IMG/VR virus record: IMGVR_UViG_3300026114_000004 | Location: 1-42,233 of that record | Strand: one strand, 5' to 3' | Length of the DNA: 42,233 nt | From: a virus | Part shown: positions 1 through 42,233 of the stretch, one piece after another | How the letters are laid out: each line of letters starts with the position of its first letter | Position numbering within the stretch: position 1 is the stretch's first letter | Made by a program: the position numbers and the translations under genes | Notes under the pieces: generated by a model | The model's input: only the letters and a program-made list of their open reading frames with translations | Database searches by the model: none | What the model was told of the DNA's origin: nothing

Positions 1-69
1 TTTTATGTAAATATACTATGTGTTGCAATGCAATATATCAAGTCAAACTAAAGGAATCAAATACAGTAA

Positions 70-303
70 ATGTTATCAATAACAGAAACATCTCATAACA
101 ATCATCCGCTTTTTGAAAAAGTTTTTACATTTTTTAAAATTTTAGCAATTCGTACAATTGTAATCGGTGAATCCATCGGTGCAGCAAAAGCAGCACAACA
201 GTTGTTTTCTCTCAATTATCGTGAAGAAGCACAGGCTGTTATGATGAATTATCGTCGGTCTGCTGAAGCAAAGAGTCGTCTAATTAAAAGTTTGAAAAAG
301 TAA
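70..303 (+). CDS. hypothetical small protein
   Basis: This 77-residue protein is not recognised. It has one short hydrophobic stretch (FFKILAIRTIVIG, about residues 21-33) and a basic tail (SRLIKSLKK). A purine-rich AAAGGA lies rather far (about 14 nt) upstream of the ATG. It is followed after 10 nt by another small gene with a good ribosome-binding site, and both end at the bidirectional terminator near 446-460, so they form a short plus-strand transcription unit facing a mostly minus-strand region. Confidence 0.6.
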   Translation: MLSITETSHNNHPLFEKVFTFFKILAIRTIVIGESIGAAKAAQQLFSLNYREEAQAVMMNYRRSAEAKSRLIKSLKK

Positions 304-313
304 GGAGTAGTGT

Positions 314-439
314 ATGAGTAATATAGAAGAAAAACAGAGAAAAATTGAATTGGCTGAGAACAAATATAAACAGAGTTTGTATCAGGGAGCACTCAAATCA
401 TTTAGAGTTTTTCCTGCGTTTTCAACTGACCACAAGTAA
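314..439 (+). CDS. hypothetical 41-aa protein
   Basis: This 41-codon frame starts MSNIEEKQRKIELAENKY and ends FSTDHK. The ATG is preceded by TAAGGAG at suitable spacing, and the terminator follows directly after the stop. The first half is charged and predicted helical. The function is unknown. It is probably co-transcribed with the gene at 70-303. Confidence 0.6.
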   Translation: MSNIEEKQRKIELAENKYKQSLYQGALKSFRVFPAFSTDHK

Positions 440-440
440 T

Positions 441-468
441 AAAAAAGCGGCTAAGCCGCTTTTTTTGT
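441..468. terminator. bidirectional intrinsic terminator
   Basis: AGCGGC and GCCGCT (446-460) form a short GC-rich stem around TAA. An A-run lies on the left and a T-run on the right, so it can terminate both the plus-strand pair ending at 439 and the minus-strand dCMP deaminase transcript ending at 473. Confidence 0.8.
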
Positions 469-472
469 GTCA

Positions 473-970
473 TTAATTTAATCGTGTTGTTGGAATTCCT
501 GAGTGTTCCAAAAATTCTAAACCATCTGCATTACGATAAACTTTTTCATAATATACTTCTTTGATACCAGCCTGATGAATTCCTTTTGCACATTCAATAC
601 AAGGGGCGTGAGTGACAAATAGTGTTGCACCCCGTCCACTTTCGGTTGATTGTGTTAACTTCATCAATGCATTCATCTCAGCATGCAATACTTCTGGTTT
701 AGTTTCTAATCTATAATTTTCCCCGTCTTTATTCATGTACGGATATTGTTCACATAGATTGTCTACACCATGCCAATTTTTCTTGTCATCTTTTAAATAT
801 ATTTTATGCTCGCAATCATTGTCCCACCCACTTGGAGTTCCATTCCAAGAGAATGACACAATGTTGTCATTTTTAACAATAATAGAACCAACTTGCAATC
901 GCTTGGCTCGTGACAATTTAGCACATTCTCGTGCCACATTCATATAAAAGTCGAGTAATCTTTTTTTCAT
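473..970 (-). CDS. deoxycytidylate (dCMP) deaminase
   Basis: This enzyme deaminates dCMP to dUMP, feeding thymidylate synthesis; phages carry it to balance deoxynucleotide pools. The zinc-deaminase signature is complete: HAEMNAL at residues 96-102 (zinc His96 and catalytic Glu98) and PCIEC at 123-127 (zinc Cys124 and Cys127). Its 165 aa fit the compact T4/ComEB-type enzymes. The ATG at 970 overlaps the stop of the upstream 78-aa gene (ATGA), so the two are translationally coupled. The gene ends just before the shared terminator at 446-460. A free cytidine deaminase is less likely because of the long insert (about residues 42-90) between the N-terminal helix and the HAE motif, which is typical of dCMP deaminases. 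Confidence 0.93.
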   Translation of the reverse strand: MKKRLLDFYMNVARECAKLSRAKRLQVGSIIVKNDNIVSFSWNGTPSGWDNDCEHKIYLKDDKKNWHGVDNLCEQYPYMNKDGENYRLETKPEVLHAEMNALMKLTQSTESGRGATLFVTHAPCIECAKGIHQAGIKEVYYEKVYRNADGLEFLEHSGIPTTRLN

Positions 971-1203
971 TTTATTAATTCAAACCACGTTTTAAATTGT
1001 TCTTCTTCAAACCATAGGTAAAATGTATTCTCGAATTTTTTATAATCCCAAACTACAACGCTATTATTATTTTGCTCTTTGCACCAATCTGATATTCTTG
1101 ACCAAATAACCCATTGTTCAGCCACAGATTTGCATTCTAAAGATACCGGATTACCATCAATATATTTTTGAGGTAATTTTTTTCGATAGGATATTAATTT
1201 CAT
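967..1203 (-). CDS. hypothetical protein, 78 aa
   Basis: The function is unknown. The C-terminal half (about residues 38-78) has the pattern W..K....(aromatic)YLWFEEEQFKTWFELI. This resembles the tails of the small proteins at 17764-17982, 17979-18209 and 18526-18753, so it may belong to the same phage family. It overlaps the dCMP deaminase start by 4 nt and its own ATG overlaps the upstream stop (TAATG). Confidence 0.65.
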   Translation of the reverse strand: MKLISYRKKLPQKYIDGNPVSLECKSVAEQWVIWSRISDWCKEQNNNSVVVWDYKKFENTFYLWFEEEQFKTWFELIK

Positions 1204-1433
1204 TATTTTTCTGGGGTTTTTAGTTTTTCTAGTAGTAGTTCATGCTGGGTTAAATTTCTACACCAGTATTGACCTTTTATTGGTACTTTGCCCCAACCAT
1301 CCATATAAATGTAATTTTGCCAATAAAACTTTAACCAAATTGTTTTTCCAGATATCGTGCTTTTCTTAGGAAACCATGCGAACTTTTTGATCCACTTTTC
1401 TTTGGGGTTATAAAAAGCAGATATGTGTTTCAT
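1203..1433 (-). CDS. hypothetical protein, 76 aa
   Basis: This aromatic-rich, basic protein (MKHISAFYNPKEKW start, many Trp, Tyr and Lys) has no recognised family. I prefer the ATG at 1433 over an upstream start at 1457, because the latter overlaps the end of the 59-aa gene while 1433 leaves a 10-nt gap. The stop overlaps the next start as TAATG. Confidence 0.6.
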   Translation of the reverse strand: MKHISAFYNPKEKWIKKFAWFPKKSTISGKTIWLKFYWQNYIYMDGWGKVPIKGQYWCRNLTQHELLLEKLKTPEK

Positions 1434-1443
1434 GTTGTGTTCT

Positions 1444-1623
1444 TTATCTACTAACACACTCTTTTTCTAATTTATAACGGGATTTTAGCCACCAACGATA
1501 CCTACCAAAATATTCTGCTGGTGTGTCACATTCAGGAGATAAGCCGAGGTCAGATAGTTCATCTTTGTACTCAACCCACATACGGTTTAACCAAACTCTA
1601 AATGGTGTCTCTTTTTCGAGCAT
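1444..1623 (-). CDS. small phage protein, 59 aa
   Basis: This short frame runs from MLEKETPFRVWLNRMW to KECVSR. The pattern (FRVWLNRMWVEYKDE, then AEYFGRYRWWLKSRY) matches a type of small protein I know from marine T4-like phages, of unknown function. It starts inside the last codons of the membrane-protein gene upstream (26-nt overlap), as is common in this gene array. Confidence 0.65.
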   Translation of the reverse strand: MLEKETPFRVWLNRMWVEYKDELSDLGLSPECDTPAEYFGRYRWWLKSRYKLEKECVSR

Positions 1624-1876
1624 TTTTGATCACCTCTATCATTTCGACATTTTCGCGATTAACCTTTTCACGGGCTCTATCCCATTCAAGGTATGTAAGA
1701 AAGACTATAAAGAAAAGCAAGCCCAAACTAGTTGGTACTACAATAAAACCTTCAATCCACAAATAACCCAACCACTCTGCAATATACCCAGATATAACAC
1801 CGACTAAACAAAAAACGGATGGTATTCCCACGGGCCATGCCATATTCTTTAAAAACTCTTTCCAAACTCTACTCAT
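1598..1876 (-). CDS. small two-helix membrane protein
   Basis: From the ATG at 1876 (MSRVWKEF) this is 92 aa with two membrane segments (about residues 12-33 and 40-62) and a charged tail, DRAREKVNRENVEMIEVIKN. That tail resembles the end of the membrane protein at 22686-22976 (DAREEVAQENETLVEVLK), so the two are probably paralogues. The start at 1876 follows the ferredoxin stop directly, with AAAGGTGA as ribosome-binding site; a start at 1918 would lie inside the ferredoxin gene. The function is unknown. Confidence 0.65.
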   Translation of the reverse strand: MSRVWKEFLKNMAWPVGIPSVFCLVGVISGYIAEWLGYLWIEGFIVVPTSLGLLFFIVFLTYLEWDRAREKVNRENVEMIEVIKNARKRDTI

Positions 1877-1877
1877 A

Positions 1878-2231
1878 TTAGTCACCTTTGCCGGGTTCTG
1901 GTGAGAAGTGGTTTTCAAATTTATTTTCTACGCCGTCCCATTCTGCTGCATCTTGGGGAACATCTTCTTTTCTTATTGCTGTGATGTTTGGCCATTTCTT
2001 TGAATATTCACTGTTAATGTTTTCCCAGAATTGTAGTATATCTCCTTCCAAATCATCACCAGAGACAATAGCATCTGCTGGACATTCAGGCTCACAAAGT
2101 GTGCAATCAATGCATTCATCTGGATCAATTACGAGCATATCCTCGCCCTCGTAAAAACAGTCCACCGGGCAGACTTCGACACAATCCATATACTTGCATT
2201 TAATGCAATTATCCGTTACCAAATATGTCAT
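1878..2231 (-). CDS. fdxA: 7Fe ferredoxin (3Fe-4S / 4Fe-4S), FdxA type
   Basis: This is a low-potential electron carrier of the Azotobacter ferredoxin I / FdxA family. All family cysteines are present: C9, C12, C17, C21, C25, C40, C43, C46 and C50. By analogy C9, C17 and C50 bind the 3Fe-4S cluster, and C21, C40, C43 and C46 bind the 4Fe-4S cluster. CPVDC (21-25) and [12 protein letters not shown] (40-51) are diagnostic. The acidic C-terminal half (about 60-117) is also usual. Its partner is not shown by the sequence. The radical SAM protein at 2846-4096 and the oxygenase-like protein at 28430-29038 both need electrons, so serving one of them is an inference. An SD (AAAGAGA) precedes the ATG. 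Confidence 0.92.
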
Positions 2232-2240
2232 ATTCTCTTT

Positions 2241-2843
2241 TTATCCTGTAATAAGATTATAAATCTCTTGCCAGTTTCTAACACGAGTTGCATTGCCTTT
2301 ATAATCTGTATTGTGGTCGTGTGCAAGTAGAACACTGTCTAAACCGGCGGTTAGCCCATCATCTGCATTGCTGGACTTATCTTCAATCCAAAAACAATTT
2401 GTATTTTTATAATCATTTAGTGCAGCAACTTTGTTCGCACCACACGACAAAAACACATATTTTTCAAATACTGTTTCACCAAATAGTTTTTCTAAATTCA
2501 TAACACGAAGTTTTTGTGCATATCTGTTGTCAGTCATACTGGTGATGCAGTGAAAAACATATCCGTGTTCACGGTGTAATTTTTGAACATAGTGAATAGC
2601 ATCACGAAATGGTGGTAAAAACCCCATCATCGCTGATTGGTTAAACCATTCAATCATTTGATAGGCATTTTTAAGTTTATACCTATCACCAGCCCTATAT
2701 GCAGATGCATCTTTCACCGGGTATCCGTTATCGTGCATCCACAAATCAAAAGAATGAATCCAGTCTAACAGCACACCGTCACAGTCTACTAGTATTATTT
2801 TCTCTCGTAGCAGTTCTGGGCTAATCCAATCTATATCATTCAT
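2241..2843 (-). CDS. HAD-family phosphatase, 5'(3')-deoxyribonucleotidase-like
   Basis: This 200-aa HAD hydrolase has motif I DCDGVLLD (20-27; nucleophile Asp20, general acid/base Asp22), motif II TS (101-102), a lysine in NKVAAL (138) and the acidic motif WIEDKSSNADD (153-162). The small helical cap between motifs I and II is like that of 5'-deoxyribonucleotidases, which dephosphorylate deoxynucleoside monophosphates. With the dCMP deaminase nearby, a role in nucleotide pools is likely, but the substrate is inferred. A polynucleotide 3'-phosphatase is an alternative. It lies 2 nt upstream of the radical SAM stop, in the same operon. Confidence 0.75.
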   Translation of the reverse strand: MNDIDWISPELLREKIILVDCDGVLLDWIHSFDLWMHDNGYPVKDASAYRAGDRYKLKNAYQMIEWFNQSAMMGFLPPFRDAIHYVQKLHREHGYVFHCITSMTDNRYAQKLRVMNLEKLFGETVFEKYVFLSCGANKVAALNDYKNTNCFWIEDKSSNADDGLTAGLDSVLLAHDHNTDYKGNATRVRNWQEIYNLITG

Positions 2844-2845
2844 AG

Positions 2846-4096
2846 TTATATTTTACTAAACATCTGGTTTTCTTGTTTTAAAAGATAAACTACTTTGCCA
2901 AATTTAGGGTGTTTATCAGTATACACATTTTGTTTATCAAATTCATCTTGATTCCAAGTCCCCCAATTCCACATTTTTTGCCATTCGATATGTTTGATTC
3001 CTAATTCATTGCACAATTTAACAAAATCGGGAATTTCTTCATAGTTTGCTAACTGTACTACATAATCAGCAGATATTTTTGTTTCTGCTGATGTTTTATC
3101 AATTAAATCTTTAATCCATATCACGTTTTCGATTAATGTTTCCCAGTTTCCGTTGACTCGAGTTTTCGCATAGGTTTCGGGAGTTGCAGCATCAAAACTG
3201 ATACGCATTTCTGATATATTTGGGAGTAATTTTGTTATCAAATCTGATTTCTTTTTTAAAAAACTTCCATTTGTTTGTATAATGTTTTTGATATTAGGTT
3301 TATTTTTATTTGCAATATGCTCCATTATATCTAGGTATGGCTGTGAAATAAACGGTTCTCCACCACACCAGCGTATGTTTATGGGTTGGTCTTCTATACG
3401 ATCAATTATATTATATTTTATATAGTCGGCAATTTTATCATTTATTGGTCGTATAACATGATGTTTGTTAGTATTAATAACTTCTGTTCGACAACTAGGA
3501 CATTTGAAATTGCAAGTATAGTCGAAGTCAAAAATTAAATTTTTTGGTATTTCATTTACTAATAGTTGGTTGGACTCTGGCAATAACAGTGGTTCTTCTT
3601 CTTGCTCACTTTCATATCTGTATTCTGATTTATCAATCTTTGAAAAGAACGAACATATTTTATTATTGCAATATAGATATCTTCCTTCTAGAATTTCATA
3701 CCTAATACTTTGTGCGAGATCACTGTTGAGTATTTCAAAAATATCGTCGTGATCAAAAATATTTCCAACAAATTTTGGAATCCACGATGGACTCGAACAA
3801 ACAAAGACATCACCATTAGAATGTATTCCCAATGTTTCCCACGGAACAGTACAGTGTTGCTTTTTGTATTGTTTATCGAAAAATATCTGTTGCTGTCTTT
3901 GTTTATTATCTTCGGCTAACTGCTCACCATGTTGTACTATTTCTTCATATGACTGAGTCATTATTTGTTTAAAATTTTCGATTTCAGCATTGATTTCTGG
4001 GTCTGCCGCCTTAACGCCATTTATCATATCTTCATAACTAGGCCAATCGGGCCCAGCAAATGCTTTATAATCTTTATAGCCTATAATGTGTTTCAT
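2846..4096 (-). CDS. radical SAM protein with N-terminal SPASM-like region
   Basis: A radical SAM core starts near residue 188. CNFKCPSC (residues 195-202) is the CX3CX2C motif that binds the 4Fe-4S/SAM cluster, followed by a glycine-rich motif (RWCGGEPF) and a strand ending QTNG. In front of the core, about residues 80-150, lies a segment of the kind normally found after it in SPASM proteins: CTVPWETLGIHSNGDVFVC, then GNIFD, with Cys82, Cys100, Cys143 and Cys148 as possible ligands for a second cluster. Total length is 416 aa. The ATG at 4096 shares its A with the stop of the upstream gene (TGATG). The target is unknown; SPASM relatives modify peptides or proteins. Similar proteins occur in marine T4-like phages. 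Confidence 0.85.
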   Translation of the reverse strand: MKHIIGYKDYKAFAGPDWPSYEDMINGVKAADPEINAEIENFKQIMTQSYEEIVQHGEQLAEDNKQRQQQIFFDKQYKKQHCTVPWETLGIHSNGDVFVCSSPSWIPKFVGNIFDHDDIFEILNSDLAQSIRYEILEGRYLYCNNKICSFFSKIDKSEYRYESEQEEEPLLLPESNQLLVNEIPKNLIFDFDYTCNFKCPSCRTEVINTNKHHVIRPINDKIADYIKYNIIDRIEDQPINIRWCGGEPFISQPYLDIMEHIANKNKPNIKNIIQTNGSFLKKKSDLITKLLPNISEMRISFDAATPETYAKTRVNGNWETLIENVIWIKDLIDKTSAETKISADYVVQLANYEEIPDFVKLCNELGIKHIEWQKMWNWGTWNQDEFDKQNVYTDKHPKFGKVVYLLKQENQMFSKI

Positions 4097-4305
4097 CAAG
4101 ATTTGTTTGACTTATACGTCTTTATTACAACAGAATCATTTTTAATTTTTATGGGCATATCTATACATTTTTCAATATCTAAAAGGTATTTGTCTAAAAC
4201 GCCATTGTTAAAATCAGAAATCATAATGTCAGTATGATCCTGAGCAATTTGCTCAGGATCTGAATCGCCCAGTCTGTCGTACAATATGTGGGGACTTCTA
4301 CTCAT
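4096..4305 (-). CDS. hypothetical 69-aa protein coupled to radical SAM gene
   Basis: This acidic small protein (start MSRSPHILYDRLGDSD, end VVIKTYKSNKS) is not recognised. Its stop overlaps the radical SAM start by one base, implying translational coupling. That makes it a candidate partner or substrate of the radical SAM enzyme, although no leader-peptide motif is visible and it could simply be another small phage protein. Confidence 0.6.
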   Translation of the reverse strand: MSRSPHILYDRLGDSDPEQIAQDHTDIMISDFNNGVLDKYLLDIEKCIDMPIKIKNDSVVIKTYKSNKS

Positions 4306-4307
4306 TA

Positions 4308-4502
4308 CTAGTCATCCAGTGCCTTTTGTGCACAATATACCGCATCTTCAGTTTCTATACGGTCACGCACTAATATAGCACCATTACGCAAAAACCAACG
4401 GAGATTTTCAGGTGTTGCTGTTTTTCTATTTTTCGGAATTTCAGTGAAGTGGCTAATTGTTTTTTCCCAACGATTACTCCACTTTTTGGTTTCATTTTGC
4501 AT
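4308..4502 (-). CDS. hypothetical protein, 64 aa
   Basis: This is a basic, Trp-rich protein (MQNETKKWSNRWEKT start) of unknown function. The ATG at 4502 is chosen because GGAG lies 6 nt upstream of it; an ATG at 4514 would overlap that SD. A TAAATA-type promoter and a small SD-masking hairpin precede it (4509-4534). Confidence 0.6.
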   Translation of the reverse strand: MQNETKKWSNRWEKTISHFTEIPKNRKTATPENLRWFLRNGAILVRDRIETEDAVYCAQKALDD

Positions 4503-4508
4503 TGTTGT

Positions 4509-4534
4509 CTCCATAGTGCGAGGAGGTATTTACT
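4509..4534 (-). promoter_or_regulatory. late-type promoter with SD-masking hairpin
   Basis: Minus-strand AGTAAATA (4527-4534) is followed by CCTCC (4522-4526), whose CTCC can pair with the GGAG ribosome-binding site at 4509-4512. A transcript starting about 6 nt after the element would lack the pairing arm. The stem is only 4 bp, so this is the weakest of the hairpin loci. Confidence 0.4.
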
Positions 4535-4556
4535 TTGTGTTTTTACTGGCTCAACA

Positions 4557-4706
4557 TTAACTGGTCACTGTTGACATATTCTTAGTCACAGCAAGTTCCC
4601 ACTCAATGTCTCGCTTCTTGGCTTCAAGGTCATAAACCTTTCGCTCAAGGTCTTGAATCTCAGCATTGATTTGGTCACGCTCGTTCTTAAGATTTTCAAT
4701 ACTCAT
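4557..4706 (-). CDS. small coiled-coil protein, 49 aa
   Basis: This 49-codon frame (MSIENLKNERDQINAEIQDL onward) is almost entirely a charged heptad-like helix, so probably a coiled coil. An AAAGGAAA ribosome-binding site precedes the ATG. The function is unknown. Confidence 0.65.
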   Translation of the reverse strand: MSIENLKNERDQINAEIQDLERKVYDLEAKKRDIEWELAVTKNMSTVTS

Positions 4707-4719
4707 TTTGCTTTCCTTT

Positions 4720-4926
4720 TTAATCAACTTGAATGTCTACTAATTTGCCATCATTAAACACATAGTATGTACTAATATCGTATGTGCCATGAACTACCCA
4801 CACAACACCCTCGGCACCGGGTCTCATAGTTGCGTTTTTGATTCCTCGCTTTTGTAGCATATCTTGTACTACAATTAAATTTGTTGCTGGAATTCTTCTT
4901 TCTGGATCTCTAATTTCAAGTGACAT
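4720..4926 (-). CDS. hypothetical protein, 68 aa
   Basis: This is a compact protein starting MSLEIRDPERRIPATNLIVV. Alternating hydrophobic and charged residues suggest an alpha/beta fold. The SD is AAAGGTAG. No family is recognised. It sits 13 nt upstream of the coiled-coil gene at 4557-4706. Confidence 0.6.
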   Translation of the reverse strand: MSLEIRDPERRIPATNLIVVQDMLQKRGIKNATMRPGAEGVVWVVHGTYDISTYYVFNDGKLVDIQVD

Positions 4927-4970
4927 TGTTTTGTCTACCTTTTCTATTAATTAAAATTGACTTGATATAA

Positions 4971-5354
4971 TCACTCGGTCTCTGTTTCAACTTTGTGTGA
5001 CCACATGATCAGTGTGTCCAGCAGAATCACAGCAAGCAACCAACCAGTGCCCAGTGCAATCCAAGCACCGCCCACTGTGATTAATGTAAATGCCTGTGCA
5101 TAACTGCTGATTCGAAACAGCCAACCCAGAACGCCGCCACGTGCGAGTTCAGATACCTGACTGGCAAAGTTTGCTGGTGAGTCATTGAGCCAAAGCACAG
5201 AGTGTGCAATCATGGCAACTACAATCGCAGCCAAGCTTAAAAGCGACATAATCACTGCGGTAAGGTTGGCAACAGGTTCAAAGCCCACTAGCACACCCCA
5301 GTAGATGCCACTCCAGATGAAGGCGTGAGTGAGAACGGTTTTAAGAGTTTTCAT
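4971..5354 (-). CDS. four-helix membrane protein
   Basis: This 127-aa protein has four hydrophobic segments (about residues 10-27, 30-54, 72-92 and 96-116) and a short acidic tail (VETETE). It is not a recognised family. The coding sequence is clearly more GC-rich than the genes to its left, as are the next few genes to about 6360. A TTGACA promoter lies just upstream (5391-5419). Confidence 0.65.
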   Translation of the reverse strand: MKTLKTVLTHAFIWSGIYWGVLVGFEPVANLTAVIMSLLSLAAIVVAMIAHSVLWLNDSPANFASQVSELARGGVLGWLFRISSYAQAFTLITVGGAWIALGTGWLLAVILLDTLIMWSHKVETETE

Positions 5355-5390
5355 TATGTCTACCTTTTTTGTTTTTGACTATTGTATGCA

Positions 5391-5419
5391 AGTCTATGAT
5401 CACTTGATCAGGCTGTCAA
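5391..5419 (-). promoter_or_regulatory. sigma70-like promoter
   Basis: Minus-strand TTGACA (5414-5419), 17-bp spacer, TAGACT (5391-5396), placed to drive the membrane-protein gene that starts at 5354. The -35 lies inside the end of the upstream gene. Confidence 0.7.
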
Positions 5420-5731
5420 CCAATCAACATCGTCTTCAGTTACTACATACTCTGACCCATCGTACTCATCAATGAAGAATCTTGTGCCTTCCTGCAGCCA
5501 CTCAATGCTGAGAGCATCCGCACCACCCGGGTAGAAGTGATCTTCACCCTGTGCCCATTTGGCTCGTGCAGTTTCTTCGATCTCATCAGGATGGGCACTC
5601 GCTCGCACCAACTCTACGATGTCAGGGTCGAACAAACATTCCGAAATGGAACGATTCCAAGTATACCAACCGGCACCAAACCCCGGCGAGTAGAGCACTG
5701 CCACTTTACCGCCTTCAATAACTTTGTTCAT
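5408..5731 (-). CDS. phage-conserved hypothetical protein, 107 aa
   Basis: The start, GGKVAVLYSPGFGAGWYTWN, is a pattern I know from a widespread small phage protein of unknown function, also carrying a conserved cysteine followed by a DPDIVELV-type helix. It is acidic throughout, with an acidic C-terminus (EDDVDW). It is not an enzyme by any motif I recognise. Confidence 0.7.
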   Translation of the reverse strand: MNKVIEGGKVAVLYSPGFGAGWYTWNRSISECLFDPDIVELVRASAHPDEIEETARAKWAQGEDHFYPGGADALSIEWLQEGTRFFIDEYDGSEYVVTEDDVDWLTA

Positions 5732-5745
5732 TATTATTCCTCCTG

Positions 5746-5946
5746 TTATCGAGAAAACAGATCAACCAGAGTCTTTATATGGGCAAACTCTGACGATGAT
5801 TCGAACTCATCAACCTGATGTTTGCACACACACCCTTCCTCGTCACAGAACTGCGTGGTAAGGTCAATGGGCCTACCAGAGTGTTCGCAAGTGAAACGGG
5901 GGATGCCCGGGCTGACGTCTTGTGTCTTGATATAGATAGTACTCAT
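5746..5946 (-). CDS. small Cys-containing protein, 66 aa
   Basis: The protein carries four cysteines around residues 19-41 (FTCEHSGRPIDL, then FCDEEGCVCKH) with histidines, suggesting a small zinc-binding fold. The ribosome-binding site AGGAG lies 7 nt before the ATG inside a short hairpin (5951-5966). The function is unknown. Confidence 0.6.
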   Translation of the reverse strand: MSTIYIKTQDVSPGIPRFTCEHSGRPIDLTTQFCDEEGCVCKHQVDEFESSSEFAHIKTLVDLFSR

Positions 5947-5950
5947 CGAG

Positions 5951-5973
5951 AGTCTCCTGTTAGACTATTTAAA
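5951..5973 (-). promoter_or_regulatory. TAAATA promoter-like element with SD hairpin
   Basis: Minus-strand TTTAAATA (5966-5973) is followed by a stem AGTCT/AGACT (5962-5966 with 5951-5955) that encloses and partly pairs the AGGAG ribosome-binding site of the gene at 5746-5946. The element is a weaker match to TATAAATA than the others. Confidence 0.4.
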
Positions 5974-6112
5974 ATACCCATTCATTCCAAAACTTGATTG
6001 CTTCTCTGAACCCAAGGTTGACCAGTGCAATCCAGAAAAACATCACGGTGCCAAGCACAAGTGAGACTGGCATGCAAAGCACCCGCCAACAGTTGAATAG
6101 AATCTTTTTCAT
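5969..6112 (-). CDS. single-span membrane protein, 47 aa
   Basis: This short frame starts MKKILFNCWRVLCMPVSLVL and has one long hydrophobic segment (about residues 11-33) with a basic start. It has its own near-consensus sigma70 promoter at 6152-6180, which supports it being expressed. The function is unknown; tiny phage membrane proteins are often host-takeover or superinfection factors. Confidence 0.6.
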   Translation of the reverse strand: MKKILFNCWRVLCMPVSLVLGTVMFFWIALVNLGFREAIKFWNEWVF

Positions 6113-6151
6113 TATCGTATTGCCTTTGATGCTATCACTAATTCAGTAAAC

Positions 6152-6180
6152 AGTATACGATCAAGGGATCGTGCTGTCAA
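6152..6180 (-). promoter_or_regulatory. sigma70-like promoter
   Basis: Minus-strand TTGACA (6175-6180), 17-bp spacer, TATACT (6152-6157), 40 nt before the 47-aa gene starting at 6112. Near-perfect consensus. Confidence 0.8.
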
Positions 6181-6364
6181 GAATCAACTCATGCACTTCA
6201 CATTTGTACTGTTCATGCAAACTGTCAGTTTGTTCTTCCGTGAGTTCGTCACCAGTATCTTGGAACCGTGCCTCTTCAATGTACGCATCAACGAGGTCAG
6301 GCCAGTCCTGCATCATAATCCCACCAAACTCTACAATTTCAACTTCGCGTCCATTCAATTTCAT
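6161..6364 (-). CDS. small phage protein, NGREV/DAYI family
   Basis: This 67-aa acidic protein carries NGREVEIV at the start, then DAYIEEARFQDTGDELTEEQ. The same layout (NGREVDV, then DAYIDSAMWMDTEEEFTAAE) occurs at 12069-12293, so the two are paralogues. The (D/G)AYI.(S/A)A...DT motif is familiar from small phage proteins of unknown function. It has its own sigma70-like promoter. Confidence 0.65.
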   Translation of the reverse strand: MKLNGREVEIVEFGGIMMQDWPDLVDAYIEEARFQDTGDELTEEQTDSLHEQYKCEVHELILDSTIP

Positions 6365-6396
6365 TTTTCAATCCTCTTTGGTAAAAATGTCTATAC

Positions 6397-6425
6397 AGTA
6401 TATGATTATAGACTAAGAATGTCAA
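6397..6425 (-). promoter_or_regulatory. sigma70-like promoter
   Basis: Minus-strand TTGACA (6420-6425), 17-bp spacer, TATACT (6397-6402), 33 nt upstream of the gene starting at 6364. Confidence 0.8.
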
Positions 6426-6691
6426 TCCCTTTCACTGGGATCAAAGTTTTTCCGACTACGCCGAAGTGTGTAATATGTCACAAAACACATTGTAATAAGA
6501 GCAATGTGTCCAATAATTGAATATCCAATTGTCACATACTCACCAACAGTGATACCAAAACTAATGCACCACATAAACGCTAATACATTGGTTGCTAAGT
6601 ATTTCCACTCAAGTGGTGCGTTTGCAAATGCATTTGTCGCTGGATCAATCAGCGAATACATAAACTTAATTAATTTCCATATACCAATCAT
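6422..6691 (-). CDS. small two-helix membrane protein
   Basis: This 89-aa protein has two hydrophobic segments (about residues 31-52 and 54-74) and a charged tail (RRSRKNFDPSERD). The function is unknown. It has its own promoter at 6731-6759. Its size and layout resemble the membrane proteins at 1598-1876 and 22686-22976, although the sequence match is weak. Confidence 0.6.
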   Translation of the reverse strand: MIGIWKLIKFMYSLIDPATNAFANAPLEWKYLATNVLAFMWCISFGITVGEYVTIGYSIIGHIALITMCFVTYYTLRRSRKNFDPSERD

Positions 6692-6730
6692 AATAAAACT
6701 CCCGTTTGAGTTTTTGCTTAATGTACATAG

Positions 6731-6759
6731 AGTATAGAGGAGTTAAAGAGTTATGTCAA
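6731..6759 (-). promoter_or_regulatory. sigma70-like promoter
   Basis: Minus-strand TTGACA (6754-6759), 17-bp spacer, TATACT (6731-6736), upstream of the membrane-protein gene starting at 6691. Confidence 0.8.
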
Positions 6760-6944
6760 CTCTCTGGTAGATAGAGACCATTTAATCTTAAACGATCCCA
6801 ATGCATTTGTGTTCGTGATATTTCACTATATAGATCATCTAACTCTTTTTTAAGTTCAGTGTGTGTGGAATCCATACGGTCTAATCCCTGCATTATATGC
6901 AGATTTTTATCTACCAAAGCATACAATTCTTTAACAGGACGCAT
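6756..6944 (-). CDS. small helical protein, paralogue of 8660-8860
   Basis: This 62-aa helical protein contains VDKNLHIMQGLDRMDSTHTE followed by a KKELDDLYSEI helix. The gene at 8660-8860 carries IDKTKRKMQGLSPIDPDYIE then a DYDLDNLHQEL helix, so both share (I/V)DK...MQGL..(M/I)D followed by an acidic helix. A zinc- or nucleic-acid-binding role is not indicated. Its own promoter lies at 6979-7007. Confidence 0.6.
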   Translation of the reverse strand: MRPVKELYALVDKNLHIMQGLDRMDSTHTELKKELDDLYSEISRTQMHWDRLRLNGLYLPES

Positions 6945-6978
6945 TTTTTTACCTTTTTAAAATATCAAATGATGGGGA

Positions 6979-7007
6979 AGTGTAAAAGAGTAGATTTATA
7001 TTGTCAA
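6979..7007 (-). promoter_or_regulatory. sigma70-like promoter
   Basis: Minus-strand TTGACA (7002-7007), 17-bp spacer, TACACT (6979-6984), upstream of the gene starting at 6944. Confidence 0.7.
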
Positions 7008-7037
7008 ACAGATTCAGTTTTTATCTGCATTTCAGAA

Positions 7038-7262
7038 TCATTTATAAACTTCATCTGTCTCGCCTTTATTCCAACGATCTACTGCGTCTTGTTTGCTGGA
7101 ACCATAAACGATTCTACCACAGCCTGTGTTGTGAATTTGACAAACCACATTCCATTCTAAGAAATTTCCTGTGGTAGAATCACGGAGACTTGGATACAGG
7201 GTATCTACGAGTTCCCAATCTGCATTCCAGTCTTTGCCACATTTTATACATGGTTTTAGCAT
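7038..7262 (-). CDS. Lar-like small zinc-binding protein
   Basis: The layout CIKCG (residues 5-9), then W.V.C....CG (about 38-49) and A.D.WNKG near the C-terminus matches the small phage/prophage family that includes Lar (restriction alleviation). In that family two cysteine pairs bind zinc and an AV..WN motif closes the protein. In Lar the protein reduces type I restriction; whether this one does is not shown, since most relatives are uncharacterised. It overlaps the upstream gene by 7 nt. Confidence 0.6.
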   Translation of the reverse strand: MLKPCIKCGKDWNADWELVDTLYPSLRDSTTGNFLEWNVVCQIHNTGCGRIVYGSSKQDAVDRWNKGETDEVYK

Positions 7263-7486
7263 ATAGTCTCCAACCTCGTTTTCAAACAGTCCATTATTAC
7301 TGTTTCTTGTTCAGTATCAAAAAACTCTGATTCCATTTCTAATTTTTGAGAATAATCAAAAATTTGGTAGCCTTGAAGTGCATACCAAGTTATGCGTTCT
7401 GGCGTGGTTAGAATTATTTTACGTTCAACAACCTCGTGGTTTTGATATAACTCTATATCGTATAGACGATGTTCTATGCTAGACAA
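7256..7486 (-). CDS. hypothetical protein, 76 aa
   Basis: This protein is unrecognised. The start appears to be TTG (SSIEHRLYDIEL), because there is no ATG until about residue 51; the TTG lies inside the end of the DUF3307 gene. Alternating strands (YDIELYQ, ERKIILTTPERITWYALQGY) suggest an alpha/beta fold. It overlaps the zinc-protein gene. Confidence 0.5.
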   Translation of the reverse strand: MSSIEHRLYDIELYQNHEVVERKIILTTPERITWYALQGYQIFDYSQKLEMESEFFDTEQETVIMDCLKTRLETIC

Positions 7487-7877
7487 CTAACTTTGAACCT
7501 ATAATAAACCATACAAACCCTAGGTAGGTAAGATGGTGTAGTAATTGATCAAAACCAATCCAATTCCAAAATGCTTTTTGTTTTGTAGAAAGATTGTTGG
7601 ACATCTGCATTTTGCCCCAATCAATATGGTAATGTATAAAAAATTCTAACGCTGCCACAGCAAACACCACCGTATATTCAATAGGAAATACGATATAGTT
7701 AAATGCTATTAATACGATAAGAGTACACACCGCGTGTATAAGAGAGTGATAGATACCACCTGCTTTACCATATTGTCCTTTTTCTACTACCATCTGATAG
7801 TTTTGCAGTGGATAATCTGCAATAAAATGCTTGAGTTGGAACGCAAGCAGCAGAATAAACGCATATTCTAAATTCAT
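7479..7877 (-). CDS. DUF3307 family membrane protein
   Basis: This 132-aa integral membrane protein has the DUF3307 features: KHFIADYPLQ near residues 16-25, an HS.IH segment (about 44-48), an Asp-containing HIDWGK segment, and WIGFDQLLHHLTY near the C-terminus. Four hydrophobic segments are predicted. The family is common in bacteria and phages, but its function is unknown; the conserved Asp, Gln and His residues in membrane helices suggest a catalytic or metal site. A TAAATA-type promoter precedes it. Confidence 0.8.
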   Translation of the reverse strand: MNLEYAFILLLAFQLKHFIADYPLQNYQMVVEKGQYGKAGGIYHSLIHAVCTLIVLIAFNYIVFPIEYTVVFAVAALEFFIHYHIDWGKMQMSNNLSTKQKAFWNWIGFDQLLHHLTYLGFVWFIIGSKLVV

Positions 7878-7892
7878 AGGTACCTGTTGGTT

Positions 7893-7906
7893 TTTGTGTA
7901 TTTAGT
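7893..7906 (-). promoter_or_regulatory. late-type promoter element
   Basis: Minus-strand ACTAAATA (7899-7906) would start transcription near 7893, giving a leader of about 16 nt before the DUF3307 ATG at 7877. No hairpin with the start region is visible. Confidence 0.45.
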
Positions 7907-7911
7907 AAGAA

Positions 7912-7933
7912 AGAGGCACCTCCGTGTGCCTCT
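7912..7933 (-). terminator. terminator hairpin
   Basis: AGAGGCAC and GTGCCTCT form an 8-bp stem with a 6-nt loop, followed on the minus strand by TTTCTT. It lies just after the stop of the gene at 7948-8205. The T-run is short, so termination may be partial. Confidence 0.65.
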
Positions 7934-7947
7934 GCTACTTATACTTT

Positions 7948-8205
7948 TTACCGTGAGAAAAAGTTTTCCATCGCTGAGAGGGCATCGTTGACATTATCGC
8001 ACTTAATAACGTTGCCACGCTTAGCATCGTTATGGTCCGTCAACTCCTGACGAGTAATGCAGTTGTCTCGGTAATAAAGGTGGGCTGCGTCTGTAGCATC
8101 AACATATGCCTCTTCACTGCCCGTATTGTTCTCCCAGTAATACTCGGCTTCCTGAGCATCGCGTGCAAGAGCAAGGTAATTTTCAATGATTTGGTTGCGA
8201 TCCAT
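7948..8205 (-). CDS. hypothetical protein, 85 aa
   Basis: This acidic, mostly helical protein (MDRNQIIENYLALARDAQEA start) is of unknown function. Ala-rich helices (YVDATDAAHLYY) suggest a small helical bundle. It has a good ribosome-binding site (AAAGGAA) and a terminator hairpin immediately downstream. Confidence 0.6.
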   Translation of the reverse strand: MDRNQIIENYLALARDAQEAEYYWENNTGSEEAYVDATDAAHLYYRDNCITRQELTDHNDAKRGNVIKCDNVNDALSAMENFFSR

Positions 8206-8252
8206 GATACGGTTCCTTTTTAATTGCCAAGGTCATTTTGATATATTGGGAG

Positions 8253-8268
8253 GGGGGTTATAACCCCC
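8253..8268 (-). terminator. GC palindrome, possible transcript end
   Basis: GGGGGTTA and TAACCCCC form a perfect 16-bp palindrome 5 nt after the stop of the gene ending at 8273. There is no T-run, so it may stabilise an mRNA 3' end or weaken readthrough rather than terminate fully. Confidence 0.4.
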
Positions 8269-8272
8269 TCAT

Positions 8273-8581
8273 TTACATTGTCCAGAAAAGTTCGGTGGAA
8301 GGAGAGCAACACCGAGGACGATCTGGTTCTTCAAGGTAAGCCTTACCAGTCATAAAGTTGGTCTTTTCGACCAGCGGAAATTCAGTGATCTGACCACATT
8401 CTACTTTGTCTATAAGGATGCGGACAAACGCAAGGTCATTACCAGTTTGATCTAGATTGTCCAACGCCTTTGTCAATTCCGTGCCAGATTTCTGAACTAG
8501 ATCGACATCATTAAGTGTCTCCATAATAGCGATCTCAAGGGTCTTGAGGTTACGGATAGTTTCAGCCTTGTTGAATTCCAT
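8273..8581 (-). CDS. hypothetical protein, 102 aa
   Basis: The protein starts MEFNKAETIRNLKTLEIA. The first 70 residues are helical; the last 30 contain the cysteine pair RPRCCSP. The ATG at 8581 is preferred over 8590 because AAAGGTG lies at the right spacing. The function is unknown. It has its own consensus promoter at 8624-8652. Confidence 0.6.
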   Translation of the reverse strand: MEFNKAETIRNLKTLEIAIMETLNDVDLVQKSGTELTKALDNLDQTGNDLAFVRILIDKVECGQITEFPLVEKTNFMTGKAYLEEPDRPRCCSPSTELFWTM

Positions 8582-8623
8582 GATATGCACCTTTTGTCGT
8601 CTCTTTGCTAAAAGTTCACTTGT

Positions 8624-8652
8624 AGTATAGACACACTGGTAGACAATGTCAA
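8624..8652 (-). promoter_or_regulatory. sigma70-like promoter
   Basis: Minus-strand TTGACA (8647-8652), 17-bp spacer, TATACT (8624-8629), upstream of the gene starting at 8581. Confidence 0.8.
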
Positions 8653-8659
8653 TAGTTTT

Positions 8660-8860
8660 TTAATCTACAAATTTTTCTTGATAATAATCATCTTCTGCTT
8701 GAAGTCGAGCCATATTATCTTCTATTTTCTGCAACTCTTGGTGCAGGTTATCAAGATCATAATCAAGTTCAATATAATCGGGGTCTATAGGACTAAGTCC
8801 CTGCATTTTTCTCTTGGTCTTGTCAATCATTTTTTCAATTTCACTAGGTGTATATTCCAT
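8660..8860 (-). CDS. small helical protein, paralogue of 6756-6944
   Basis: This 66-aa charged helical protein starts MEYTPSEIEKMIDKTKRKMQ. The ATG at 8860 is chosen because CGGAG lies 8 nt upstream; an in-frame ATG at 8887 has no such site. It shares the IDK...MQGL motif and the following acidic helix with the protein at 6756-6944. The function is unknown. Confidence 0.6.
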   Translation of the reverse strand: MEYTPSEIEKMIDKTKRKMQGLSPIDPDYIELDYDLDNLHQELQKIEDNMARLQAEDDYYQEKFVD

Positions 8861-8934
8861 CGTTAGTCTCCGTGTGGTTATGTTCATAAAAATTGCTTGT
8901 TCATTAATATTGAACAGTTTAGTTTGTTGAACAC

Positions 8935-8963
8935 ATTATTATCCATCGTATTTAAGATGTCAA
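8935..8963 (-). promoter_or_regulatory. sigma70-like promoter
   Basis: Minus-strand TTGACA (8958-8963), 17-bp spacer, AATAAT (8935-8940). It would give a leader of about 70 nt for the gene at 8660-8860. A TTAAATA string lies within the spacer. Confidence 0.5.
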
Positions 8964-8969
8964 GAAAAT

Positions 8970-9206
8970 CTATGTTTTTTGTGGAAACTCAATAACATTC
9001 TCACCATCATTGAGTAAGTTTTGGCGTTGGATTTCTAATTGAGCAATTTGTTCTTTAAGTTCTTTTATTTCAGGAGAAACATCATCGAGGTCAACTAATC
9101 CTCCGTCATCAGGAACAAGTGGTTCATTATCTTGTTCCCAGAGTCGTTGCTCAATTCGTTCAACTGCTTTTTCAAGACGAGTTAGACGGTCGTTGAAGTT
9201 AGCCAT
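8970..9206 (-). CDS. small coiled-coil protein, 78 aa
   Basis: Two charged heptad-like helices (residues about 4-25 and 46-68) flank an acidic linker (PDDGGLVDLDDVSPE), which predicts a coiled-coil hairpin or oligomer. A Lys/Arg-rich start and ENVIEFPQKT end are visible. It is not a recognised family. Confidence 0.6.
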   Translation of the reverse strand: MANFNDRLTRLEKAVERIEQRLWEQDNEPLVPDDGGLVDLDDVSPEIKELKEQIAQLEIQRQNLLNDGENVIEFPQKT

Positions 9207-9230
9207 TCTGTCACCTTTATAATAATAATT

Positions 9231-9740
9231 TTATGCAAGTGATTTTAACTGATTGATTTGAACATTGTGGCAATCTATAGTTGCTTTCCAATTATTTCTC
9301 GGATCAACCTCACCTTTCTTCCAATATTTTGCATTATTAGTCAATTCATCATATGAAAGCATCCCCAGTATCCATGCTTTTTCAAATCTTTTGTTTCCGG
9401 TTTTTTGTTTCGCTAACAAACTTACAAATATGAATACATCTGGCTTTTGATGTGCATGATTGTAAGCCGGAACAGTGCAATCATAAAATGGTCTGGGTGC
9501 TACAGTTCTCTCTTTGGTTTTAACATCAAATGTATATCCATCAACTTCAATATCATGAGTTGTTGTGTGTGCAAATACTGGATCTAATCCAATAGATGTA
9601 AGATAATTATAAACTACTATTTCTCCATATGCTCCAACAAGATTGGCCTCTTTTCCTCTCATACTTTTTTCATAAACTTGATGATCAGATAAAGCAATTG
9701 CCATTTCTTGATCAGTGGGTGTAATATCTATTTTAATCAT
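9231..9740 (-). CDS. PD-(D/E)XK nuclease-like protein
   Basis: This 169-aa protein has the core layout of the PD-(D/E)XK fold: an N-terminal helix with GAYGEIVVYNYL (Glu40), then HDIEVDG (Asp63) and FDVKTKE (Asp72, Lys74), matching E...D...(D/E)XK with a following beta strand (DVFIFVSLL). Such proteins are usually DNA endonucleases, from restriction-like enzymes to phage repair or degradation nucleases. The exact role is not shown. It has no target-recognition domain, so it is probably a stand-alone nuclease. It lies 3 nt downstream of the 141-aa gene and is probably co-transcribed with it. Confidence 0.6.
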   Translation of the reverse strand: MIKIDITPTDQEMAIALSDHQVYEKSMRGKEANLVGAYGEIVVYNYLTSIGLDPVFAHTTTHDIEVDGYTFDVKTKERTVAPRPFYDCTVPAYNHAHQKPDVFIFVSLLAKQKTGNKRFEKAWILGMLSYDELTNNAKYWKKGEVDPRNNWKATIDCHNVQINQLKSLA

Positions 9741-9743
9741 AAC

Positions 9744-10169
9744 TTAACTCTCTGTAAAAGTGCCAAACCCAAGTCGTGAGTCTGGATTTTTTATATGTGT
9801 TCTGACAATCATTTCATTATTGTCATTGTATTTTATTAGCCAGTGTGAATATGTTGGCAGCCAGAAACATATATTGGTAATAGTATTCATCATTCTTTCT
9901 GGATAATCATATAATGCATACTGCTCGGCTAATTTTGTATCTTCTTGGATCAAATACCAAGTATGCCAACGCTTGAAGTATTCTTTTGTTAATACAAAGA
10001 AATCAACATGCCAGCGGTCAGTGAACCATGTAGGAAGATTTTCCCAGTCATATTCGCGGATAATTTGTTCTCGGGGCTGGCGTCTTTCCAATCTGGCTTT
10101 GTGAGCGGATTTTAAATCATAGGGTTCGTAAAGGCGGTTAAATGATGATTTGGCTTTGGCAGGGAACAT
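9744..10169 (-). CDS. hypothetical protein, 141 aa
   Basis: This protein is rich in Trp, Tyr and Arg, with a basic N-terminal 40 residues (KARLERRQPREQIIREYDWE) and a mid segment WFTDRWHVDFFVLTKEYFKRW. It is not recognised. It sits between the nuclease-like gene and the MGMFDT-type gene with 1-4 nt gaps, so the three are one transcript. Confidence 0.6.
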   Translation of the reverse strand: MFPAKAKSSFNRLYEPYDLKSAHKARLERRQPREQIIREYDWENLPTWFTDRWHVDFFVLTKEYFKRWHTWYLIQEDTKLAEQYALYDYPERMMNTITNICFWLPTYSHWLIKYNDNNEMIVRTHIKNPDSRLGFGTFTES

Positions 10170-10469
10170 TTATAATGGTGAGATTTGTTTTATTTTTATC
10201 ATTTTGCCTTCCCAGAATAGAGCAATATAAGCATTTTCATCATTGTAGAATTCTATACTGCCATCATAATCTGGGACAGGCTCCCAATTTTCTGAAATGC
10301 GTTTAAAGTAACCACCGATAATTGCGTTTTCATCGTCAACCCACTCACGCTCGACGGTTTTAATCCATAACTCATCACCACGAATCTCGTAGTGGTCTAA
10401 ACACTGAGTAGGAGTATCTTTAGTTTGATAATCTTTGCCTTTATAGTAAATTGTGTCAAACATTCCCAT
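10170..10469 (-). CDS. phage-conserved MGMFDT-type protein, 99 aa
   Basis: The N-terminus MGMFDTIYYKGKDYQTKDT followed by a DHYEI segment marks a small protein family common in tailed phages and prophages, of unknown function. A zinc site sometimes present in relatives is not obvious here. The protein is mostly beta and acidic. Confidence 0.7.
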   Translation of the reverse strand: MGMFDTIYYKGKDYQTKDTPTQCLDHYEIRGDELWIKTVEREWVDDENAIIGGYFKRISENWEPVPDYDGSIEFYNDENAYIALFWEGKMIKIKQISPL

Positions 10470-10486
10470 ATCAGGTGCCTATGCAA

Positions 10487-10675
10487 TTAGTAATTGTTGT
10501 CATCTAAATCTAGGTCTTGGTCTGCCCATGCAGCCTGAACAGCGTCATGACGAGTGTCAAATGGTCCATTTGGGATTTCAATATCATCAACCCAGTACCA
10601 TTTGCCATCCTCGTCAATCAGCCTTACACCAACTGGTGGTTGTGCACGGTTGCTATTATAAAGCGGTTCACTCAT
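10487..10675 (-). CDS. hypothetical protein, 62 aa
   Basis: This small acidic protein contains VGVRLIDEDGKWYWVDDIEI and an Asp-rich tail (DQDLDLDD). It is not recognised. Upstream lies one of the clearest TAAATA promoters with an SD-enclosing hairpin (10685-10707), although GGAGG is 13 nt from the ATG, longer than ideal. Confidence 0.55.
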   Translation of the reverse strand: MSEPLYNSNRAQPPVGVRLIDEDGKWYWVDDIEIPNGPFDTRHDAVQAAWADQDLDLDDNNY

Positions 10676-10684
10676 TGTGTTATC

Positions 10685-10707
10685 TTTGCCTCCAGCAAAT
10701 ATTTATC
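10685..10707 (-). promoter_or_regulatory. late-type promoter with SD hairpin
   Basis: Minus-strand GATAAATA (10700-10707) is followed at once by TTTGC (10695-10699), which pairs perfectly with GCAAA (10685-10689) around a loop holding GGAGG. A start 6 nt after the element would remove the 5' arm from the transcript. Confidence 0.6.
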
Positions 10708-10732
10708 GGACTCTATAATAGCAACCACAGAA

Positions 10733-11008
10733 TTAGTAAATTGCATACTCTGCTGGTTCAGGAACAATTTCAAAATTGGTTACTGAATCCAAACGGAAAG
10801 AACGCCACTCGTACTTTTCCATATCAAATACACGAATAACCTCTGGGTTATCTTTTACGGAAGACTCGCTGACTGGTCGCTTATACTCTGGAATATTTCG
10901 CATTTCAAGAGTGCAAAGCATCTCACGAGTGTCACCATTCTTTTTGGTGAAAGTCACACGACAAGCACCCTCACGAAGGTTGGTAAGCATAGATTCACGG
11001 TTTGTCAT
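10733..11008 (-). CDS. DUF2693 family protein
   Basis: This 91-aa protein has the DUF2693 layout: LREGACRVTFTKKNGDTREM at the start, CTLEMRNIP in the middle, and VFDMEKYEWRSFRLDSV near the end. The family is small, beta-rich and common in T4-like phages, with no established function. A sigma70-like promoter (11042-11070) lies 34 nt upstream. Confidence 0.75.
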   Translation of the reverse strand: MTNRESMLTNLREGACRVTFTKKNGDTREMLCTLEMRNIPEYKRPVSESSVKDNPEVIRVFDMEKYEWRSFRLDSVTNFEIVPEPAEYAIY

Positions 11009-11041
11009 TTTGGTTTCTCCAAATTTGTTTAACGAGGTTTT

Positions 11042-11070
11042 AATATATCAGGGTATTTGCGAGGTGTCAA
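11042..11070 (-). promoter_or_regulatory. sigma70-like promoter
   Basis: Minus-strand TTGACA (11065-11070), 17-bp spacer, TATATT (11042-11047), upstream of the DUF2693 gene. The 105 bp between here and the sulfotransferase stop at 11176 hold no gene that I can see, only a perfect palindrome at 11122-11135. Confidence 0.75.
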
Positions 11071-11175
11071 GTGATAAATTGTTAGTCTAAATTGACAATG
11101 CGGTTATCTTTTTTAGGTTTTTTGGATCTATCCAAGAGTTGGTTCTACGATACTAGTGAGAAAATGTCAAACAAT

Positions 11176-11778
11176 CTATAGTTTTGTTACTTTCTCATAT
11201 GGAAGAACATTAAAGTCCTCTGCATAATACTCATTAATCAGTTTTAGTGACTTGGAATTGATATGTACAAATGGATCTGGATCTCTGGCGAGAACTGTTC
11301 TACCACCGATTATTGTAGTAGAATTAACTCTTGGCAAATCTTCATCACCGGTAATAAATGGGAGATCCTTAAACTGTTCGTTTAGTTTTTCATTACGCAG
11401 CAAACAGTCAAACCGGTTATGCTTTAAGTAATCATTTTGCTTTGATAATAAATTGTTTTTACGGTCTGTCTTGAGCATGTAGGATAGTAAATCTTCTAAT
11501 TTATCTGAACCTGCTAATACTCTAAAGTCATCACCCAAATATGTTTTTTCTGTACTTAACTCTCTTTTGCAAGTAGCCCACCACATAGAAACTATTCTAT
11601 CATATGGGTTTCTAATTACTGTGAATGAATAGTAGTTCTTGAACTCATCGGGTATGATAGTATGATGGTCTTTATATACCTCACCATCATAATGCTTTTT
11701 TAAAACCGTATATACCGATCTCGTGCCTGTTTTAGGGATAGCAGTAAAAACAAATTTATGTTTATGAGAGATTAACAT
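11176..11778 (-). CDS. sulfotransferase family protein
   Basis: This protein probably transfers sulfate from PAPS to a hydroxyl or sugar. The 5'-PSB loop (IPKTGTRSVY, residues 14-23) and the 3'-phosphate-binding segment (TVIRNPYDRIVSMWW, 53-67) are both clear and match the sulfotransferase family 2 type. At 200 aa it is shorter than eukaryotic members but normal for bacterial and phage ones. The target is unknown; candidates are cell-surface glycan or phage structural sugars, fitting the glycosyltransferase-like genes near 39-42 kb. There is no SD; a TAAATA promoter would start the RNA 2 nt before the ATG. Confidence 0.85.
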   Translation of the reverse strand: MLISHKHKFVFTAIPKTGTRSVYTVLKKHYDGEVYKDHHTIIPDEFKNYYSFTVIRNPYDRIVSMWWATCKRELSTEKTYLGDDFRVLAGSDKLEDLLSYMLKTDRKNNLLSKQNDYLKHNRFDCLLRNEKLNEQFKDLPFITGDEDLPRVNSTTIIGGRTVLARDPDPFVHINSKSLKLINEYYAEDFNVLPYEKVTKL

Positions 11779-11779
11779 T

Positions 11780-11793
11780 TCGGCTTATTTAGT
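11780..11793 (-). promoter_or_regulatory. late-type promoter giving a near-leaderless mRNA
   Basis: Minus-strand ACTAAATA (11786-11793) is followed by AGCCG and then AAATG, so a start 6 nt after the element leaves only two bases before the sulfotransferase ATG. It overlaps the end of the upstream gene. Confidence 0.5.
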
Positions 11794-11983
11794 AATTATT
11801 ATCTTTGTTAATGTGGATACCAGTCAAAATTTCATCATCATGATCAATGAATTCTTCTTTGATTGCTATTTTGGCGAGTTCTTCTTCACTAATATAATCC
11901 ATTACTGCTATTGCGATCGTTTCCCAAGTCTCAAATTGGTGGTCGGCAAGTTCAATCATCCTGCTCATTATTTTTCTTGTCAT
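11789..11983 (-). CDS. hypothetical protein, 64 aa
   Basis: This acidic helical protein (SEEELAKIAIKEEFIDHDDE) is not recognised. It follows the terminator at 12008-12047 and carries the sulfotransferase promoter in its last codons. Confidence 0.5.
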   Translation of the reverse strand: MTRKIMSRMIELADHQFETWETIAIAVMDYISEEELAKIAIKEEFIDHDDEILTGIHINKDNNY

Positions 11984-12007
11984 AGTTCTAATTCAAAATT
12001 CAAGAAT

Positions 12008-12047
12008 AAAAAACCCCCGAGCAGTTCTATAAAGCAACCGACGGGGG
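12008..12047 (-). terminator. intrinsic terminator
   Basis: CCCCCG (12014-12019) pairs with CGGGGG (12042-12047), and on the minus strand the stem is followed by a run of six T. It lies 21 nt after the stop of the gene at 12069-12293. Confidence 0.8.
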
Positions 12048-12068
12048 CCATGTTAAACTGTACTTATA

Positions 12069-12293
12069 TTATACCACTTGATAGAAGTAAATTTCTCCAG
12101 CATCCAAACTATTCAGAATATCTTCATACTCATCATACTCTGCTGCTGTAAACTCTTCTTCAGTATCCATCCACATTGCACTGTCAATGTATGCATCAGC
12201 AAAAACATCAACACCTAACGCCGCTCCGGCAGCAGCATTCATGCCGTCTACATTGGCGGTTACATCCACTTCACGTCCATTAATAGTAAGCAT
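12069..12293 (-). CDS. small phage protein, NGREV/DAYI family
   Basis: This is the second copy of the family seen at 6161-6364: NGREVDV at the start, then DAYIDSAMWMDTEEEFTAAE and an acidic end. It contains an extra Ala/Gly-rich stretch (MNAAAGAALGVDV) between the two motifs. 74 aa; function unknown. It is followed by a strong terminator. Confidence 0.65.
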   Translation of the reverse strand: MLTINGREVDVTANVDGMNAAAGAALGVDVFADAYIDSAMWMDTEEEFTAAEYDEYEDILNSLDAGEIYFYQVV

Positions 12294-12345
12294 ATCAGTT
12301 CTCTCTATATTGCTAATAATGTTTAAGTTTTACAATGAAGAACTT

Positions 12346-12819
12346 TTACTGACAAAGGTCTTCATATTTGGTAGTGTACTTGCGGTGTTCTGACTTGTCA
12401 AGACATTTTTCTTTAGCAGATTTTTTATTGATGCTTACAGAGTCGAGTTTTTTGGCACGTCTTTCCCTTTCTTGTCTTTTTGCCATTTGACGCATAAATT
12501 CATCTTCGTGTTCTTCGCGATTGTCTAGGTCATGAAAATTAAATTCAGTAGCTTTCATTATAGCCTTTATAGCTTTGTTTTGGCTACGGCGTGCCAATCT
12601 CTCATAGTTTTTCCCACGCACAAAGTTTAAAATTTTGCTTTCGCCAATGTCATGTTTAGTGCTTGGATTTGCTTTATCGTCAGCAATCTGCTGGGCGGTG
12701 CTTTTGTCCATTTTTACAGGATAGGTCTTACCGTCAAATTCAACCCCTGACTTGTCAAGACATTTTTCTTTAGCAATTTTTTTATTGCTAAAAGTCTTTT
12801 TGAGAATCTTGTCAAACAT
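12346..12819 (-). CDS. basic protein with an internal NKK.AKEKCLDKS repeat
   Basis: From the ATG at 12819 (MFDKILKK, SD GAGG at 7 nt) the protein is 157 aa and strongly basic and charged. The 13-residue motif NKK(I/S)AKEKCLDKS occurs near the start and again near the end. The two copies match at 38 of 40 DNA bases and lie 357 bp (119 codons) apart, so this is a recent in-frame duplication or is maintained by conversion. The cysteine and lysine pattern suggests nucleic-acid or metal binding, but no family is recognised. An upstream start at 12951 would overlap the gene at 12884-13033 and is rejected. Confidence 0.65.
   Translation of the reverse strand: MFDKILKKTFSNKKIAKEKCLDKSGVEFDGKTYPVKMDKSTAQQIADDKANPSTKHDIGESKILNFVRGKNYERLARRSQNKAIKAIMKATEFNFHDLDNREEHEDEFMRQMAKRQERERRAKKLDSVSINKKSAKEKCLDKSEHRKYTTKYEDLCQ
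12391..12430. repeat. 40-bp direct repeat, copy A
   Basis: This copy matches 12748-12787 at 38 of 40 positions. Both lie in the same reading frame of the basic protein gene and encode the peptide NKKSAKEKCLDKS here. Confidence 0.85.
12748..12787. repeat. 40-bp direct repeat, copy B
   Basis: This copy pairs with 12391-12430 and encodes NKKIAKEKCLDKS near the protein N-terminus. Confidence 0.85.
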
Positions 12820-12883
12820 TTGTTGCCTCGGTGTTGTTGTTCGTGCTCGTTTATATATTATTAATGATGGTTGATTATTAATT

Positions 12884-13033
12884 TTACCACTCATTCCGCA
12901 TAGAGTCGATTTCACTTTTCCATGAACGATAAAGAAGTCGGGGTACACCAACCACTAATTCATATACTGTGGTCCACACAAGTATAGGAACCGCCACAGC
13001 GATAATGTAAAGTCTATTCAAAAAAGTTTCCAT
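12884..13033 (-). CDS. single-span membrane protein, 49 aa
   Basis: This short frame runs METFLNRLYIIAVAVPILVW and onward, with one long hydrophobic segment (residues 8-30) and a charged tail ending MRNEW. A promoter-like sequence sits upstream (13063-13091). The function is unknown. Confidence 0.6.
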   Translation of the reverse strand: METFLNRLYIIAVAVPILVWTTVYELVVGVPRLLYRSWKSEIDSMRNEW

Positions 13034-13062
13034 AGTTATTCTCTCTTAAAAACCTACCCCGA

Positions 13063-13091
13063 TATTATTATAAAAATATATGAGAAGTCAA
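13063..13091 (-). promoter_or_regulatory. sigma70-like promoter
   Basis: Minus-strand TTGACT (13086-13091), 17-bp spacer, ATAATA (13063-13068), upstream of the 49-aa membrane-protein gene. Weaker than the TTGACA sites. Confidence 0.45.
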
Positions 13092-13095
13092 GTTT

Positions 13096-13566
13096 TTATT
13101 CAGCCAATCTTCGTGTTTCTTCTTCTGCGGCGGCAAGTTCTGCTTCAGAGACCACACCTTCTGCTAATAATTTTTTTCTATTGGCTAGGTGTTGGGCATC
13201 GATATCGTCTTTAGAACCACCGTGATATGCAACAGCATAACCTTCTTCAATTAATATTTCGGTCAACAGTTTGTCTCCAATTTTGAAATCACCCAAAACT
13301 CGCCCAAACTTGCCTCGCATATCTTCGCCTTCTTTGTTCAAACGAGTGCAAAGAACAACATCACCTTCTAGCAATTCTTTTACGCGTTTGCCCGCAAGTT
13401 TGCCAAATAGTTTTTCTACTCTGTCCAGCGTTCTTGATTCTGGTGTATCAATCCCCATTATGCGTACTCTTTCATCACGCAGTATAATATCAAATCCTAA
13501 ATCAATATCAACATCAACAGTATCACCATCGACAACATTAATTACCTGTGCCCGGTATTCGTACAT
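13096..13566 (-). CDS. thermonuclease (staphylococcal nuclease family)
   Basis: This Ca-dependent nuclease of the SNase/TNase fold would cut DNA or RNA. The catalytic set is present: VVDGDTV (Asp13, Asp15), VRIMGIDTPES (Arg35, Asp40, Thr41, Glu43) and KFGRVLGDF (Arg89). There is no signal peptide, so it acts inside the host cell or is released by lysis. Length 156 aa is standard. The C-terminal Glu/Ala-rich helix (about 138-156) is an addition. Its start codon and SD sit in a hairpin directly downstream of a TAAATA promoter (13564-13600), pointing to late, gated expression. That would suit a nuclease harmful to early phage DNA. Confidence 0.9.
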   Translation of the reverse strand: MYEYRAQVINVVDGDTVDVDIDLGFDIILRDERVRIMGIDTPESRTLDRVEKLFGKLAGKRVKELLEGDVVLCTRLNKEGEDMRGKFGRVLGDFKIGDKLLTEILIEEGYAVAYHGGSKDDIDAQHLANRKKLLAEGVVSEAELAAAEEETRRLAE

Positions 13567-13600
13567 GATAGCTCCTTGTTTTAACTATCATGTATTTACT
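13564..13600 (-). promoter_or_regulatory. late-type promoter with start-codon hairpin
   Basis: Minus-strand AGTAAATA (13593-13600) is followed by CATGATAG (13585-13592), which pairs perfectly with CTATCATG (13564-13571). The second arm contains the nuclease ATG, and the loop holds AAGGAG. A transcript starting 6 nt after the element loses most of the first arm. Confidence 0.7.
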
Positions 13601-14536
13601 TCAAATGTCCATTATCTCCGCTATGGAAAAATTTTTAACATCATAGAAAAACAAATCTAGCGAAGGCACTTTGTCTATTTTTTGTTTATGAATTACAAAA
13701 TCAACACTTTGTTTTGAAAAAAAGTAATCTATGAATGGTCGCAATTTGTTTGCTCGCTCACTCCATATCCGATAGATATAACGATCATCGTCTACCCAGA
13801 AATAACTTGCACCTGAGTGAGAACTATCTGCACCACCGTTTTTGCCTCTGGAAGTGCAGACTACAGGATATAAAGTTTTAGTGGTGTATGAAACATCTTC
13901 GTAATCTGCCTTTTCATTGCGATATCCATCTTGGAGAGTTTTTAATTTTACATCTTCATCATAAAGGTCAGGGATAGATGTTAAAAGAGGAAAAGATATT
14001 GATTCTGGTTTAGCGGGAGAAAAATCAATACGCAAAATTCTCAACATTTTTTTTCGTGTCTTACTAACAGCACCAGACTTTAGTGCCGCTATCGTAAATT
14101 TACTTTCAAAATGATTTCTAATATCACTGGCTTTGTCTTTGGCTGCTTTGCTAGGGTTAGTAAAACACCTATTGAGTTCTTGGTCTGTGTTTATTACCGA
14201 TTTGTTTGATTTATCCTCAGCAAATGTTTCTAAAGCATGAACAATACTAGGATTGCTTAGGTTTTTGTTTTTTAATTCACAAACAATAGCAAGTGGATCT
14301 GCTGGAAATGCAGCAAAAGTAACGGGAATATCTAAATCTTCAAGTATATAAGATTCATTCCATGAAATGGAATCGGAACCACTATCATCGTTAAAATCTA
14401 AATCAATGGTAATATCACCACCAGCCAAGGATGAGTCAGTCAAATCAATTATGTTGTTTAGTGTTTGGTTTTTGTTTGTCATTGTTGCGTTCAGTGTTCC
14501 AGATTCTGTCCCAACCTTCTTTGTATTTTTCATCAT
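13601..14536 (-). CDS. hypothetical protein, about 310 aa
   Basis: This protein is not recognised. The first 90 residues are acidic and Ser/Thr/Asp-rich (DLDFNDDSGSDSISW). The C-terminal half has a compact alpha/beta region with VDFVIHKQKIDKVPSLDLFF, which might be a nuclease- or phosphoesterase-like core, but no catalytic motif is clear. The start is uncertain: AAAAGGTG precedes ATGATG at 14536, but this overlaps the 47-aa gene at 14445-14588 by about 90 nt. The next ATG, at 14482, reduces the overlap to 38 nt but has no SD. Confidence 0.6.
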   Translation of the reverse strand: MMKNTKKVGTESGTLNATMTNKNQTLNNIIDLTDSSLAGGDITIDLDFNDDSGSDSISWNESYILEDLDIPVTFAAFPADPLAIVCELKNKNLSNPSIVHALETFAEDKSNKSVINTDQELNRCFTNPSKAAKDKASDIRNHFESKFTIAALKSGAVSKTRKKMLRILRIDFSPAKPESISFPLLTSIPDLYDEDVKLKTLQDGYRNEKADYEDVSYTTKTLYPVVCTSRGKNGGADSSHSGASYFWVDDDRYIYRIWSERANKLRPFIDYFFSKQSVDFVIHKQKIDKVPSLDLFFYDVKNFSIAEIMDI

Positions 14537-14588
14537 TAGCACCTTTTCTGCGTTTATCGCCTTTGCCACCAGCCCACTTATCTCCCAT
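14445..14588 (-). CDS. small phage protein, GDKW.GGKGD..R type, 47 aa
   Basis: The frame starts MGDKWAGGKGDKRRKGANDE, with KYKEGWDRIW after it. The pattern (W.GGKG..(R/P)RKG...YREGWDRIF) is a small basic protein I recognise from many tailed phages, of unknown function. It lies in a different frame from, and overlaps, the start of the 310-aa gene. The recognisable sequence argues it is real. Confidence 0.6.
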   Translation of the reverse strand: MGDKWAGGKGDKRRKGANDEKYKEGWDRIWNTERNNDKQKPNTKQHN

Positions 14589-14832
14589 TTTCTTCGTCCT
14601 CTTGATAATCAACTCGCCAATCTGGTCCAAGTGATACAAATATATTTTTACCAAGAACACACTGATACATTTTTGTAGATTTTATGTATAGCATTGATAG
14701 CGTAATCGATTCAGTCATTTTAACAACCAACATTTTTTCTGGTTCGTGTTCTAAAATTTCACCAGTTTTGTCTATGTTGTATGTAATATTTCTAACAACA
14801 CAACGAGATTCATTGCCTATTGACCAAGCCAT
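14578..14832 (-). CDS. hypothetical protein, 84 aa
   Basis: This protein starts MAWSIGNESRCVVRNITYNI. The ATG at 14832 is chosen because it follows the upstream stop by one base (TAGCATG). Beta-strand character dominates (EKMLVVKMTESITLSMLYI). It is not recognised. It overlaps the 47-aa gene by 11 nt. Confidence 0.6.
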   Translation of the reverse strand: MAWSIGNESRCVVRNITYNIDKTGEILEHEPEKMLVVKMTESITLSMLYIKSTKMYQCVLGKNIFVSLGPDWRVDYQEDEENGR

Positions 14833-14833
14833 G

Positions 14834-15535
14834 CTAGTCCCAAAGTGCCCTGAAATATTTTCCAAACATTTTTAGACCATAATCAACACGCTCGGAGTAT
14901 TCATCGTATCCTTCCTTGTCAAAATGTCTAGTATCATTAGGGCCTTTATCCATTCTGTAATAAATCATGCCGTCGTGGTCGTCATCAACTTCGTTGCCAT
15001 GTACATCAACTTTGGTCCATGTAAGATCACTTTCTCCGGTGAAGAACTCTTCTTCTCCGGGCATGTCTTCTGACATTTCACGAAAACTCCAGATCATAGC
15101 GTCTAGAACGTAATCCCAGCGTTCAAAATGCTTGTCACCGACTTCACCGTTTTCCCGCTGTTTTTTTGTAAGTTTTTCGCTGCGAAGTTCTTGGGGCACA
15201 TCTTCTATATCAACGAATGGAGCACCTTGTTTGGTATCACGTAACTGTTCTAATACAGGTAGAATAATGTGAGCAAGAGTAGTATTTGCATTCCAACTAT
15301 CCCACGGATCTATATGAACTTTTATCTTCTGCTTTCTGCGACTTTGAATCTGATTGACAGTATAATGCAGCACAGTCTGCCAAGCATCCAGCAGTTTCAT
15401 CACAGTGTTATCAATCCAATCATGATCACGTTCGTCAATATCCCAAACGTACTTGCCATGTCGCCACTCAAGGTATCGTTTTTCTATACGCTGGGTGTTG
15501 AACCAGTGTACGTATTTTCCTATCTTCGCTTTCAT
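14834..15535 (-). CDS. phage-conserved hypothetical protein, 233 aa
   Basis: The middle part (KVHIDPWDSWNANTTLAHII, then LRDTKQGAPFVDIEDVP and FERWDYVLDAMIWSFRE) belongs to a protein type I know from many T4-like and other marine phages, still without known function. It is acidic, and a DP.D.W segment next to a helix-rich core is conserved. It overlaps the 62-aa gene by 4 nt (ATGA) and is followed by MAWSI after one base, so it belongs to an operon starting near 15950. Confidence 0.75.
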   Translation of the reverse strand: MKAKIGKYVHWFNTQRIEKRYLEWRHGKYVWDIDERDHDWIDNTVMKLLDAWQTVLHYTVNQIQSRRKQKIKVHIDPWDSWNANTTLAHIILPVLEQLRDTKQGAPFVDIEDVPQELRSEKLTKKQRENGEVGDKHFERWDYVLDAMIWSFREMSEDMPGEEEFFTGESDLTWTKVDVHGNEVDDDHDGMIYYRMDKGPNDTRHFDKEGYDEYSERVDYGLKMFGKYFRALWD

Positions 15536-15720
15536 TGTTCAACTCGTTGTAAGTATAACTGATACTCTTGTTGATTTATCTTATCAACTTCATCTTGCAA
15601 AGACTTTCCATGAAACTTTTCAAAATCAGATATCTGCTCTTCTACCGACATCCATGGATTGCCTTTTATTTCGCTTCCATGTTTTTCTAACCATTCTTCA
15701 TAGGTTAATGTTTTGTTCAT
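15532..15720 (-). CDS. hypothetical protein, 62 aa
   Basis: This charged helical protein (TYEEWLEKHGSEIKGNPWMS) is of unknown function. It is coupled on both sides by ATGA overlaps. Confidence 0.6.
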   Translation of the reverse strand: MNKTLTYEEWLEKHGSEIKGNPWMSVEEQISDFEKFHGKSLQDEVDKINQQEYQLYLQRVEQ

Positions 15721-15950
15721 TCTTTTACTCCAAAGTGTTCTTGGATATCATTAGCAATATCTTCTAAACAAGATTCACTGAAAACATCAGGGACATAACC
15801 GTTTTTTACAATATCAGCACATTCCTGCACAATCAACTGGGCAAACAGTTGCATTTTATCTTCGCCGAATGTGTACATCTTTTGATCACCACCATTTGTT
15901 GACTCATCAAAAAATGTTTCAATGGCAAGTTCTTCAATTCTTTTGTTCAT
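15717..15950 (-). CDS. phage-conserved small protein, 77 aa
   Basis: The sequence MNKRIEELAIETF, then FAQLIVQECADIVKNGYVP, matches a very common tailed-phage small protein (MNERI..LAE.A..., FAELIV.ECA). Its function is unknown. It overlaps the next gene by 4 nt. Confidence 0.7.
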   Translation of the reverse strand: MNKRIEELAIETFFDESTNGGDQKMYTFGEDKMQLFAQLIVQECADIVKNGYVPDVFSESCLEDIANDIQEHFGVKE

Positions 15951-15973
15951 TTTTCAACTCCTATATAAACCAC

Positions 15974-17257
15974 TTATTTCCAAAATTTCTCAATCTCACC
16001 TGCCATGATAGTACCATAAGGTAGTACTTCATCTACTACCGTTGCAAGATCAAAGTGCTCAATATCACGACGCACTGCTGCCGCATCCTTGTATGCACTT
16101 GGCAACTCACTGGTGTCAGGCATGCCACTCCAGAATCGAATGTCCAGTCCTTCGGTTTCTCGTTCAAGGTCGGCAATGCCACGACGAGCATGCTCTGACC
16201 GTGAGTAGTTTCGACCTGCACCGTGCGGGCAGAATCCCAGCGAGTTTGGATTGTCATGACCTCGAACAATCAGGACAGGTTCTGCCATATTGAGTGGAAT
16301 TGCCTCGACACCATCGCTCCATGCTGGGGTTGCACCTTTTGCATGATAGATCACGCCATCCCGCTCGAACACAAAATTGTGTCGAGTCCATGTCAACATT
16401 TCCGACTCTTCGCCATGGATTGCATAGTGGTTCTCCATCGTCCACTCTTGAACAATGTTCAATGCTTCCATGTAGGTATAAAAATCGTTGGTGTCACGAG
16501 GAATCCATGCGTTCTGCTTCAGTGTGTCCGGAGATAACTTCTGGCGATACCTCTCAGCAATTCGCATACCAGCCTTATACACACGAGCACCAAAACCACG
16601 CGAACCATGATGAGTGACCAGAGTAGTTGCACCGCTTGACTTTAGTGTACCCACAAAGGCAAAGTGATTACCATCTCCTTGTGTGCCCATATGATAGTCT
16701 GCAATGTCCTCGAACTGACGAGTGATGGGATTTTCACGAACACGCTCTCGAAGTGCATCACTCATCTTGTATTCAGGACGACCGCCCGGACCAAAGTGGG
16801 TGCGTGAATATACTCGTTCCATCAACTCTACAGGAGTTACATTATCATATGTCGAAACCATGACCGAACAACACACGTCCGCTGAGTGCATACCCGGATG
16901 AACATGTGGTGAAGCAACGACACCACCGACAGGAATTGTGCCAACTGGACCTGCAGGACAGGCATCTGGCATCACTGCAACACTCTCAACAACCGGAGTC
17001 TTTGATAACTCAAACATGGTATTAATCACGGAATCAAGATTGTCTACTTCATCTGGGGTAGATGCACGAATATTAAGACAATGCGGATACCTATTAAAAG
17101 CAATAGGTGATTTCAAGCCCATCTTTGGCTCAGGGAGAAGATCCTTCATTGATTCGTAAGTACAAATTCCGGTCTCGTTTGCCCGAGCAATCATTGCTGG
17201 GATATGTAGTCCACCTTCAATACCAAGTGCAATGATGTCTTTGCCAGTATAAGTCAT
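15974..17257 (-). CDS. rtcB: RtcB-type RNA ligase
   Basis: RtcB joins 2',3'-cyclic-phosphate or 3'-phosphate RNA ends to 5'-OH ends using GTP and Mn; it repairs cleaved tRNAs. The family motifs are in order: the MPDACPAG start of the metal region with HSADVCCSVM (metal-binding Asp and Cys), GDGNHFAFV and HHGSRGFGARV (metal His), RHNFVF (HN), HAKGATPAW, and CPHGAGRNYSR with the guanylylated His. 427 aa from the ATG at 17257 (SD AAGAGA). Plausibly it counters host anticodon nucleases or heals phage tRNAs. The gene is visibly GC-richer than its neighbours, suggesting separate acquisition. A sigma70-like promoter precedes it. Confidence 0.93.
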   Translation of the reverse strand: MTYTGKDIIALGIEGGLHIPAMIARANETGICTYESMKDLLPEPKMGLKSPIAFNRYPHCLNIRASTPDEVDNLDSVINTMFELSKTPVVESVAVMPDACPAGPVGTIPVGGVVASPHVHPGMHSADVCCSVMVSTYDNVTPVELMERVYSRTHFGPGGRPEYKMSDALRERVRENPITRQFEDIADYHMGTQGDGNHFAFVGTLKSSGATTLVTHHGSRGFGARVYKAGMRIAERYRQKLSPDTLKQNAWIPRDTNDFYTYMEALNIVQEWTMENHYAIHGEESEMLTWTRHNFVFERDGVIYHAKGATPAWSDGVEAIPLNMAEPVLIVRGHDNPNSLGFCPHGAGRNYSRSEHARRGIADLERETEGLDIRFWSGMPDTSELPSAYKDAAAVRRDIEHFDLATVVDEVLPYGTIMAGEIEKFWK

Positions 17258-17285
17258 GTGTTTTCTCTTTTGCAATTGTGATACT

Positions 17286-17313
17286 ATTATAACATCACTT
17301 GTGAAATTTGCAA
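17286..17313 (-). promoter_or_regulatory. sigma70-like promoter
   Basis: Minus-strand TTGCAA (17308-17313), 16-bp spacer, TATAAT (17286-17291), about 29 nt upstream of the RtcB start. Confidence 0.65.
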
Positions 17314-17323
17314 GCCTTTTGAG

Positions 17324-17494
17324 TCAGTTGGCATTATTGTTGTTTTTGTTTTTTAGGTATTCTACCAGTTGTTCTGTGTGTTCGATTTCACGCTCCCGCT
17401 GGGGAGACTTTTTCCATTCATCTATGTCAACATATATAGTGCCTTCGGACGACACTTGTAGATAATCAGGATATTTTTCTGTTTTTGTTTTCAT
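17324..17494 (-). CDS. hypothetical protein, 56 aa
   Basis: This frame (MKTKTEKYPDYLQVSSEGTI start, Asn-rich end) is charged and mostly helical after residue 25. It overlaps the end of the 98-aa gene by 29 nt and contains no known motif. Confidence 0.5.
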   Translation of the reverse strand: MKTKTEKYPDYLQVSSEGTIYVDIDEWKKSPQREREIEHTEQLVEYLKNKNNNNAN

Positions 17495-17762
17495 ATTTTA
17501 ACACCATGTATGTGCGATCTTGAGGTTTCATATACCCCCAAACAGCAACTTCTTTTCCGAGGAGGTCATATCTGGGCTGTCGATAGGTTTCTAAAAGTCG
17601 TGCTCTTTCTTGAACAAACTTTCCTTTGTCAGTTTCAAACAGCATTTCTAACACTGCCTGTTCCCATTCTTGCTCGTCAATGCCTTCATCTAGAATTTGT
17701 GTTTGCAAGAATTGTGTTCTCTCATACACTTCGCCATCTATGATTTTGAATTTATCTGACAT
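17466..17762 (-). CDS. hypothetical protein, 98 aa
   Basis: This is an acidic N-terminal helix region followed by a beta segment (EVAVWGYMKPQDRTYMVLKY). It is not recognised. It is one base from the upstream 72-aa gene, in a tightly packed operon running 18753 to 17324. Confidence 0.55.
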   Translation of the reverse strand: MSDKFKIIDGEVYERTQFLQTQILDEGIDEQEWEQAVLEMLFETDKGKFVQERARLLETYRQPRYDLLGKEVAVWGYMKPQDRTYMVLKYENKNRKIS

Positions 17763-17763
17763 T

Positions 17764-17982
17764 TTAATTTACACTTAACACGAACCAAATATAATGCTTT
17801 TCATCTCTAAAATCAAGATACTTTGGTTGTTCCAATTCATCATACACTATCTCAGCACCATAGTGTTTTCGCCAAGCATTTATTTCCCATTCCGCAGATC
17901 TAATTTCATTTGGCGGAAGTATAGCCTCATTGGCAGAGAATACTATCTCTTTATGGTCTTCAATTTTTATTCTGTAGGTCAT
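17764..17982 (-). CDS. small F..D...FVL-tail family protein, 72 aa
   Basis: The C-terminus (WRKHYGAEIVY, then LDFRDEKHYIWFVLSV) shares a layout with the proteins at 17979-18209 and 18526-18753 and loosely with 967-1203: an aromatic helix, a hydrophobic strand, then acidic residues and a terminal FxL. I know similar tails from small T4-like phage proteins. The function is unknown. Confidence 0.55.
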   Translation of the reverse strand: MTYRIKIEDHKEIVFSANEAILPPNEIRSAEWEINAWRKHYGAEIVYDELEQPKYLDFRDEKHYIWFVLSVN

Positions 17983-18209
17983 ACGCCGTATTTCAACGCA
18001 AACAGAGTGTGTTCCTGTTCAGTCATGTGTAGTACAACACATGTATCATAGGGCTGTATTTCCGCCTCATATCCATACCACTTTTTGATGTAGTGTTCAT
18101 GATCCATTCGCGGAATTAAATAACCTCTCTCATATGTAGTTCTAAGATTATTGTTATAGTCTTTCCAAAATGGATGAGCAAGGGTAATATCTACTGCAAC
18201 TTTTTTCAT
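17979..18209 (-). CDS. small LFALK-tail family protein, 76 aa
   Basis: The ATG at 18209 shares a base with the upstream stop (TAATG), so I prefer it to a start at 18218. The tail CVVLHMTEQEHTLFALKYGV matches the local family (see 18526-18753, ending ELFVLKWA). The N-terminus KKVAVDITLAHPFWKDY is unlike the other members. The function is unknown. Confidence 0.6.
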   Translation of the reverse strand: MKKVAVDITLAHPFWKDYNNNLRTTYERGYLIPRMDHEHYIKKWYGYEAEIQPYDTCVVLHMTEQEHTLFALKYGV

Positions 18210-18535
18210 TATGACCACATCATGCCAATAATACTAGTCCATTGCGATTTGCCACGTCTTATTTTTATAGAGAGGCGATTGTTCGGAGCATCACTGCCAA
18301 TTATATCCCAATTCCAATCCCAACCTTGCCTCCCTACATTCTGTTCAAGATATGGTCTATAAAACTCGTTGGGGTCAGCACTGATAGCACTCATAGGCCA
18401 ACGCACACTCACAGTTTTTCCCGGCATAAATCGCCACCACAATTTTTCACGAAATTTCTTCGCAGAATTGATACAGAGATATCCGAACTCTGTATGTGAC
18501 GTTGGAAATAGTTTGGTTATTAGGTTTATGCCCAC
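18209..18535 (-). CDS. hypothetical protein, 108 aa
   Basis: The protein starts with a GTG at 18535 inside the upstream stop region, or at a later start. It is a basic, Trp-rich protein (FREKLWWRFMPGKTVSVRWP, then a GWDWNWDI segment). It is not recognised. It couples to the next gene by TAATG. Confidence 0.5.
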   Translation of the reverse strand: MGINLITKLFPTSHTEFGYLCINSAKKFREKLWWRFMPGKTVSVRWPMSAISADPNEFYRPYLEQNVGRQGWDWNWDIIGSDAPNNRLSIKIRRGKSQWTSIIGMMWS

Positions 18536-18753
18536 TTCAAAACAAACAACTCAGCCATTTTAGAATCTTCAAATACCATAGTATTACGAGGGCGTTCCCA
18601 AGCAAACCAACTAGAGTGGTCATAACTTTCAAGCCATTCTAGCATTTCTTTTTCACGCGTCCGGTCTGATACATCTACGACGGTGTATCCTTCGGTATTT
18701 GCACGATTAAATTTGCCAACTCCCATAGGAAAGGTTTTTGTTATATTTTTCAT
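18526..18753 (-). CDS. small LFVLK-tail family protein, 75 aa
   Basis: WLESYDHSSWFAWERPRNTM and then VFEDSKMAELFVLKWA defines the family tail shared with the two genes at 17764-18209. It is first in the operon; a weak sigma70-like promoter lies 37 nt upstream. Confidence 0.6.
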   Translation of the reverse strand: MKNITKTFPMGVGKFNRANTEGYTVVDVSDRTREKEMLEWLESYDHSSWFAWERPRNTMVFEDSKMAELFVLKWA

Positions 18754-18789
18754 AATTATACCTCAATAAGTTATTTTGCTAGACTGAGC

Positions 18790-18818
18790 ACGATAAGATA
18801 CTTTATCTCAAGAGTCAA
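18790..18818 (-). promoter_or_regulatory. sigma70-like promoter
   Basis: Minus-strand TTGACT (18813-18818), 17-bp spacer, TATCGT (18790-18795). It would drive the operon starting at 18753. Confidence 0.5.
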
Positions 18819-19210
18819 TCGTTTTGAACACAATCCAGAGAATCAAGAGTGTCTTTTACCATTCTTCTGCGTTCTTTCATGGCATCTATTTCTTTATCGT
18901 CTGCGATATGCAGACTCCAGTCAATCTCCCAGTCTCTTATACCACCACAACCGCCGGTATCAAACGCAATATTGAGGGCGGATAACCGCACTTCTTCTTC
19001 TCGAAGGATGTCAGTATCTACTTCAGAAGATGCTGCGAACTCTACGGTACTCCAAAATTCTGAGGGCAGCCTGTCAATTCTATTGTCATACTTGCTGAGA
19101 GCTGATTCAATGTGTCTCGAACGACTAGGCTGGATAGAAAACTTCACACCAGCACGATTGATATTTTTAAGACTGTGCCATACTTCTTCATAGGCTTGCA
19201 TGATATTCAT
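18815..19210 (-). CDS. hypothetical protein, 131 aa
   Basis: This helical, charged protein has a central FDTGGCGGIRDWEIDWSLHI segment. The ATG at 19210 has AAGGAG 8 nt upstream. No family is recognised. Confidence 0.55.
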   Translation of the reverse strand: MNIMQAYEEVWHSLKNINRAGVKFSIQPSRSRHIESALSKYDNRIDRLPSEFWSTVEFAASSEVDTDILREEEVRLSALNIAFDTGGCGGIRDWEIDWSLHIADDKEIDAMKERRRMVKDTLDSLDCVQND

Positions 19211-19252
19211 TATATATTCTCCTTTTTTAATTTAGTTCTAGACCTAAGTGTT

Positions 19253-19621
19253 TCACCAAGTGCCATCATCATAAGCAGATCCTACTAGGTTTAGTAGAGT
19301 GAGATATTTTTCATACGCATCTTTCACAGCAGGATTTTCATTCCTTGCACGACATTCGACTTCGTGCTGTTTGACAAGATCGCCTAAATTCTCACCTAAA
19401 TCCTTGAAAATCCACTCGTCATGTTCCACAAGAGCAGATGCCCGGTTCCGAGGTAGGTGTATAGCCACCATCTGTTCATATTCAATATCTAGAGCAGGAT
19501 CTGCGACTGCTTCCCGATCACTAAAGGTCATATCAGTGTTTTTTATTTTATTAACACGATATGGGCTTTGTTCTACACGAGCACGATATCTTTTGCAAAA
19601 TGACTTTGTTTTATCATCCAT
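19253..19621 (-). CDS. hypothetical protein, 122 aa
   Basis: The C-terminus (NENPAVKDAYEKYLTLLNLV) shows the VK.AYE.Y..L..L motif also found at the end of the protein at 20024-20527. It is a common ending of small phage proteins. The N-terminal part is basic (KRYRARVEQSPYRVNKIKNT). The function is unknown. The ATG at 19621 overlaps the upstream stop region. Confidence 0.6.
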   Translation of the reverse strand: MDDKTKSFCKRYRARVEQSPYRVNKIKNTDMTFSDREAVADPALDIEYEQMVAIHLPRNRASALVEHDEWIFKDLGENLGDLVKQHEVECRARNENPAVKDAYEKYLTLLNLVGSAYDDGTW

Positions 19622-20027
19622 CACTTTCTACTTTCTTTATCGCTTTGTTAAGTGTGTTAGCATAGTTTAATGCTTGTTGTCGGGACAGAAAAACGCTTGA
19701 CTCGTATTTCACATAACCACGGAATAAAATTTTCCAGATCAACCGAGTTCGACGCACAGTTTCATTAATAATGTAAGCAGCCCAACTTAACACCCGGTAA
19801 AGTGCTTCGTTATTAATATTGGGATTTTGATTAACTGTTGTACTCCAAAAGTCGGTTGACACTTCTGTGATAATCTCGACTGAAATTTGTTTTGTCTCTC
19901 GCTCTGCTTCTATCCAGATGCTGTGATGGTGATCCTTTGAGCCGCAGTCGCACTCAACCTCGTACCATACAGCATCACCATAATCTTTTTTCTTCATAAT
20001 GCCTTCAGCAGGTGTTTCACTTTTCAT
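19614..20027 (-). CDS. small phage protein with Cys/His motif, 137 aa
   Basis: From the ATG at 20027 the protein carries YEVECDCGSKDHHHSIWIEA, a Cys-X-Cys/Asp-His motif familiar from T4-like phage proteins of unknown function and possibly metal-binding. This is followed by a helical region with several Arg residues (VRRTRLIWKILFRGYVKY). It overlaps the upstream gene by 4 nt. Confidence 0.6.
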   Translation of the reverse strand: MKSETPAEGIMKKKDYGDAVWYEVECDCGSKDHHHSIWIEAERETKQISVEIITEVSTDFWSTTVNQNPNINNEALYRVLSWAAYIINETVRRTRLIWKILFRGYVKYESSVFLSRQQALNYANTLNKAIKKVESDG

Positions 20028-20527
20028 TTTACTGTCTCTTTTTGTTTCTCCTGACCACAAAGTTTTGCAAGTAAGACAAATTCATCATAAGCCCGTTTAA
20101 CATTTTCATTGCTTGTAATTTCATCGACCATAAACTGAAGTTCTGAAAGGGCAGTATCTGTGATTTCGTGGGCACTAGGATAATTTATCTGATAAAAATC
20201 ATCACCAAACGCCTCTTTCATATTGTCCCATGCTTCAACTTGCATTTTGGTCAAAAGTTTAGATGCCGGTCTTGCCTGACTTGCAATTACAATTTCATCA
20301 ATAACAGCGTCGCGAGCATATTCAATAGCAGCAATTACTGCAGCAAAATCTGGTTCAACGTGAAATCGTGTTGTTTGACGACCGGGATGAACTCTAATCA
20401 AGTGTGACCCATATGGTAAAGAACTCATTAATTCAGCATCATAGTGCGAAACTGGAATGAATTCACCATCGTCATTTTTAATGTAATAGGTTTCTTTGAA
20501 ACTGTCAGAAGAGGTATATTCGGTCAT
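20024..20527 (-). CDS. phage-conserved hypothetical protein, 167 aa
   Basis: The sequence YYIKNDDGEFIPVSHYDAEL, the PYGSHLIRVHPG segment, SQARPASKLLTKMQVEAWDN and FGDDFYQINYPSAHEI form a pattern I recognise from many unrelated phages, with no known function. It ends in the ENVKRAYDEFVLL motif shared with the gene at 19253-19621. It is probably a small structural or host-interaction protein, but nothing in it says which. Confidence 0.7.
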   Translation of the reverse strand: MTEYTSSDSFKETYYIKNDDGEFIPVSHYDAELMSSLPYGSHLIRVHPGRQTTRFHVEPDFAAVIAAIEYARDAVIDEIVIASQARPASKLLTKMQVEAWDNMKEAFGDDFYQINYPSAHEITDTALSELQFMVDEITSNENVKRAYDEFVLLAKLCGQEKQKETVK

Positions 20528-20528
20528 T

Positions 20529-20792
20529 TTAGATCTCCTTTACATCACCATTTTCATCAATTTTCGTATCTTCATAGGGTGCTGCAATACGCCGGTATAA
20601 CTCAAGTTTGCAACCCTCTAATGCACCAATACAATCATTGATATTCTGGTAATTTAATCCTTTATCTCGGAGATAATTTTGGACAATTACTGTGAAAACA
20701 TAGTTAAGTTCTCCAGCGTTGTCACAACAGTATCCCAAATCTTTTGGCAACTCTCTGAATATATCACGCTGTTCTTTTTTAATATAAGGCAT
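20529..20792 (-). CDS. DUF6899-type protein, 87 aa
   Basis: The protein starts MPYIKKEQRDIF and continues NAGELNYVFTVIVQNYL, INDCIGALEGCKLELYRRIA, then PYEDTKIDENGDV. These are the conserved blocks of a small phage/bacterial family I know as DUF6899. Its function is unknown. It is one base from the downstream gene. Confidence 0.75.
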   Translation of the reverse strand: MPYIKKEQRDIFRELPKDLGYCCDNAGELNYVFTVIVQNYLRDKGLNYQNINDCIGALEGCKLELYRRIAAPYEDTKIDENGDVKEI

Positions 20793-20795
20793 TGC

Positions 20796-21248
20796 TCAAC
20801 CTATGGTTTTATTATCAAGAAAAATTTTCAATGTTTTATTGTCGTCTTGTAAAGAATACTTTGGTGATTCGCTTTTGTCAAGGTACCGCACATAGTTTCT
20901 TCCATCGGCATCAATAACCTCAAGACGATTAATACCCAACATTGCATTTAATTCTTCGCCATCAAAGATAGCATTATGAATTGACATATATCCACAATCC
21001 AAACCACGTCCATACATTCCAGCGTCAAATCCAAATACGTGGTAAAGTGTATGGCGATAGGTGCCTCGTTCTATGCCATCTGCTTGCCAAATTCGTTTGC
21101 ACACTGCGTAGAATGCATCTTCCCGTTCTTGCTCAGTTAGATTTTCCCACCATTCATCATTCTGTTTTCCGTATTCATTAAGTGCTGCTTGTATTTCTTC
21201 ACCGCTGTCGGTCATTTCTTGTAGTGGGTCTTTTTTATCAGTTGTCAT
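20796..21248 (-). CDS. phage-conserved hypothetical protein, 150 aa
   Basis: The region DEWWENLTEQEREDAFYAVC plus YRHTLYHVFGFDAGMYGRGL then YMSIHNAIFDG resembles a protein I know from marine T4-like phages. The N-terminal half is helical and acidic; the C-terminal 30 residues look like a separate strand-rich tail. The function is unknown. Confidence 0.6.
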   Translation of the reverse strand: MTTDKKDPLQEMTDSGEEIQAALNEYGKQNDEWWENLTEQEREDAFYAVCKRIWQADGIERGTYRHTLYHVFGFDAGMYGRGLDCGYMSIHNAIFDGEELNAMLGINRLEVIDADGRNYVRYLDKSESPKYSLQDDNKTLKIFLDNKTIG

Positions 21249-21271
21249 TTTCTATCCTTTGTGTGTATGAG

Positions 21272-21574
21272 TTAAACAATTGTGGCTTCTACCAAATTGT
21301 AAACCATCAAATCTTGCATTTCAGTTAAGTCATCCACCAAAGATATATCATTAAAGTAGACGGCCACGGCTCCCCAGCGTGATGTATCGCGGACAAGTTT
21401 TATGTCACGGCTGCTTATAGCATATCGAGTTTCATCAAGTGGTGGTTTATCATTCACCGTTGTTCTATGTGGACAGCAAGTTTCTGGCTTTAGAACAATA
21501 TATGACTGTACACTGACACGATAACGATATTGATTGTAAAAAAGTTTACTTGAAGGAACTTCTTTTATCTTCAT
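21272..21574 (-). CDS. hypothetical protein, 100 aa
   Basis: This beta-rich protein has ETCCPHR (Cys-Cys near His) and a hydrophobic C-terminal half (WGAVAVYFNDISLVDDL). It is not recognised. It overlaps the 63-aa gene upstream by 29 nt. Confidence 0.5.
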   Translation of the reverse strand: MKIKEVPSSKLFYNQYRYRVSVQSYIVLKPETCCPHRTTVNDKPPLDETRYAISSRDIKLVRDTSRWGAVAVYFNDISLVDDLTEMQDLMVYNLVEATIV

Positions 21575-21737
21575 CTTTCACATAATTCATTGGATTATAC
21601 AGTTCCATAATGTTTTTATGCACAGATTCCAACCACTTTTCATAAATTTGGCTGCCTAACTCTGCTTGTTTTTCAGATGGTATAAAGAGTTCTTTTGCTT
21701 CATCTGTTGTTAAATCTAATTCAATATTGATTTTCAT
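21546..21737 (-). CDS. DUF6489-like small protein, 63 aa
   Basis: MKINIELDLTTDEAKELFIP resembles the start of DUF6489 proteins (MKxNVEIDCTPEEAR), although the usual LGLPD block is replaced by IPSEKQ. The helical tail has a Tyr/Trp pattern (QIYEKWLESVHKNIM). Function unknown. It overlaps the next gene by 4 nt. Confidence 0.5.
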   Translation of the reverse strand: MKINIELDLTTDEAKELFIPSEKQAELGSQIYEKWLESVHKNIMELYNPMNYVKDEDKRSSFK

Positions 21738-22030
21738 ATCTCATCATCCTCGGCGAACTTGGTTATAGTTTTTTCAACAATTTGCTCGTCACTCCACTCA
21801 CTAAATGCAGGTTCTTCTTCACGATACTGAGCAATCGCATCTTCAAGTTTAATTTCTTGTGCATCAACGATTGATTCACCAAGATGTTTTTGTGTAAACT
21901 CAAGTGCTTCCTCACACACTACGGTGTCTTTGGCAAAATCTGTTGGAAAATCACATGCGTAGTCGGGAACCTCTACCACATAACGCATGCGAAATTGTGA
22001 AACAGTGGTAACCATTACATACTTGCTCAT
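21734..22030 (-). CDS. small phage protein, 98 aa
   Basis: MSKYVMVTTVSQFRMRYVVE followed by ALEFTQKHLGE is a pattern I know from marine phages, of unknown function: a strand-turn-strand start (MV(T/S)T.S.FR.RYVV) and an acidic helical second half. Confidence 0.6.
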   Translation of the reverse strand: MSKYVMVTTVSQFRMRYVVEVPDYACDFPTDFAKDTVVCEEALEFTQKHLGESIVDAQEIKLEDAIAQYREEEPAFSEWSDEQIVEKTITKFAEDDEI

Positions 22031-22052
22031 TATTCATATCCTCTTAATTTTA

Positions 22053-22286
22053 TTAGGCGTTAGATTCTTTAAAACATTCAAATCCAGATTGGTGTTCAAA
22101 TGTAAGTAAATCAAATCTTTCTGAACGTGGGTTTCTGCAATATCCATAATCATTGTCTACGCGATCAAACCAGATACAACCGCAACTACAATCTGGATAA
22201 TCTAAGTCTTTATTTTCCCAGCGGACAATATTGCCACCATATCCAGAATAATCTGTAGGTTTTGGTTCCGTGTTGACATCATTCAC
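22053..22286 (-). CDS. small Cys-rich protein, 77 aa
   Basis: The cysteines in DCSCGCIWFDRV, then GYCRNPRSE and GFECFKES suggest one zinc-binding fold of the kind seen in phage and bacterial proteins with a CxC/GC...C motif. It overlaps the upstream gene by 8 nt. The function is unknown. Confidence 0.55.
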   Translation of the reverse strand: MNDVNTEPKPTDYSGYGGNIVRWENKDLDYPDCSCGCIWFDRVDNDYGYCRNPRSERFDLLTFEHQSGFECFKESNA

Positions 22287-22689
22287 CTTTCACAAACTCC
22301 CCGTCTTTCACACGATATACATCACAACCTAGCGACGAACGGATATACTGTCTGCCGCCGTCAATCATGTTGCCGTTTTGAAAATGCTTGTAATCATGAT
22401 GGCTCTGCGAGTATTCCAGTTCACCGTCATCGTTCTCAACCATGCCAAATTCAAGTTCTTCTACTCTATCTGCGTTTGTGATCATGACTCTGCCTTCTCT
22501 GTTAGCATATAATCCAAAGTATCTATTGCCGAATTCTGGATGCGGTGTGCTACGGTAGAAAACATCCGCAGGGCAGTCGCTTAGAACAAGATCAGTTGTA
22601 CAAACATACTGCACAGGCACTCCGTCCTGTTCCGTATAGTGTTTTACAGCTTTTTCAGTTGGAAATACAGGATTGTGTTTGATAGTCAT
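22279..22689 (-). CDS. hypothetical protein, 136 aa
   Basis: From the ATG at 22689 (MTIKHNPVFPTEKAV) the protein is beta-rich with aromatic repeats (RYFGLYANREGRVMI). Its start overlaps the stop of the membrane-protein gene, so a longer start at 22752 is not needed. It is not recognised. Confidence 0.55.
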   Translation of the reverse strand: MTIKHNPVFPTEKAVKHYTEQDGVPVQYVCTTDLVLSDCPADVFYRSTPHPEFGNRYFGLYANREGRVMITNADRVEELEFGMVENDDGELEYSQSHHDYKHFQNGNMIDGGRQYIRSSLGCDVYRVKDGEFVKGE

Positions 22690-22976
22690 TTCTTCAATAC
22701 CTCCACAAGAGTTTCGTTCTCTTGTGCTACTTCTTCTCGTGCGTCTTGCCATTTTTCGTGGATTTTATCTACAACATACCATAACGCAACGCCTATTATC
22801 AACAGAGGAAATACAATGTATACAAATGCAATGCCCACGTAAGCAATTACATGTCCGAGAGTGTATCCCCACAATGTTGCTGTAAAATGTGTTGCTGTAA
22901 TTGTTCCTACAACTGTGACAGTAGTAAAAACAGGCTTTGCAATTTTTTGAAGGAAAAGTTTTTGTACTCTAGTCAT
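22686..22976 (-). CDS. small membrane protein, paralogue of 1598-1876
   Basis: This 96-aa protein has two or three hydrophobic segments (about residues 14-35, 39-52 and 52-72) and the tail DAREEVAQENETLVEVLKK. That tail matches the end of the membrane protein at 1598-1876, so the two look like copies 21 kb apart. The function is unknown; a holin or envelope-modifying role would fit the topology but is not shown. Confidence 0.6.
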   Translation of the reverse strand: MTRVQKLFLQKIAKPVFTTVTVVGTITATHFTATLWGYTLGHVIAYVGIAFVYIVFPLLIIGVALWYVVDKIHEKWQDAREEVAQENETLVEVLKK

Positions 22977-22978
22977 AA

Positions 22979-23188
22979 CTACCAAGTCCCCGGGTCAGTG
23001 ATATCTTTTTCTTTCAGTATGTCTGTGTTAATATCCTCAACCGTTGCTATCAAAACATCTGGGCCTATTCCGGTCAAGTTGTCTTTTGACTGAAGCCACA
23101 TATACCGTGCTTTATCATTTTCTTGAAGTAACTCGTACATTTTTTCTACTTGCTCTCGTGATAGTAGCATTTTGTGAATATCTTTCAT
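22979..23188 (-). CDS. hypothetical protein, 69 aa
   Basis: This helical N-terminus (KDIHKMLLSREQVEKMYELL) is followed by WLQSKDNLTGIGPDVLIATV. It is not recognised. It overlaps the membrane-protein gene. Confidence 0.5.
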   Translation of the reverse strand: MKDIHKMLLSREQVEKMYELLQENDKARYMWLQSKDNLTGIGPDVLIATVEDINTDILKEKDITDPGTW

Positions 23189-23208
23189 TGTCTATTTCCT
23201 CTATTAAA

Positions 23209-23826
23209 TTATGCAGGACCGGAACTCAAAACTTTTTTTGCAATCGTTTTTTCAATGCCGGGATTAATGTGCTTTACATGCGGAACACATACATGCCTGA
23301 CATAATTTCTGGTATATCGCATTTCACTGTTGCTGGAATCTTCAACATATGGCACATAATGCCGCTCAGCCCACTGTCTAAAAACACGCTTGGGCGTAAG
23401 ACGAAATGGACGAATAACTGTGTTGCGACGATTCCACGGAATAATTTTTGGAGTGCCGTGCATTGCTGACCAAATCCAAGTCTCAATGCAATCATCAAGA
23501 TGGTGACAGGTGACAACTGGCAATTCCATTGATTCTGAAATGCTATCAATAATACGATAGCGTTCATTACGCCAATGTTCTTCTGGACTTTTATCATCAG
23601 GCCGGTCTGGACTGTCAATGCGTCTGACAATAACCTCAATGTCATTTTTCTGACAGTAATTGACCACACAATCTTGCATTGCAGTTGCTTGAACAGTGCT
23701 GTGATTGACATAGAGTGCAACAACTTCATGCTTTCGCTGCAAGAAGTCTAACGCACTCATTGAATCAACGCCGCCAGAACAGGCGAGGATGAATTTGTGT
23801 GGCAGTCGGCCTTGAAGTTTAATCAT
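23209..23826 (-). CDS. tilS: tRNA(Ile)-lysidine synthase-like (TilS N-terminal type)
   Basis: TilS converts C34 of tRNA-Ile(CAU) to lysidine, so the tRNA reads AUA and is charged with isoleucine. The PP-loop SGGVDS (residues 17-22) binds ATP. HHLDDCIETW (108-117), VIRPFRL, and the DSSN....YTRNYVR segment (163-177) are the characteristic TilS motifs. At 205 aa it has only the catalytic domain and lacks the C-terminal tRNA-binding domains of E. coli TilS. The partner is probably the phage tRNA(CAU) at 40797-40874, which resembles tRNA-Ile2. Other PP-loop tRNA enzymes (such as TtcA) are less likely because of the DSSN...RN motif. A sigma70-like promoter lies 36 nt upstream. Confidence 0.87.
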   Translation of the reverse strand: MIKLQGRLPHKFILACSGGVDSMSALDFLQRKHEVVALYVNHSTVQATAMQDCVVNYCQKNDIEVIVRRIDSPDRPDDKSPEEHWRNERYRIIDSISESMELPVVTCHHLDDCIETWIWSAMHGTPKIIPWNRRNTVIRPFRLTPKRVFRQWAERHYVPYVEDSSNSEMRYTRNYVRHVCVPHVKHINPGIEKTIAKKVLSSGPA

Positions 23827-23861
23827 TACTCAGTTTTACAATGTGGCTACTTTCATACAGT

Positions 23862-23890
23862 AGGCTACATCATGTAAAACAGAATGTCAA
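23862..23890 (-). promoter_or_regulatory. sigma70-like promoter
   Basis: Minus-strand TTGACA (23885-23890), 17-bp spacer, TAGCCT (23862-23867), upstream of the TilS-like gene. Confidence 0.6.
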
Positions 23891-24228
23891 GCGGTTTCTT
23901 TTGTTCCGTTATCGCTGATAATTTTTTCTAAGGTAAGATAAGGTATGCGTTCATTTGGTACATATCTCCAGTAGTGTTTTACATCAACACTGTCTGGTTC
24001 TGTTTTATACATACCAAAAACGGTTGTGGTTGTTCCAATTCTAATAATAACAGCGGGGGTGCCGTCTAAAATAACTTGGTCACCTTCATTGAAATTTTTA
24101 TCAAGTTTGAAAGCAAGTCCTTTTGCCATTTTGGTTGCTAAATCTTTAAACCAAAGGGTCAGTACCAAAATAAAAAGACCTGTAAGGTAGGGTGCTATAA
24201 ATTGTTCTAGTTGTGTAGTATCAGGCAT
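23887..24228 (-). CDS. minimal MscS-like membrane protein
   Basis: This 113-aa protein has one membrane span (residues 12-25, then a basic helix) followed by FNEGDQVILDGTPAVIIRIG, then TTTVFG. That is the pattern of the MscS channel beta-domain (F..GD.V..G..G.V..I...TT). It lacks the pore helix pair and the C-terminal cytoplasmic cage of MscS. It could assemble into a reduced channel or interfere with host mechanosensitive channels. Its start codon lies in a hairpin downstream of a TAAATA promoter. Confidence 0.65.
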   Translation of the reverse strand: MPDTTQLEQFIAPYLTGLFILVLTLWFKDLATKMAKGLAFKLDKNFNEGDQVILDGTPAVIIRIGTTTTVFGMYKTEPDSVDVKHYWRYVPNERIPYLTLEKIISDNGTKETA

Positions 24229-24253
24229 AGTTTGCTCCTATGCCTTATTTATT
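24224..24253 (-). promoter_or_regulatory. late-type promoter with start-codon hairpin
   Basis: Minus-strand AATAAATA (24246-24253) is followed by GGCATAG (24238-24244), pairing perfectly with CTATGCC (24224-24230), which contains the MscS-like ATG. The SD (GGAG) straddles the loop. Starting 6 nt after the element trims the first arm to its last bases. Confidence 0.7.
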
Positions 24254-24265
24254 TGATATCAGATA

Positions 24266-26008
24266 TTAACTGCTTTCACCAAACAATTCTTCAATCTCTT
24301 CTTGCAGTTTCTCTTTGGCTGCGGCTTCATTATAAGCATATACATTGTCAATGCTTATAGTTGGATCTGAAATACTGGTAACGGTATCTAGTATGTCACC
24401 CCAGTCACCAAGTTCAGAAACATTTGCAATGTATTCGCCAGCACCGGCAGTCAGCATAAAATCTAACATAAGTTCAATAGATAATCTAAGTTGATATTTT
24501 TCTGAACCTTCTGTTTGTACGAAACCATTTTCTTCTAACCACTCACCTAAGTACTTTTCTGCTTTCGCAGTTGTGCCAGAATATATTCCATCAAACAAAG
24601 CACTCATAAACATACGACGAACATCCAATGATTCTTCTATCATATCTTCAAAACTGTCAATATCAACTGTTTCACCGGCATCTTCTTTTGCATATTTTTT
24701 GATTTTTTCTTGAACATCCCCGCCTAACTCGTCGTATAACTCTTTTGCATAGCCATCTTCGCCGAGTGTGCCATCAACCATATTGCTTATGTTTTCATAA
24801 GTGTCTGAATCTTCAAAAATATCTATAAGGTCTGAAACTGTTCTATCAACCGAAAATTGATTACTAATTTCGATTAAGTCAGAAAATTCATTAATAACGA
24901 TATATGAATCTTCCCCATCTTTAACTATATCTTCATAATCTAGTTCAGAACTACGCAGTTGAGATTCAAACGCATCTATGACTTCCTCACTCATTCCCTG
25001 TTTTCCAAAAATCGTAGATAACCCGCCCAATGCAGGTTTTGCATCTATTAATTTTTCGGCAACATCATCGTCTAAATCTTCCATCTCAAAGTTATTTTCA
25101 GGCAAATAACCACCACCTTTGATGCCTTTTACAAAATCTTTTTGTAGTAAGTCAATAATGTAGGGGTGGTATTTTTCACTAGGCTTGTCATTACCACGCC
25201 CTTTCATTTCTCCCAAATACCCGCTTTGATCCAAAATAAAGGTAAGGTGTGGCTTTTGTTTTGTTTCGCCGATTTTTGACCGGAAACTCAATATACGGTC
25301 TCCGCCCAATGGGTCACCCATGTTACCACAATGGCCCATTGCTTTGCCTTCTATCTCACAATATTCTCGGTCAAGTTTCACCCAAGCGTATTTGCCGTAA
25401 TCAATGATAATCTTGTCATCTGGTTCTGGTTCAATTTCTTCTGCTTGTTTTTGTTTCCATTCTTTTTCTGCTTGTTCTAATCGTCTAAAAAGTTCGGTTG
25501 GGCTAAGATTCGCCTCCCATTCTACCGCATTAACTTGTGGCGATTGTTCAAACATAGTAGACCAGTGGTTTCCCAAAGCCAGCACGTTAAACACATTTTG
25601 AAACTCACTGAATACGCTGGGCTGATTGACGTAATAATCAAAATCTTTTTTGGTTATTTTTTTGTAAAGATTTTCTAACTGTTGAACTCGTTGTTGGAGT
25701 TCTTCTGCTGATTGTGGTGCATCTGGACCAGCATCCCTACCAGATTGTACAAACTCCCACTGATTTTGTAGTTCTTGTATTTTTGCATCAATAACTTGAC
25801 CAGTTTCTTTTATTCTCCACCATCGTAGCCACCAGATTATACGATCTGCTCTTTTGAGAGTAGATTTAACCTCTTTCAATAAATCGTTAGCCCGTTCTTG
25901 ACTAATAATATCAGCATTAACCATGGCATCCATGATTTGTTTATACTGCTGCTTGTTCTCAAACAGATGTGGCTTTATTATAAATTTGGAAAATTCTTGA
26001 AATCTCAT
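24266..26008 (-). CDS. large phage protein with PcfJ-like motif
   Basis: This 580-aa acidic protein starts MRFQEFSKFI. The central EGKAMGHCGN motif (about 220-229) with following ILSFRSKI and PHLTFILD segments and PSEKYHPYIIDLL belongs to a large hypothetical family common in marine T4-like phages. The GHCG part resembles the PcfJ core motif. It has coiled-coil-like stretches near residues 40-120 and 170-195. The function is unknown; a virion or head-associated role is possible by size, but unproven. A TAAATA promoter would start the RNA 2 nt before the ATG. Confidence 0.7.
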   Translation of the reverse strand: MRFQEFSKFIIKPHLFENKQQYKQIMDAMVNADIISQERANDLLKEVKSTLKRADRIIWWLRWWRIKETGQVIDAKIQELQNQWEFVQSGRDAGPDAPQSAEELQQRVQQLENLYKKITKKDFDYYVNQPSVFSEFQNVFNVLALGNHWSTMFEQSPQVNAVEWEANLSPTELFRRLEQAEKEWKQKQAEEIEPEPDDKIIIDYGKYAWVKLDREYCEIEGKAMGHCGNMGDPLGGDRILSFRSKIGETKQKPHLTFILDQSGYLGEMKGRGNDKPSEKYHPYIIDLLQKDFVKGIKGGGYLPENNFEMEDLDDDVAEKLIDAKPALGGLSTIFGKQGMSEEVIDAFESQLRSSELDYEDIVKDGEDSYIVINEFSDLIEISNQFSVDRTVSDLIDIFEDSDTYENISNMVDGTLGEDGYAKELYDELGGDVQEKIKKYAKEDAGETVDIDSFEDMIEESLDVRRMFMSALFDGIYSGTTAKAEKYLGEWLEENGFVQTEGSEKYQLRLSIELMLDFMLTAGAGEYIANVSELGDWGDILDTVTSISDPTISIDNVYAYNEAAAKEKLQEEIEELFGESS

Positions 26009-26009
26009 T

Positions 26010-26023
26010 ATGGTGTATTTATT
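26010..26023 (-). promoter_or_regulatory. late-type promoter giving a near-leaderless mRNA
   Basis: Minus-strand AATAAATA (26016-26023) is followed by CACCA and then TAATG. Transcription starting 6 nt after the element would leave two bases before the ATG at 26008. There is no SD. Confidence 0.55.
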
Positions 26024-26045
26024 TTTTAATCGTCTATATTTTTTA

Positions 26046-26059
26046 ATTAAATATGTGGA
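26046..26059 (+). promoter_or_regulatory. late-type promoter giving a leaderless mRNA
   Basis: Plus-strand ATTAAATA (26046-26053) is followed by TGTGG and then the ATG at 26059, so the predicted start is the A of the start codon itself. No SD is visible. Confidence 0.5.
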
Positions 26060-27132
26060 TGGGTAAAACATTAAAAACAGTAGAAAGCCACACTCAATGG
26101 CAAGAATTACAAGAAGTGTGGGTGGGCGGTGTATATCCAGATAAATTTTTTGAACATTTTGATAATAAAACAGAAGATATATTTTGTTATATAAACGAAT
26201 TATCCAGAAATGATTTTTCTAGATTAGGTAAAAAATTTAAAGAATTAGGCGTTAATCCAATTTTTCCCGAATTTACTAATGTAGATGATTACATGGATGA
26301 AAAAGACAGATTAATCAAACCCCCTGTCACCCCTTGTGATTTTTCTTTAACCATAGGTGATACACTATATGTTCTTCCACAATATCCAAGCGGTATAGAA
26401 CCATACCAACATGCAATTGATGAATATAAAAACTCCAATCAAAATGTTGTAATACTTGATAGAGCAACTCCAGACCCATTGGCATATGTTGAATTTCCTA
26501 GCGTTGTAAGAGCAGGGCGTGATATTTTTATAGATTACGATCCCTTCGATGAAAACAGAAAAAAATATAACTTAGAATTTGCACATATTATGTCAAAAAA
26601 TTATAGGGTACATTTGAGCACAACCGGAGATCATAGTGACGGTGTTTTTTGCCCATTAAAACCCGGAGAAATTTTGAGCAGTCACTACCAAGACACGTAT
26701 AAACAAAGTTTTCCGGGATGGAATGTGTTTTTCCTTTATGACAAAACAGAAAATAATAAAAAAAATTTAAATGTATTATCTGGCAGCACGCTAAGTAAAT
26801 GGTGGTTGCCCGATGCTGACTATGCACACTTCAACCCTAGTATTACAAAAGTTGCCAATCAATGGCTTGGTGCACCAGAAGAAACGATATATGATGTCAA
26901 TAATCTTATTATTAATGAAAATAATATTATTACTAGTAATTGTGACGATGAAACATATAAGTATTTTGAAAGTATCGGAATGACCCCGCACATTGTCAAT
27001 TTGAAAACTAAAATGTTTTATGATGCCGGAATTCACTGCTTTACCAGCGACATTTATAGAAAAGGCACATCTGAAGATTATTGGCCGGATAGAGGCGAAA
27101 ATGGCATTTATGAGATAACAGAATGGATTTAA
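26059..27132 (+). CDS. amidinotransferase family protein (copy 1)
   Basis: This enzyme is related to arginine:glycine amidinotransferase (AGAT), which moves an amidino group from arginine to an amine. The chain aligns with human AGAT: PCDF (Asp94, where AGAT has PRD), VVRAGRDIFIDYD (Asp155), DHSDGVF (His192) and AGIHCFTSDIYRKG (Cys327, the covalent nucleophile). 357 aa from the ATG at 26059. It shares the fold of arginine deiminases, but the segments follow AGAT rather than ADI. The acceptor is not readable from sequence. It is translated with the next two genes (10-nt and ATGA overlaps), which have CBM-like and PLP-transferase-like features. Confidence 0.8.
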   Translation: MGKTLKTVESHTQWQELQEVWVGGVYPDKFFEHFDNKTEDIFCYINELSRNDFSRLGKKFKELGVNPIFPEFTNVDDYMDEKDRLIKPPVTPCDFSLTIGDTLYVLPQYPSGIEPYQHAIDEYKNSNQNVVILDRATPDPLAYVEFPSVVRAGRDIFIDYDPFDENRKKYNLEFAHIMSKNYRVHLSTTGDHSDGVFCPLKPGEILSSHYQDTYKQSFPGWNVFFLYDKTENNKKNLNVLSGSTLSKWWLPDADYAHFNPSITKVANQWLGAPEETIYDVNNLIINENNIITSNCDDETYKYFESIGMTPHIVNLKTKMFYDAGIHCFTSDIYRKGTSEDYWPDRGENGIYEITEWI

Positions 27133-27620
27133 AAAATAACAATTTTTCAGAAAATTTAAATGTCAAAATAGACGTTGGTTGCTCTTATTGGAATACCCCA
27201 CCAAAAGCAACTGTTTATTGTAATAATGAATTAATGTTTAATGATTGTATAGAAGACAACATGATTATCAATTTTGATTTTTTATTTAATATACCAGAAA
27301 AAAATACGCTTAGTTTAATTCGTCATGGGAAAACTGATGCAGAAGTCAGGACTGATGGTACGTCAGAGATAAATGACCAGATTCTTTGGATTAATACTGT
27401 TTATATTGACAATACTAATATCAAAGATTTAATTCACCACAAAAGCATTTTTTGTCCGGAATATCCAGAACCGTGGGCCACAGAGCAAAAAAACAGTGGC
27501 ATAGAATTAGAAAGAGAAGTTATTGGAGAAACTACTTTTGGGCACAATGGTAAATGGTATTTTAAATTTGACTCACCATTTTACGACTTTATGTGCCGAG
27601 CGGTAAGAGGAGATATATGA
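27123..27620 (+). CDS. phage protein with YPEPW...GHNG domain
   Basis: This beta-rich 165-aa protein shows SYWNTPPKATVYCNNELMF at the start and CPEYPEPWATEQ, then TTFGHNGKWYFKFDSPFYDF at the end. I know this domain from marine T4-like phages, where its function is not established. The sandwich-like strands and the GHNG.W motif suggest carbohydrate or calcium binding. It sits between the amidinotransferase and the PLP-like gene, overlapping both. It could bind a substrate carried through the pathway. Confidence 0.6.
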   Translation: MDLKNNNFSENLNVKIDVGCSYWNTPPKATVYCNNELMFNDCIEDNMIINFDFLFNIPEKNTLSLIRHGKTDAEVRTDGTSEINDQILWINTVYIDNTNIKDLIHHKSIFCPEYPEPWATEQKNSGIELEREVIGETTFGHNGKWYFKFDSPFYDFMCRAVRGDI

Positions 27621-28441
27621 ATTATTCTAGAAATGATTTGACAAAAAGTTTTAATCCGGTAAAAGATAAAAAACTTCTTTCATTAAAAGATGAGTGGTTT
27701 TCAGAACCACAAAAAATAATAGAATCATCAAAACTTTTACCCATTGCAGATGAGTGGTGGAAAAGTACAAAAATCAATTCAATATTGGGATGGGAAAATT
27801 TTTCTTGTGTAGACTTTACGCTAGGCTGCACACATTATATCGAAAGCACTGCGTCCAAATTAAAATGGGATATTCAAGTTCTTCCATTTGAATATGCCAT
27901 ATATAAATTGATGGGCATTCAGGAGTCACATATTGGATATCTTAAACCCGACACTCCCCTTTTTATATCTTTGCCAAATTGGAAATGTTCCGGAATTCCA
28001 GAATATTGGGAGGATTTATTAAAAGAATGTGAAAAGAAAAATATTGATATTCATATAGATTTTGCTTGGCTATTGATATCAAGGGACATCAAAATAGATG
28101 TATCACATCCATGTATTAAAAGCTTTGGTATGAGCTGGAGTAAATATGACATGCAATGGAATCGTTGCGGTATGAGATGGTCAAGGCAACGTTCTTTAGA
28201 CAGTATCACCATATTAAACCATTATTATAAAGATACATTTACAAATGTAACAAGTGCTGCGTATAATCTTATTAATAACATTGAAAGAGACTATATGTGG
28301 AATAATTATTCACATTTAAATCAGCAAGTCTGTGATAATTTGAATTTAGAGGCAAGACATTCATTACATACAGCGTTAGATAAAAAAAATGACTATGAAG
28401 TTGTCGGCATCGGCAATATACTGAGCAAATTATCCGGGTAA
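27617..28441 (+). CDS. PLP-dependent transferase-like protein
   Basis: Fold-type I PLP features appear in order: PLFISLPNWKCSGIPEYWED (a turn before the large strand), IHIDFAWLL (Asp148, where aminotransferases have DxAY and the Asp contacts the pyridine N), and FGMSWSKYDM with Lys176 in an S.SK motif, followed by RCGMRW (Arg183). At 274 aa it is shorter than normal aminotransferases (about 350-400) and lacks a clear C-terminal domain, so activity is uncertain. With an amidinotransferase in front and a 2OG-oxygenase-like gene behind, it would fit arginine-derived chemistry such as cyclic guanidino amino acids, but that is inference. SD AGGAG. The ends overlap the next, opposing gene by 12 nt. 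Confidence 0.5.
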   Translation: MNYSRNDLTKSFNPVKDKKLLSLKDEWFSEPQKIIESSKLLPIADEWWKSTKINSILGWENFSCVDFTLGCTHYIESTASKLKWDIQVLPFEYAIYKLMGIQESHIGYLKPDTPLFISLPNWKCSGIPEYWEDLLKECEKKNIDIHIDFAWLLISRDIKIDVSHPCIKSFGMSWSKYDMQWNRCGMRWSRQRSLDSITILNHYYKDTFTNVTSAAYNLINNIERDYMWNNYSHLNQQVCDNLNLEARHSLHTALDKKNDYEVVGIGNILSKLSG

Positions 28442-29038
28442 TTTTTCCGTGTGACTCCACGAAACATATAAACTATATCGTTTGCAATTTGGAGGTACTG
28501 GATTAGAAATTCTATGGCAATATCTATTTTCTAAACTCTGGTCTAGTAAATATCCAGTGTTATGTTTATATGGGATAATCACGTTATCTTCATTTATAGA
28601 AAACTCAACGCCACATTTTTCCGGGCATAAATCAAAAAGATAAATTTGCAAATTGGCAGATAGTATAGGGTTATCTACATGCCAGCCCATCATATAATCT
28701 TCAGAATCTTCCCACAAACTTAATCCGATAAAATTGTGTGGCATGGTTTTTGGGAAAATATCATTTATAGTATCTGTTACATTCTCAAAAACACAATGTA
28801 ACTCTTCTATTATGGTATCACTATGCCATGCTATTTTTTTTCTGGGGCCTTCTGGGTCAACTTCAGAATCTTGCCAATCAAGATTTGTTGATTTAAAAAT
28901 ATAAGAATGTAATTTAGATATAGCATCGTTTGGTAGACAGTTACTAAGCACTTTAAAATGATTATTGTAAGAAACTGAATCCAAAACTAAAGATTTTAGA
29001 TGTTTAGTAGTATTTTTTATTAGTGAGTCATCTATCAT
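28430..29038 (-). CDS. 2-oxoglutarate/Fe(II) oxygenase-like protein
   Basis: This is a double-stranded beta-helix protein of the prolyl-hydroxylase type. The facial triad is visible: MGWHVDNP (His120, Asp122) and YCHRISNP (His175), with Arg187 in CKRYSLYVSW in the position that binds 2-oxoglutarate C5. Such enzymes hydroxylate amino acids, peptides or sugars. 202 aa. It is convergent with the PLP-like gene (12-nt overlap). A TAAATA element with a 15-nt leader lies upstream. Substrate unknown; arginine or a guanidino product is possible given the neighbours. Confidence 0.7.
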   Translation of the reverse strand: MIDDSLIKNTTKHLKSLVLDSVSYNNHFKVLSNCLPNDAISKLHSYIFKSTNLDWQDSEVDPEGPRKKIAWHSDTIIEELHCVFENVTDTINDIFPKTMPHNFIGLSLWEDSEDYMMGWHVDNPILSANLQIYLFDLCPEKCGVEFSINEDNVIIPYKHNTGYLLDQSLENRYCHRISNPVPPNCKRYSLYVSWSHTEKLPG

Positions 29039-29052
29039 TCTACTACTTAGGA

Positions 29053-29066
29053 TTTTTTTATTTAAA
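29053..29066 (-). promoter_or_regulatory. late-type promoter element
   Basis: Minus-strand TTTAAATA (29059-29066) would start transcription near 29053, about 15 nt before the oxygenase-like ATG. A-rich and a weaker match than TATAAATA. Confidence 0.4.
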
Positions 29067-29067
29067 T

Positions 29068-29400
29068 TTAAAAATTATCTGGGTAATCTCTATATAGAAA
29101 GTGTTGAATTGTTTCTGCATCAACAAGAGAGTTGAATCCTACATGTGAATCTTCAATGTGTTTTTCATTTTCTAATATAGATGTCATTGCGTCATCTAAT
29201 TGCTGAAGACTATTAAATTCCATCATAATGTGAAATTCTGGTAGGTCCATGCTGCGAAATCCCAGTTTCATTCTTGTTATTCTATAGGTTTCCATTTTCT
29301 TCATTGACACCATTTGGTCGAGGAAAATTTTCATTTTTGATACGAATTCGTATGACGAAACGTCTTCTTTATGGTCAGCGAAAATGTGATATATGTCCAT
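29068..29400 (-). CDS. DUF6614-like protein, 110 aa
   Basis: The sequence MDIYHIFADHKEDVSSYEFV, then YRITRMKLGFRSMDLPEFHI and FLYRDYPD closely follows a small protein family I know as DUF6614 from marine alphaproteobacteria. It looks like a dimeric ferredoxin-like (alpha/beta barrel) protein, of unknown function. Its presence in a phage and next to metabolic genes is unusual and suggests it was taken from a host. A TATAAATA late promoter is 30-40 nt upstream; no clear SD. Confidence 0.65.
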   Translation of the reverse strand: MDIYHIFADHKEDVSSYEFVSKMKIFLDQMVSMKKMETYRITRMKLGFRSMDLPEFHIMMEFNSLQQLDDAMTSILENEKHIEDSHVGFNSLVDAETIQHFLYRDYPDNF

Positions 29401-29428
29401 ATTTTTTAAACTTTTAATAACCGGTGAT

Positions 29429-29442
29429 AATTAATATTTATA
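29429..29442 (-). promoter_or_regulatory. late promoter TATAAATA
   Basis: A perfect minus-strand TATAAATA (29435-29442) lies 35 nt before the ATG of the DUF6614-like gene, with predicted start near 29429. It overlaps the plus-strand start region of the second amidinotransferase gene. Confidence 0.65.
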
Positions 29443-30701
29443 TGAATAATTCAAGCAACGAATACAATATTTGGAACAAATGGGACAAGTTGAAAACAGT
29501 TATGTTGGGTGATTGTTATTCACCTGACTTTTTTTGTGACATCAAAAATAAAAAAATAAAATCAGCACTACAGAAAATATCTGAAGAGACCAGAGAAGAC
29601 TTAGAATATTTTGAATCGGTGTTAAAAGATTTTGGTTGTGAAGTTCTAAGGCCAAATCTAGACAACAATGATAGTATTATGAATTATATAAATTCTGACG
29701 GAAGCATTAACGGTCAGCAAGGTGTTCCACGATCTCCGTTACAACCACGAGATTGCCAATTAGTAATAGGAAATAATTTATTTTATACCAGCAATGACCA
29801 CCCATCAATAAAAGAAAAACTAGATTCATACTGTAAAATTTTTGATTGTATTGAGCAACCAGCTATAACAGAAAAAGTTTTCAATGGCTACAAAGGAAAA
29901 GACGCACCTGCTTGGCCGTCATATGAAAATTATTGTTATAACCAATATTATAATATTCCAATAAGTGATAACCAAGATATTATTCGTGAGTTTTTAGAAA
30001 TACACGAAATAGAAAAAAAATCTGGAGTTCCAGATTTTTATACTTCAGCACCATGTATCACTGTAGTAGGGAAAGACATCTACATAGATGGTATTGATAT
30101 GAAAGATGATCGTAAAATTATAGAAACTATTAATTTTGAAGCTTTTAAAAATTTTGAAAAAAAATATTCTGATTTCAGAATCAATACTCTCAATATAGGT
30201 GGCCACAGTGACGGTTCTTTTCACACTGTGAAAGAAGGAGCAATATTATCTTTGAATGAAATACAAACCTATCAGAATACTTTTCCGGGATGGGATGTGT
30301 GTTACTTACCGGATCAAAGTTGGAGTAAAGTTTCAGAATTTTTAAAAATAAAAAATAAAGTTTCTGGAAAATGGTGGGTTCCGGGTCAAGAAAATAACGA
30401 CGAATTTACACACTTTGTTGAGTCATGGTTACAAGATTGGGTAGGATATGTTGAAGAAACCGTATTTGATGTTAATGTTTTGGTTTTAGACGAAAAGCAT
30501 GTATGCGTCAACAACATGAACCCAACAGTTATTAAATTTTTAAAGAAACATGGAATGGAGCCGGTGCATATACCATGGAGACACCGTTATTTTTGGGATG
30601 GCGGTCTCCATTGCATAACTTTGGATTTGTATAGAGAAGGACACCAAAAAGATTATTTCCCTGAAAGAGGAAACACTCCAATTAGTGATGAAGGATTCTA
30701 A
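29442..30701 (+). CDS. amidinotransferase family protein (copy 2)
   Basis: Like copy 1 at 26059 but longer (419 aa). It has LQPRDCQLVI (Asp104, the PRD of AGAT), VVGKDIYIDG (Asp212), GGHSDGSF (His255) and WDGGLHCITLDLYREG (nucleophile Cys391). Between the PRD block and the second Asp it carries about 60 extra residues (FNGYKGKDAPAWPSYENYCY) absent in copy 1. The two proteins are clearly related but diverged, so probably they use different acceptors rather than being recent duplicates. The ATG at 29442 is preferred over an in-frame GTG at 29424. Its stop overlaps that of the opposing gene as CTAA. Confidence 0.8.
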   Translation: MNNSSNEYNIWNKWDKLKTVMLGDCYSPDFFCDIKNKKIKSALQKISEETREDLEYFESVLKDFGCEVLRPNLDNNDSIMNYINSDGSINGQQGVPRSPLQPRDCQLVIGNNLFYTSNDHPSIKEKLDSYCKIFDCIEQPAITEKVFNGYKGKDAPAWPSYENYCYNQYYNIPISDNQDIIREFLEIHEIEKKSGVPDFYTSAPCITVVGKDIYIDGIDMKDDRKIIETINFEAFKNFEKKYSDFRINTLNIGGHSDGSFHTVKEGAILSLNEIQTYQNTFPGWDVCYLPDQSWSKVSEFLKIKNKVSGKWWVPGQENNDEFTHFVESWLQDWVGYVEETVFDVNVLVLDEKHVCVNNMNPTVIKFLKKHGMEPVHIPWRHRYFWDGGLHCITLDLYREGHQKDYFPERGNTPISDEGF

Positions 30702-31126
30702 TATCTAGGTGGTAGTATTTCAAACCCATCTATTTGTTTTTTGTATTTCATTGACTCACCAAGATAGTAGTATCTAAATCCCAATTTCTTGTAAAGAGCA
30801 CATTCATTTTTCAGACTTTCAATTCCTAATTTTAGTGATGGGTTTTTATAATCCCAAGCAAATTGAATTGCCTCGACATTTTCGCTGTTATATTTTCTAG
30901 TCAAACTAAAAGCAACTAATCTATTATCGTAATATCCAATTACATCATTTTTTGGATCAATATACTCTTCCGGAAAAATTGGCATAACACTTTTAAATTT
31001 TTTATAAATGCAATACTGGTTATAAACGTGTTCCAACTGTTCTGGATCAGGATTAATTAATATTTGATAATTTTCTAATAATTCGTAATTGGTTTTTTCT
31101 AAGTCTATTCGTGTATATAGCGTCAT
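30698..31126 (-). CDS. GNAT-fold protein resembling aminoacyl-tRNA-protein transferases
   Basis: The C-terminal half (DYKNPSLKLGIESLKNECAL, YKKLGFRYYYLGESMKYK, then FEILPP) follows the core of the arginyl- and leucyl-transferase acyltransferase fold (L.LG..SL..E...Y..LG..YYYLGE...YK....G.E). The N-terminal cysteine-rich part of true arginyltransferases is missing. 142 aa. It could transfer an aminoacyl group to a protein or small molecule. Being near two arginine-using enzymes makes an arginine link tempting but unproven. Stop overlaps the amidinotransferase stop (CTAA). It overlaps the next gene by 4 nt. Confidence 0.55.
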   Translation of the reverse strand: MTLYTRIDLEKTNYELLENYQILINPDPEQLEHVYNQYCIYKKFKSVMPIFPEEYIDPKNDVIGYYDNRLVAFSLTRKYNSENVEAIQFAWDYKNPSLKLGIESLKNECALYKKLGFRYYYLGESMKYKKQIDGFEILPPRY

Positions 31127-31632
31127 CTAGGATCTTCTCGATGTTGAAATATATCAAGTAAATATTTTTCTGACCAATCATTGTAAAACCCAGACTTTGC
31201 TATTTTTTTAGACTTTTTGTTTAAATCTGTTAAATTCTGAATTAGAACTAATACATATTTTCCTTGGTTAAAACAAACGCCATTAACTTCTTCCGTTGTT
31301 GCTGGATGGTCTCCTAGTGCAATTAAATCGTTTTTCACCAACAATGAATCATTCAATATTTTCACTTTGTCAAAAAATATTTCTGCATCTGGATACTTTT
31401 CATCATCGTATGTCAAAATAACAACTTCATCAGTTTTAAGGGGGTGATTATTCATTGCATTTATATCAGTATGAATATCTGATCCTAAAAAAATTTTATA
31501 TGAATTTTTATTAATTGCAGTCTGTGCATACGGACAAGGACACCAATTATTTAAATTTTCGTTGGGTTTAGCAAGAAAATCTGTTATCCATATTTCAATT
31601 TCTTTTTTTACTACAGAGATATTCATGTTCAT
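31123..31632 (-). CDS. hypothetical protein with CPCPYA motif, 169 aa
   Basis: An N-terminal WCPCPYAQTAI (about residues 30-40) and mid GDHPATTEEVNGVCFNQGKY are the only recognisable features. I have a faint memory of similar WCPYA proteins next to acyltransferase-like genes in marine phages, but cannot name a family. The CxC near a helix start might be redox-active. Start at 31632 (MNMNISV) or 31626. It is divergent from the lipoprotein gene with only 27 nt between them. Confidence 0.55.
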   Translation of the reverse strand: MNMNISVVKKEIEIWITDFLAKPNENLNNWCPCPYAQTAINKNSYKIFLGSDIHTDINAMNNHPLKTDEVVILTYDDEKYPDAEIFFDKVKILNDSLLVKNDLIALGDHPATTEEVNGVCFNQGKYVLVLIQNLTDLNKKSKKIAKSGFYNDWSEKYLLDIFQHREDPR

Positions 31633-31646
31633 TTACTTAGTATCTC

Positions 31647-31660
31647 TATAAATAAGGATA
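31647..31660 (+). promoter_or_regulatory. late promoter TATAAATA giving a leaderless mRNA
   Basis: A perfect plus-strand TATAAATA (31647-31654) is followed by AGGAT and the ATG at 31660, so the predicted start is the A of the start codon. The AGGA string is too close to the ATG to act as a normal SD. Confidence 0.6.
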
Positions 31661-32052
31661 TGAAAACACTACTAACCGCATGTTTTGCACTATTATTAGT
31701 TGGTTGTTCGCTGGTTAAAGTTCCTAGTTTTTGGGACCCAAACCAAGCACAGTCTATTGTTGATGTCCAAGTTGCAATTGAACGAATTGATTGTGATAAT
31801 CTAAAACAAGAGCAAATAACAGCAGTTACCAACGAGATACAGTGGTTTCAAACATATAGCGAAAGTTATGGGTGGAGACACCAAGATGTCTTAGAACTGG
31901 TTAATCCACTAGACGAAACTGTAGCGGCATTTGAAAGTAGATTTAAAAGAGAAGAATCAATTAACCCTGTTTATTGCAACTTGAAGAAAAAGAATATGCA
32001 ACAACAAAGTGGTAGAGCGGCAGAAGCAATCCTTAAAAGGTTTAAATTATGA
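31660..32052 (+). CDS. phage lipoprotein, 130 aa
   Basis: A lipoprotein signal is visible: basic start MKTLLTACFALLLVGCS with lipobox LVGC (Cys16). The mature part is helical with a C-terminal coiled-coil (ESINPVYCNLKKKNMQQQSG). In a phage this would fit an outer-membrane spanin subunit (Rz1-like) or a superinfection exclusion lipoprotein. Its placement beside an EF-hand membrane protein favours an envelope or lysis module, without proof. It overlaps the next gene by 4 nt. Confidence 0.65.
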   Translation: MKTLLTACFALLLVGCSLVKVPSFWDPNQAQSIVDVQVAIERIDCDNLKQEQITAVTNEIQWFQTYSESYGWRHQDVLELVNPLDETVAAFESRFKREESINPVYCNLKKKNMQQQSGRAAEAILKRFKL

Positions 32053-32291
32053 GTGCAATGGATCAGTTAGAAGAAGTAATGACTTCAGAAAAACGTTGGG
32101 CAAGAGAAAGAGCCGAAGTTGCCAAGGCTATTCACCAGCAATATAGAAAAGGCAACTTGTCTGATTCTGAGTACAAAGAATTACTAGAAGATATTATTAG
32201 AACAGACCGACTGGATCAAGATGCTGACGATGTTGAATTACGCAGCAACTTGGTATCAGGTATTAATGGTCTTCTTAAAGTAATCGGCTAA
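32049..32291 (+). CDS. small helical protein, 80 aa
   Basis: This is a charged helical protein (MSAMDQLEEVMTSEKRWARE start, ending GINGLLKVIG), overlapping the lipoprotein gene by ATGA. I recall similar proteins beside phage lipoproteins. Its stop overlaps that of the opposing EF-hand gene as CTAA. The function is unknown. Confidence 0.6.
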   Translation: MSAMDQLEEVMTSEKRWARERAEVAKAIHQQYRKGNLSDSEYKELLEDIIRTDRLDQDADDVELRSNLVSGINGLLKVIG

Positions 32292-32617
32292 CTGGACTTC
32301 CTACCAACGTAGGCTTCTTTTCCATAGAATGCTGCAACAATAGCGGCAACTGATACGAAATATGTTGGTGCCATGTCACCTAAAATTCCCGCTGCCTTGT
32401 CTAATCCCAAAAGATTAGCAACTACTACAGCAAAGGGATACAGGAGCATTCCGCTCAAACTAAACCAAGCCATTTTTCGCTGAGCATCAGACTTTTCGTC
32501 TTCATTTTCTAGTTCAATTAGTTTTTCATAATGAACTAATTCTTGTTCTGTAATTTTGCCGTCTTTGTCCATATCAGCAAACTGTTGAAAAGCATTTTTA
32601 TAAGATTGTTTTGGCAA
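32288..32617 (-). CDS. EF-hand membrane protein, TTG start
   Basis: A single EF-hand calcium loop (DMDKDGKITEQEL, about residues 15-27) is followed by an acidic helix and two membrane segments (about 50-70 and 80-100). I know this from marine T4-like phages; its role is unknown, and a holin or calcium-sensing lysis factor is possible. The TTG at 32617 is chosen because AAAGGAG is 7 nt upstream; an ATG at 32656 would put the late promoter and its hairpin inside the coding region. Preceded by the TAAATA/hairpin locus at 32618-32647. Confidence 0.7.
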   Translation of the reverse strand: MPKQSYKNAFQQFADMDKDGKITEQELVHYEKLIELENEDEKSDAQRKMAWFSLSGMLLYPFAVVVANLLGLDKAAGILGDMAPTYFVSVAAIVAAFYGKEAYVGRKSS

Positions 32618-32647
32618 CTTAAATCTCCTTTGATTTAAGTATTTATT
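32618..32647 (-). promoter_or_regulatory. late-type promoter with SD hairpin
   Basis: Minus-strand AATAAATA (32640-32647) is followed by CTTAAAT (32633-32639), pairing perfectly with ATTTAAG (32618-32624) directly before the TTG start. The loop carries AAAGGAG. Starting 6 nt after the element leaves only the last arm bases. Confidence 0.7.
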
Positions 32648-32675
32648 TTTTACCACAATTTTACAAACAGCAAGT

Positions 32676-33617
32676 TCAAAATATGATCTTATTGACTTTG
32701 GATTCTATATATGCTTCTTCAATAACTGACATTTCTGGAAATTTTTTTAATGCATTTTTAATATACAGATTTATTAAAGCATCGCAATTATTTTTTGCAT
32801 TTATATAGGGTTGCCTCAATAAAAACTCTTTGTGGAGTTTTTTGATTTTGTTTATGTCTTCATAATTTACAGCATAGTCTGCCCATTTAGCAATAGCATA
32901 AATTTGTTTGAGGAATTTCTTAGTGTCATAAAATTCAATATATGGAAAGACAAAAACCTTAAATTCAGAGGGGTAACCCATGTTTTCTTGACGTTCCATA
33001 AATCCAAATTCTGACGGATTGGAAAATCCAATCCTGAAAAATTCGCGAAGAATATGTCGAGGGCAATTTGAGTTTTTTTCATCAAATTGCAGTATTTCTA
33101 AATTATGATATTCTAAACATTCTTCGCGAATATGTTCTGGTAAATTTAAAAAATCATCATGAGTAAAGACTTCAGGCCAACTTTCATCTTTAACAGCATT
33201 ATACCCATCTTTGATGTTATTTTCAAAAAAACCTGACTTTAAATTATCCAACATTGATCGATAATTTATGTTATTAAATTTGTTGAATGTGTCGTGTTCA
33301 AGATCTTTGGGATTTATATTATAATCCCCAGCCCTCAAAAGACTTGTTAACGCCAATGGTAATAAATCATTTTCTGTAATTTGAATGCTAATGACCGCAT
33401 TGGCTGATATTGTTTCCAAAATGCCGGGGTGTTCACAATAATGATCACAGTAGAATTTTCGTTCGTCAAGATACTGCTTGTCGTGTGCTGCCCCAAAATT
33501 ATTAAACGGTGCCTCATTAAGTGTATCAATTTTTGCTAGAAATTTATTACATATAAATTCTAAGTAATTCCCATGTGCTCCGCCTTGAAAATCAATATAT
33601 ATATTGTTATTAATCAT
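32676..33617 (-). CDS. marine phage conserved protein, 313 aa, P-loop sulfotransferase-like
   Basis: The start IYIDFQGGAHGNYLEFICNK is a conserved block I know from marine T4-like phages; the GG.HGN turn resembles the glycine-rich PAPS/phosphate loop of sulfotransferase-type P-loop folds, but no second phosphate motif is clear. The C-terminal half is helical. The function is unknown. It sits 23 nt downstream of the TctB-like gene stop. Confidence 0.55.
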   Translation of the reverse strand: MINNNIYIDFQGGAHGNYLEFICNKFLAKIDTLNEAPFNNFGAAHDKQYLDERKFYCDHYCEHPGILETISANAVISIQITENDLLPLALTSLLRAGDYNINPKDLEHDTFNKFNNINYRSMLDNLKSGFFENNIKDGYNAVKDESWPEVFTHDDFLNLPEHIREECLEYHNLEILQFDEKNSNCPRHILREFFRIGFSNPSEFGFMERQENMGYPSEFKVFVFPYIEFYDTKKFLKQIYAIAKWADYAVNYEDINKIKKLHKEFLLRQPYINAKNNCDALINLYIKNALKKFPEMSVIEEAYIESKVNKIIF

Positions 33618-33640
33618 TTTACCAATACTCTTTAGATTCT

Positions 33641-33997
33641 CTACCCAAAAATGTTTCCAAAAATAAAGTAATCGACGATAAATGTAATCTCAGCACCAAT
33701 GAAAACTGCCAGCCAATAATTATTTATTATATTCCAGATTTGTTTAATTAACCACCATGCTGCTATTACCCGTGAGACATACAAAATATTTACAATTGCC
33801 AAATCTATAGATGATACGGATAGCGAATTTTGAAAGTAGTTGTCAAATACAAAATAATCAAACACAAAACTTAACTGTGCCATAACGAAAACGGCAGCAT
33901 AATATGGCAGATACTTTAATAAAAAACGAACTAGCGGCCCGGAGACCGCTAGTCTATAACTAACATAAATTATGTTAGTGATTACCAATTCATTCAT
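33641..33997 (-). CDS. small membrane protein, TctB-like position, internally duplicated
   Basis: This 118-aa protein has four membrane segments made of two similar 49-residue halves that align without gaps: NIIYVS...LSFVFDYFVF.NYF and NILYVS...ITFIVDYFIF.NIF. The duplication implies a two-helix repeat unit inserted twice, possibly with inverted or pseudo-symmetric topology. Its ATG overlaps the tctC stop (ATGAATGA), so it is translated with TctC and sits where TctB, the small membrane subunit, is expected. I see no clear TctB sequence motif, so the assignment rests on position and topology. A terminator-like hairpin lies within its first 25 codons. Confidence 0.6.
   Translation of the reverse strand: MNELVITNIIYVSYRLAVSGPLVRFLLKYLPYYAAVFVMAQLSFVFDYFVFDNYFQNSLSVSSIDLAIVNILYVSRVIAAWWLIKQIWNIINNYWLAVFIGAEITFIVDYFIFGNIFG
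33921..33953 (-). terminator. terminator-like hairpin inside the TctB-like gene
   Basis: ACTAGCGG (33930-33937) pairs with CCGCTAGT (33946-33953), and on the minus strand the stem is followed by TCG and six T. It sits about 45-75 nt inside the 118-aa coding region, so untranslated mRNA would be expected to terminate here while coupled translation may let RNA polymerase through. Confidence 0.5.
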
Positions 33998-35051
33998 CGA
34001 CTAATTCTGGTTTATAAACGCTATCAAGTCCAAGTGCTTGTTGATTCACAGTCACAAGAGTCTGTAGGCTATCTTCTGTAATAAATGTCTTGAGTGTTTT
34101 AAAATGGTTTTCACCATCTTCTCCAATAATCCACTCATAATCACCTACTTTATCTCGTATTACTGACATACTTTCTTCGCTATTAGCAACTCGCCGGAGA
34201 GCATCCTGCAAGACTTTTGCATTAGGATTATCTTCTGACACCCAAATTGCTTTTTGAAGTCCGTCTCTAAAACTTTTCACAAGTTTATAAGCATTATAAA
34301 AATCACCGCTAGGTACTTCGCCCCAACGTTTTTCGTATAGCGTTTCAAGTTGCATTCCGGGAAAGTTTGGGTCGTCGTTGTGTGAGCCATCTGATTGTAG
34401 TATACCATGATGAAACCAAACTTCTGCATCACCTGAATTAATTAAAGGTTCTACATGCTTTTTGAACGCCGCGGGGTTTTCTCGGGTGCCATTTAGTTCT
34501 CCGCGTCGAAATGCCAATCTTCTTTCACCACCTGACATCCCAGCCACCCATGTTACAGTATCTTTGAAACAATCAATATATGCTGCAGTATTTTCTTGGG
34601 GTCCGCAGTTAAGCAGTGTCATTGCAAATGCCTCTGGAACCATACCGCTACCAGCAGAAAATCGTGGGTTAGACATATCATCCCCTGCAGTTTTTCCCGC
34701 AATAATATTCAAATTCATTAAGCCAATGCTGGTGTAGTCTGAATAATCATAGTCAACTTCTTCTTGGAGAAAACTTACACCATTGCCGCCATGAGAAACC
34801 ATCGCGGTTTTATCATCATTTTGGAGTTCGTTATGAAACTCATTGAATCCTGCTATGTCTCTCGCACCCGGAATATTCCGAATCACAATATCTTCATCAA
34901 GATATTTTTCCATTTCTATAGCAACAATTTCTGCCCACACACTTGTACCGCCACCGGGCTTTTGTGGCACAACAAATGTATATTCAGCCTGTGCTACTGA
35001 AAACACACTACCTGCCAGTAGTGCTAACAATAGTTTTTTTGATTTTGTCAT
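33990..35051 (-). CDS. tctC: TTT solute-binding protein (TctC family)
   Basis: This is the periplasmic receptor of a tripartite tricarboxylate transporter. A clear signal peptide (LLLALLAGSVFSVAQA, cleavage after Ala22) precedes TFVVPQKPGGGTSVWAEIVA, the TctC start with the substrate-binding loop. 353 aa is slightly longer than typical members (about 320). The TctC fold binds carboxylates through two water-bridged helices; the ligand may be citrate-like but cannot be read here. SD AAAGGAG. It is downstream of tctA by 12 nt and overlaps the TctB-like gene. Confidence 0.88.
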   Translation of the reverse strand: MTKSKKLLLALLAGSVFSVAQAEYTFVVPQKPGGGTSVWAEIVAIEMEKYLDEDIVIRNIPGARDIAGFNEFHNELQNDDKTAMVSHGGNGVSFLQEEVDYDYSDYTSIGLMNLNIIAGKTAGDDMSNPRFSAGSGMVPEAFAMTLLNCGPQENTAAYIDCFKDTVTWVAGMSGGERRLAFRRGELNGTRENPAAFKKHVEPLINSGDAEVWFHHGILQSDGSHNDDPNFPGMQLETLYEKRWGEVPSGDFYNAYKLVKSFRDGLQKAIWVSEDNPNAKVLQDALRRVANSEESMSVIRDKVGDYEWIIGEDGENHFKTLKTFITEDSLQTLVTVNQQALGLDSVYKPELVDE

Positions 35052-35063
35052 TTTATTTCTCCT

Positions 35064-36509
35064 TTATGCATAATCAATAGAATTTCTTTTGAATAAGAAA
35101 TATAATATCACAATTACAGAAACTCCTATCAAAGATAAAAATAGTGGTCTCTGTAATAACTGCTCAAATGAGTATAATGTAGTCATTTGAAGTGAAAGAC
35201 TTTCGATTCTGTCCGCTAAAATATATCCAATTAGTAGAGCAGGTCTGCTAAAACGAAACTTTTTGCATATGATTCCCAAGACAGAAAATATTGCTAGTAT
35301 AGCGTAATCTTCCCATCCCCCAGTGTATTGAACACAGGCCCAAACAATAAAAAGCAACAATATAGGAAAATAGTACGCATAATTAACTTGGGCTGCTTTT
35401 GCTATTGCTGGAGTTAGTGGCAGACAGATAAGAGCAACTAGAACAGTTGCTGCTAAAAACCCAAATGTCATTGCAGTAAAAAATGTTTCGTCTTCTAAGA
35501 GCATTGGTGTTCCCATTTCTAATCCTAGGTACACAAACAAACTCATTAGTATTGCTGCAAATGGAGCACCGGGAATACCAAATAATACAGTAGGTATCAT
35601 GCTACTTGCTTTCTGGGCGTTATTTGACCCCTCTGGTCCTATCACGCCTTTGATATTACCTGTCCCAAATTTTATTTTTTCATTCGGATTGGTTGCTACG
35701 GTTTGACCATAACTCATCCAATCAGCAACCGCACCACCCAAGCCGGGCAATACACCAACAAAAGCACCAATAAAGCCACCCCGAAGGGCTAACCAGCGAT
35801 TTTTCCAGACTGCTCGAAATCCTTCTTTACTTTGTTGAAAATTGGAGAGTGTTTGCGACATAGCAGCACGGCGACTAAAACCGGCTAGTAGTTCTGGGAT
35901 TGCGAATAATCCGGCAACTAGCGGCATAATTTGTATACCACCACCCAGATAGTCCCATCCCATTGTGAACCTATCAGATGCAGTTACCGGGTCTACACCA
36001 ATTAATCCAAGATACAATCCAGCAGTTAGTGCAATGATGCTTTTTATCCAGTGACGATTAGTCACAAATACAACGGTGACAAACGCCAGTATTGTAAATG
36101 CCCACAACTCGGGCGTTCCAAAAAACATAACCATCTTGCTGTACCATGGCAACAGCAAAAATACCAGTGATCCCCACAAAACGCCATTGATTGTACTAAC
36201 AGCGACAGCAGCAGATATAGCATATGCCGCCCGTCCTTGCTGGGCTAGTGGAAATCCATCTACGACAGTTGCTGCGGCAGAATTTGCTCCCGGTATACCA
36301 AGCAGGACACTAGTGTAAGTATCTCCAGTTGTGCTCGCTGCTACCACTGCCATTAAAAATACGACACCGAGATACGGGTCACCCATGCTTAAGAATATTC
36401 CGACAAATGGATACAATGCCACAAGACCAGTTGTAGCACCAGCTCCGGGTATAATGCCAATTGTTAGACCATAGAAGGTCCCTGCGATTATCGCATAAAA
36501 ATATTCCAT
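35064..36509 (-). CDS. tctA: TTT large membrane subunit (TctA family)
   Basis: This is the 12-helix permease of the tripartite tricarboxylate transporter, driven by ion gradient. Both duplicated family motifs are intact: GIIPGAGATTGLVALYPF near the start (about residues 18-35) and GVLPGLGGAVADWMSYGQ in the middle, then GPEGSNNAQKASSMIPTVLF and GIPGAPFAAILM. Length 481 aa is close to the usual 500. With TctC and a small membrane protein downstream it forms a complete-looking carboxylate uptake system in a phage. Phage particles do not need it, so it would act in the infected cell. It is preceded by a long structured leader. Confidence 0.92.
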   Translation of the reverse strand: MEYFYAIIAGTFYGLTIGIIPGAGATTGLVALYPFVGIFLSMGDPYLGVVFLMAVVAASTTGDTYTSVLLGIPGANSAAATVVDGFPLAQQGRAAYAISAAVAVSTINGVLWGSLVFLLLPWYSKMVMFFGTPELWAFTILAFVTVVFVTNRHWIKSIIALTAGLYLGLIGVDPVTASDRFTMGWDYLGGGIQIMPLVAGLFAIPELLAGFSRRAAMSQTLSNFQQSKEGFRAVWKNRWLALRGGFIGAFVGVLPGLGGAVADWMSYGQTVATNPNEKIKFGTGNIKGVIGPEGSNNAQKASSMIPTVLFGIPGAPFAAILMSLFVYLGLEMGTPMLLEDETFFTAMTFGFLAATVLVALICLPLTPAIAKAAQVNYAYYFPILLLFIVWACVQYTGGWEDYAILAIFSVLGIICKKFRFSRPALLIGYILADRIESLSLQMTTLYSFEQLLQRPLFLSLIGVSVIVILYFLFKRNSIDYA

Positions 36510-36622
36510 ACAACTCGATTAAATTAATATAGTGGGTTACATTTACTGAGTTAGTAAATGTTAAGAGAAGAGACAATTGAACTTCCGTAGAGCGTTAATT
36601 GTCTTTATTGAAATTATTTATA
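36510..36622 (-). promoter_or_regulatory. late promoter and structured tctA leader
   Basis: A perfect minus-strand TATAAATA lies at 36615-36622, giving an untranslated leader of about 100 nt. Within it are an 8-bp stem AGACAATT/AATTGTCT (36571-36578 with 36597-36604; extendable to 11 bp with one bulge) and a 9-bp hairpin ACATTTACT/AGTAAATGT (36539-36547 with 36553-36561) 30 nt before the tctA ATG. The long leader contrasts with the leaderless genes. The first stem could also be the end of the methyltransferase transcript. Confidence 0.55.
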
Positions 36623-36640
36623 AAGTGAAAAAATAATTTA

Positions 36641-37318
36641 TTATTTTTTTCGCCAAACAAAATACATTCTGTTTTTTGAATCATTACGCAAATCTAGTAT
36701 ATCTACGTTCAATTCACGAGCACAATTTATAACAAAATTGCTATCCCAAGGATAAAAACTAATCCATTGAGATTCAGGTGGGGTGTGTTGTAGCCCGGGA
36801 TTAACCCTAAAAAACAGTGTAGCATTACTATGACATAGTCTTACTACATGTTCTAATTCTGAAAATATTTTGCTAGTGCTGCCAAAATTGATGCTACCTA
36901 ATGCCAAGACAACATCAAACTTTTCTTTTGGATGATAATCGGTAATTGAAACGTTGATATCTGCGTTTTTGTTATAAGGGTCTATTCCAATTAAGTTATC
37001 GATTTTCCCCCTAAACTCATTATATCCACAACCAGCATCTAATACACTTGTTGGATTTAATGCATTAACTTCATCTATTAGTGTTAATCCACTATATTTG
37101 AATTTTTTAGTCTCTGGTTGCCAAACCTCACTAAAGTATGCAGATAATACTGCATCATCAATTATATTGACTATCTCTGCAATATTTTTAAGATTATTAA
37201 CCGAAACGTTTACGCCAAATTCATAATTTATAGTCTTTTCTAATAATTCTTTATTACGTAATAAACCGGGGTTATCATGTATAATTGTTTCTAATTTGTA
37301 TAGTATTTTATGGTTCAT
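36641..37318 (-). CDS. SAM-dependent methyltransferase, class I
   Basis: Motif I is VLDAGCGYNEF, then DNLIGIDPYN (acidic end of strand 2), with FDVVLALGSINFG after it and an FFRVNPG block. This pattern is familiar from marine T4-like phages, where the target is not known. A helical N-terminal region of about 80 residues precedes the domain. The ATG at 37318 overlaps the stop of the P-loop protein (ATGA); an upstream TTG is not needed. Target could be a small molecule, sugar or nucleic acid. Confidence 0.75.
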   Translation of the reverse strand: MNHKILYKLETIIHDNPGLLRNKELLEKTINYEFGVNVSVNNLKNIAEIVNIIDDAVLSAYFSEVWQPETKKFKYSGLTLIDEVNALNPTSVLDAGCGYNEFRGKIDNLIGIDPYNKNADINVSITDYHPKEKFDVVLALGSINFGSTSKIFSELEHVVRLCHSNATLFFRVNPGLQHTPPESQWISFYPWDSNFVINCARELNVDILDLRNDSKNRMYFVWRKK

Positions 37319-37893
37319 TCTTGTTTTGCCCAAACAGATAAAAATATATCAGAGAAAATGTGATGTTGTTTCCATAAAAGGCAATTATTTTTTGCAAAAT
37401 CTAAAATTAATTCGTTTTGCTCTCTTATTTTGTTCATCATGATTGAATCGTTGACATACCAACTATAATCTGGATATTTTATATCCCAGCCACCAGCTTC
37501 TTTCCACCAGTTAAAACTACTTTCGTTATTCCGATATATTAAAACAATCCAATCTTTTGGAAATTCTTCTGAAAGATTATCTAATACATAAGCCCACTCG
37601 TGACTCTTATGTACTCTGCATTGGTTAAATAATGTATGTGGTTGTGAATAGGGTGCATCAAGATTATGCTCTGAAAAAACAGCAGGGAATTCCATTCCTG
37701 TTCCAAAATATGCACCAATATGACCAGTAAATTGTTTGTGAGAATATTCTCTTTCTGGTTTTCTATCGGAACAGTCTGCATTGACAAACTCTTCTATTTC
37801 TTGTGCTATTCCACTCCATCTACTTCCCGGAACGCCAGTCAAGAATATTTTTTTAGGTATTTTTTTATTAGGTAGCAAACTTTGTATTTTCAT
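37315..37893 (-). CDS. P-loop / sulfotransferase-like phage protein
   Basis: KKIFLTGVPGSRWSGIAQEI (residues 14-33) is a phosphate-binding loop of the sulfotransferase/nucleotide-kinase type, and WIVLIYRNNESSFNWWKEAG resembles the 3'-phosphate segment (..YR....SFNWW). I know this from marine phages without assigned function. 192 aa from the ATG at 37893; a start at 37935 would overlap the RNase H-like gene. Overlaps the methyltransferase gene. Confidence 0.6.
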   Translation of the reverse strand: MKIQSLLPNKKIPKKIFLTGVPGSRWSGIAQEIEEFVNADCSDRKPEREYSHKQFTGHIGAYFGTGMEFPAVFSEHNLDAPYSQPHTLFNQCRVHKSHEWAYVLDNLSEEFPKDWIVLIYRNNESSFNWWKEAGGWDIKYPDYSWYVNDSIMMNKIREQNELILDFAKNNCLLWKQHHIFSDIFLSVWAKQE

Positions 37894-37901
37894 AATTTTA
37901 T

Positions 37902-38369
37902 TCAAAACGCGTCTGCAACCGATGATGCGGCCCATGCCTCTGGTTTTACTTTAGCATCAACTTGGCACATACCACGAATATATCCTAGTGCTTCGGTTAT
38001 AATTGCAGAACTTTTATGCTCTTTTTCTGGATTAATATCAAGATGTATTTGGATTTCTTTGTCTAAGCAATTATCTACATTATCAATTAGGTCTAGGTAT
38101 AATTGTGATACTTTATAAACCTCAGTCATTAAGCGAAGACTGGGTTTCTTTTTGTCCAATCCCTTGGCTTCTTCAACCGAGTTTTCATAAAACAATTTCC
38201 CACCATGCTTACTATCAATATGCACAACAATGACTGTAGTATAAGAAATCATTGGTTTTCGTTGGCTATTGTGAAATACCCGACTATCACAACCTACATA
38301 CAACCGTGTTTCTGGACCACAAGTTTCTAAAAATTTATTAATGTTGTTGAAGTCTATTTTGGTTGTCAC
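37902..38369 (-). CDS. RNase H-like nuclease (DUF458/YkuK family)
   Basis: LYVGCDSRVF (residues 23-32) gives the first catalytic Asp of the RNase H fold, and IQIHLDINPEKEHKSS the second strand with further acidic residues. This is the DUF458/YkuK family, predicted to be RNase H-like nucleases acting on RNA or RNA:DNA. The start is GTG at 38369 with AAAGGAAT upstream. The tail VKPEAWAASSVADAF is family-like. Substrate unproven. Confidence 0.8.
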   Translation of the reverse strand: MTTKIDFNNINKFLETCGPETRLYVGCDSRVFHNSQRKPMISYTTVIVVHIDSKHGGKLFYENSVEEAKGLDKKKPSLRLMTEVYKVSQLYLDLIDNVDNCLDKEIQIHLDINPEKEHKSSAIITEALGYIRGMCQVDAKVKPEAWAASSVADAF

Positions 38370-38417
38370 AAATATTCCTTTATTGTACTTAAAGAATTTT
38401 GGTAATGCCGAAAAGTT

Positions 38418-39443
38418 TTATGAATTAGGCAATATTAAACCGCGATAATTTTGTTCAAAAACAGCGTGTGCCATTCGTTGACCTACTATAAAATTGTGAT
38501 GCAGTTTTTCTCCATTCTTTTTAATATAGTCTTTAAAATGCTGTGGTGGGATTTCAGACAGTCTATCAATTTCACTACAAATATGTTTAATGCGTTTATA
38601 TGGATCTTCTATGTCATCGTATGATTCATCTATTAAATCGGGGAAAGACTCAAATCCCCACCTGCGTAAATCTTTTAATGTATGAGGAGAACTCGCTTCA
38701 ATAAACGGGCGAGCAAGGTTAGCACATTTAATTAATTTTTCAGAGTAGCAAGGGCCGTGTCCATGAAATACAGTTTCACAATTGATGGTCACTGCACTTT
38801 TAATATGTGGTTGTAGACTGTCAAAAGACATCAACTGTCCAATGTGCGATCCGGGCTGTTCTTGCTCTGGCAATTCTACATAGTCACGTTCTCTTAAATT
38901 TAGAAAACGATTAAAATTGTAATACCATTCATGATAATCACATTTACTATAGCTCCAGTGAGTTTGTTCTAGTAGTTGATTTTCTACTAAGAATTTATGT
39001 ATATAATAGTTGTGATCGTGACGACTACTGCTTAACCGACAAAAAGTTTTGTCAATACTATCAAGCCGTAAATCAAAATCTGGGTTGATTTCATATATTG
39101 GAGCGACTAGGTGTCCGGGCCAGTATCGCCAAACTCGGAACCCATTTCTTTTAAAAATATTGTAATAGTATTCATCATTGACAAATATCGGTATATCTTT
39201 AAGACAACTGTAAATTCTGTTTAATACAAAATCCCAGTCCCACTCTTTATATGATTCACAATTTTCTTCAAATATAAAACATATATCTTCTTTTGGTACA
39301 GGTGAGGTAGACTGTGTAACATTGTTATAGTTTTCAAAGATGCCGTCAAGTACCAGAGAAAATTCTGAACGATCTATTTCTATAGCATTTGAAAATTGTG
39401 CTTGGAAAGGATAAGCAACAGTAAATTCTTTGCGGAATTTCAT
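38418..39443 (-). CDS. glycosyltransferase-like protein, 341 aa
   Basis: The C-terminal region (SEKLIKCANLARPFIEASSP, then LKDLRRWGFESFPDLIDESY and DIEDPYKRIKHICSEIDRLS) matches the end of phage proteins I know as fucosyltransferase- or GT-like: (T/S)EK.(I/L)K....RPFI...P..L..L...GF..F...IDE.YD.I.D...R. The gene at 41226-42233 ends the same way. The N-terminal half is unlike known GTs. Likely sugar modification of DNA, capsid or host surface, undetermined. A perfect TATAAATA starts the RNA one base before the ATG; no SD. Confidence 0.6.
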   Translation of the reverse strand: MKFRKEFTVAYPFQAQFSNAIEIDRSEFSLVLDGIFENYNNVTQSTSPVPKEDICFIFEENCESYKEWDWDFVLNRIYSCLKDIPIFVNDEYYYNIFKRNGFRVWRYWPGHLVAPIYEINPDFDLRLDSIDKTFCRLSSSRHDHNYYIHKFLVENQLLEQTHWSYSKCDYHEWYYNFNRFLNLRERDYVELPEQEQPGSHIGQLMSFDSLQPHIKSAVTINCETVFHGHGPCYSEKLIKCANLARPFIEASSPHTLKDLRRWGFESFPDLIDESYDDIEDPYKRIKHICSEIDRLSEIPPQHFKDYIKKNGEKLHHNFIVGQRMAHAVFEQNYRGLILPNS

Positions 39444-39457
39444 TGGTGATATTTATA
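39444..39457 (-). promoter_or_regulatory. late promoter TATAAATA giving a near-leaderless mRNA
   Basis: A perfect minus-strand TATAAATA (39450-39457) is followed by TCACC and then AATG, leaving one base before the ATG at 39443. Confidence 0.65.
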
Positions 39458-39657
39458 AAAAACAGAAGCGGTGAACGAGCAATGAACTATAAACAATCAA
39501 CATGTGCTGATATAACGAATTAGTGACCTAGCACAAACAACTCACAACACACAAACCACAAGCTGCCTAACTCTCAATAACAATCAACAAAACAGATAAC
39601 TTGAGAACATCGCAGTATAACGCTTTTCGTGCGATTGGTCTTAATTGGAGTAACTAA
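39458..39657. other. gene-free stretch, G-poor on the plus strand
   Basis: No gene is supported here. The plus strand from about 39525 to 39600 is rich in CA/AAC triplets and poor in G, so the minus strand is GT-rich. It may be an unstructured spacer or leader; I see no promoter or strong hairpin. Confidence 0.4.
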
Positions 39658-39723
39658 ATGTTACGGGTTGTTCATCCTCATCTTTCAACCGCTTCTGGAT
39701 GGTTTACTTGCGAACAAGCCTAA
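39658..39723 (+). CDS. possible 21-aa micro-ORF
   Basis: A 22-codon frame (MLRVVHPHLSTASGWFTCEQ then A) has TTGGAG 8 nt before its ATG. Its stop overlaps that of the opposing 194-aa gene as CTAA, the same junction seen at 30698-30701 and 32288-32291. The frame is so short that chance is a real possibility. No family is known. Confidence 0.3.
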   Translation: MLRVVHPHLSTASGWFTCEQA

Positions 39724-40304
39724 CCATCAAAATCGGAAATCATACCTAAACGAGCAAGCAATTTTTCTTCATCTTCATCTAACTCAATTTCGGTATCAAT
39801 GTTAGCAGCAAGAATCATTTCTTGCACACCTTGCTTAGTGCGTTTGAGATTGGCAAGTTCTAAGCGGTACTTGTCGATATCATTTTCACTCAACACACCT
39901 GTGTTAATAGAAACACCACCAAACCCACCATAATGGCTTGCCTCAGTAGATTCTGCACGCTTTTTAAGACGGCCATTTAGGACATTGGCTTTATGTTGTG
40001 GTTGTGCATCTGCCAATCGTGCATAAAGTTGAATTTGCTTATCAAGCATTGCTGCATCGGCAAGAAGATCAGAAATGCCTTCATCTGCATTTGCCTGATC
40101 AACTTTTTTGCGAATGTCTAACAAGACACCTGTCAATTTATCCCAAGTTTTTAAACGACCATTAAGATTGCTCTTGGCTGTTTTAACTTGGTCTTCTGCC
40201 CACTCGTATTCATTGAGTGAAATTTCGGTAGAAAAATCTAACCGATTCATCTCTTCACGAATCTGTGTTTGAATAGCGTGTGCTTTTCGTAAATTAATTT
40301 TCAT
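39720..40304 (-). CDS. coiled-coil phage protein, 194 aa
   Basis: This is mainly charged helix: the first 120 residues are heptad-like, interrupted by AESTEASHYGGFGGVSINTG (about 115-135), then another helix ending in an acidic stretch. I know similar proteins from T4-like phages without function. It is the first gene downstream of tRNA-Arg (29 nt) and could be read from the RNA-operon promoter. Confidence 0.6.
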   Translation of the reverse strand: MKINLRKAHAIQTQIREEMNRLDFSTEISLNEYEWAEDQVKTAKSNLNGRLKTWDKLTGVLLDIRKKVDQANADEGISDLLADAAMLDKQIQLYARLADAQPQHKANVLNGRLKKRAESTEASHYGGFGGVSINTGVLSENDIDKYRLELANLKRTKQGVQEMILAANIDTEIELDEDEEKLLARLGMISDFDG

Positions 40305-40332
40305 ATAATTTCTCTTTTATTGCTACGTTGTT

Positions 40333-40409
40333 TGGCCCGCCCGGGAGAACTCGAATCCCCAACCCTCGGAGTAGAAATCCGATGCTCTATCCAGTTGAGC
40401 TACGGGCGG
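40333..40409 (-). tRNA. tRNA-Arg (anticodon UCU), CCA encoded
   Basis: The cloverleaf is complete on the minus strand: acceptor CCGCCCG with CGGGCGG, D-arm GCTC/GAGC, anticodon stem TCGGA/TCCGA with loop TTTCTAC (anticodon UCU), and T-arm GGGGA/TCTCC with TTCGAGT. The 3' CCA is encoded (40333-40335). It reads AGA and AGG, codons expected to be common in this AT-rich phage. Confidence 0.92.
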
Positions 40410-40438
40410 ATTGAAACTTTTATTTTAATTTGTAAAAC

Positions 40439-40605
40439 CATTACGAAACACACTACAGTGCAGGGGTCGAACCTGCATGGCGGACCGTCGTCCTATTTGC
40501 TACAACCATGTAGTAAAGGGGACTCGAACCCCGCACCGCAACCCAACGGACCACGGACTCGAACCGTGTTTACCTCACCACATTCCTGCAATGTGCTTCG
40601 TAATG
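40439..40605 (-). ncRNA. structured RNA 2, multibranched, tRNA-like T-arms
   Basis: A 14-bp terminal helix (one G-U pair) joins the two ends of a 167-nt RNA. Inside are three hairpins with canonical tRNA T-loops: 40552-40568 and 40518-40532 with loop TTCGAGT, and 40459-40477 with loop TTCGACC. Additional hairpins are CACAT/ATGTG and CTACA/TGTAG. Parts look tRNA-derived, but no full cloverleaf, D-arm or CCA can be built. It may be a phage-specific RNA or a fusion of decayed tRNA genes. It is flanked by real tRNAs and downstream of the 40907-40934 promoter. Confidence 0.55.
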
Positions 40606-40619
40606 ATAATACTGAAACC

Positions 40620-40773
40620 ATAATAATACACACTCATTTTTATTGCCCGATAGCCTAGGATTTGGCAGGGCCTGTTTAGTGTGCGGTTGGGTCATGACTC
40701 CCGTTCGCTCTAGAACATTTACCGTTCGTGTCCGATAACTACACCGAACGCAACCCTGAGTGTGTATTATTAT
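40620..40773 (-). ncRNA. structured RNA 1 closed by a 17-bp helix
   Basis: A perfect 17-bp inverted repeat (40620-40636 and 40757-40773) closes a 154-nt region between the two tRNAs. Internal pairings: CGTTC-G-GTGT with ACAC-GAACG (one bulge), GTTC/GAAC, GGTTG/CAACC, and a two-part stem GCCC..GCC/GGC..GGGC. It carries no ORF on the minus strand and no rRNA, tmRNA or group I intron features. T4 also has unknown stable RNAs beside its tRNA cluster. Confidence 0.55.
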
Positions 40774-40796
40774 AATGTCTGCATATTGTTTTTAAT

Positions 40797-40874
40797 TGGT
40801 GGGACCATCTGGACTCGAACCAGAAACCAACAAATTATGAGTTTGCTGCTCTAACCAAATTGAGCTATGGTCCC
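40797..40874 (-). tRNA. tRNA with CAU anticodon, likely tRNA-Ile2 (AUA-reading)
   Basis: Complete cloverleaf: acceptor GGGACCA/TGGTCCC, D-arm GCTC/GAGC, anticodon stem GCAAA/TTTGT with loop CTCATAA, T-arm TCTGG/CCAGA with TTCGAGT, encoded CCA (40797-40799). The anticodon CAU could mean Met, but the G27-U43 pair, the variable region and the T-arm resemble E. coli tRNA-Ile2 more than tRNA-Met. With a TilS-like gene at 23209-23826, lysidine modification to read AUA is likely. The acceptor has only one of the two C-G pairs (4-69, 5-68) associated with TilS recognition, so the assignment is not certain. Confidence 0.8.
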
Positions 40875-40906
40875 GAAAACTTTTTCTTTAACTTCAATAC
40901 CTATAT

Positions 40907-40934
40907 ATTATACAGACTTGTTATTCTTTGTCAA
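40907..40934 (-). promoter_or_regulatory. sigma70-like promoter of the RNA operon
   Basis: Minus-strand TTGACA (40929-40934), 16-bp spacer, TATAAT (40907-40912), about 33 nt upstream of the tRNA(CAU). It lies inside the 3' end of the BPSL0761-like gene and fits tRNA, structured RNA 1, RNA 2 and tRNA-Arg being one transcript. Confidence 0.75.
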
Positions 40935-41141
40935 TACTTTTAAGTCATCATCACCAAAAATATTTGCAGCCTGTTCTCCAGCACTTTCCATCTCATGCTG
41001 ACGAGGATAGTGCTTTAACAGCGAACCAGCCTGACGGCGAATGTTTGCCGGTACTCTTGGTGTTTTTTGGGGGTTAAGTAAATCCTTTAAGAATTCTTCG
41101 GTGTTTATCACCGCACGCTTTCTTTCAAATGGTAAAGTCAT
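40908..41141 (-). CDS. BPSL0761-like protein, 77 aa
   Basis: MTLPFERKRAVINTEEFLKD and VPANIRRQAGSLLKHYPRQH follow the BPSL0761 family pattern (M..P.ER.RA(V/L)..T..FL, then P..(I/L)R..A..LL.HYP) of bacterial and phage small proteins, of unknown function. It has its own perfect promoter and the RNA-operon promoter at its 3' end. Confidence 0.7.
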   Translation of the reverse strand: MTLPFERKRAVINTEEFLKDLLNPQKTPRVPANIRRQAGSLLKHYPRQHEMESAGEQAANIFGDDDLKVLTKNNKSV

Positions 41142-41183
41142 CTCGTACTCTCGTTAACTCAAATTAACATTTAGATACTGAAA

Positions 41184-41212
41184 ATTATATATTAACTTAT
41201 CAACGTTGTCAA
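41184..41212 (-). promoter_or_regulatory. sigma70-like promoter
   Basis: Minus-strand TTGACA (41207-41212), 17-bp spacer, TATAAT (41184-41189): the full consensus. 43 nt upstream of the BPSL0761-like gene. Confidence 0.85.
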
Positions 41213-41225
41213 TGTGGTTGTAATT

Positions 41226-42233
41226 TTAAAAGTTTTCTAATGTGTGTATAAAATTGATATGTTGTATAGCCCGGGCTTCAAGCGTTTGTCTATTGTGATC
41301 GAGTATATCAAAATCTTTTTTTATTTTTTCCAAAAGTCTATTAAGTGGGATAGAATGTAAACGTAAGATTTCTTGCCACAAACACTCTATACGATCTTGA
41401 TTATCGACAATTGTATCAAATGTGTAATCGATAAACCTATGTTTTTTATATCCAAGAGATTCTAGATGTTGGTGAGACTGTGTTGGACCATTAATTAAAA
41501 ATGGTCGACCTACCATCACTGGTTTTAAAGTTTTTTCTGTTAAAGGGCAATATGAAAAATTTGTATCATTATCATCAAATGTTTCATTAATAATATGAAT
41601 TGCAGTGAGTAAATGGCTAGGCGTTTCATCTATACACTTATTGGTAGAAAAATTCTCTGTAACGTCATGAACGTTTTTTTGTGGTAAAGAATAATAAAAA
41701 TCACTACTATCATCTTCGTCAAGAAGTTCATTGTATGAAAGACAGCAAGAAATACCATTATCAAATATTTTTTTAGATAATTTATACCTATGTTCTTTAT
41801 GCGTATTTGATAATGATTCGAAATAATATTTGATATCACCAAAAGATTTTTCAATTTTTAATTCCCTATTATTAATAAACATTTCAAATTCATCTAACCA
41901 TGGACTAAAACAATTTAGTGAAGGGTATGAATGTCCATTATTGACTAAGCAGACTATATCATCTTTGCCCAGATTCCAAAATTTTGTTATTTCAATTATC
42001 TGTGCATTGATAATGTCAAAAAAGGTTTCATTTTCTAGAGAAATTAGTAATATCTTTGCTTTTTTGTGTCTGACGCATTCAATTACATCCGTATCAATAA
42101 ATTTTACCCAATCTACATTTAAGTTTTCAAAATTTCCAAAACAAATCGGATATAAAAATTTTGATTCCGGAATATGTTCTATACATTCAATAGAGAATTC
42201 TTTTAATATAGAAGCATTTTGCAAAAATAAATC
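41226..42233 (-). CDS. glycosyltransferase-like protein, partial (5' end outside window)
   Basis: The frame is open through the right edge of the window, so the true start is not seen. The C-terminal part (CPLTEKTLKPVMVGRPFLIN, then LESLGYKKHRFIDYTFDTIV and a QDRIECLW..I..L helix) matches the same GT/fucosyltransferase-like ending as the gene at 38418-39443: TEKTLKP...GRPF...GP...LE.LGY...F.D..FD.I. The two are probably paralogues with different N-terminal halves. Confidence 0.6.
   Translation of the reverse strand, partial: DLFLQNASILKEFSIECIEHIPESKFLYPICFGNFENLNVDWVKFIDTDVIECVRHKKAKILLISLENETFFDIINAQIIEITKFWNLGKDDIVCLVNNGHSYPSLNCFSPWLDEFEMFINNRELKIEKSFGDIKYYFESLSNTHKEHRYKLSKKIFDNGISCCLSYNELLDEDDSSDFYYSLPQKNVHDVTENFSTNKCIDETPSHLLTAIHIINETFDDNDTNFSYCPLTEKTLKPVMVGRPFLINGPTQSHQHLESLGYKKHRFIDYTFDTIVDNQDRIECLWQEILRLHSIPLNRLLEKIKKDFDILDHNRQTLEARAIQHINFIHTLENF

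Follow-up and report, generated by a model that had tools for sequence, protein, structure and literature searches.

Upstream of a small gene on the minus strand of an uncultured marine phage, a TAAATA element is followed at once by a perfect hairpin that encloses both the SD and the start codon. Is this the device known from phage T4, in which the choice of promoter decides whether the RNA can be translated, and if so, how many genes of this phage carry it? The DNA analysed, called the window below, is the whole of IMG/VR record IMGVR_UViG_3300026114_000004 (42,233 bases), whose genes lie mostly on the minus strand. The first-pass annotation had proposed a T4-style early/late switch at up to six genes sharing one geometry. 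The elements and hairpins at all six loci are present where it placed them, all on the minus strand, and three of the genes (sites 24224, 13564 and 32618) very probably carry a promoter-choice translation switch composed of a hairpin and TAAATA, a reading that draws on the observed geometry, non-randomness, compensation, predicted energies and recurrence on nuclease genes. For comparison there is the syntenic relative G001, an IMG/VR contig of 194.5 kb. Most of the window can be aligned to it, in blocks whose nucleotide identity ranges from about 68 to 93% and is typically 80-85%. Searches of G001 for capsid, portal and terminase genes of T4 type found none, so that the contig is a fragment or strongly divergent.

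The site that raised the question consists of three features.

23887..24228, minus strand, 113-aa small membrane protein gene under the predicted switch, whose product has a hydrophobic helix besides a conserved part rich in beta structure
24246..24251, minus strand, TAAATA, the late-promoter-like element of that gene, kept in G001
24223..24245, minus strand, 8-bp perfect hairpin AGGCATAG/CTATGCCT, flush with TAAATA

The SD AGGAG (24235-24239) and the ATG (24226-24228) both fall inside the hairpin, with the start codon in its 3' arm. The leader has a fold z-score of -4.0, and with the stretch from element to SD shuffled p is 0.0056. One G-C pair of the stem has become T-A in G001 by a double change, while the loop grew from 7 to 9 nt. 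The protein found no match in Pfam, PHROG or PDB, and its predicted structure (pLDDT 54) is too poor for searching. In G006, a 244-kb distant relative, and on a sister contig, the homologous genes too are preceded by TAAATA leaders from which a late start would strip masking pairs; the arms differ.

At the second site the gene encodes a nuclease, whose product matches PF00565 (E 3.6e-11, above the curated cut-off) and the endonuclease family phrog_452 (E 3.5e-32).

13096..13566, minus strand, SNase-family nuclease gene under the predicted switch (PF00565 and phrog_452)
13593..13598, minus strand, TAAATA, the element of this gene, reading TAAGTA in G001
13562..13594, minus strand, 10-bp perfect hairpin TACATGATAG/CTATCATGTA, starting two bases within TAAATA

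Here the SD AGGAG (13572-13576) lies in and beside the loop and the ATG (13564-13566) in the 3' arm. The leader's fold z-score is -3.7 and the same shuffle gives p = 0.0002; in G001 the stem shows one double change from G-C to A-T, with a loop of 8 rather than 13 nt.

The third site precedes a gene whose start is most likely the TTG at 32617, not the GTG of the longest open reading frame.

32288..32617, minus strand, 109-aa lysis-cassette gene under the predicted switch, homologues of which adjoin lysis genes
32640..32645, minus strand, TAAATA element of that gene, kept in G001
32618..32639, minus strand, 8-bp perfect hairpin CTTAAATC/GATTTAAG, flush with TAAATA

The SD AGGAG (32625-32629) occupies the loop and the 3' arm, and the TTG start (32615-32617) follows directly. 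Fold z-score (-3.1) and shuffle (p = 0.0026) again set the leader apart, and two A-T pairs have become G-C by double changes in G001, where the loop is 7 instead of 6 nt long. The small product has two hydrophobic stretches visible in its sequence. In four isolate genomes the homologues adjoin lysozyme, spanin/endolysin, holin/endolysin and endopeptidase genes, and two T4-like isolates have them next to the tape measure gene. Because of the lysis neighbours, the product probably has a lysis role, perhaps holin-like; no holin profile in PHROG or Pfam matched it, and in CRP-810 a separate annotated holin adjoins the homologue.

The three remaining loci are of another quality.

10685..10705, minus strand, doubtful site, TAAATA (10700-10705) with a 5-bp stem TTTGC/GCAAA round GGAGG, z +0.6
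4509..4532, minus strand, weak site, TAAATA (4527-4532) with a 4-bp stem CTCC/GGAG, shuffle p 0.21
5951..5971, minus strand, weak site, TAAATA (5966-5971) with a 4-5 bp stem AGTCT/AGACT, shuffle p 0.22

At 10685 the SD stands 13 nt from the ATG and the pairing is not kept base for base in G001, and for the 5951 site no counterpart aligned in G001. All three are indistinguishable from chance, so the geometry attributed to up to six genes holds for three, with one doubtful and two weak cases besides. A scan of the window for TAAATA followed by an SD and an open-frame start codon returned only five such leaders: the three with strong stems and the 4-5 bp stems at 4509 and 5951. Five of the six sites can be aligned to G001, and four of these keep TAAATA, the nuclease site having TAAGTA.

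The annotation had named arms that vary without covariation among related phages as grounds for giving up the idea; the comparison instead spoke for the switch. G001 has all three hairpins, and their 26 base pairs comprise 22 unchanged, four changed on both sides and none broken, the covariation being that of one genome pair, window against G001. Compensatory change would equally keep a DNA palindrome, and the inverted repeats touch the promoter element, so that they might be operators for a dimeric repressor overlapping late promoters, much as T4 I-TevI binds and represses its own late promoter (PMC2988022). We consider this very improbable: the three palindromes have neither sequence nor spacer length in common, a spacer can differ by as much as 5 nt from one relative to the other, and all are centred on the region of SD and start codon. 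Less probable still is that the stems are opposite-strand terminators, or chance products of AT-rich leaders. The plus strand at 24223-24245, followed by TATTTATT, does pass a loose terminator scan, and three of the six reported sites are at chance level; however, minus-strand genes surround the 24-kb stem, and on that strand it precedes coding sequence and no T run follows, and chance is contradicted by the compensatory changes, the shuffles and the arm swaps described next. For the three main sites the changes in G001 largely refute this explanation.

When arms from the TAAATA leaders of other T4-like phages were swapped in, 0 of 158 scored as well as any of the three strong sites. Swapping arms between leaders of the window itself gave p = 0.014, a value limited by n = 5 leaders, and in G001 0 of 500 permutations attained the observed count at the strictest threshold. 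TAAATA is scarce genome-wide yet concentrated upstream of SD and ATG, which supports a promoter role: elements 14-45 nt before the pair number 4 of 27 in the window, 10 of 134 in G001 and 27 of 225 in T4, against mostly 1-4% for permuted motifs. G001 also holds an 8-bp stem, ACACATAG/CTATGTGT, flush with TAAATA at a CsgF-like gene about 46% identical to HTVC008M CsgF (L091:2155-2200; G001 about 22155-22200), a probable fourth switch-bearing gene of the lineage.

How would such a switch operate? The TATA box of T4 late promoters is 8 bp long, starts near -13 and lies about one turn ahead of the transcription start (PMC2988020). On that spacing, late RNA would start at or near the sixth base past TAAATA, the base used for the late-start RNA in the model. 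The genes upstream of the switch sites are on the same strand and closely spaced. Read-through RNA from such a gene would hold the whole hairpin, which would hide the SD, the start codon or both, and little protein would be made. A T4-type late RNA polymerase starting at about the sixth base after TAAATA would omit five or more bases from the beginning of the 5' arm, so that the hairpin could not form and the gene would be translated. Presumably the delay would keep nuclease, lysis protein or membrane protein from harming the infection by appearing too early. Predicted costs of opening the SD-to-start region at the three strong sites are 11.9-13.2 kcal/mol on read-through RNA and 2.1-4.5 kcal/mol on late-start RNA. 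In a scan of 5' ends most of the predicted cost is lost over the first four bases 3' of the element; at the main site it is 11.8, 7.3 and 2.6 kcal/mol at offsets of 0, 2 and 4 after the element, and at 32618 upstream bases supply part of the read-through cost.

The hairpins could instead mask initiation and be opened by an RNA-binding protein, a nuclease or temperature, with TAAATA incidental or an AT-rich spacer. T4 does have RNA-binding repressors at initiation regions (PMC3014915), and the nuclease leader of G001 reads TAAGTA, not TAAATA. We nevertheless think release of this kind unlikely, since each arm starts at the element and the opening cost is mostly gone within the first 0-4 bases past it. 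Arm and loop sequences differ from site to site, so that no common protein-binding motif is seen, and masking on nuclease homologues, described below, goes with TAAATA. Promoter choice is preferred. Against it, the late sigma factor gp55 was not found by PHROG profiles or iterative profile in the window, G001, G002 or G003, though all of them are fragments and it is present in G006 (E 3e-59), in a block without counterpart in G001. That TAAATA is an active late promoter in the phage of the window is therefore, like the existence of read-through RNA, an inference.

Recurrence on other nuclease genes offers evidence of a second kind. Homologues were gathered from viral contigs, and their leaders were scored and clustered, with cluster means used and, for leaders without TAAATA, a mock start set at a fixed distance. 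The opening cost drops by at least 4 kcal/mol on late start in 13 of 27 TAAATA leader clusters versus 2 of 41 without the element (Fisher p = 4e-5), and this tie between strong masking and TAAATA argues against release by other means. Exchanging upstream-plus-arm segments between nuclease clusters gave a mean of 5.2 expected, and 0 of 200 permutations reached 13. Among the remaining TAAATA leaders of these contigs 7 of 72 lose 4 kcal/mol or more, a comparison for which the Fisher tests use a biased best-member-per-cluster count (12/25). Arms are unrelated among the clusters, whose independence was judged by leader sequence and not from a tree, as the following nuclease leaders illustrate.

L037/L043 group, 12-13 bp stem with TAAATA in its loop
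L022 group, TACTC/GAGTA
L338, CTACTAT/ATAGTAG
L332, ATACTGT/ACAGTAT
L296, ACATTG/CAATGT over the start codon
L074, 12-bp stem over the start and the next codons

The cultured cyanophages that were examined, and Melnitz-3, are without the hairpin arrangement at the SNase-type nuclease. We see about an even chance that the switch is a safety catch, re-evolved repeatedly on SNase-type nuclease genes in many marine T4-like phages, that marks genes harmful if expressed early; if so, the SNase-type nuclease has its own late promoter and an independently evolved anti-SD or anti-start arm.

This recurrence holds for the nuclease and not for the lysis-gene family, since among 11 distinct TAAATA leaders of homologues of 32288-32617 only that of L179 drops by at least 4 kcal/mol. 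Upstream of another lysis-gene homologue, on L141 (about 5 kb), TAAATA precedes a tandem pair of perfect hairpins, CTAGGA/TCCTAG and GTATCT/AGATAC, which leave the SD unmasked. The expectation that TAAATA-hairpin pairs would exceed controls across related phages was borne out in the window and G001, whereas most other T4-like phages have no excess. The genome-wide arm swap gave no significance in HTVC008M, Melnitz-3 and G004-G008, a masking-score test over T4-like genomes gave mixed results, a pooled strict-stem test gave a weak signal, and non-SNase TAAATA leaders on the nuclease contigs were not in excess at a threshold of 6 kcal/mol (2/72 versus 11/315). The device is therefore gene- and lineage-specific and no rule of late promoters. 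In sum, the T4-style early/late switch is well supported at three sites, by compensation, energy collapse, recovery of the T4 cases and nuclease recurrence, and is not supported for six genes.

Several other features of the window deserve record. Rfam matched tRNAs only, and there are two tRNA genes (40336-40409 and 40800-40874). A radical SAM/SPASM protein is encoded at 2846-4099, an RtcB-like RNA ligase at 15974-17275 and a TilS-like PP-loop protein at 23209-23826. The segment 26011-31717, with a GC content of only about 31-32%, plus-strand genes and reversed skew, is unaligned to G001 although the flanks on both sides align, and is, judging from this alignment, a lineage-specific insertion; two open reading frames in it, 26053-27132 and 29424-30701, resemble each other and have no Pfam match. 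A phage-borne tripartite tricarboxylate transporter is encoded at 33641-36509, with TctA at 35064-36509 (Pfam E 7e-99) adjoined by a TctC-like and a small membrane open reading frame; 32647-37897 is without counterpart in G001. Window gene 24266-26071 is matched twice in tandem in the distant relative G003 (L004:10000-12657), which is likely a duplication.

The mechanism is already known, with experimental precedent, as the hairpin/late-promoter switch of T4 (PMC3014915, PMC2988022); the genes, the lineage and the recurrence on one nuclease family appear new. The same scoring applied to T4 recovers its known cases: the highest-ranked leaders, which we take by position and length to be those of I-TevII, e, segB, I-TevI and 26, figure in reviews of the device (PMC3014915, PMC2988022). 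Reported carriers are e, soc, 49, I-TevI and segB, together with mobE of phage Aeh1 (PMC3014915, PMC2988022), which makes the T4 cases more numerous than the few genes the annotation had allowed. At T4 e, and likewise soc and 49, a late promoter stands immediately upstream, late RNA is without the 5' strand of the helix that masks SD and AUG on the longer early RNAs, and the product is dangerous if made early (PMC3014915), features that the sites described here would share. The genes of the window are different ones, in a distant marine lineage, and are known from sequence alone. The T4 e arm, as we read it, begins inside the element (AATACCT/AGGTATT), whereas window arms are flush and form 8-10 bp perfect stems.

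The closest likeness is at the nuclease. T4 I-TevI, I-TevII and segB and Aeh1 mobE are nucleases in early or middle units that a hairpin keeps masked until transcription starts at a late promoter (PMC2988022), and the window nuclease is arranged like these homing-endonuclease hairpins; its enzyme, however, has the SNase fold (PF00565), where theirs are GIY-YIG or HNH. The cyanophage group T4-GC228 includes PF00565 proteins and was only suggested to shuffle genes (PMC3037559). In the literature, which was partially covered, no paper was found that describes such a switch on a phage SNase gene. Like the gp55-dependent late promoter of T4 (TATAAATA) and that of cyanophage S-PM2 (NATAAATA), the window elements have the TAAATA core, and their position agrees with transcription beginning about one helical turn further on (PMC2988020, PMC2984593); the bases before the core vary (GTAAATA, ATAAATA), and gp55 is found only in the relative G006, not in the fragments of the lineage itself. 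A device hitherto described for few genes of enterobacterial phages would thus extend to uncultured marine phages, for which sequence may predict the genes held back until late infection, such as nucleases, lysis proteins and pore-like proteins, and comparative evidence, in the form of compensation and recurrence with unrelated arms, takes the place of single examples.
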